The notes under the pieces are model-generated. The model saw only the letters and a list, made by a program, of their open reading frames with translations, made no database searches and was not told where the DNA came from. DNA of 31,736 nt, taken from IMG/VR virus record IMGVR_UViG_3300036828_000623, positions 1 to 31,736 of that record; one strand, 5' to 3'. A program made the position numbers and the translations under genes. This DNA comes from a virus. Numbering within the stretch: position 1 is the first letter of the stretch; the number at the start of each line of letters is the position of its first letter. Shown one piece after another: positions 1 through 31,736 of the stretch.

Positions 1-2454
1 AGCCGTAAAACAGAGCATTTTTTCAATAGCGTTATGGCCCCGATCTTTTCACGCGTGGTTGATAACATCAGAGTTATTGAACACGATCTTAAGGCTTTAT
101 CTGAAGTATTTGTGAAGGTCTTTACTGTTACACCAGAAGAGCAAAAGTCGATTGAAGATCGATTGAATGCGGCGAAGCCATATGGCGGTATTGGTGAAAA
201 AATATTCGGATCGCCAGCGCAGAATATTTCGCCTGAACAACAGGCGATGATTGACCGTATGAATACTCGCATAGAATTATTGGAGCGCGAAAAGAAAGAA
301 CGAGAAGAACAGCATACTCTTCCAGGTGATAAAAAACCACGACATTCGTCTGGAGCTACATTGTTTGATCCATTGCGGCGTCAACATGGCGGTTCCGCGG
401 AAGCTGGTTTGCCGCATTTGGTTGGTGAAGCTGGCCCAGAATTGTTTGTTCCAAGAACGTCCGGCAACGTCCTGGCTTCAGCCGCTGGTGGGCCATCACA
501 GTCTTTGCGCGAAATTGATGAAGGTGAAAAGGAAGGTAATGAATATCTGCGGCAGATGCGTGATGATCTGCAGTGGATGCGCGACGCGATGGAAGGCGGT
601 GCGCCTGGAACTGGAGGCGGTGGACCTGGAGGTGGTGGACCTGGAGGCGGAGGTGGCGGTGGCGGTGGCGGAGGCGGCGACGGTGGAGGCAAGTCTGGAG
701 ACGGAGGCACGCCTGCTTTCCCAGCCGGTGGTACGGGTCCTGGCGAGCCTGGGCAGCGCGGTTTGCCGCAAAATTTGTTTCAAGATCCGGCCAAGCCTGC
801 TGGAGGTGTTCCGGATCCTAATAGGCCTGGTGCGGTTAGTGAATCAGCAAAGCCAAATCCGGTTATTGAAGATTTGTTCAAGAAGCCAGCCGGTGGCGTT
901 CAAGATCCTATGAAGCCGTTTCCTTATACTCCTCCTCCTGATGCTGGAGGCCAAGGCGCTGGCGCTGGCGCTGGCGCTGGCGCTGGCGCTGGCGCTGGCG
1001 ATAGCGGCATACCCGCAGGCTTAAGAGGGAGCGAGTATTTGCAGGCGGAGCGCGCTTGGATAGGCGAGCAATTAAAGAATAATCCTGACATGAAAGATAA
1101 GCTTGCAGCTGTGATTGCTACAGAGCATGAGAGCGATCCTGTGGCGGTGGTTGAGTCATTTATGAATCGGGAAAATTTGATCAAGTCGCAAGGCGTTGAT
1201 GCTAGCGTTCACAAAGGTATTTATGGTCATCCGGAGATTGCTCATGGCTTGAGCTTTTATGGGCCTGTGCGGCGTGGCGAAATGCAAAAAGAACTGGCAA
1301 AATTAAGGAATCAGCCACAGCGTATGGCGAAATTGCACGGGGCGATTGATGTTGCTCTCGGCGGTAGCAATCTTCTTGAAGGTGCCACAGATCAAGGTAG
1401 CGGACGTGACCCCAACGTCAACTGGCAAGGCGGACGTAAGGTGCGCGATCATGAAGTCTATAACGATTGGGGCTGGCGCGGTCACACTCCAGCCCAGCGT
1501 TATCGCGAGCAACAGCAAGCTAGAGTAAGAGGAGCTGGCACAACTCAAATTACGCCTCCAGCAGGAACAGGACTTGTAGGGCCTCAGGCAGGTCTGGAGC
1601 CTGGATTTACTCCAGGCTCATCACGCGAAGGCAATCTTAGTGACCTTCAAGCATATGGCATGATGAAGCCTGAAATGCGCGCTCGCTTACAGGCTATGTA
1701 TGCTGCGATGCCGCCAGATTTGCGTGAAGGATTTACTCTTAACGAGGCGGGACGTTCGCGCGAATATCAGCAACAGCTTTACAACCGTTTGCACGGCCGG
1801 GGGGCGGTAGCGAAGCCCGGCCATTCGCGTCACGAGGTTGGTGAAGCAATTGATGTTGCTGGTAAGGATGCGCGCAGTGAGAAGCGCTATGATTGGATCT
1901 ATCAACACGCCGGAGAATTTGGTCTTGAAGGCATAATGGGCGGCCGTCATGGCGGTGATGTTGGCCATATTCAAATGGCCAGAGGGAATCAGAGGATATT
2001 TGGTCCGCCTAAGATGAATGTTAAGGCAGCTACCTCTGGTGGTCAGCCTCCGCCAAGCGAGCCGCAAACAGCAGCGCCTGCAGCGTCATCTGCAACAACA
2101 TCAGCCACAGGCGGCACTGCCGCGTTACGAACATTCAAGCAGCGCGGTCAAGTTGGCGCCAAGCCTGCTGACTTTCCGCTTGGCGGTTTTTCACCAAGAC
2201 AGGATAAGCGGGCTGGTGGCAAGGGCCAAGGTCAAGAGACTACAGATAGATCTGCCATTGATAAGACTATTGCCGCAACTCATAGCAAAACAGTTGGCGA
2301 TGCTGAGGTGCGGGTGAATTTTAGTAAAAAAGCTGATGGCGGCGGAGGTGAAAAGGATAACGGCATCAAACCGACACGACAGGATAAGACACCGCCTATG
2401 AATACCACAGGCAACTACGGTAGTGAAAAGGCGAATGAGACGTTTGAAGAATAA
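1..2454 (+). CDS. Tape-measure-like tail protein, paralogue 1 (5' truncated), with SleB-like and M15 peptidase domains
   Basis: The frame is open from base 1, and the first ATG (34) matches an internal methionine (residue 322) of the next paralogue, so about 320 N-terminal residues lie outside the window. Counting from that ATG: a segment shared with paralogues 2 and 3 (1-190) contains VGEAGPELFVP (130-140), a motif common in tape-measure proteins. Then come Gly- and (Gly-Ala)-rich linkers (190-325). A possible SleB-like wall-hydrolase segment (355-490) has TEHESDP followed by FMNR. A clear VanY/M15 D,D-carboxypeptidase-like domain (540-650) has SRHEVGEAIDV (H600, D607) and VGHIQ (H645). A C-terminal tail shared with the paralogues follows. 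Family knowledge: tape-measure proteins set tail length and often carry peptidoglycan hydrolases for DNA entry. The M15 call is firm; the SleB call is tentative. Confidence 0.8.
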   Translation, partial: SRKTEHFFNSVMAPIFSRVVDNIRVIEHDLKALSEVFVKVFTVTPEEQKSIEDRLNAAKPYGGIGEKIFGSPAQNISPEQQAMIDRMNTRIELLEREKKEREEQHTLPGDKKPRHSSGATLFDPLRRQHGGSAEAGLPHLVGEAGPELFVPRTSGNVLASAAGGPSQSLREIDEGEKEGNEYLRQMRDDLQWMRDAMEGGAPGTGGGGPGGGGPGGGGGGGGGGGGDGGGKSGDGGTPAFPAGGTGPGEPGQRGLPQNLFQDPAKPAGGVPDPNRPGAVSESAKPNPVIEDLFKKPAGGVQDPMKPFPYTPPPDAGGQGAGAGAGAGAGAGAGDSGIPAGLRGSEYLQAERAWIGEQLKNNPDMKDKLAAVIATEHESDPVAVVESFMNRENLIKSQGVDASVHKGIYGHPEIAHGLSFYGPVRRGEMQKELAKLRNQPQRMAKLHGAIDVALGGSNLLEGATDQGSGRDPNVNWQGGRKVRDHEVYNDWGWRGHTPAQRYREQQQARVRGAGTTQITPPAGTGLVGPQAGLEPGFTPGSSREGNLSDLQAYGMMKPEMRARLQAMYAAMPPDLREGFTLNEAGRSREYQQQLYNRLHGRGAVAKPGHSRHEVGEAIDVAGKDARSEKRYDWIYQHAGEFGLEGIMGGRHGGDVGHIQMARGNQRIFGPPKMNVKAATSGGQPPPSEPQTAAPAASSATTSATGGTAALRTFKQRGQVGAKPADFPLGGFSPRQDKRAGGKGQGQETTDRSAIDKTIAATHSKTVGDAEVRVNFSKKADGGGGEKDNGIKPTRQDKTPPMNTTGNYGSEKANETFEE
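604..690 (+). repeat. Glycine-codon-rich low-complexity tract
   Basis: Tandem GGA/GGC/GGT codons encode a flexible Gly-rich linker (about residues 194-220 counted from ATG 34) in the first tape-measure-like gene. Its reverse strand gives a long poly-proline ORF that is only a shadow. Confidence 0.8.
955..998 (+). repeat. Hexanucleotide repeat (GGCGCT)7
   Basis: Seven perfect GGCGCT units plus a partial eighth encode a Gly-Ala linker separating the N-terminal segment from the hydrolase modules. A perfect hexamer array can change length by slippage without breaking the frame. Confidence 0.9.
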
Positions 2455-5400
2455 TGGCTGACGAGCGCGCCAATCTAACAATATCATTAACCGATGAGAT
2501 GTCGGACGGGCTGCGCTCGATTGTGCGGCAGTTAGAAGTTATGAAGCGCTCTATGTCAGACACTCAGCAGACCAGCGCTGGTAGCCATCAAGAGATAGTA
2601 AGACAGCAGCGCGAGCTGCAGGAAGGAGCGGGGAAAACCAATCAGGAAATTGAGAAGGCCTTTGGCGCTCTTGATAAGCAGCTCAAACAATTCACTAAGC
2701 CACTTAAGGAGATGCATGAATTATTTGCCAAGATGCCAGAGCCAATCAAGCGAGTTGGTGAGTCTATGCGGGAGCTTACCAATATTGCTAACGTAACGGT
2801 GCGAACGTTCAGTACATTGAGCGGTAGCGTAATAGGAATTGCTGGTGGCCTTGGATCGTTGACTGTTGGATTTGTTACGCTAGGCAATCGGATGGCTGAA
2901 GCATCAGAAGCCTCACGACGGCTAAAGTTTGATATTGGCGGTAGTTTTGTTGATGTGAAGCGGGCATTTGAGGCTGCTGGATTAGATGCTGATGCTTCAA
3001 TGGCTAGAATTACAAGCTGGGCAGAGCGTATGCACGATATTGGGCGCGGAGTGTATTCTGATTTTTATCGCATATTACAAGGCTACGGTCCTGTTGCTGA
3101 GAAGGTGGCTATGGACCTGCAAAAGGCAGCAGAAGCAGGTTTGCCATTCCAGCAACGTATGAAGATGTTTCTTGAATTCTACGGTAACCAACCAGAGATT
3201 ACACGCCGTCAACTTGCCAGATCGTTCGGCGAGTCAACGGCTGTGCTAGATGATGCTGAGCGCAAGATGCGGCGCTCGAAGGATGCTTGGAGACCGGATC
3301 CACGTCAGGTTGTAGAGAACCAGAAGATGTGGCGCAATTGGGCTGAATTTGTTGAAGACGTATCTGAGGGATATGAGGATTGGGAAAGACGTATTGAGTC
3401 AGCATTTACTACTGGAATGGCGCCTATTTTTTCGCGTGTGGCAGATAATCTTAAGGTATTGAAGCACGATGCTGATGAAGCAATGGCGGCTATGCAGAAT
3501 TTTTTTACTGTTTCGGATGAGGGCAGAAAACGTATTGAAGACCGTATCAATAGACAGAACAAGCCCGGTAGTGGTTGGTTTGGTGGCTTCTTCAGTAGGC
3601 CTACAGGGCAGGAGTTTCACTCGCAGGAGGAAAGCTGGCAAAAATTTTCAGACGAAGAAGCGGCCAAGCGCGAGCGCGAGCGTAAGTTGCCTGGGCCGAG
3701 TAGCGATAGTGTTGGCGACCCATTCGGTTCGCTGCGTCGCCGTCAACAAGGCGGATCCGCTTATGCTGGTACGCCATATCTAGTTGGAGAGAGTGGACCG
3801 GAGCTATTTACGTCGCACGGTAACGTTGGTGCTTCAGCCGCGGGCGGTACAGGACAACCCTTGCGCGAGATTGAACAAAGCTGCAAGGAAGGCAATAATT
3901 ATCTGGAGCAAATGCGTGACGTGATCCATTGGATGCGTCAAAAAACGGAAAGTGGTGGTGGACCGGGAGGCGTTGGCAGAGGACAAACTGGCCTTGGCGG
4001 AATGCCGCGTTGGCTCGGCGGGCCTGGAGGCGGTACAGGAGGCGGTACAGGCAGAGGAGGCAGAGGAGGCAGAGGAGGTACAGGAACTGGCAGAGGAGGC
4101 GATACTGGAACTGGCACAACGCCAATAGGTAGCGGCTCACAGCCTCAAGGGCCTGGATTGTTTCCGCCCGGAACGCCTGCGCACGTTGATACTGGTAGCG
4201 GACGGCGTTGGTCGCGTCACACCGCGCCTTCTGGAACTATGATGCCTTCTCCACAACCACAGCAGCCTACAGGTGGTGGTAACATTCCTATTCTTGATCC
4301 AAAAAAACAGCCAAGAGGCGGTCAGGAAATTTATTCGAGACTGGTTGAAGAGTTTAGAAACTCTGGTCTGGTTGGAGTTGTGCCGCCAGACGGTAAGCAA
4401 TTCGGAATTACGACTGGCTCAGCTGAAGAATGGGCCCGATTTGGTACTGCTGTTGCTGCTGCTGAGTCCAGTTTTAATCCAAGATCAGCAAATACAAGCG
4501 ATCCTGGTGGATCGTTTGGCGTATTTCAATTTGCGCACAATCAAGTTCCAGGCGGAAATGCCTATGATACGAATGCATCCATAAAAGCTTTCGTTAGAGA
4601 TACAAAGGCTTCTGTAAATAACACAGGCGGTATACGTGGAGGTCGTGGTAGTCGCAGCATCCTTGCCAGGCGGTTTGATACCATTGGAAACAACCCGCAT
4701 AAAACGGTGGGGAGACTTGGCGAGGCAGGGAGAATTGCTGAAGCGGCTGGTCGAACCGCACCAGCTCAGCCCGCACCAACTGCGCCAACTACTGGCGGTG
4801 GCGAAACTGGCAGCAGCACCGGGCCTAGAACTGGTGGTGGGGATGGGCGGGTGATGTATAACCCGATAACTTCAAGTAATTTTATGGGTGGTGTTGGAGC
4901 TAATAGCGCCTCGCGTGGACGCGGTCAACACCAAGGAGAGGATTGGGGCGCTGCTGTAGGCACTCCAGTTTATGCGGTTTCAGATGGCGTTGTTGAACGC
5001 ATAGGTACAGATAATTTTGGAAAGCCTGCGGTTAGCATTCGACATGATGATGGTACTTATACTCGTGATATGCATCTCAGCCGAGTTGATGTAAAAGCTG
5101 GTGATCGAGTGCAGGGCGGTAAGCCTTATGCTCTTAGCGGGACTGCAAACGGCGTTCCGCATTTGCATCATGAGCGGTGGTCAGGTAAGCCTGGCAATAG
5201 TAATTTGCTTAGTCCTGCGCAAGAGTCTGGATACGGTCGTAAGCGTATGACTGGTGGGGAGGTATCTCCAAACTTTGCTGATCAGGGCACAGGCGGAAAG
5301 CCTCCGTCAGCTGCGCCAAGAACGGGAGCGAACCCTCAGCCAAAACCAACAGGGCCTTACATCGAAGGTGATTATGGTTATGGGAAACCACCAGGTGGAA

Positions 5401-6479
5401 CGCCACAGACGGTACCGACTTCACCAGCTGCGCGAATGCAGCAGCAGAGAGACCTGAGCGCTCCGGGTGGGCCTACAGCTCTTTATAATTACGATCCAAA
5501 CCGTGCAGGCTTCTCGCCCGGATCAAATCAGCGTTGGTACGGCAATTTGTATTATCAAGAAGATTTGACGAAAGGACTTGGACCTGCTGAACGCTATCTT
5601 GGAAAAAATCGTGAGTATGTCGGAAAGCCAACGGATACTTCAAGGCAATATGGCGAAACTGCGCTGAAGCCTGGATCAGTCGGTTGGATGAATAACGCCA
5701 AAGACCAAATTGATGCTGCGGTAAAATCAGGCTCGCGATATTTTGAATTGGATAACACTGATTCATTAACAAATAGTACAGGGCGCGGAGCATATGCTGA
5801 TTTAATACGGTATGCTGGCGAGAAGGGATTGCAAATTTCATTAAAAAATCCTCGCGCTAGTGACATTGCAGAATTTGGCAATTTGCGTAATTCTAAAGGC
5901 GAACCAATTATTTCTCATGCAACTGTGGAGGCTGGTGATCAAATACGGCCAGCAGAATTACGCCGTGCATTTGACATTGCTGGTAATCCTGCGGCGCGTG
6001 GCAAATATGTTTCTTACGGTAAGAAGCCACCAGACAAGAAGCTTGCTAAGGAGGTTGGCGCTACTCCAGGCATGACTTATCAGCACGGTGATGGCGAATA
6101 CAGCGATATGCGTACTATTGCTGAAACTGCTGATGCTGATATTGGTAGTCCCGCGCATACGGCCAAGGCGACATCAGATAATGATGCTAACGTAAGAAAT
6201 TTAACACCGCGACCGGCTAGTGCTAGTGATAGTGACGTATCGCGTCCGCCTGGAGGTCAAAAACAAGAAAGTGTTGATCGCGGGGCTATTGATAAGTCAA
6301 TCGCTGCGCAGCATGGCCAAGGTAAGGTGAACCTGAAGGTGAAGGCAAATAATGTGCCGAAGGAAGCTAGTGTAAAAGCCGATGGTGATGGAGCATTTAA
6401 GGATAACGTAACCACAGAGAAAAATGGCAATGGTGCTGGCGCTAAGAGCGATAGCGGCGCGGATGCAATAGAGGAATAG
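2454..6479 (+). CDS. Tape-measure-like tail protein, paralogue 2, with lysozyme-like, M23 peptidase and TIM-barrel-like modules
   Basis: 1341 residues. The ATG overlaps the TAA of the gene before (TAATG), and MADER..LTI is shared with paralogue 3. Residues 1-100 are helical and polar; 110-145 are hydrophobic and glycine-rich, as in tape-measure proteins; VGESGPELF (444-452) is the tape-measure-type motif. After a Gly/Thr/Arg linker (500-560), a lysozyme or lytic-transglycosylase-like domain (655-745) has AAAESSFNP (E671 the likely acid) and GGSFGVFQF. An M23 endopeptidase domain (815-915) has HQGED (H826, D830), H874 and HLHHE (H903, H905). Segment 1070-1150, with YFELDNTDS, resembles TIM-barrel glycosidases of the GH114 type; this is tentative. 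The C-terminal tail (from about 1250) is shared with paralogues 1 and 3. Likely role: tail-lumen protein that digests peptidoglycan during genome entry. Confidence 0.82.
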   Translation: MADERANLTISLTDEMSDGLRSIVRQLEVMKRSMSDTQQTSAGSHQEIVRQQRELQEGAGKTNQEIEKAFGALDKQLKQFTKPLKEMHELFAKMPEPIKRVGESMRELTNIANVTVRTFSTLSGSVIGIAGGLGSLTVGFVTLGNRMAEASEASRRLKFDIGGSFVDVKRAFEAAGLDADASMARITSWAERMHDIGRGVYSDFYRILQGYGPVAEKVAMDLQKAAEAGLPFQQRMKMFLEFYGNQPEITRRQLARSFGESTAVLDDAERKMRRSKDAWRPDPRQVVENQKMWRNWAEFVEDVSEGYEDWERRIESAFTTGMAPIFSRVADNLKVLKHDADEAMAAMQNFFTVSDEGRKRIEDRINRQNKPGSGWFGGFFSRPTGQEFHSQEESWQKFSDEEAAKRERERKLPGPSSDSVGDPFGSLRRRQQGGSAYAGTPYLVGESGPELFTSHGNVGASAAGGTGQPLREIEQSCKEGNNYLEQMRDVIHWMRQKTESGGGPGGVGRGQTGLGGMPRWLGGPGGGTGGGTGRGGRGGRGGTGTGRGGDTGTGTTPIGSGSQPQGPGLFPPGTPAHVDTGSGRRWSRHTAPSGTMMPSPQPQQPTGGGNIPILDPKKQPRGGQEIYSRLVEEFRNSGLVGVVPPDGKQFGITTGSAEEWARFGTAVAAAESSFNPRSANTSDPGGSFGVFQFAHNQVPGGNAYDTNASIKAFVRDTKASVNNTGGIRGGRGSRSILARRFDTIGNNPHKTVGRLGEAGRIAEAAGRTAPAQPAPTAPTTGGGETGSSTGPRTGGGDGRVMYNPITSSNFMGGVGANSASRGRGQHQGEDWGAAVGTPVYAVSDGVVERIGTDNFGKPAVSIRHDDGTYTRDMHLSRVDVKAGDRVQGGKPYALSGTANGVPHLHHERWSGKPGNSNLLSPAQESGYGRKRMTGGEVSPNFADQGTGGKPPSAAPRTGANPQPKPTGPYIEGDYGYGKPPGGTPQTVPTSPAARMQQQRDLSAPGGPTALYNYDPNRAGFSPGSNQRWYGNLYYQEDLTKGLGPAERYLGKNREYVGKPTDTSRQYGETALKPGSVGWMNNAKDQIDAAVKSGSRYFELDNTDSLTNSTGRGAYADLIRYAGEKGLQISLKNPRASDIAEFGNLRNSKGEPIISHATVEAGDQIRPAELRRAFDIAGNPAARGKYVSYGKKPPDKKLAKEVGATPGMTYQHGDGEYSDMRTIAETADADIGSPAHTAKATSDNDANVRNLTPRPASASDSDVSRPPGGQKQESVDRGAIDKSIAAQHGQGKVNLKVKANNVPKEASVKADGDGAFKDNVTTEKNGNGAGAKSDSGADAIEE

Positions 6480-6483
6480 TTAG

Positions 6484-9400
6484 TTGGCTGACGAGCGTAC
6501 CAATCTAACAATAACTCTCACCGACGAAATGTCGGATGGGATCCGCGCGATTGTGCAGCAGCTGGAGGCTATGAAGCGCTCGGCGGCTGATAGCCAACAA
6601 GCGGGTTCTAGTAGCCATCGTGAAGTAGTTCAACAAAATCGCGATCTGCAAGAAGGAGTAGAAAAGTCAAGACATGCAATTGAGCAAGCCTTTGGCGGTG
6701 TAGGTAGGCATCTTGAACAGTTTAGCAAACCTCTCAAGGAGCTGCGTGCAATATTTGTGAAGATGCCAGAGCCGATTGAGCGAATTGGCGCATCTATGCT
6801 ACAACTGAATAACGTTGCAACCTTGACCTTGCGAACATTCAGCACTGTGAGAGGCGGTTTTTTTGGTATTGCTGGTGGCCTAGGCACTTTGGCAGCTGGA
6901 TTTGTTACGCTAGGTAATCGGATGGCGAAGACGTCAGAAGCTTCGCGTCGTTTTAAGGCAGATATTGGTGGCGGCTCTATTGATATGAAGCGTGCGCTTG
7001 AAGCTGCTGGATTGAGCTCCGAAGGAGCTATGAGTAATATTGCCAAGTGGGCGGACCGTTTGCACGATCTGGGGCGCGGCGTCTATTCTGAAACCTATCG
7101 CATATTGCAAGGGTTTGGGCCTGGTGCTGAGGGAGTGGCTATTGCGCTGGGGAAGGCTGAAGAAGCAGGATTGCCATTCCACCAACGCATGAAGATGTTA
7201 CTTGAGTTCTATGCGCAACAGCCTGAAGCTTTGCGCCGTCAACTCGCCAAGGCGCTTGGCGAGCAGCTATCTGTAATGGATGAGGTTGCGCGTAAGCAGC
7301 GGCGCTCGCACGAGGCCTGGAAGCCAGATCCGCGCCAAGTTGAAGAGAACCAAAAGCTGTGGCGCAATTGGTCTGAGTTTATAGAGGATATATCTGAAGG
7401 TGTTGAGGACTGGGAAAGAAAGATAGACTATGCATTCAGCACTACTATGGCGCCGGTCTTTTCGCGCGTTGCTGATAACTTTAGAGCGTTGAAGCATGGT
7501 TGGGATGAAGCGACAGCGGCCATTGCAAAGTACTTTTCCGTTACGGAAGAAGAGCAAAAACGTATTGAAGACCGCATAAACAAGTACAATAAGTCTGGCA
7601 GTAGCTGGTTTGGCGGCTTCTTTAGTAGACCAACTGATCAGGAGTTTTACTCGCAAGAGCAGCGACGGCAAAAATTTTTAGATGAGGAAGAGCGCAAGCG
7701 GAAGGAACAGGAGTTGCTTGGCCCTAAGAAGCGCCAAGGCGCTGAATCTGGTCATGTCTTATCTTCAGCCGCTGGCGGTACAGATAAACCGTTGAAAGAT
7801 ATCGAGGATAGTACAAAAGAAGGCAATGATTACATGCAGCAAATGCGCGATGTAATTCATTGGATGCGGCAAAAGATGGAAGGCGCGCAACCGCGCGTTG
7901 TTGGCGGTCCGGTTAGCGCTGGTCAAGCTTATAGAGTTGGCGAAGCTGGAGCAGAAATGTACGTTCCGGAAGGCGGAATGCCGCGGGTAGTTGGTGCTGG
8001 CAGAAACCAAATATTCATTCCGCCTAGCGCTGGTGACATCATTCCAGCGCGTGGCGGAGCGCAGAAGCGAAAATGGGGGCCTGGTGCTCAAGATCTTGGT
8101 CCTAATTATGTTGATCCTGGATCTGGAGGAGGCAGCTCATTTTCACAACTGCTGCATCATGGATGGATAGATAAAGAAGATGATCCTTGGTCAGCGATGT
8201 TGGGCAAGCCAAGCTCGCCAGGTGATCCGGGTCACACTGACGTTCCTGCTTGGGCAACGGGAAGACCGCGTGGGCCACAGAAGGGGAAATTTGGCGGACC
8301 TTACAGCTCTGTGTTACCGGATTGGGCTCAAGGCATTGGGCTTCCGGGCACAGCGACTTTGGGAAAGTGGTATGACGTAACAGATCCGCGTACTGGGATT
8401 ACAACGGCTCGACAGCAGACTGATGTTGGTCCAAGCATTCCTAAACGTAATATAGATATATCAGCTGCGGCCGCTCACCATATGGGATACACACAAAAAG
8501 ATGACCCAACTGATAAGCCATTTGCTTGGACGCCAAGAGATGAACCGCCTCCGGAGGCGCGTGGTCTTACTGATCCTGTGGAACAAGCGATAGCGGTCGC
8601 TCGTGCACGCGGTCTGGCTCCAGCAGAGCTGCATCGCATGCAGCTTGGAGCGCAGTTTGCACGTCACGATATGCGGCGTTCGGTTTCGCCGAGTGCTTCC
8701 GATATTGAGCCGAGTGCAGTTTGGACTGGAGGAAAACCAGATTTAGGTGCTGCACTTGGTGGAAGTGCTTTATCTAGTCAACTTCAACAGCAAGGTATAT
8801 CTCCAGAAGCTGTAGGGCCTGCTACTCAGAAAGTAAATTTTTTTGGTCAACCTCGACCTCAAGCTTTGCAAGAAGGTTTATCTACAGATAAATATGGATT
8901 ACCATATCTCAAAGAGAATGAGAGAGTAATGGAACTCCAAGGAGAGAGAGGTGAACCGCGAGTTTCAGGACGTTATGATCCACCAGAAGGTGGTCGCTCT
9001 CCTTTTCATCCAGCAATGGCTCCTCGACCTCAAGCTTTGCAAGAAGGTTTATCTCCAGATAAATATGGATTATCATATCTCAAAGAGAATGAGAGAGTAA
9101 TGGAACTCCAAGGAGAGAGAGGTGAACCGCGAATTTCAGGACATTACGATCCACCAGAAAGTGGTCACCGTACGCTGCACGGATGGGCGAACCGCTTTCC
9201 TTTCCATCCAGCAGCATTTCCATTAGGCGGTTTCACTCCGCGTCCTGCTGATCCTGGCTACACACCGCGTCCTGCTGGTGGTCAAATGCAAGAGAGCATT
9301 GACCGTTCTGCGATTGATAAATCAATAGCCGCACAACACGGTTCAAGCCTTGGAAAGGCAGGACTGAAGGTGAACCTAGCCAATGCGCCGAAGGGCACTA

Positions 9401-9516
9401 GCGTTGAGACTGTTAGTAGTGATGGCGTATTCAAGGATAATGTCACTACTCAAAAAAGTTCTGAAAATAGCGGCGCTGGCAAGAGCAGTAGTGGCACAGA
9501 AGCGAGCGGAGAATAA
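6484..9516 (+). CDS. Tape-measure-like tail protein, paralogue 3, repeat-rich
   Basis: 1010 residues from a TTG codon. TTG is chosen because the next residues reproduce the MADER..LTI..TDEMSDG start of paralogue 2, and only four bases separate it from the previous stop. The first 430 residues align with paralogue 2 throughout, including the glycine-rich hydrophobic segment and the WRNW and MAP.FSRVADN motifs. VGEAGAEMYVP (485-495) is the tape-measure-type motif. The middle is Pro/Gly-rich, with no catalytic motif I can recognise. A nearly identical 57-residue unit occurs twice in tandem (790-846 and 847-895). The end repeats the C-terminal tail of the other two paralogues (IDRSAIDKSIAAQHG). 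Probably a structural copy without wall-degrading activity, or one carrying an unrecognised binding domain. Confidence 0.8.
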   Translation: MADERTNLTITLTDEMSDGIRAIVQQLEAMKRSAADSQQAGSSSHREVVQQNRDLQEGVEKSRHAIEQAFGGVGRHLEQFSKPLKELRAIFVKMPEPIERIGASMLQLNNVATLTLRTFSTVRGGFFGIAGGLGTLAAGFVTLGNRMAKTSEASRRFKADIGGGSIDMKRALEAAGLSSEGAMSNIAKWADRLHDLGRGVYSETYRILQGFGPGAEGVAIALGKAEEAGLPFHQRMKMLLEFYAQQPEALRRQLAKALGEQLSVMDEVARKQRRSHEAWKPDPRQVEENQKLWRNWSEFIEDISEGVEDWERKIDYAFSTTMAPVFSRVADNFRALKHGWDEATAAIAKYFSVTEEEQKRIEDRINKYNKSGSSWFGGFFSRPTDQEFYSQEQRRQKFLDEEERKRKEQELLGPKKRQGAESGHVLSSAAGGTDKPLKDIEDSTKEGNDYMQQMRDVIHWMRQKMEGAQPRVVGGPVSAGQAYRVGEAGAEMYVPEGGMPRVVGAGRNQIFIPPSAGDIIPARGGAQKRKWGPGAQDLGPNYVDPGSGGGSSFSQLLHHGWIDKEDDPWSAMLGKPSSPGDPGHTDVPAWATGRPRGPQKGKFGGPYSSVLPDWAQGIGLPGTATLGKWYDVTDPRTGITTARQQTDVGPSIPKRNIDISAAAAHHMGYTQKDDPTDKPFAWTPRDEPPPEARGLTDPVEQAIAVARARGLAPAELHRMQLGAQFARHDMRRSVSPSASDIEPSAVWTGGKPDLGAALGGSALSSQLQQQGISPEAVGPATQKVNFFGQPRPQALQEGLSTDKYGLPYLKENERVMELQGERGEPRVSGRYDPPEGGRSPFHPAMAPRPQALQEGLSPDKYGLSYLKENERVMELQGERGEPRISGHYDPPESGHRTLHGWANRFPFHPAAFPLGGFTPRPADPGYTPRPAGGQMQESIDRSAIDKSIAAQHGSSLGKAGLKVNLANAPKGTSVETVSSDGVFKDNVTTQKSSENSGAGKSSSGTEASGE
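8851..9167 (+). repeat. 171-bp in-frame tandem duplication
   Basis: Copies begin at 8851 and 9022 with CCTCGACCTCAAGCTTTGCA and stay nearly identical for about 146 bases each. The period is 171 bp, or 57 codons (PRPQALQEGL, then DKYGL, then KENERVMELQ). The low divergence points to a recent duplication. Confidence 0.92.
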
Positions 9517-9519
9517 GCA

Positions 9520-10701
9520 TTGCCGGCTCAACAACTTGGAATGGAGGAGCTTAACGTTGGTGGTCGTAATTTTTTTATGGTCAATCGTCCACCTTTCCTT
9601 ACTCGCGCTGTTATTGTTGTTGCTGGCCAGATATATTACGAATGGGTAACTGTGCAAGTTCGTTTGTCCATCAACGAGCAGCCGCCTTACAAGTTCACTT
9701 TCACAAATAGCGAACAAGAACCGTACGGACCTAATTCAGCTTTTCGCATCCGGCCGCCAGACGATTGTATGATCTTTATGGATGGCATAAAGGTCATTGA
9801 CGGGTTTGTTACGGAGCGGCAGGTCTATTACGACGCGACCCAGCATACTGTTCAGATCCAGGGCGTTGGTAAGCCGGGAAAGTTGTCGAATGCTCCCGCG
9901 GCAAGTAAGACCGGAGAGTTCAAGAACATTGACATTATGGGCCTGGCGAAGGCGCTGGCTGGTAAGGCGGGAGTGAACGTTAGCGGCGAAGGTGCTGCTG
10001 GCGGCAAGTTTGACCGGGCGATGGTGCAGCCTGGTGAGAGCGCGTGGGAGATGATCGAGAAATTTGCCCGTAGCGCTGGCAAGTATATGACAGAAAATGC
10101 TAATGGTGATTTGGTTCTTACAGATGGCAGTATGGGCGGCAGAGGCGCGTCATTGGTTGAAGGCTACAACATAGTCAGCGGTCGCGAGCGCATCTACACA
10201 ATGATGCAAAGCCAAGGCCAACAGGTAGCTGGCCAAGGTCCAGGCAGCGACACTGCCTCTATGGGCGAGGTGGCGCAGCGCTTTATTGAGCAGGTTACCC
10301 AGAGCGTTGCAGGCGGTGGCGGCGGCGGAGCAAAGGAGAATACGCTGTCACGTTCGCTATCTGAGATCCCGGCCTTTGCTATGGACCTGCTCAAGAAGCG
10401 CGCACAGCACGAGGATAGCATATCTGATAACCTTATGATCTACGTCACTATCGTTGTGGTTGGCTGGCGTAATGAGGGTGGAGGCTTGTGGTTGCCGGGC
10501 GATTATGTGCACGTTGATTCACCGATGTTAATTATGAACCGTACGCTACGGATCAAGGCTGTAACGTTTTCACAGGACGACCACGGCGGTACCCGCTCTA
10601 CAATAGAGCTGGTTAACAAGCTGGGCCAAGGACAACAGCAAGCCGACGGCGGTGATGGCGGAGGTGGCGGAGGGGGTGGCGGAGGTGGAGAAGGCGGATG
10701 A
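9520..10701 (+). CDS. Baseplate hub protein, Mu gp44-like
   Basis: 393 residues. The TTG start three bases after the previous stop has a GGAG-type ribosome site about nine bases upstream; the ATG at 9541 has none. The pattern fits Mu gp44 / gpD-type hub proteins: an N-terminal beta domain with a binding-pocket region (YYEWVTVQVRLSI, then DGIKVIDGFVTERQVYYD), IQGVGKPGKLSNAPA, FKNIDIMGLAKALA, and VQPGESAWEMIEKFARSAGKYM. In this family the hub sits at the tail tip, between the tape measure and the central spike. A poly-Gly loop near residues 265-272 and a Gly-rich C-terminus (about 370-393) are unusual additions. The next start overlaps its stop (ATGA), which suggests coupled translation with the spike gene. 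Confidence 0.85.
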   Translation: MPAQQLGMEELNVGGRNFFMVNRPPFLTRAVIVVAGQIYYEWVTVQVRLSINEQPPYKFTFTNSEQEPYGPNSAFRIRPPDDCMIFMDGIKVIDGFVTERQVYYDATQHTVQIQGVGKPGKLSNAPAASKTGEFKNIDIMGLAKALAGKAGVNVSGEGAAGGKFDRAMVQPGESAWEMIEKFARSAGKYMTENANGDLVLTDGSMGGRGASLVEGYNIVSGRERIYTMMQSQGQQVAGQGPGSDTASMGEVAQRFIEQVTQSVAGGGGGGAKENTLSRSLSEIPAFAMDLLKKRAQHEDSISDNLMIYVTIVVVGWRNEGGGLWLPGDYVHVDSPMLIMNRTLRIKAVTFSQDDHGGTRSTIELVNKLGQGQQQADGGDGGGGGGGGGGGEGG

Positions 10702-11810
10702 CAATTAGGACGAATGTACCAGACGCTTCGCGGCGCGCGCAGACGTCAATTGCGCGGTGCACAATACGGGAGCACGATGACGATCACGATATGATGGAGA
10801 TCAAAGCCGCAGACGTGATGCATTCCGAAACACCAACTAATTTTGAGAAGTGGCAGCCGTGTGGATTTACTTGCCATCCAAAGAAGCAGGACCAAGAGCA
10901 GCAGCAGCAAGGCCAAGGTCAAGATCAAGGCGGACAAAGTGGCGGCCAGGGTGGCGGCAATGGCGGTGGTGGAGGCGGTGATGGAGGCGGTGGTGGTGAT
11001 GGAGGCGGTGGTGGTGATCTCAAGGGCGCATTCAACAACAACCAGCCGAAATCACCAGCCGCGGAAGGCATGATGCTTTACGTTGGCGGCTCGCGCTCCC
11101 ATCCAGTTTGTATTGGGGTCGATGACCGCCGGGTAAGGCCATATGGATTGAAGGAAGGCGAAGCTGCGCTATATTGCCCGGATGGATCTGGGCAGATGGT
11201 CTATCACCGTTTGCGTGGAGATGACAAGGACGGGATCTATATGCTTTCGCTCGATGACCAGGGGCAACAGCAAAGTGGTGGCGGCGGAGGCGGAGCTGGC
11301 ACACTCGCTACCGATAGTAGCGGCGGTGGCTCCAGTGGCGGCCAGCAGCAACAAAGCAAGCAACGCATCATCTCGATCCGCCACGTGGTCAAGAAGCGTC
11401 AGCCGCGCAAGTCGAAGAAGCTACAGCAGGCGCAACAACAACAAGCTGGCGGCGGTAGCACTGGCCAACCGCAGAGATTTCAAATTGCTGAGTTTGCGAC
11501 TGATAGTGGCGCTGGCGGTGCCGCTGGTGCCGGTGGAGGCTCTTCAAATTATAAGCACGAGGGCGATACCGTCAACGTCGAAATGAGGCTGTCGAGCAAG
11601 AAAATCGAATTCTATGATGGCGAAAAGAAGATAGGCCATTATGATAAGGAAAAGACCACGTGGAAGGTCTATGTTGATGACAAGGAAGAAAACTCAGTCA
11701 CCGTCACCAAAGACCACACGCTGATGGAGCACGGCAATAACGCCATTTTTGTTGACGATGGCGGTAATTGGTCCGACCAACCTATTCAGAATAAGCCAGA
11801 GCCTCCATGA
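10698..11810 (+). CDS. Baseplate spike protein, Mu gp45-like, with Gln/Gly-rich inserts
   Basis: 370 residues; ATG overlaps the hub gene stop (ATGA). The core region about 118-185 (GGSRSHPVCIGVDDRR, then GLKEGEAALY) matches the Phage_Mu_Gp45 / gpV pattern. The C-terminal part (about 288-350) has short alternating beta-strand sequence (VNVEMRLSSKKIEFYDGEK) expected of a trimeric membrane-piercing spike. Two long Gln- and Gly-rich stretches (about 60-110 and 190-260) break the usual compact fold and are much longer than I expect for this family. The first 40 residues fit the family poorly. Inference: the point that pierces the outer membrane, held by the hub. Confidence 0.82.
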   Translation: MTIRTNVPDASRRAQTSIARCTIREHDDDHDMMEIKAADVMHSETPTNFEKWQPCGFTCHPKKQDQEQQQQGQGQDQGGQSGGQGGGNGGGGGGDGGGGGDGGGGGDLKGAFNNNQPKSPAAEGMMLYVGGSRSHPVCIGVDDRRVRPYGLKEGEAALYCPDGSGQMVYHRLRGDDKDGIYMLSLDDQGQQQSGGGGGGAGTLATDSSGGGSSGGQQQQSKQRIISIRHVVKKRQPRKSKKLQQAQQQQAGGGSTGQPQRFQIAEFATDSGAGGAAGAGGGSSNYKHEGDTVNVEMRLSSKKIEFYDGEKKIGHYDKEKTTWKVYVDDKEENSVTVTKDHTLMEHGNNAIFVDDGGNWSDQPIQNKPEPP

Positions 11811-12409
11811 AGTTTTGGCTTGTTATAAAAAAAAATGGAAGCTGTACGGTAGGTATTGATAATGCGAATGTTAGCGGGATAAATAATTCTGGGTTGCCCG
11901 CTAACATTTACATGATCACATACGAGGATAGGCAAGGACGCATTGCCTATCGCGACCGTCAACAAATTGGTTATCCATTCTTTGATCCAACCTGGATTGT
12001 GCCTTATGTTGAACAGGCCTTATTGGTCTTGTCTAAGCGCGATCCGCCGTTGCTGCTGGAGCAGGCGCAGAGTATTAAGTTGGAGCTGGTCGATGCACAG
12101 CACAATGCCAAGCGGCAGGCGCCAATTGGCTATCTAAATCGCGAGTGGGCTACGGACGATGATACCCATTCAGTGATGTCAACAATGTTTGCTGGTGATG
12201 ATGGTATTGATGATCAGCAGCTCTACTGGTACGCGATTGGCGTTGGTCAACCTGTACAACTGACTAGGGGGCAGTTAGTTGAGATGCTACAAGAGATTGT
12301 AAAGCGCAATAGGCGGTTGTTTCAAATACGTCAGCTGTTGGCGGCGGCAATTTATGCTAGGAATAGCGTTGCCGATGTGATCGCTGTTGACCTTGTCAAG
12401 CGGTGGTGA
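11807..12409 (+). CDS. Tail protein with DUF4376-like C-terminal domain
   Basis: 200 residues; ATG overlaps the spike gene stop (ATGA). Residues 1-85 read as a small beta-rich domain (FWLVIKKNGSC, YMITYEDRQGR). Residues 85-200 look like the DUF4376 domain seen at the ends of phage tail or fibre-associated proteins: a helical stretch ending in LTRGQLVEMLQEIV, then ALxxA-type helices, with WATDDDTHSVMST before it. The biochemical role of that domain is not known to me. The tight overlap and the position between spike and gp43-like genes suggest a tail-tip or assembly protein. Confidence 0.6.
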   Translation: MKFWLVIKKNGSCTVGIDNANVSGINNSGLPANIYMITYEDRQGRIAYRDRQQIGYPFFDPTWIVPYVEQALLVLSKRDPPLLLEQAQSIKLELVDAQHNAKRQAPIGYLNREWATDDDTHSVMSTMFAGDDGIDDQQLYWYAIGVGQPVQLTRGQLVEMLQEIVKRNRRLFQIRQLLAAAIYARNSVADVIAVDLVKRW

Positions 12410-12413
12410 GCAA

Positions 12414-13250
12414 ATGGCAATCCCTAGTCGTACCAACCAACGATTTCGTCTTCCGACGAACGCGGACCTGCGGCCGTTAGTACCAGGCTCGCGCTTCAGC
12501 GACATTGATGCCAATCCGCGCAATCCACTTTGGCGGAGGCGGTTACGTACTGCCAAGTTCAAGGGGCGACCGTTCTACGTAGATCAGCAAGGGCGTAGCT
12601 CAGGCAGGCGGGTTGTTGTATTTGAATATCCAAAGCGTGATATTCCATTCTCTGAGGATATGGGTAGACACGCAATACGTTATCAGGTTACAGGCTATTT
12701 GATTCAGGCCCCAAAGGATCCTGTGAAGAACGATGATGCCAACTATTATTATCACGAAATGTATCGCGATTATGACCTGAACCGCGATGCATTGGAGGCG
12801 GCACTAATGTCGCCTGGCCCTGGAACGTTGCAAGATCCTTATAATCCGCGGATGAGCCTTCCTGGCTATAGTACTGGCCAAACTAGCGGTACACCTACAA
12901 ATGATTCCTGGCAGGCCTATCTGGCCAATCTGGAGGGCACCACTAGCCCCATTAGCAATATTCAAGGCGGTGGTGGCGGCTTGCAGTTCATGTGCGAGCG
13001 CTATTCCATCATCGAACAGAAAGACAAGGGCGGCTTTTGTACCATTGAGATGAGCTTTGTGGAGGCTGGCATTCCCGGTAACACCTTCACTGATGAATTT
13101 GCTGCCGCAGCTCTGCAAATGGTCGCCTTGGACACTTTGAAGAGGGCTGGAACTCAGCTGAATTCTGATCTATCTGATCTGAGTAATCTAACACAACAAG
13201 GGTTAGGTGGTTCCAATGTTCAGATAGGGACGCCACAAGTGGTTCAATAA
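12414..13250 (+). CDS. Mu gp43-like protein (DNA circularisation N-terminal domain), N-terminal half
   Basis: 278 residues from the ATG at 12414, five bases after the previous stop; an upstream TTG at 12387 would overlap that gene and adds no conserved sequence. The pattern matches DNA_circ_N / Mu gp43 (gpN): NPLWRRRLRTAKFKGRPFYVDQ, GRRVVVFEYPKRDIPFSEDMGR, YQVTGYLIQ, RDALEAALMSPGPGTLQDPY and GGFCTIEMSFVEAGI. In Mu this protein belongs to the tail (older literature named it for DNA circularisation). It ends after the N-terminal domain; the usual C-terminal half appears instead in the gene at 14718, two genes downstream. Confidence 0.83.
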   Translation: MAIPSRTNQRFRLPTNADLRPLVPGSRFSDIDANPRNPLWRRRLRTAKFKGRPFYVDQQGRSSGRRVVVFEYPKRDIPFSEDMGRHAIRYQVTGYLIQAPKDPVKNDDANYYYHEMYRDYDLNRDALEAALMSPGPGTLQDPYNPRMSLPGYSTGQTSGTPTNDSWQAYLANLEGTTSPISNIQGGGGGLQFMCERYSIIEQKDKGGFCTIEMSFVEAGIPGNTFTDEFAAAALQMVALDTLKRAGTQLNSDLSDLSNLTQQGLGGSNVQIGTPQVVQ

Positions 13251-13266
13251 AAGGGAGTGATTAGAC

Positions 13267-13647
13267 ATGCCTGGTAAAGTGAATGCTTGGGGGCTCGATA
13301 ACGGTTTGTTGGGTCTCAAGGCGAATGCAACTCACATATATATCTGTAGCCAAGAGCCTTTGGATTATGCTGGAGCTACTACAACATACGCGCTCGGCAA
13401 TCAAAGCTTCGGCGCTGGAAACGTCTTCACTGGACCTGTTGACCGCTCGCCAAATGGCCGTAAGATTACGACGGTGGCGGTGACCAGTGGCACTGTTACA
13501 GGAACCGGTAACGCTACGCGTTGGGCTATTGTTGATTCAATCAACAGTAGATTGCTGGTTGACAATGACCTAGCCAGCGGTCAGGCGGTGACTGCTGGGA
13601 ATGTGTTTTCCATTCCAGCCTTTGACTTTGGAATACCCGGCTCGTGA
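13267..13647 (+). CDS. Small structural protein of unknown function
   Basis: 126 residues; ATG preceded by a good ribosome site (GGGAG about nine bases upstream). The sequence is Gly/Thr/Asn/Ser-rich with beta-strand character (VTSGTVTGTGNATRWAIVD) and no Cys cluster, membrane segment or catalytic motif. I do not recognise a named family. Its position inside the split gp43 region and directly before a fibre gene, which starts within its stop (GTGA), suggests a virion or fibre-attachment protein. Confidence 0.6.
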   Translation: MPGKVNAWGLDNGLLGLKANATHIYICSQEPLDYAGATTTYALGNQSFGAGNVFTGPVDRSPNGRKITTVAVTSGTVTGTGNATRWAIVDSINSRLLVDNDLASGQAVTAGNVFSIPAFDFGIPGS

Positions 13648-14711
13648 CGGCAAAATCCATTACGCATAAGTTTGTTCAGACCATCGCGGATGGAACTGAT
13701 GGCACACTCATACGTCCATCCAACTGGAATGATGATCACAATCTTTGGTTGGGCTATCGTGCTGTTACAATCACAACCGACGCTATCACAAGCGCTGATC
13801 ATCTTACGCTGATAACCTATAATAATGCTGGTGGGGTAGCGGTAAGCCTTCCTTTACCGTCTTCCGCCAATATTCCACTAGGATGGCGAGCCAAACTGTT
13901 CAACCTTCTTGGCAACGTCACAATTACACCAGCATCAACAATCAACGGTAGCAACACTCCAATTGTCTTGGCAAGGTATGAATCAATCGATTTGTGGGGC
14001 ACTGGAACGGCGGACTATATTGGCGTCATTACTCGGTTGCCTACTGCGAAACCATTCAGCACCGGTATCAAGACGTTCACTGCTTCGGGATCCTATACGC
14101 CTACTCTGGGAATGATCTATTGCGATATTGAGTGCGTGGGCGGCGGTGGTGGGGGAGGCGGTATTGGTGACAGCACTGGTGTAAGTGTTGGTGTTGCTGG
14201 AGGTGGGGCTGGTGGATATTCCAGGCACACTGTTTCGACCGCGGCTATTGGCGCCAGTCAGGTCGTCACCATCGGTGCTGGCGGGGCTGGTGGAACTGGC
14301 AGCAGCGGCGGAAATAGCGGCAGTAGTGGAGGGACAACAAGTGTCGGAGCCATTTGCGTCGCTAATGGTGGAGCTGGTGGTGGCGGCATGAATGCTTCTT
14401 GGCAAGGCGGAGCGGGCGGCAGCATTACGGGCGCAGTTGGCGACGTAATGGCGGCTGGTGCACCTGGTGGTCCTGGATCTTCTACTGGCGCAACTGTTGG
14501 ATTTGCTGTTGCCGGTAATGGCGGCTCTAGCTATTTTGGCGGTGGTGGCCGTGCTCCGGGACCGCCAGCAGATACTGTTAGTACAGTTGGTGGTGCCGCG
14601 ACAAATTATGGATCTGGCGGAAGCGGAGCTGCTGGAACCAATACCGCTACCGTTCGCGCTGGTGGTGCTGGATCTGCTGGTGTCGTTGTTATAACCGAGT
14701 TTTTTGGCTAA
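13644..14711 (+). CDS. Tail fibre with glycine-rich C-terminal domain
   Basis: 355 residues from a GTG overlapping the previous stop. The N-terminus (SITHKF, then GTLIRPSNWNDDHN) resembles a head segment I associate with many fibre-type phage proteins. Residues 145-160 (FTASGSYTP) lead into a poly-Gly domain (from about 164 to 350) made of GGxGG stretches, like the polyglycine sandwich receptor-binding domains of some fibre tips and adhesins. It likely recognises the host surface. The high Gly content makes a 263-codon spurious ORF on the other strand. Confidence 0.75.
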   Translation: MTAKSITHKFVQTIADGTDGTLIRPSNWNDDHNLWLGYRAVTITTDAITSADHLTLITYNNAGGVAVSLPLPSSANIPLGWRAKLFNLLGNVTITPASTINGSNTPIVLARYESIDLWGTGTADYIGVITRLPTAKPFSTGIKTFTASGSYTPTLGMIYCDIECVGGGGGGGGIGDSTGVSVGVAGGGAGGYSRHTVSTAAIGASQVVTIGAGGAGGTGSSGGNSGSSGGTTSVGAICVANGGAGGGGMNASWQGGAGGSITGAVGDVMAAGAPGGPGSSTGATVGFAVAGNGGSSYFGGGGRAPGPPADTVSTVGGAATNYGSGGSGAAGTNTATVRAGGAGSAGVVVITEFFG

Positions 14712-14717
14712 GGCAAA

Positions 14718-15992
14718 ATGGCTCACGGCCCTCCTGCCTTCCAGAGCAATGCGGTTCAACAAAACGCATTTCAAAGTGGCGTACCGTTCGTTGCGAGCAA
14801 TTACTCGCTCGGCTCACCAGTCTTTGGCTTTGGAAATTTGCTTCCGCACTTAAGAGTAAGCACATATTCATTAGGCTCGCCAAGTTTTGCTAATCCATTA
14901 TTGACTGCAACTGCTGCAGGAGCACACAAATCATTACACGCTAATCCATATTCGCTTGGTGCGCTGTCATTTGCTGCGCCTTCGTTGCGTCCGATATATA
15001 ATCTACATGCATTTGCATTTAGTGTTGGATCGCCAACCTATGGTACTGCAGGCGTACCAATTGGCATTCATCAATTGCAACGGTTGTCCGTCAATCTTAT
15101 GGCGGTTGGCCCGCCAGATTTTGGCCACGGTAGAATAGTTGCTAACTATCAAATAACTGCACAGGGCTTCTCTCTCAGCGGTTTCTCTTGGCCGTCAGTC
15201 GGTCCGCTTTTCGTTATTCAATCGCTAGCGGTTAATGCATATTGGCTAGATAGCCCACGCTTCGGTTATCCGCGGCTGCAGTGGAGCGCTGTAGCTCCAG
15301 GTTATCCGCCAACCTTCCTTTCGCAGATTGAGGACGCTGCGAGGATGCTCAATGGGCTATTGAACCTGCTTATGGCGAGCGTTCCAGCGGTGATTAATGA
15401 CCAGACTAATAGCGTAAGGCGATTGATTAGCATAATGCAAGGCGATACGCAGGGTGCTGTTCGTGACCCTACGCTTGGCACCCAGCTACAGGCGATTTAT
15501 CAGGGAGTGGCTGCCGCTGGCTCCAGCTATACTGGCATCGAAGCGGCGCGGCAATACCTAATGCAGCAAAGCGCTGGTGAGTCGCTCTACTCTCAAGCTC
15601 TGTTCCGGTCGGCATTGTTGATGACACTTAGCGCTGAATCATTGATCATAACTAATATCAAATTCACTAACCAGGATGACGCTAAAAGCATGATTATGCA
15701 CGTCCAAGATATGTTTGAAGAGGCCAAGGCTGTTGGTATTGATGATATTGACGTTATGACTTATCAGGCTTTGAATGCTCTCGGCGGTAAGCTGGTGAGT
15801 TATCTTTCTAGCGCTGTGCTACAATTGCCGCGCCTTGTGAAGTATGATGCACGATTTCCGATGCCGTCGTTGTACCTGGCGCAGCGCATCTATCGCAATC
15901 CAACTAAGTCTGATGAAATTGAGGGTGAGAATGCAGTTGTCAATCCGGCCTTTTGCCCGCGCATATTGCGTGTGCTCTCTGAAGGAGTTTAG
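14718..15992 (+). CDS. Repeat domain fused to the C-terminal half of a Mu gp43-like protein
   Basis: 424 residues. After an AFQSNAVQQNAFQS start, residues 29-185 contain seven variations of a Y/F-S-L-G-S-P-x-F motif (29, 50, 78, 101, 127, 151, 175) spaced 21-28 residues. Residues 200-424 match the C-terminal half of DNA circularisation / Mu gp43 proteins: FTNQDDAKSMIMHVQDMFEEA, a helical stretch ending LPRLVKYD, then FPMPSLYLAQRIYRN, ENAVVNPAFCPRILRVLSEG. The matching N-terminal domain is encoded separately at 12414-13250. Both halves look intact, with no debris linking them, so this is more likely a working two-part protein than a decayed gene. Confidence 0.75.
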   Translation: MAHGPPAFQSNAVQQNAFQSGVPFVASNYSLGSPVFGFGNLLPHLRVSTYSLGSPSFANPLLTATAAGAHKSLHANPYSLGALSFAAPSLRPIYNLHAFAFSVGSPTYGTAGVPIGIHQLQRLSVNLMAVGPPDFGHGRIVANYQITAQGFSLSGFSWPSVGPLFVIQSLAVNAYWLDSPRFGYPRLQWSAVAPGYPPTFLSQIEDAARMLNGLLNLLMASVPAVINDQTNSVRRLISIMQGDTQGAVRDPTLGTQLQAIYQGVAAAGSSYTGIEAARQYLMQQSAGESLYSQALFRSALLMTLSAESLIITNIKFTNQDDAKSMIMHVQDMFEEAKAVGIDDIDVMTYQALNALGGKLVSYLSSAVLQLPRLVKYDARFPMPSLYLAQRIYRNPTKSDEIEGENAVVNPAFCPRILRVLSEGV

Positions 15993-16517
15993 ATGGACAT
16001 CCGCATCGTAGCCTCTGCCACGCTACAGGAAACTGTAGCTGACTGGAACTTAATGCCAAGCGGCTTGCTTGATGAGCGGGAAGAGCTGGCCAATTACGTC
16101 AAGGTCGCGCTGATGACGGACCGTACAGCGTCGCTGGATGAGGTGCTGCCGGATCCTGACTCTACCGACTATCGCGGCTGGTGGGGCGATATGGACGCGA
16201 AGGCAATCTGGAATGGTTGGCAAATTGGAACCAAGAACTGGTTGTTGACGCGGGCGAAGATTACACCTCCTGAGGCCTGGGAGCACGATACAGTATCCAG
16301 GGCGGAGAATTATACGCGCGACGCTCTTCAACCTATGATTGACTTGAGGATGTGCTCAGCAATAGATGTACAAGCGGCGCGGGTAGCCATCGACCGAATT
16401 GATGTTTACGTTGCGGTCTATCGCGGACCGCGGCTGGCTGTGGAGCTGATATTCCAGGATCTTTGGAACAAATTTGTCAATGTAAAAGTTCAATCGCCGT
16501 ACGGAGCTGGTCTATAA
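15993..16517 (+). CDS. Baseplate protein, Mu gp46-like
   Basis: 174 residues; ATG directly follows the previous TAG, with GAAGGAG just upstream as ribosome site. The family pattern of GP46 is clear: an early hydrophobic strand, ALMTDRTASLDEVLPDPD, then YRGWWGDMDAK, then NWLLTRAKITPPEAWEHD and a helix with EALQPMI-like sequence. In Mu-type phages this wedge protein replaces the gp25-like protein of T4. It lies in the canonical order before the gp47- and gp48-like genes. Confidence 0.87.
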   Translation: MDIRIVASATLQETVADWNLMPSGLLDEREELANYVKVALMTDRTASLDEVLPDPDSTDYRGWWGDMDAKAIWNGWQIGTKNWLLTRAKITPPEAWEHDTVSRAENYTRDALQPMIDLRMCSAIDVQAARVAIDRIDVYVAVYRGPRLAVELIFQDLWNKFVNVKVQSPYGAGL

Positions 16518-16518
16518 G

Positions 16519-17616
16519 ATGCCTTGGAGCACGCCCACTCTGCGGCAGGTGCGCGAAATGGTGCGCGATGATATAACCACGTCGCTAGTTGGTGCGGCAG
16601 TCGTTGGAAATACGGTTTTGCGTGTGGTGGCGGATGCGCAAGCCGGTCTGACGCGTTTGATTCTGAAATATCTGGATTGGCTATCGCTCCAGCTGATGCC
16701 GGATACTGCGGAGACCGAATGGCTGGATCGCCATGGACAAATCTGGATTGTCAACTCTGACGGCTCGCTGGGGCGCAAGGCTCCAACGCCGTCTACTGGC
16801 ACAGTTCAATTTACAGGTGTCGCGGGAGTTCAAATCCCGGAAGGTACAGAGCTGATTTCGCCGGATGGGTGGCTATATGAAACGCTAGAGTTCAAGACAC
16901 TGACAGATAATCCGATTGAGATTGCAGTACGGGCGCTCAATCCGGGCTCCACAGGAAATATTCCGGCTGGTACGCCATTATCTGTGACCACGCCAATTGC
17001 TGGCGTACAAGATGTTGCTGCGGTAGACCTGCGCGGCGGTACAGAGACAGAAACTGATGAGCAGTTGCGAGCGCGAGTGCTGGCCCGCATTCGCCAGCCG
17101 CCAATGGGTGGGTGCGCTTACGACTATGAGCAATGGACCATGCGCATACCTTCTGTGACGCGGGTTTGGTGCGCGCCGCGCGAGCTGGGCATGGGCACAA
17201 TCACCGTCCGCTTTATGGTGGACGCGTTGCGCGCCGACACTGGAGGCTTCCCATCAGCAGAAGATATGGCTGTGGTGCGGAACTATCTTGATATTGTGCG
17301 GCCGGTAGCGGTGCGTGATTTTTTTGTCATGGCTCCTGTGGCGGAGCCGATCGATTTCGGTCTTTCCCTCAGTTTTGACTCCTTGACAGTGCGCAATCAA
17401 ATTGCTGCATCTTGTTCTGATATGATCAAACAAAAGGCCAATCCAGCCCATCAAATAGATGGACAGCTTGTCGCTGGTACAACGATCAAGGCCTCTTGGA
17501 TTGCGGAAGCAATCAGTCGCGTTACAGATAATTTTGTGTTGGATATGGAAGACCATCCTATGCCGCACAACGGGGCTTTGGCAGTACTCGGCACAATCAC
17601 TTATCCGGTGCCATAG
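16519..17616 (+). CDS. Baseplate J-like protein, Mu gp47-like
   Basis: 365 residues; ATG two bases after the previous stop. The sequence follows the Baseplate_J pattern: TPTLRQVREMVRDDI, a helix with LDRHGQIWIV, then GVAGVQIPEGTELISPDGWLYE, ALNPGSTGNIPAGTPLSVTTPIAGVQ, GGTETETDEQLRARVLARIRQPPMGG, and the V.RVW...R..G.GTITV.F motif near residues 210-235. This is the main wedge protein joining hub and outer baseplate. Length and order agree with Mu-like phages. Confidence 0.9.
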   Translation: MPWSTPTLRQVREMVRDDITTSLVGAAVVGNTVLRVVADAQAGLTRLILKYLDWLSLQLMPDTAETEWLDRHGQIWIVNSDGSLGRKAPTPSTGTVQFTGVAGVQIPEGTELISPDGWLYETLEFKTLTDNPIEIAVRALNPGSTGNIPAGTPLSVTTPIAGVQDVAAVDLRGGTETETDEQLRARVLARIRQPPMGGCAYDYEQWTMRIPSVTRVWCAPRELGMGTITVRFMVDALRADTGGFPSAEDMAVVRNYLDIVRPVAVRDFFVMAPVAEPIDFGLSLSFDSLTVRNQIAASCSDMIKQKANPAHQIDGQLVAGTTIKASWIAEAISRVTDNFVLDMEDHPMPHNGALAVLGTITYPVP

Positions 17617-17619
17617 CTG

Positions 17620-19401
17620 ATGAGCAATGGCCAAGATGCATTTCAGAGTGATGCTTTTCAGCAGCAAGGCTTAGCCTTTCAATCACATATTGTTGTAATA
17701 GAACCGCCACCTATACGTCCTTTGCCGCCAGCACTATTGCCGCCTGAGCTGGCGCAAGACCCGGAAGATGAACCGTTACAGCCTGACCGTCACGTGCGGA
17801 GAGGGCAGGAAGAATATACTCACGCGCTTTCCGCTTTGCTCCCGCAAGGCATAGCTTGGCCGCGCTGGCCAGAAACGATATTGATGCAGGTCGTCAACGG
17901 GCTGGCCGCTAGCTTTGGCTGGTGTGATGGCCGCGCCGCGGATATGCTGGAGCGCGAGAGCGATCCGCGCCAAACGGTTGAGATGCTGGATCAGTGGGAG
18001 CGCGCCTGGGGGCTTCCAGATCCATGCTACCAAGGACCGATTAGCGTACACGAGCGACAGATTGCGCTAGTGTTGCGCATAACGATGTTAGGTGCGCAGT
18101 CGCGCGAATTCTTTTACAGTGTTGCTGAGTTTCTTGGTTACAAGATAGCAATTTCTGAATACCGGCCATTTATGGTTGGTGTTGATCGTTGTGGCGACAA
18201 CCGACAAATAAGCGCGGATGGAGTGCTGAGCGATTGGCCTTGCCAGATTGGCTCCTCACAGATGCGCTTCTATTGGACTGTGCACCTGCAACAGCCAAAG
18301 CTGGTATGGTTTCGCGCTGGCAGTGGCCAGTCCGGCATCGATCCTCATCTACGCATTGCGCGCGCAGCGGACTTGGAATGTGTTATTCATCGCTGGGAGC
18401 CTGGACATACTCAGGCGTTGTTTGATTACTCCGGAATTGACGATCCATACGCTGGTGCTGGAAGATATTACATAACTTTGCGCAGCGGGGATTATGTCTC
18501 TTTGAGAGACAATACGACTGAGGTCACTAACGAGCGTCCAATTTCGATCTTCTGGCCGCAGGCTCCAACATCGTACTATACTGGCTCGCCCACTTTTGCT
18601 ACGCCGTTGATGCTCGTTGCGCTAGCTCCATCCGATCCATCAACAACGGTTTGGTATAATACCATAATAATGAAGGGCGGCACAGTCAGCGATCAGCGCT
18701 TACAGCAGATTGATCTTTTGATCAAGCGGCTCAAGGCGGACGGCGTTTGGCCGGTGTTAGACCGGCTTTGGATGTGGGACGGTGATAGTGAAGTTGAGGC
18801 GTTGGTTGATCTCGTTGCTGGAGCTATCGCCACCAACGCTGGTAGCGGATTTCAACCTAAGCGCGGATATAGTGGTGCTTATATCAATTCTAATTTCAAT
18901 CCAGTTACCGCGGGCGGAAAATATATCCGCAACAGCGCGGGTCTCGGCGCTTGGGTGCTGCTTGGTGGATCTGGTCTGCCCTACAACATTATTGTGTCTA
19001 GCCTAGGCGCTGCGGCGAACAGCTATATTGACATCGATGATGGCGGTTCTAGCATAAGCTATTTTGCGATCAATGATGCAAAAGCTGGGACTTGGGCCTT
19101 CAGCACAGAGACTTTGAATTATGGCATGTTTGCTGTAAACCGCAATGGCTCGACAAATTCTCAGGCGTATTACAACGGCATCGAAATTCAGTTTTGTTCG
19201 AATACATCAGCTGCGCCACCTTCGAGCCCGATCACCTTTAATGGTGGGATGGGCGGCTACTACAGCGATAGTCAGCTTGTGATGGGATACATCTCAGGCG
19301 GTATGACTGTTGCGCAGCAGCGCGCGCTCTATAACGACCTGCGTTCTTACTTCATCGCGATGAATGTGCCAGTCGGCACACCGCCTTCGCCGCCATTATA
19401 A
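17620..19401 (+). CDS. Mu gp48-like baseplate protein fused to a C-terminal lectin-like domain
   Basis: 593 residues; ATG three bases after the previous stop. Residues 60-270 (YTHALSALLPQGIAWPRW, then MLDQWERAWGLPDPC, then YKIAISEYRPFMVG) fit the gp48/YmfQ (DUF2313) family. The rest is an added region: one copy of the YTGSPTFATP motif (320-329) found repeatedly in the 14718 gene, then DRLWMWDGDSEVEALVDLV (381-399) and a beta-rich end (about 410-585) that resembles LamG/concanavalin-like domains of phage tail proteins. The N-terminus shares an AFQSDAFQ motif with the 14718 gene. Probably a wedge protein that also binds a surface sugar or a fibre. Confidence 0.8.
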   Translation: MSNGQDAFQSDAFQQQGLAFQSHIVVIEPPPIRPLPPALLPPELAQDPEDEPLQPDRHVRRGQEEYTHALSALLPQGIAWPRWPETILMQVVNGLAASFGWCDGRAADMLERESDPRQTVEMLDQWERAWGLPDPCYQGPISVHERQIALVLRITMLGAQSREFFYSVAEFLGYKIAISEYRPFMVGVDRCGDNRQISADGVLSDWPCQIGSSQMRFYWTVHLQQPKLVWFRAGSGQSGIDPHLRIARAADLECVIHRWEPGHTQALFDYSGIDDPYAGAGRYYITLRSGDYVSLRDNTTEVTNERPISIFWPQAPTSYYTGSPTFATPLMLVALAPSDPSTTVWYNTIIMKGGTVSDQRLQQIDLLIKRLKADGVWPVLDRLWMWDGDSEVEALVDLVAGAIATNAGSGFQPKRGYSGAYINSNFNPVTAGGKYIRNSAGLGAWVLLGGSGLPYNIIVSSLGAAANSYIDIDDGGSSISYFAINDAKAGTWAFSTETLNYGMFAVNRNGSTNSQAYYNGIEIQFCSNTSAAPPSSPITFNGGMGGYYSDSQLVMGYISGGMTVAQQRALYNDLRSYFIAMNVPVGTPPSPPL

Positions 19402-19414
19402 GGAGAAATGCACT

Positions 19415-20671
19415 GTGAGGTACAGCCAGCCGTTCGGCACACCCACTCCTCCGCTAGGGTCATATCCGCGTTTCATCAACGGCAATCCGGTTACTGGAAC
19501 TGAAGGCTCTATTCCGCCCGCGACGGCGTTTGACGAGGACCAGATTGAGATCCTCAACGTCATAACTGGAGCAGGGATCACTCCGGATCACAATGATCTA
19601 ACGCAACTTTGGCAGGCAATCCAAGGCCTCATTGCGCAAAAATATATCACAACACCAATTATCAAAAAGGTACACGGGCCTGGCGCCGATTTCGTTGACC
19701 TCACCGTCGCTATGGTTTGGCTCTCGCAATACATCATTACGCCATCTGGCTCGGTTACATTCATGGTTGCTCCAGGCAAGTGGACTTATACGCAAACTGT
19801 AGTTATAGATCATCCAAATGCCTCCCGCGTCACCATCCAAGGCGGAGCGCTGCTTGGGGCGTCGCCACAGCCAGAGAACATATCATGCACCGGATATCAT
19901 CAAGCAGCGGATGGCACAAACCAGATTATCTATCTACGTTCGGTCTACGCCACTGAACTTTCATTCACCAGCGGTCGCACTGGGTTCAGAATTCACGTTG
20001 GCGGAGCGACGCTGCGTTATCTATTGATCACTGGCAGTCAGACTGTGGACAATGGCGGTTGGCCAGAGATTGGTGGTAATGGCGTTCTCTGCTTTCAACA
20101 CCTTATGATTGATGGAATTGCTATTTGGGGCTTTGGCAGCTTCGGTCTTCACATGTATGGCGCTGAAGTCTATATGATGTCGTCGTTATCATTAACTGTT
20201 TGCTATTGTAATTCTGGCATTGTTTTGGATGGTGGGTATTTTGGATCCGAAGCTCTTTGTGATGTGATCTCAGCGAGTAATGCAGGAGAGGGATTGTGGG
20301 TTAGAGGCGGCTGGGCGGTGATGGCAATACTCACATGTCAAGGCAATGGCGATAGTGGGGTGCTACTCTACAGCGGCGCATTCCTGGCAACCACTGGTCC
20401 AAGTTCTTTTGTTTATAATGCAAGCTGCGGTGTCTTTATGTCTGGCGCTACAACGCTATTAGCTGAAAGCGCTACTTATGACTTTAACGGAAGTATAGGC
20501 TGTTATGTGAGTGGCGGCGTCGCTTATATTAATAACTCATCACTATCAGGTAATGGAAGCTTGGATCTCGCGCTCGCACCAGGATCAACTGTGACTGCGA
20601 CTGGATCCGCCATTGGCTCAAATAGTCCTGATTTCAACACTGATGGTGCCAATATGTATATTTGGTACTGA
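19415..20671 (+). CDS. Tail fibre or tailspike with beta-helix-like repeats
   Basis: 418 residues. The GTG at 19415 is chosen because AGGAG lies nine bases upstream; the nearby ATG at 19408 is out of frame and an earlier in-frame start would run into the previous gene. The N-terminus (SQPFGTPTPP, NGNPVTGTEGSIPP) looks like a fibre attachment segment, with DEDQIEILNVITGAGITPDHNDLTQL after it as in many fibre proteins. Residues 190-400 show short strand-turn units (NSGIVLDGG, AGEGLWVRGG, GDSGVLLYSG, SCGVFMSGA, IGCYVSGG) typical of a right-handed beta-helix. No catalytic residues can be assigned, so binding or cleavage of surface polysaccharide is open. Confidence 0.72.
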   Translation: MRYSQPFGTPTPPLGSYPRFINGNPVTGTEGSIPPATAFDEDQIEILNVITGAGITPDHNDLTQLWQAIQGLIAQKYITTPIIKKVHGPGADFVDLTVAMVWLSQYIITPSGSVTFMVAPGKWTYTQTVVIDHPNASRVTIQGGALLGASPQPENISCTGYHQAADGTNQIIYLRSVYATELSFTSGRTGFRIHVGGATLRYLLITGSQTVDNGGWPEIGGNGVLCFQHLMIDGIAIWGFGSFGLHMYGAEVYMMSSLSLTVCYCNSGIVLDGGYFGSEALCDVISASNAGEGLWVRGGWAVMAILTCQGNGDSGVLLYSGAFLATTGPSSFVYNASCGVFMSGATTLLAESATYDFNGSIGCYVSGGVAYINNSSLSGNGSLDLALAPGSTVTATGSAIGSNSPDFNTDGANMYIWY

Positions 20672-20711
20672 TCCGAAAAAGTAAATAAGGAAAGACAAAA
20701 AGGAAAGCGCT

Positions 20712-21029
20712 ATGAGCAATGGAAGCAACACACCTTTCCCTCCGAAGCAGCCGGTAATTGTAAAGTGTAATCTTTGCGGCGTGATATATAGCGATATGTC
20801 AACTGGAGATCCTACGATAAAGTTGATGATTATACATCACACAAATGATGAATGGGCTGCGTATCAATCAGCGAATGGACTGTCTAAAAACTTTCCACAC
20901 TGGAACCCTGTTAATGCAGAGCAAGCGCCTGTTTTTGGTACTACAGCTCATAAGGAATTTTTGAAGAAACAGCGCGCATCGCTTGCCGCTGCCGCAGAAG
21001 CAATACAGCGCTCCGAACTAAGAAAATAG
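20712..21029 (+). CDS. Small protein with a possible zinc-binding CxxC...HH motif
   Basis: 105 residues; ATG preceded by AAAGGAAAG as ribosome site. Residues 18-45 carry CNLCG followed by a pair of histidines (IIHHTNDEW), which could bind one zinc ion. The C-terminal third is helical and Ala/Lys-rich. I do not recognise the family. It sits between fibre genes in the late operon and ends three bases before the next start, so a structural or fibre chaperone role is possible but not shown. Confidence 0.55.
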   Translation: MSNGSNTPFPPKQPVIVKCNLCGVIYSDMSTGDPTIKLMIIHHTNDEWAAYQSANGLSKNFPHWNPVNAEQAPVFGTTAHKEFLKKQRASLAAAAEAIQRSELRK

Positions 21030-21032
21030 AGA

Positions 21033-21998
21033 ATGGCCAAGACTGCATATTGGCCTTGGCAAAATCCGACTTGGCCGGAAAACCGCGACCTTACGGCGGA
21101 GGATATGGAGGCGATGGCGCGCGAGGCGAGTATGGCTCGCGCACAGTCACCCAATCCGCTGGTTTGTAAGATCGATGGTAAGTGGTCGATTGATGACCAG
21201 TTTCATCATCACGGTTTTAATGAGTGTATGGATTATCGTCATGCCAACGTTATAGGCGATGATGAACCGTGGACTAGCTGGTGGTTAATTGACGATGCTT
21301 CAATATCACCAAAGGGTCCAATTCCACCTGTGCCGATTGGTATGTCGGATTGGAATTTACGCGCGTCCGTTATCGATCCAACAGTAAACCTACCGCCATC
21401 GCAAATACCACCTCCAACTACGCCGTCGCAAAAGACTTGGCAGTTAAGGGCCCAGCCATATTATGGTGTTCTAACTGTTCCAAATAATTATGATACATGG
21501 AGTGGTGGCTGGAATGGCTATACATTGGCCGTTCAAGTTGTTAGCTCCGCGCTTGCCATAATTGATCCTGGATTTGCCATACGGCTTACGCTGCTTGGGA
21601 CTTGCACAATCAACAAACTCTTTATCGGACCTTGTTCTTCTGATGGAGATTGGATTGCTTCGGCCCTCTACCAAATGACCTTCAACGGTGGCAATGCTAC
21701 TGTCACGAGCGACGGCAATAATGCGATCATAACTGATCCTTTAGAGGTGGCTATTGATAGTTCCAATGGTTTTATCATCACCTTCTATATTGATCCGGGT
21801 GGTGATGGTACGCTCGCAGGCTCTACTGTTGCTTACCCTTCTGGAGACCCAATTTCGCCAGGCTGGTCTTTGCGCTATGTGATAGGTGATCTTGCTGATA
21901 ATCCTAATAAGAGCGACCTTTCAGTCTACACTTCTTCGCCTGTTCTTTCTGTTATGCTGGTCCTGGACATCGAAGGCTTGTATATCGCTAATGGATGA
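21033..21998 (+). CDS. Fibre-associated structural protein with a duplicated beta domain (copy 1)
   Basis: 321 residues; ATG three bases after the previous stop. Residues 1-100 are Trp-rich (YWPWQNPTWP, WTSWWLID), followed by a Pro-rich linker. Residues 155-321 form a domain repeated in the next gene: SGGWNGYTL, PGFAIRLTLLG, LFIGPCSSDGDWIA, YIDPGGDGTL, SLRYVIGDLADNPNKSDLSVYT. I do not recognise the family; the strand-rich pattern with conserved Trp, Gly and Asp suggests a carbohydrate-binding or virion decoration fold. Confidence 0.6.
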   Translation: MAKTAYWPWQNPTWPENRDLTAEDMEAMAREASMARAQSPNPLVCKIDGKWSIDDQFHHHGFNECMDYRHANVIGDDEPWTSWWLIDDASISPKGPIPPVPIGMSDWNLRASVIDPTVNLPPSQIPPPTTPSQKTWQLRAQPYYGVLTVPNNYDTWSGGWNGYTLAVQVVSSALAIIDPGFAIRLTLLGTCTINKLFIGPCSSDGDWIASALYQMTFNGGNATVTSDGNNAIITDPLEVAIDSSNGFIITFYIDPGGDGTLAGSTVAYPSGDPISPGWSLRYVIGDLADNPNKSDLSVYTSSPVLSVMLVLDIEGLYIANG

Positions 21999-22500
21999 CC
22001 TCAACTCTGGTTGGAATGGATACACATTCGTGCAGCGGATTGACGCCAGCGTCATTTCTCCGATGCAACCAGGCTACGCAACGCGTGTCACACTCGTTGG
22101 CGACTTCACTATGAAAAGTCTCTACATCGGTCCGGTCAGCGCGCGCGGGCCTTGGATAGCTGATATTATGTACCGGTTGACTTGGAATGGCTTCGATCTG
22201 GAATTGATCACCGATGGAAGCATGAACCCGGTTTGGACAGACGCATTCCCACTTGGCGTGGATGGGAGCCGCGGCTTTTTGATCAGCGGCTATATTGATC
22301 CGGGCGGCAACGGTATCCTCGGCATCAAGTGGTCCGCGCCAGGGTGGGAGTCGCGCTTTGCCTATGGCGACTTGGCCTCCGATACTGATAAATCATCGCT
22401 CAACATTTATACTGATCACACTCAATTCGCTAACTGTATAGGTGTGCAGGATGTTGATGGCTATTATACTCCGCCTTGGATAATGGGTGCTGGACCATGA
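21991..22500 (+). CDS. Fibre-associated structural protein, domain copy 2
   Basis: 169 residues from the ATG at 21991, which overlaps the end of the previous gene by eight bases; upstream in-frame codons only duplicate the neighbour's coding region. The whole protein corresponds to the C-terminal domain of the gene before it (LNSGWNGYTF, PGYATRVTLVG, LYIGPVSARGPWIA, YIDPGGNGIL, SRFAYGDLASDTDKSSLNIYT). The two are tandem paralogues. Function unknown; the next gene starts within its stop (ATGA). Confidence 0.6.
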   Translation: MDDLNSGWNGYTFVQRIDASVISPMQPGYATRVTLVGDFTMKSLYIGPVSARGPWIADIMYRLTWNGFDLELITDGSMNPVWTDAFPLGVDGSRGFLISGYIDPGGNGILGIKWSAPGWESRFAYGDLASDTDKSSLNIYTDHTQFANCIGVQDVDGYYTPPWIMGAGP

Positions 22501-23438
22501 CTGTTCCGCTTTATCTTCTGTCAGACGTTTGGAGCGATCCAAGCCAGCTCTATGCCGCTATTCGCATGAATGTTCAGGACGGCGGCCACAAGGCTGGATC
22601 GCTATTGCTTGATCTTCAAGTCAATGGCATCTCGCAGTTCTCAATTGATTCTAATGGCAATGTATTGTTGCTATCTGATTTGAATTTTATGCGTGACAAC
22701 GTGCCACCGACTAATTTTCATGCGCTCGCGCTCCGCAATGGTACCAACCCGCAATCGCTTCGTGTCTATAACACCTATACAGACGACGGTAACTATGAGC
22801 GTGGCGGTATCGGTTGGATTGCCACGTCAGGCGTCCTCTCGATTGGAACGCAGGCACAGGGCTCTGGCAACCTACATCCGGTTCAGTTCATAGGTCCAAA
22901 CTTTCTCATCGCTCAGGCTGACTTGGGTATCTTTCGGGCTGCTGCGGGTGTGCTAGAGATCAATTCCGGTAGCGCTGGGGTCAAGACCGGATGCTATATT
23001 CAGTGGGGCGGTACCGGCCGGGCCACTTCTGATTTTTCTAAGAACAATGCAACGCTCGCCAACGTTCCAGGGCTCACAGTCAATGTTGCAGCGGGACGCG
23101 CCTATTCCTTTGAGGTTGATCTTCCATTCACCTGCGTTGCGGCGGCTGGCATCAAATGTGCTGTGGTCGGTTCCGCTACGGCTACCAATATTGTCTACGA
23201 TGGGTGGATTGTGGATGCTGCCGCCGCGGGCATCAAAGGCAATGCGCAGGCAACGGCGTTGGGTGGAGTTGTCGCTAGCGCAGTAACCACCGGCACCGCT
23301 GGCCACGTTACCATAAGCGGTACCATAGAGGTCAGCGCCGCAGGGACGTTCTCGGTGCAAGCGGCGCAAAACACAACTAACGCTACAGCTACGATAATCA
23401 AGCGGGGCTCGCGCATGATCGTACATGACATCACGTGA
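22497..23438 (+). CDS. Tail fibre or virion surface protein
   Basis: 313 residues from the ATG at 22497 overlapping the previous stop. The N-terminal part has a segment common in phage fibre and particle proteins (LLLDLQVNGISQFSIDSNGN). The middle is beta-rich. Residues 185-313 are Ala/Gly/Thr/Val-rich and read like a small beta-sandwich tip (NVPGLTVNVAAGRAYSFEVDL, then GHVTISGTIEVSAAGTFSVQ, then RGSRMIVHDI), a segment I know from C-termini of phage structural proteins. It closes the fibre block before the lysis genes. Confidence 0.62.
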   Translation: MTVPLYLLSDVWSDPSQLYAAIRMNVQDGGHKAGSLLLDLQVNGISQFSIDSNGNVLLLSDLNFMRDNVPPTNFHALALRNGTNPQSLRVYNTYTDDGNYERGGIGWIATSGVLSIGTQAQGSGNLHPVQFIGPNFLIAQADLGIFRAAAGVLEINSGSAGVKTGCYIQWGGTGRATSDFSKNNATLANVPGLTVNVAAGRAYSFEVDLPFTCVAAAGIKCAVVGSATATNIVYDGWIVDAAAAGIKGNAQATALGGVVASAVTTGTAGHVTISGTIEVSAAGTFSVQAAQNTTNATATIIKRGSRMIVHDIT

Positions 23439-23613
23439 TTGGGCCTGGTTAACGTTTGTCCTGATATTAAGCGCGCTAGCGGCGCTGCTGCTAACGGCGG
23501 TATCGGCTGCGCTGTGGCCTATGATGGAGAACTTCTCTCGCTTATTGACTCGGCGAGCCGAGTATGAGATCCATACTCTCATGATTATATACCGCCTCCT
23601 GTTGTTTCGCTAG
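23425..23613 (+). CDS. Small single-pass membrane protein, holin-like
   Basis: 62 residues; ATG lies 14 bases inside the previous gene. One strong membrane segment (WAWLTFVLILSALAALLLTA) is followed by an Arg-rich, basic C-terminus. Size, topology and position directly before the endolysin fit a holin, antiholin or accessory lysis protein, but no family motif is recognised. A diverged copy of the hairpin repeat (23535-23563) lies inside its coding sequence. Confidence 0.5.
   Translation: MTSRDWAWLTFVLILSALAALLLTAVSAALWPMMENFSRLLTRRAEYEIHTLMIIYRLLLFR
23535..23563 (+). repeat. Diverged copy of the hairpin repeat inside a coding region
   Basis: Starts CTCTCGCT and ends in the stem-loop ACTCGG-CGAG-CCGAGT. 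Compared with the array copies (CCCGG-CGAG-CCGGG) one C:G pair is replaced by T:A on both arms, and the outer T-T mismatch becomes A-T, so pairing is preserved. Confidence 0.7.
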
Positions 23614-23646
23614 TCAAAAAAGTCCTGATATGAAAAGGAATAGCCA

Positions 23647-25209
23647 ATGGCAACTTTTAATAGCTTTGTTATATCTAGTGGACACGGAAAGTACATTCGT
23701 GGCGCATCTGGATACATCGATGAAGTTGATGAGGCGCGCAAGGTGGTCGAGCGTACAGCGCAGATATTGAAGGATAACGGCGTTGCCGTTAAGACGTTCC
23801 ATGACAATACATCGCACGATCAAAATACCAACCTCCACACCATTGTCAACTATCACAACGCGCAATCGCGCGATCTTGATGTGTCGGTCCATTTCAATGC
23901 GTATACATCAACTACAAAACCGATGGGGGTCGAGTGCCTCTATGTCACACAGTCCACTCTCGCGGATCAAGTCTCAGAGGCGATAAGCGATGCGGGTGAC
24001 TTCATTGACCGTGGTCCCAAGAAGCGCACTGATCTCTATTTTTTGAACAACACCAATGAGCCAGCGATCTTAATTGAGACCTGTTTTGTTGACAGCAAGG
24101 CAGACACTGATCTATACCACAATAACTTTGAAGAGATTTGCTACGCCATCGCTGAGGGTATTTCCGGCAGGGCGCTGAGCGAGCCTGATCAACCGCCTCC
24201 GGATGGTGAGCGTCCGCCTCCAGAAGGCGAGCGTCCGCCAATTGGCGGGACTGAGCCGCCACCTGCTGGAACTCACCCTACAGTCAAGAAAGGTAGTACA
24301 GGACAGGACGTCGTTGTATTGCAGCGCGCGCTAGGCGTCCTCGCAGCAGATGGCGACTTTGGGAGCATAACCGATACCTGGGTGCGAGCGTTCCAGGCGG
24401 CAGCTCAATTGGACGTTGACGGTATCGTTGGACCAAACACATGGAGTGAAGTAGATGATCTAGAGCTGCGTGTGGATACCGGAGTGAAACCGCTACCGCA
24501 AGACCTTATCAATCAGATTATCGAGATGGCTACGACATCGGAGATGTTTGAATATTCCTGGCCGGACCGCGGCATACCTCCAGAAGGCTACATCTCCGGG
24601 ATGTGCCTCGCTTTCGCCTATGCAGCGCGTTTGAGCGATAGCGACGCTGTTGAAATTATGAGCAAGGCGGAAGGCAATGCTGACAAGGATGCTTTAGCGT
24701 GGTACCATAATGAGTTTGAAGCCAAAGGCATGAGCAATCGTGTTGCTGGTATTGATACGCTCCGCCATTTATTTGTGATGATGACCGGGCTGGGTCCGCG
24801 CGAGAGCAGTGGCCGGTATTTTGAAGGCCGCGATATGAGCGCGGACAATGTTGAATCTGAAACCTGCGAGGCAGGATTATTCCAGACATCTTGGAATATC
24901 AAAGGCGGTAGCTCCGCCATTGAGCCGCTGCTCGACCAGTTCTGGACCAATCCTAATGGCTTCCTGGATACCTTCAAGATTGGGTTGTCACCGTCATCCA
25001 ACAATCTGAACTCATATGGGAGCGGCGACGGTGTTTGCTATCAGTTTCTGTCGCGGTTCTGTCCGCTATTCCATATTATGGTAACTGGCGTGGGAATGCG
25101 GACGCTGCGAGCGCATTGGGGTCCAATTGGGCGGCGTGAGGTTACGCTCAAGACAGAGATGGATGACTTGCTCAAGAGCGTACAAGATCTGGTCACTGCT
25201 GTTGGATGA
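23647..25209 (+). CDS. Modular endolysin: amidase_3, peptidoglycan-binding domain and a second lysozyme-like domain
   Basis: 520 residues; ATG with AAAGGA nine bases upstream. Residues 5-175 are an N-acetylmuramoyl-L-alanine amidase (Amidase_3) with the zinc ligands H13 (SSGHGK), E27 (EVDEAR) and H82 (SVHFNA), and catalytic E144 (LIETCFVD). A Pro-rich linker (178-210) leads to a PG_binding_1 domain (213-270: GSTGQDVVVLQRALG, DGDFGSITD, DGIVGPNTW). Residues 285-505 form a further domain with GLGPRESSGRYFEGRDMS and EAGLFQTSWN; E386 and the GLFQ motif recall lysozyme-like folds, so a second catalytic activity is likely but inferred. It releases phage by cutting peptidoglycan. Unusually large for an endolysin of a Gram-negative host. 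No signal peptide is seen, so it needs a holin. Confidence 0.87.
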   Translation: MATFNSFVISSGHGKYIRGASGYIDEVDEARKVVERTAQILKDNGVAVKTFHDNTSHDQNTNLHTIVNYHNAQSRDLDVSVHFNAYTSTTKPMGVECLYVTQSTLADQVSEAISDAGDFIDRGPKKRTDLYFLNNTNEPAILIETCFVDSKADTDLYHNNFEEICYAIAEGISGRALSEPDQPPPDGERPPPEGERPPIGGTEPPPAGTHPTVKKGSTGQDVVVLQRALGVLAADGDFGSITDTWVRAFQAAAQLDVDGIVGPNTWSEVDDLELRVDTGVKPLPQDLINQIIEMATTSEMFEYSWPDRGIPPEGYISGMCLAFAYAARLSDSDAVEIMSKAEGNADKDALAWYHNEFEAKGMSNRVAGIDTLRHLFVMMTGLGPRESSGRYFEGRDMSADNVESETCEAGLFQTSWNIKGGSSAIEPLLDQFWTNPNGFLDTFKIGLSPSSNNLNSYGSGDGVCYQFLSRFCPLFHIMVTGVGMRTLRAHWGPIGRREVTLKTEMDDLLKSVQDLVTAVG

Positions 25210-25220
25210 CTTGCTCAAGA
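25161..25220 (+). repeat. 17-bp direct repeat across the endolysin stop
   Basis: GGATGACTTGCTCAAGA occurs at 25161-25177 (codons for DDLLK) and again at 25204-25220, where it contains the stop codon. The second copy leads straight into the hairpin repeat array. Confidence 0.85.
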
Positions 25221-25226
25221 CGTGCA

Positions 25227-25402
25227 CTCTCGCTGTTGTCCCGGCGAGCCGGGTTGGAGCTAGTCGGCGCGATTAGCGCTCTCGCTGTTGTCCCGGCGAG
25301 CCGGGTTGGAGCTAGTCGGCGCGATCCTCTCGCTGTTGTCCCGGCGAGCCGTTGGAGCTAGTCGGCGCGATCCTCTCGCTGTTGTCCCGGCGAGCCGGGT
25401 TG
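25227..25402. repeat. Tandem array of four hairpin repeats
   Basis: Units begin CTCTCGCTG at 25227, 25279, 25327 and 25373 (periods 52, 48, 46). Each carries the stem-loop CCCGG-CGAG-CCGGG, and the first three continue with the linker TTGGAGCTAGTCGGCGCGAT. Copy 3 lacks two G bases of the right stem. No T-run follows, so these are poor classical terminators. Further single copies lie at 25925, 26303 and 26352, and a variant at 23535. Confidence 0.88.
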
Positions 25403-25463
25403 TTTGCAAAGTGATTTTACCTCACCCCGGCCATAAGTAAAGCCTCTAATGGAGAAGGTAAGA

Positions 25464-25709
25464 ATGATGAACCCTGGCGCGCTTGAAGAGGGCGCGAAGG
25501 CTGCTGGCACCTTCATGACAATCATGAAGGAGCAGCCATTATCCTTGGCTTTATCCGTAATGAACTTAGCGCTTGTGGTGATGATATGGTGGATCACGTC
25601 GCGGCAGAATGAATTGCGCAATCACGATCTGGATTTGTACTTTGCACATCAAAAAGAAACGGCCGCGTTGCTCGCGCGTTGCATAGTGCCGGTCGTGCCC
25701 AAGCAATGA
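25464..25709 (+). CDS. Small membrane protein, holin-like (copy A)
   Basis: 81 residues from the ATG at 25464, chosen because GGAGAAGG lies five bases upstream; the earlier ATG at 25449 would place that ribosome site inside the gene. One membrane segment (LSLALSVMNLALVVMIWWI, about 27-45) with the rest helical and charged. The pattern PLSLALSVMNLALV...LLARCIVP recurs in the next gene (PLEISLFIMNMALV...VLAGCLVEG), so the two are diverged tandem paralogues. Position after the endolysin suggests a holin/antiholin pair; not proven. Confidence 0.55.
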   Translation: MMNPGALEEGAKAAGTFMTIMKEQPLSLALSVMNLALVVMIWWITSRQNELRNHDLDLYFAHQKETAALLARCIVPVVPKQ

Positions 25710-25915
25710 GAACAATTCGCGGCTTCTTGGATGCAATAGGGCGTCTTAAGCCGTTGGAAATATCGCTATTCATAATGAACATGGCTCTGGTGGCAGAGGT
25801 CTGGCATGAGCTCGATGCAGCCAGCGCTATGCGCTCGACCAATATTGAGCGCTACGTTCAAGCTGATCTAGTGACGGACAGCGTATTGGCTGGCTGCCTC
25901 GTGGAGGGAAGATAG
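25706..25915 (+). CDS. Small membrane protein, holin-like (copy B)
   Basis: 69 residues; ATG overlaps the previous stop (ATGA), so translation is probably coupled. One weak membrane segment (LEISLFIMNMALVAEVW) at residues 16-32 aligns with that of copy A, followed by a charged helix (SAMRSTNIERYVQADLV) and a closing cysteine motif (AGCLV). It is the last rightward gene; the repeat-rich region follows. Confidence 0.5.
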   Translation: MRTIRGFLDAIGRLKPLEISLFIMNMALVAEVWHELDAASAMRSTNIERYVQADLVTDSVLAGCLVEGR

Positions 25916-25924
25916 CAACCAACA

Positions 25925-25951
25925 CTCTCGCTGTTGTCCCGGCGAGCCGGG
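25925..25951. repeat. Single hairpin repeat copy
   Basis: CTCTCGCTG followed by the stem-loop CCCGG-CGAG-CCGGG and T, identical to the array consensus, ten bases after the last rightward gene. Confidence 0.85.
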
Positions 25952-26047
25952 TATATCCAACTCCAACCCATAATAGCCTGAACCTTCAAGCCCAGGGAAT
26001 GGCGGAGAGTGGTTATTCTTGGTGGGTATGCAGGGCGATACAGGCAG

Positions 26048-26090
26048 ATTCGCCAAATCGTCAAATCGCCAAAATCGCCAAATCGCCATG
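26048..26090. repeat. Iteron-like AAATCGCC repeats
   Basis: About five imperfect units of AAATCGCC(A) in a row with an 8-9 base period. The last unit extends to CCAAATCGCCATG (26078-26090), which returns inverted at 26187-26199 as CATGGCGATTTGG. Confidence 0.75.
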
Positions 26091-26119
26091 GAGTCCAGAA
26101 GAGTAAGGCTAATCTTCTT

Positions 26120-26288
26120 TAAGCCTTTGAAATCGTTATATTTTCGCCAAAATACCAGGGAAAAGCTTGGCTGTTGGTATAAGACGCATGGCGATTTGGT
26201 ACAACGAGAAGAGATAGAAGACGCCGTACGGCGTCTTCTATCTCTAAGCCTCTGAAATCGTTATATTTTCGCCAAAATAACAGGGAGA
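26120..26288. repeat. Pair of 44-bp direct repeats flanking a palindrome
   Basis: Copies at 26120-26163 and 26245-26288 share TAAGCC, then TGAAATCGTTATATTTTCGC, then CAAAATA and CAGGGA, with three or four differences. They are AT-rich, 125 bases apart, and contain TCGCCAAAAT, related to the iterons at 26048. Confidence 0.88.
26210..26245. terminator. 36-bp perfect palindrome, candidate bidirectional terminator
   Basis: AGAGATAGAAGACGCC, GTAC, then the exact complement GGCGTCTTCTATCTCT. It would form a very stable 16-bp hairpin with a GTAC loop in either transcript. Its place between convergent operons suits a bidirectional terminator, though no T-run follows; a protein-binding or origin role is the alternative. 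Confidence 0.55.
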
Positions 26289-26302
26289 AATCTCTGCTGT
26301 TG

Positions 26303-26400
26303 CTCTCGCTGTTGTCCCGGCGAGCCGGGTACCGCACTGACATCCACCTCACTCTCGCTGTTGTCCCGGAGAGCTGGATACCGCACTGACATCCGCCTCA
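26303..26400. repeat. Two hairpin repeats with a shared 3' linker
   Basis: Units at 26303 (consensus) and 26352 (diverged: CCCGG-AGAG-CTGGA, keeping most pairs with one G-U) are each followed by ACCGCACTGACATCC and a CCTCA tail; period 49. The second forms the 3' end of the leftward gene at 26349. Confidence 0.82.
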
Positions 26401-26576
26401 TAGGCGTAGCAATACTCCTTACCAATTGCGATCTTGTACATCACCTCGTCCACCAACTGGAATTGTCCATTGATAATTCTCGGCACCGGTATGACCATCG
26501 GCCAATGAATTGATAGCGGACCTTTCATGTCTCTGACATTGACCTTGTCGCCGCGATTGAACTTAGGCTTGATCAT
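26349..26576 (-). CDS. Small hypothetical protein with repeat-encoded C-terminus
   Basis: 75 residues; ATG overlaps the previous stop (ATGA). The body (KFNRGDKVNVRDMKGPL, then VDEVMYKIAIGKEYCYAYEADV) reads like a small SH3-like or beta-barrel domain of the kind seen in phage early regions; no named family. The last nine residues (SSSPGQQRE) are encoded by the diverged hairpin repeat at 26352, which also supplies the stop, so the original C-terminus was probably different. Last gene of the leftward operon. Confidence 0.6.
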   Translation of the reverse strand: MIKPKFNRGDKVNVRDMKGPLSIHWPMVIPVPRIINGQFQLVDEVMYKIAIGKEYCYAYEADVSAVSSSPGQQRE

Positions 26577-26779
26577 TTTGCGCGCTTGTTTGCCTCTAGC
26601 TCCTCTCTCGCTTCATTATCCTCGCGCTCCCAGAGCAGCGCCTCTGTCTTGGCCTCCTCAAAGGTTTTGAACCGGCGACCGCGGCCAATGTCCCAGGCAT
26701 ATACATCCGCGGTCGCTATGTACCAGCCTGTTCCGTCAGGGTGTGGCAGAGCTTGGTATTGCATCATCCTCCTCCTCAT
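26573..26779 (-). CDS. Small hypothetical protein
   Basis: 68 residues. ATG at 26779 is kept because AAAGG lies six bases upstream; the ATGs at codons 5 and 6 follow an AGGAGG run too closely. It overlaps the end of the previous gene by 44 bases. The sequence (YQALPHPDGTGWYIATADVY, RFKTFEEAKTEALLWERED) suggests a short beta-sheet followed by a helix, as in many phage early proteins. No function can be assigned. Confidence 0.55.
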   Translation of the reverse strand: MRRRMMQYQALPHPDGTGWYIATADVYAWDIGRGRRFKTFEEAKTEALLWEREDNEAREELEANKRAK

Positions 26780-27482
26780 GCTCAGCCTTTATCGTTGGGC
26801 GGCGGCCAATCCAATTGGCCAGCTCCATCTCAGCCTCTTCCGTTAGTTTCTCGCTGGCCGCCTTCGGCTTATATGCCGCAGCCACTGGACGATACTCGGC
26901 TTGACCGGCCTTCGCCTTTATATCTGCAAGGAATGCTCGTGCATCTTCAACTTGGTGTTGGATATGCTTTGTTAACCCGTCCGCCACGTGACGGGCTGCG
27001 TCCGATAGCGAAGTGGTATTGTTGTTGATGGTTGATACCATACTCACTGCGACGTGTTGCCCCGCGTCATAGATACTGCCAAGGGAGTTAGCGAAATACT
27101 TTTCAAAATCCTCACACTTTGTTTCAAGTGTAAAGGTCATGCGCTCATAATGCTCCAGCTTAGCTCCAAGCTCAGCAATCTGCCTGCGGAGCGCATCGTT
27201 GTCGGCGCGGGTGTTTGCTAGCTTGCTATCATACTCATGCTTCTGGGTCATCAGCTCGTTGGTAGCGTCTGTCTTGTAATTCGCGTAAGCGTTGGTCACC
27301 TCCACCAGCTTGGCCTTGGTCGCGCTCAGCTCCTCGCGTAACTGGTTGGTCGCGGCGATAGCATACTTGATACTTTCATCGAGCTGCTGAGACTCATCCA
27401 TCACCACTGGGAAGGATGACGTTGGCTTATTGGTCTTCTTCATTCCAAGAACAGTTCCGATGGTCGATTTAGTATCCGTCAT
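26736..27482 (-). CDS. Coiled-coil protein of unknown function
   Basis: 248 residues from the ATG at 27482, chosen because GGAGGG lies just upstream; the longer frame from a TTG at 27506 would contain that ribosome site. Residues 30-125 form a long heptad-like coiled coil (ATNQLREELSATKAKLVEVTN, DNDALRRQIAELGAKLEHYE). Residues 135-195 are a second helical segment, and the end is acidic (EHEEEDDA). It may be an oligomeric scaffold or DNA-metabolism accessory protein; I do not recognise a family. Upstream lies a 34-residue membrane peptide, whose stop falls among its leading bases. Confidence 0.62.
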   Translation of the reverse strand: MTDTKSTIGTVLGMKKTNKPTSSFPVVMDESQQLDESIKYAIAATNQLREELSATKAKLVEVTNAYANYKTDATNELMTQKHEYDSKLANTRADNDALRRQIAELGAKLEHYERMTFTLETKCEDFEKYFANSLGSIYDAGQHVAVSMVSTINNNTTSLSDAARHVADGLTKHIQHQVEDARAFLADIKAKAGQAEYRPVAAAYKPKAASEKLTEEAEMELANWIGRRPTIKAEHEEEDDAIPSSATP

Positions 27483-27495
27483 TTCACCCTCCATT

Positions 27496-27600
27496 TCAAG
27501 CTGCAAAGATGTATTTCGCGATCGCTTTGAATTCTGCCGCGATGATGATCAAAAGCACCGTCATCACCAACAACGCAACCAAATCGATCTTTTGCCACAT
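27496..27600 (-). CDS. 34-residue single-pass membrane peptide
   Basis: A small gene below usual length cut-offs. ATG at 27600 has an excellent ribosome site (GGGAGG, nine bases upstream) and its TGA at 27496-27498 lies 13 bases before the next gene's start. The peptide begins MWQKIDLVALLV and continues with a strongly hydrophobic stretch (LLVMTVLLIIIAAEF), ending in a basic, amphipathic tail (KAIAKYIFAA). The clean ribosome site and spacing within the operon support translation. Role unknown; small inner-membrane peptides in early operons can modulate host functions. Confidence 0.6.
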   Translation of the reverse strand: MWQKIDLVALLVMTVLLIIIAAEFKAIAKYIFAA

Positions 27601-27632
27601 CAAACCAGGCCTCCCTTTTAGTGCCAAAGACC

Positions 27633-27878
27633 TTACACCTTGTGTTTTTTTTGACGCTTTTTTCGTCCGTCGTTGCTCTTCGTCATAACATTCGGTGCCC
27701 AGATTAAAATCTGTAAGCTCTTCGGGTGACTATTGATCTCCATAATCCGACAGAACCGTTCCAACAGTTCCCCCTCAAGAATTCCATTACTATCGAAGAA
27801 CTGCTGCCATTCGGCATCTGACAACGTATGCCAAAAACGTGGGTCGGTAGAGCCTGGTAATTCTTTTTTATGCTTCAT
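27633..27878 (-). CDS. Small hypothetical basic protein
   Basis: 81 residues from the ATG at 27878 (AGAGG seven bases upstream), overlapping the previous gene by 11 bases; the longer frame up to 27974 is only overlap with that gene. The N-terminal part (DPRFWHTLSDAEWQQFFDSNG) is helical and acidic or aromatic, while the C-terminus is very basic (GRKKRQKKHK), which would suit nucleic-acid binding. No family recognised. Confidence 0.55.
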   Translation of the reverse strand: MKHKKELPGSTDPRFWHTLSDAEWQQFFDSNGILEGELLERFCRIMEINSHPKSLQILIWAPNVMTKSNDGRKKRQKKHKV

Positions 27879-28128
27879 CACGAAACCTCTTTTCTTCCTT
27901 TGTTGCAATTTCAACAACCTCATTGCGTTCAAGATTAACGCTCCACTCGAGCCCGCTGCGAACGTGCTGGACAACCCAGCTATGGCCTTGGTGTATTTGT
28001 GCTACTGCCAGTCGGACGGCTTGCAATGGGGTCAAATCGCGTTCGTCAAGTTCAGCATGAAACTCCACAATCCATTCGCAAACGTCATCGGGAACGTCAC
28101 CAGCAAGAACTTGTCGCAGATTTTTCAT
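27868..28128 (-). CDS. Small hypothetical protein
   Basis: 86 residues; ATG follows the helicase stop directly (TAAATG). Helical, acidic N-terminus (DVPDDVCEWIVEFHAELDE), then LTPLQAVRLAVAQIHQG and a strand-like SGLEWSVNLERNEVVEI before a charged end. The tight junction with the helicase suggests co-translation. No family recognised. Confidence 0.55.
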   Translation of the reverse strand: MKNLRQVLAGDVPDDVCEWIVEFHAELDERDLTPLQAVRLAVAQIHQGHSWVVQHVRSGLEWSVNLERNEVVEIATKEEKRFRDEA

Positions 28129-30315
28129 TTATACCACCCAGTTGCGCCATTCATCACCGGTCAGCACTGCGGCTAGATCAATCTTTTTTCGCAGCGCCTC
28201 CAATATTTTAGGCTCCATAGTGCTTGGAGCAATCAGGTCGATGTAGTCAACTTGACGCTCCTTCGTCAATCCTTGGACGCGCTGCTCGCTTTGGTCGCGG
28301 TGCTCAAGATCATTGGTTGATGAAAAGTAAATCACCAAATCCGCCTCCAACCAGGTCCGCCCTCGCCCACCGGCCGCTGGCGTCGCGACCATAAAGCGAC
28401 ATTCAGGATTGGTCCTGAAATCTAGCTCCTCCTTCTCGCGAGTGTTGGCGTTGCCGCCCCAGAAACGTGCCACGGACGCGGAACCATATTCCTTCGCTAT
28501 GGCGGCGGTGACCTTGCGGACGCTATAATCGTATGAGCACCATATCACAGCCTTGCCGGAATAGTCAGCTAATATTTCCAACAGCTCCGAAGTGCGGGCT
28601 TCAGGGATCTCATGTAACTTGCCGCTTTCGTCCAGCGTGTGGCCGCAGAGGATCTGGTGGAGCCTCAGGATTTGCGCTATCACGACTGTGGCAGTTACGT
28701 GCGAAGCCTCCTCTAACTTGGCTGTAGCAAATCTTTTCATTTCCGTATAGATGCGCTTTTGCTCGCTCGTCAGCGCAACCTCGCGAATTGTGAAAGTGGA
28801 AGGGATTTTGGGGCGAAACTGGACGCGGAAGGAGTAAGGCTCGATCAGCTTTTGTAGCTGATCTAAGTTCTGGTAGCCAACAATCTCGTCTACCCAACGG
28901 CTGTAGTGTACTCGGCGCACAATCGCATAGCGGGCCTGAAAGATCCAATAGTTGGCGCAACGTAGAATGGCCGGATCTAGAAATTCAAATTGGCTCCACA
29001 GATCTAAAGGCGAACGTGGCGTGGGTAGTCCGGACAAGATGCGGCGGTAGCTCGCTCTCGGCGCTAGCACACGGTTTATGAACTTAGTGCGCGCAGCTTT
29101 GCGGTTCTTGATGATGGTAGAGTTATGCGTGAGAATTCCTTCCGCAAAAAAGTGCGGAGTGCCTTCGAGCTCAAGGTCGAACACATCAACAGCACTTGTG
29201 AATTTTTCAATCGTAACGTTTTCCACCCTAATTTGGCTACGCGGTTTATCTTCTTTTGATCTCTTGCCTTGGCAAACCGGCTTTTGTGATTGCCACCATC
29301 GCACTCGATTGCCAGTTTCATTTTTGGATTGCCTAAGTCCATCTTGCAATTGGTTGGATAGCCGTACCGCCTCCCTCCCAATGCGATGACGAATTCCGGT
29401 TCCCATTGCGGGCCTAATACCTTCAACAATAGCTTTTGCGGTTTGGGGAGCGGACGGCCATTGCGCTGCCTGGTCCTTCTCATCTTGGCGGATCTGGCCT
29501 TGGTATAGATGCGCGCCGCTCTTATTTCCATTAGCCATTTCGCTGAGCAGGATGTGCCGCAAAATCTTTGTTTGTGTATCATTTTGCCGCAATATTGACA
29601 ATGCCTCATCATCAAATAAAACCCTCCCTTGCAGATTGCCTGCACACACCCATCCAATATCAGTAAAGAACGGATGATTAGGCGTTACCCTAATTTGCGT
29701 GCCATTTGACAATGTCAACTTGACTAGAACGTTGCTGCGCTTCTTTAGTATCTTTGAAACTCGGCTGATGCCTTGAGATGAAAAAACAGGCTCGCCCAGT
29801 ATCACATCCTTGATCGGAATGTGCCCTCGCAACGTCTTGATCTTAGTATCTCCGATAAAACATTCATCAATAACGATCATCGCGCGTGAGCGGTCGCGCA
29901 GGAATTGTCGGCAAAAATCCCGCGCCCTTTCGACAGAAGAAAGCGCCTCAACATTCATCAAAGCAATGCGCGGGCTTCCGCTGTTCATTTCCAAAAAATT
30001 CTTCTTGGCAGCAATCGCGCGCTTGGTATTAGAAGATCCTGAGTCCCATGTGAATATCGTCAGCCGTTCTAACAACTGATCTTCAACGTGGTCCGCGATA
30101 GCTGTTTCCCAGGTATGATAAACGCCATTGGGAGCGATGACCAACATATCATCGATCTGGTCCGCCTCCTCCAGTTGGCCAAAATTATCCAATACAACTT
30201 TAGTCTTTCCGGTGCGCATGAACATGTATAGCGCGAACATCCGCATTCCATGCAAACGTTCTAGCGCCTCGCTTTGGTGCGGATAGGGCAGTAGCTTGCC
30301 GGTATATGTTGTCAA
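28129..30315 (-). CDS. SNF2-type superfamily 2 helicase interrupted by an intein
   Basis: 728 residues as encoded, 481 after removal of the intein (152-398). The TTG start overlaps the stop of the gene before (TTGA) and is kept because later ATGs would lose the Q-like motif YPHQSEALERL (11-21). Motif I is MRTGKT (33-38), motif II IDE (149-151) joined after splicing to STIIKN, motif III RRILSGLPTPRSPLDLW (424-440), then IWCSYD (591-596), ATPAAGGRGRTW (644-655) and motif VI QSEQRVQGLTKE (675-686). Family knowledge: SNF2-like phage helicases use ATP to translocate on double-stranded DNA, in replication or recombination. Activity should require splicing, because the intein separates Walker B from the following serine. 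Part of a leftward operon with the winged-helix-like gene. Confidence 0.85.
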   Translation of the reverse strand: MTTYTGKLLPYPHQSEALERLHGMRMFALYMFMRTGKTKVVLDNFGQLEEADQIDDMLVIAPNGVYHTWETAIADHVEDQLLERLTIFTWDSGSSNTKRAIAAKKNFLEMNSGSPRIALMNVEALSSVERARDFCRQFLRDRSRAMIVIDECFIGDTKIKTLRGHIPIKDVILGEPVFSSQGISRVSKILKKRSNVLVKLTLSNGTQIRVTPNHPFFTDIGWVCAGNLQGRVLFDDEALSILRQNDTQTKILRHILLSEMANGNKSGAHLYQGQIRQDEKDQAAQWPSAPQTAKAIVEGIRPAMGTGIRHRIGREAVRLSNQLQDGLRQSKNETGNRVRWWQSQKPVCQGKRSKEDKPRSQIRVENVTIEKFTSAVDVFDLELEGTPHFFAEGILTHNSTIIKNRKAARTKFINRVLAPRASYRRILSGLPTPRSPLDLWSQFEFLDPAILRCANYWIFQARYAIVRRVHYSRWVDEIVGYQNLDQLQKLIEPYSFRVQFRPKIPSTFTIREVALTSEQKRIYTEMKRFATAKLEEASHVTATVVIAQILRLHQILCGHTLDESGKLHEIPEARTSELLEILADYSGKAVIWCSYDYSVRKVTAAIAKEYGSASVARFWGGNANTREKEELDFRTNPECRFMVATPAAGGRGRTWLEADLVIYFSSTNDLEHRDQSEQRVQGLTKERQVDYIDLIAPSTMEPKILEALRKKIDLAAVLTGDEWRNWVV
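29076..29612 (-). CDS. Zinc-finger plus Vsr/EDxHD-type homing endonuclease nested out of frame in the intein
   Basis: 178 residues, in the +1 frame relative to the helicase-intein frame. The ATG pair at 29612/29609 has AAGGGAGGG nine bases upstream; an earlier TTG at 29657 is not needed. Residues 5-22 form a C4 zinc finger (C5, C8, C18, C22; CQYCGK, RFCGTSC). Residues 58-140 match the Vsr-like/DUF559 nuclease fold: WEPEF (E71/E73), KMDLG (D92), AIECDGGNH (E103, D105, H109), RDQKK (D118), then LGWKTLRLKNSQV. E, D, H and D in this order fit the EDxHD homing endonucleases. Family knowledge: related enzymes accompany inteins and introns and spread them by cutting the empty site. The stop lies 46 bases past the intein, in the C-extein. 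Two-frame coding of an intact nuclease with its own ribosome site cannot easily be chance. Confidence 0.85.
   Translation of the reverse strand: MMRHCQYCGKMIHKQRFCGTSCSAKWLMEIRAARIYTKARSAKMRRTRQRNGRPLPKPQKLLLKVLGPQWEPEFVIALGGRRYGYPTNCKMDLGNPKMKLAIECDGGNHKSRFAKARDQKKINRVAKLGWKTLRLKNSQVLLMCSTLSSKALRTFLRKEFSRITLPSSRTAKLRALSS
29122..29862 (-). other. Intein (Hint splicing domain) at Walker B of the helicase
   Basis: Encodes helicase residues 152-398 (247 aa). Block A begins at C152 (CFIGDTKI). Block B is GTQIRVTPNHPFF (205-217) with T211 and H214. Block F is VFDLELEGTPHFFAEG (378-393), and block G is ILTHN ending H397-N398, followed by nucleophile S399. All splicing residues are present, so it should be active. 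The linker (about 231-374) has no in-frame LAGLIDADG or HNH motif; instead it overlaps an endonuclease gene in another frame. Confidence 0.93.
29622..29630 (-). promoter_or_regulatory. Ribosome binding site for the nested endonuclease
   Basis: AAGGGAGGG on the minus strand, nine bases before ATG 29612, inside the intein reading frame (codons for QGRV). It decides the endonuclease start and indicates separate translation from the helicase mRNA. Confidence 0.78.
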
Positions 30316-30599
30316 GCGCTGTGCTCAATCCACACTGTAGTGGAGATGGGTCCGGACCTTGGCGAGCGACAAACCTTGAATGTTTCCTTGTTCCATCGCG
30401 TCTTCTTGATAAGTTTATCAATTCTGCCGCTGATGATGGTGCGGCCGTTAATTGGCACATCACCAGCATAGTATTTTTTGGCTAACTCTTCCGTATCTAA
30501 AGGTTTGCTGCCTCTGTGCGATCTGAGGATCTCAAAGAGTGCTTCTTCCGCAGCAGAATATTTCACCAAGTCGTTTCGTTTCAGCTTTAGCTTTGCCAT
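30312..30599 (-). CDS. Winged-helix-like small protein
   Basis: 95 residues from the ATG at 30599, chosen over the longer frame from 30707 because GGAG lies eight bases upstream and a promoter (30628-30656) would otherwise fall inside the gene. The pattern (SAAEEALFEILRSH, LDTEELAKKYY, INGRTIISGRIDKLIKK, then RSGPISTTVWIE) looks like a winged helix-turn-helix, the wing being the final basic strand pair. Its stop overlaps the helicase start. Likely a DNA-binding partner of the helicase or operon regulator; no named family. Confidence 0.65.
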   Translation of the reverse strand: MAKLKLKRNDLVKYSAAEEALFEILRSHRGSKPLDTEELAKKYYAGDVPINGRTIISGRIDKLIKKTRWNKETFKVCRSPRSGPISTTVWIEHSA

Positions 30600-30627
30600 A
30601 ACCAGGCTCCATTGTACGCTGTGGTGG

Positions 30628-30656
30628 ATTATACTCGTATCCTGAAAAAAAGTAAA
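30628..30656 (-). promoter_or_regulatory. Sigma-70-type promoter of the leftward operon
   Basis: On the minus strand TTTACT (30656-30651), a 17-base spacer, then TATAAT (30633-30628), a perfect -10. The start of transcription would fall about seven bases downstream, giving a leader of some 20 bases before ATG 30599 with its GGAG site. Confidence 0.7.
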
Positions 30657-30707
30657 GTTTTCGTCTAACTGTCTTTTCATCGCTCCGCCGATGGTATTCT
30701 GAGCCAT

Positions 30708-30965
30708 TTACTTTGTCCTTTCCTTCACCTTTGAGGATGTAGCTACAGTGTGGCCGCTCGCGTCGCGGAACGTTGTGGTACCGCTCCGGTCAGTTGTGGC
30801 TGTGCCTACAGTGCGGCCGTTGGGATCGCGGAGCACAGTTGTACCTTGGCCTGTGTCAGCGGCCATTCCAACAGTGCGGCCGTGCCCGTCACGCAGCACC
30901 GTTTGCTCCGCAGTGGCGGAGGTAATGTTGAGCGCGAGCGTGGCGAGAGCGATTATTGTTTTCAT
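30708..30965 (-). CDS. Small exported protein with TVLRD-type repeats
   Basis: 85 residues; ATG overlaps the previous stop, with AAGGA six bases upstream. A signal peptide (MKTIIALATLALNITSATA, cut likely after Ala19) leads to three units of about 21 residues, TVLRDGHGRTVG, TVLRDPNGRTVG and TTFRDASGHTVA, then a short basic end. Similar Asp/Gly repeat proteins occur, from memory, in rhizobial genomes; function unknown. It looks like bacterial cargo (a moron) rather than a phage core gene. Confidence 0.65.
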   Translation of the reverse strand: MKTIIALATLALNITSATAEQTVLRDGHGRTVGMAADTGQGTTVLRDPNGRTVGTATTDRSGTTTFRDASGHTVATSSKVKERTK

Positions 30966-31402
30966 TAGTCGTCCTTCTCTGGTTCTGTCCTTATTTCAAT
31001 AACCTCAACGATCAATATCCCTTCGTGGATATGCATCGTTTTCTTCTCTTGCCAGCGCAAGCCATCTACGTTCATTGCGCATTGCGATGTGACAGTGTAG
31101 TGTTGGGCGACGCGGCGGATGATCGCGATTTTGCAGGAAGCTATTGGACCGCGGTTGCTGCCTTGATCAACATAGCTATCGGAGTTGATATGCAACCAGT
31201 TTGTCTTACAATTGCCCTGTAACTCGGCACGCCTGTAGAGTTCAAATTCAGGATCTGAACCTTGTGGCTCCTCCAAGCACCATCCACCTATTAGCTCACG
31301 CGGCATAACAGCGCGGTCGCGCGCTAGCGCGGCGGTTGTTAGTGTTAGTATCACGCAAGTGATGGTGATTAGTAATTTGCTCATTTGGAAATAGGCTTTC
31401 AT
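30965..31402 (-). CDS. Small exported protein of unknown function
   Basis: 145 residues; ATG at 31402 overlaps the previous stop (ATGA); an alternative ATG at 31384 would give a more compact signal peptide (MSKLLITITCVILTLTTAALA). The mature part has four Cys (GWCLEE, QGNCKTNW, ASCKIAI, SQCAMN), likely forming disulfides in the periplasm, and a beta-rich lipocalin- or nuclease-inhibitor-like rhythm, ending in acidic residues. Family not recognised. It forms a run of three exported proteins with its neighbours. Confidence 0.62.
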   Translation of the reverse strand: MKAYFQMSKLLITITCVILTLTTAALARDRAVMPRELIGGWCLEEPQGSDPEFELYRRAELQGNCKTNWLHINSDSYVDQGSNRGPIASCKIAIIRRVAQHYTVTSQCAMNVDGLRWQEKKTMHIHEGILIVEVIEIRTEPEKDD

Positions 31403-31736
31403 TGATGGGTTGGATAAAAAACTAATACCGCGTTATCGCTGGCATTGGTCCAACCAACCACTCCACAGAACGGCCAGATAGCTACGATTGGCGCTGCACC
31501 AGTCAATACCATCGATTGATCCGGCATCACTCCGCCGCTGACTTCATACGGAATAGGACCACAGCCAAAAACGTGCGCGGTACCGACTAGCTGGTCGCGG
31601 TTTATCCAGCGTCCAGAAAACAGTACGGTGCCTGGAGCAACGCCCCATTGCCACAGGCTAGGGCGCGGTTGTACATAACGGATGATGACTTGCCCGGCTG
31701 GCGTCGCCTCTAAGCTCATAAGCGAGCCGTTGTGAG
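31399..31736 (-). CDS. Probable exported protein, 5' end outside the window
   Basis: The frame is open to the window edge upstream of ATG 31719 and reads HNGSLMSLEATPAG, where HNGS.M is, from memory, a conserved motif of a family of secreted alphaproteobacterial proteins; so the true start probably lies beyond 31736. The rest fits that family: VQPRPSLWQWGVAPGTVLFSG, GTAHVFGCGPIPYEVSGGV, VLTGAAPIV. Function unknown. At least 112 codons are present. Confidence 0.55.
   Translation of the reverse strand, partial: HNGSLMSLEATPAGQVIIRYVQPRPSLWQWGVAPGTVLFSGRWINRDQLVGTAHVFGCGPIPYEVSGGVMPDQSMVLTGAAPIVAIWPFCGVVGWTNASDNAVLVFYPTHQ

What the first reader, a model, noticed from the sequence alone, without database searches (positions are those of the whole stretch)
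29076..29862. A complete homing endonuclease gene nested out of frame inside an intein
The helicase intein (29122-29862, minus) has every splicing residue but no endonuclease motif in frame. In the +1 frame the same DNA carries a 178-residue protein with a C4 zinc finger (C5, C8, C18, C22) and a Vsr-like nuclease with the E-D-H-D set (E71/E73, D92, H109, D118), an ATG and a strong ribosome site. Known inteins carry their endonuclease as an in-frame domain; Vsr-like/EDxHD enzymes are known as free-standing neighbours of split inteins and introns. A dual-coded arrangement, in which one DNA segment is both intein linker and separate endonuclease gene, would be a different solution to intein mobility.
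Basis: partly seen in the sequence, partly recalled or inferred. Interest (0 to 1): 0.94.

Follow-up and report, generated by a model that had tools for sequence, protein, structure and literature searches.

The report
Nuclease gene hidden inside an intein
A self-splicing protein insert (intein) in a phage helicase gene also encodes, in a shifted reading frame of the same DNA, a complete DNA-cutting enzyme that probably spreads the insert, and well over a hundred relatives keep exactly this two-in-one arrangement.

Summary
The finding is real and far wider than the window. The helicase (28129-30315, minus) carries an uninterrupted intein (29122-29862). The same DNA in the +1 frame encodes a 178-aa Vsr-like/EDxHD (DUF559) nuclease with a C4 zinc finger (29076-29612).

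Relatives show both frames are kept. In every related intein found (138 different uninterrupted ones, from phages and prokaryote genomes) the nuclease is in the +1 frame. Across 24,416 nuclease codons in 109 loci there are 0 intein-frame stops, against 961 expected. Substitutions concentrate at the nuclease wobble position: the nuclease sequence is conserved, the intein linker is only kept open. AlphaFold gives a confident nuclease in one frame and a disordered loop in the other.

+1 is the frame in which any protein can be nested by silent changes alone, since every intein-frame stop begins at a nuclease wobble T. All 2,216 risky T/C choices use C.

Phages phi673/phi674 are an intein-plus/intein-minus pair with a co-conversion-like tract. 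One clade has broken into three-gene split inteins.

Expression, cleavage and splicing are inferred. Closest precedent: the ShiLan out-of-frame HNH, which lacks an intein; one preprint on non-canonical phage inteins could not be read.

The parts
28129..30315 (-). Phage SNF2/DEAD-type helicase gene (TTG start) that hosts the intein; N-extein 29863-30315, C-extein 28129-29121
   Evidence: Open 728-aa ORF; SNF2-rel_dom 4.9e-12 and Helicase_C; PHROG 62 DNA helicase 5.2e-76; intein-free homologues match the two flanks only
29122..29862 (-). Intein, 247 aa, inserted after the DE of helicase motif II (DE|C...THN|S)
   Evidence: Intein_splicing 6.7e-12; profile and fold nearest to the gp41-1 intein
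29593..29862 (-). IntN splicing half (intein residues 1-90), blocks A and B
   Evidence: pLDDT 91-98 in the intein model; Cys1 and His63 invariant
29236..29592 (-). Intein linker (residues 91-209), the dual-coded stretch; disordered in the intein frame
   Evidence: pLDDT 42-53 for residues 111-200; low intein-frame conservation but no stops in relatives
29122..29235 (-). IntC splicing half (residues 210-247), blocks F and G ending THN; also read by the nuclease 3' tail
   Evidence: pLDDT 96-98; N247 invariant, H246 nearly so
29076..29612 (-). Nested nuclease gene, +1 frame, 178 aa, ATG at 29612, stop 46 nt beyond the intein end in the C-extein
   Evidence: Translation; DUF559; confident model, pLDDT 89; L169 shares the same long 3' overlap
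29622..29630 (-). Shine-Dalgarno-like AAGGGAGGG, written in intein codons
   Evidence: Sequence; SD enrichment at relatives' starts
29547..29600 (-). C4 zinc finger (C5, C8, C18, C22) of the nuclease
   Evidence: Invariant in alignment A2; family profile matches FCS-type zinc fingers in PDB
29175..29444 (-). Vsr-like/EDxHD catalytic domain: E73 (29394-29396), D92 (29337-29339), E103 (29304-29306), D105 (29298-29300), H109 (29286-29288), D118 (29259-29261)
   Evidence: Invariant or nearly invariant in 40 sequences; 3HRL 8.8e-12 and I-Bth0305I 0.0049 by profile; I-Bth0305I and Vsr among the top fold matches

Best explanation
This is a mobile intein whose homing endonuclease is a separate gene, dual-coded in the +1 frame of the intein's own linker. 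Proposed cycle: (1) ribosomes on the helicase mRNA make the precursor, and the Hint domain splices out a 247-aa intein with a floppy loop (motifs shown, activity inferred). (2) Other ribosomes start at the internal ATG, after a Shine-Dalgarno sequence lying in intein codons, and make the 178-aa zinc-finger/EDxHD nuclease (start shown, expression inferred). (3) The nuclease cuts intein-free helicase genes at the conserved motif II codons, and repair copies in the intein with the nuclease gene (mobility of a relative supported by an allelic pair; cleavage inferred). Selection keeps the nuclease sequence, and for the linker mainly the absence of stops. This is possible because each intein codon begins at the nuclease wobble base: every stop begins with T, and T-to-C there is always silent for the nuclease.
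For: Nuclease at +1 in every related intein with a detectable N half (138 different uninterrupted inteins). 0 intein-frame stops against 961 expected in 109 loci, third frame 1716 against 1570. Overlap substitutions sit at the nuclease third position; nuclease identity 0.64 against 0.40 in the intein frame. T never used at 2216 risky wobble sites, relaxed to 69% T in the split clade. Folded nuclease and disordered linker from the same DNA. Vsr/I-Bth0305I/3HRL relationship. ATG start in 112 of 113 with SD enrichment, 35% against 5%. phi673/phi674 intein-plus/minus pair with 7 of 17 mismatches within 78 nt downstream of the junction.
Against: No protein, cleavage or splicing data. About 40% of relatives have an anti-SD match of 3 nt or less at the blindly chosen ATG. 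Foldseek E-values of the nuclease are weak, about 0.1. The window nuclease is the shortest of those aligned and on a long branch. Uniform +1 partly reflects common descent.
Confidence: 0.83

Rival explanations
1. The nuclease is not initiated internally but made as an N-extein/IntN-nuclease fusion by programmed +1 ribosomal frameshifting.
For: The nuclease is always +1 downstream of IntN, and about 40% of relatives lack a good Shine-Dalgarno match.
Against: An ATG follows IntN in 112 of 113 loci, with SD enrichment. The sequence before the ATG varies widely and shows no common slippery motif by eye. In the split clade the nuclease is an ordinary gene between the halves. The ShiLan authors also propose internal initiation (PMC11855218).
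Confidence: 0.1
2. The +1 ORF is only a relic: the intein has fixed, and the window's nuclease is no longer active.
For: Shortest nuclease among those aligned and a long branch. Another member (L118) has only a 91-aa remnant in a 200-aa intein, so erosion happens. Mini-inteins without nuclease occur at the same site in Vibrio phages.
Against: All catalytic and zinc residues are kept. Against L169, changes before the C block favour the nuclease wobble position (40/33/60) and nuclease identity (71/118) exceeds intein-frame identity (45/118). The model is confident.
Confidence: 0.2
3. The two open frames are a coincidence of sequence composition; one of them is not used.
For: The window alone would be weak evidence: 1 of 400 shuffles is open.
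Against: 0 stops against 961 expected across 109 loci, including genomes of 25-31% GC; each frame matches its own protein family and fold.
Confidence: 0.01

Closest known systems
Out-of-frame HNH insertion in phage methylases (ShiLan domain; Arsenault et al. 2025, PMC11855218)
   Same: A homing-type nuclease gene out of frame in an insertion that stays open in the host gene frame; distribution like a homing element.
   Different: No intein or intron detected there, so the insert stays in the protein; HNH instead of EDxHD; [quoted passage not shown] GTG start without RBS. Here a full intein removes the shadow peptide, and the class is far wider.
Split inteins with a free-standing EDxHD nuclease gene between the halves ('fractured genes', Dassa et al. 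2009, from memory; gp41-1, NrdJ-1 type)
   Same: Vsr-like nuclease as a separate gene in the middle of an intein; splicing domain nearest to gp41-1 by profile and fold.
   Different: There the host protein is made in two pieces that trans-splice; here the intein stays one chain and its linker overlaps the nuclease gene. L071, L076 and L104 are split members of the present family. Dassa 2009 could not be read.
EDxHD homing endonuclease I-Bth0305I (PDB 3R3P, annotated 'Mobile intron protein')
   Same: Catalytic fold and E-D-H-D residue set; profile E 0.005-0.009, Foldseek probability 0.97.
   Different: Intron-associated rather than nested out of frame in an intein; DNA-binding parts differ (here an N-terminal C4 zinc finger).
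Classical mobile inteins with in-frame LAGLIDADG or HNH domain
   Same: Splicing domain plus homing nuclease sharing one DNA segment.
   Different: In those the nuclease is part of the intein polypeptide; here it is a separate product in another frame.
Gosselin, Arsenault and Gogarten 2025 preprint on actinobacteriophage inteins with non-canonical architecture (10.1101/2025.01.02.630785)
   Same: Cited in PMC11855218 for overlapping reading frames in actinobacteriophages, so it may describe out-of-frame endonucleases in inteins.
   Different: Not held here and not read; priority for single cases in actinophages cannot be judged.

Membership tests
Intein (class 1) | Cys1, block B TxxH, C-terminal His-Asn, +1 Cys/Ser/Thr | tested here: met
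   C1, TPNH, THN|S; C1, H63 and N247 invariant, H246 nearly so in 38 sequences
Intein (class 1) | Hint fold and in-frame insertion in a host protein | tested here: met
   Pfam 6.7e-12; Foldseek gp41-1 7.9e-9, TM 0.83 over target; open helicase ORF
Intein (class 1) | Protein splicing activity | not testable with these tools
   Needs expression
EDxHD / Vsr-like homing endonuclease | Vsr-like catalytic fold with E-D-H-D residues | tested here: met
   E73, D92, H109, D118 conserved; I-Bth0305I and Vsr among the top fold matches, though E about 0.1; profile match to I-Bth0305I 0.005
EDxHD / Vsr-like homing endonuclease | Additional DNA-binding region | tested here: inconclusive
   C4 zinc finger conserved; the segment between finger and nuclease present in relatives is mostly missing in the window
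EDxHD / Vsr-like homing endonuclease | Cuts the insert-free allele and drives copying of the insert | not testable with these tools
   Indirect: phi673/phi674 pair with a co-conversion-like tract
Split intein with free-standing EDxHD gene | Host and intein made as two polypeptides | tested here: not met
   Window intein is one open frame; met only in L071, L076, L104
Intein with in-frame homing endonuclease domain | Nuclease domain in the intein reading frame | tested here: not met
   No nuclease family in the intein frame; nuclease at +1 in all relatives with an N half
ShiLan-type out-of-frame insertion | Insertion without any splicing domain, HNH nuclease | tested here: not met
   Complete Hint domain present; DUF559, not HNH, is the Pfam family matched by all 43 members

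The most novel reading that the evidence does not exclude
Dual-coded inteins are a widespread, ancient class with their own mobility solution, confined to the +1 frame by the genetic code (T-to-C wobble changes are always silent, so any nuclease can be nested there at no cost to its sequence). The known split inteins with EDxHD genes between their halves arise from this class when a wobble T creates an intein-frame stop, so the class would explain the origin of fractured genes.
Probability: 0.45. Interest if true: 0.93.

Novelty: new variant of a known kind. Interest (0 to 1): 0.86.

Why it matters
A mobile element here stores two proteins with unrelated folds in one stretch of DNA, and does so in all of the more than a hundred related inteins found. 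It gives a large natural data set for overlapping-gene evolution, with a simple coding rule that explains the frame. It offers a concrete route from contiguous to split inteins, which are major protein-engineering tools. It also suggests that annotators miss these nucleases: in the isolate phages opened, only one helicase-like CDS is annotated. The phi673/phi674 pair makes the homing claim directly testable in a laboratory host.

Tried and rejected
Chance open frame: rejected by the synonymous-codon shuffle. Nuclease frame as a by-product of intein coding: rejected because nuclease codon positions 1 and 2 are the conserved ones in the overlap. Conserved intein-linker residues taken as functional: R186 is the reading-frame shadow of the nuclease E103 codon, and L172/Q173 lie against the residues just before D92. 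A viral-contig scan with the window nuclease alone found nothing because its peptide patterns were too specific; alignment-based scans worked. Genome hits L120-L168 are DUF559 proteins without a detected intein, used only as codon controls. The window's own record gave nothing beyond the window. The first nuclease tree attempts failed for script reasons; deep branches of the final tree are poorly supported. Literature searches found no report of an out-of-frame nuclease inside a true intein, but only open-licence papers are held; Dassa 2009, Gorbalenya 1998 and the Gosselin 2025 preprint could not be read.

Full report
Observation. The window helicase ORF (28129-30315, minus) reads without a stop through a 247-aa intein at 29122-29862. 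The intein has Cys1, the block B motif TPNH, and ends LTHN before +1 Ser. Pfam finds only splicing-type (Hint) families in that frame, Intein_splicing at E 6.7e-12. Helicase homologues in isolate phages match only the two flanks. In the +1 frame, 29612-29076 encodes 178 aa with DUF559 above its curated cut-off. AAGGGAGGG lies 9-10 nt before its ATG.

Relatives. tblastn of the nuclease against 50,697 phage records gave 40 records. In all seven loci opened, the match lies inside one CDS annotated as helicase or without function, at +1 to that CDS, and no nested gene is annotated. Alignment-based scans of IMG/VR and GTDB genomes gave 160 loci, and a further scan 80. Classified with home-made profiles of the N and C splicing halves, every locus with a detectable N half (113, then 79 more, partly the same contigs) has the nuclease at +1; none is in frame and none at +2. 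After removing duplicates there are 138 different uninterrupted inteins of 200-500 aa. In 122 of them the residues just upstream are DE, as in helicase motif II, and +1 is Cys in 128 and Ser in 10. Genome-borne examples come from genomes or MAGs labelled Bacillota, Chloroflexota, Myxococcota, Planctomycetota, Verrucomicrobiota, Acidobacteriota and others; whether these are prophages was not checked.

Both frames are maintained. Keeping each nuclease protein and its codon counts but shuffling synonymous codons predicts 961 intein-frame stops in 109 loci (24,416 codons). There are none. The unused third frame has 1716 against 1570 expected. Genomes of 25-31% GC are included. For the window alone the expectation is 3.5 stops, and 1 of 400 shuffles is open. 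In 31 independent pairs (18 in a first run), changes inside the overlap before the C splicing half concentrate at the nuclease third position (0.29/0.25/0.49 per site); nuclease identity is 0.64 and intein-frame identity 0.40. The N splicing half shows the usual third-position excess in the intein frame. Where the nuclease 3' end overlaps the C splicing half, divergence falls and the two frames are about equally conserved, 0.68 and 0.64. The window against its nearest relative L169 shows the same: 60% and 38% over the same DNA.

Why +1. In this register each intein codon starts on the nuclease wobble base, and every stop starts with T. T-to-C at a third position is always silent, so any protein can be nested here by silent changes alone. 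The prediction holds: at nuclease codons ending in T or C and followed by AA, AG or GA, C is used 2216 times and T never, while T is used in 57% of such choices elsewhere in the same genes. In the split clade T returns (69%); in free-standing relatives it is 59%, and in the helicase part 42%. The zero is the same fact as the absence of stops; the contrast with split and free-standing relatives is the independent part. In the +2 register, Met followed by a codon that must start with A would force a stop; the nucleases hold 3.0 such pairs on average and only 5 of 137 hold none. Common descent also contributes to the uniform frame.

What the two products are. AlphaFold on alignments of relatives gives the window nuclease a mean pLDDT of 89. 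The intein model has 91-98 in the splicing halves but 42-53 in residues 111-200 of the linker. Among the best fold matches of the nuclease are I-Bth0305I and Vsr, probability 0.97 and 0.93, but E only about 0.1. Its sequence profile matches 3HRL (3.8e-12), FCS-type zinc fingers and I-Bth0305I (0.005-0.009). The intein is nearest to the gp41-1 intein and a bacterial intein-like domain by profile (6e-22 and 1.5e-22) and to gp41-1 by fold (7.9e-9).

Translation start. An ATG follows the N splicing half in 112 of 113 loci. Picking that ATG blindly, 35% have an anti-SD match of 5 nt or more against 5% of internal ATGs. Internal initiation is therefore favoured over frameshifting, but not proven.

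Mobility. Corynebacterium phages phi673 and phi674 have helicase genes of identical length once the 906-bp intein is left out, with 17 mismatches, 7 of them within 78 nt downstream of the insertion, including the +1 codon (Cys in phi673, Val in phi674). This looks like a co-conversion tract and supports homing. Vibrio phages show three allelic states at one codon: empty (141E35-1), a mini-intein of about 150 aa (K458, 268E42.1) and the dual-coded intein (1.194.O).

Link to split inteins. In L071, L076 and L104 the helicase/IntN ORF ends about 20 nt inside the nuclease gene and IntC/helicase restarts inside its 3' end, giving three overlapping genes. They form one clade (support 100/99) inside the contiguous ones, so splitting looks derived here, though the root and deep branches are uncertain. 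The known gp41-1-type split inteins with EDxHD genes (from memory, Dassa et al. 2009) may have the same origin; this was not tested. L089 has a free-standing family member directly upstream of the start of a helicase gene, with no intein detected.

Novelty. PMC11855218 describes out-of-frame HNH genes in a phage methylase insertion without splicing domains and without an RBS. It cites a preprint on non-canonical actinophage inteins that could not be read. No readable paper reports an out-of-frame nuclease within a true intein. I file it as a new variant of mobile inteins, not a new kind of system, and keep open that single cases are already reported.

Limits. Nothing here shows expression, splicing or cleavage. 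The window's nuclease is short and divergent and could be weakened. Intein ends in relatives were found by pattern and profile, not by experiment.

Noticed in passing
L005 (phi673) and L248 (phi674), helicase CDS: Near-identical Corynebacterium phages with and without the intein; mismatches cluster just 3' of the insertion, and the empty allele has Val where the intein needs +1 Cys, as expected if co-conversion brought in the splicing residue.
   Followed up: partly
L249 and L250 (Vibrio phages K458, 268E42.1): A mini-intein of about 150 aa without nuclease sits at the same helicase codon as the dual-coded intein of close relatives, while 141E35-1 (L251) is empty there.
   Followed up: partly
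L071, L076, L104: Split versions of the same element: IntN, nuclease and IntC as three overlapping genes; C-half ORFs begin at an ATG inside the nuclease gene.
   Followed up: yes
L089 around 4001-4588: Free-standing member of the nuclease family directly upstream of the start of a helicase gene with no intein detected.
   Followed up: no
L118 around 4052-4327: A 200-aa intein with only a 91-aa nuclease ORF, apparently a stage of erosion towards a mini-intein.
   Followed up: no
window 9520-19401, plus: Baseplate hub and wedge genes by PHROGs: a contractile-tail phage, with the tail module on the plus strand and the helicase module on the minus strand.
   Followed up: no
window 30708-30965, minus: Small ORF (85 aa) with a signal-like start and three degenerate repeats of the type VLRDxxGRTVG.
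   Followed up: no
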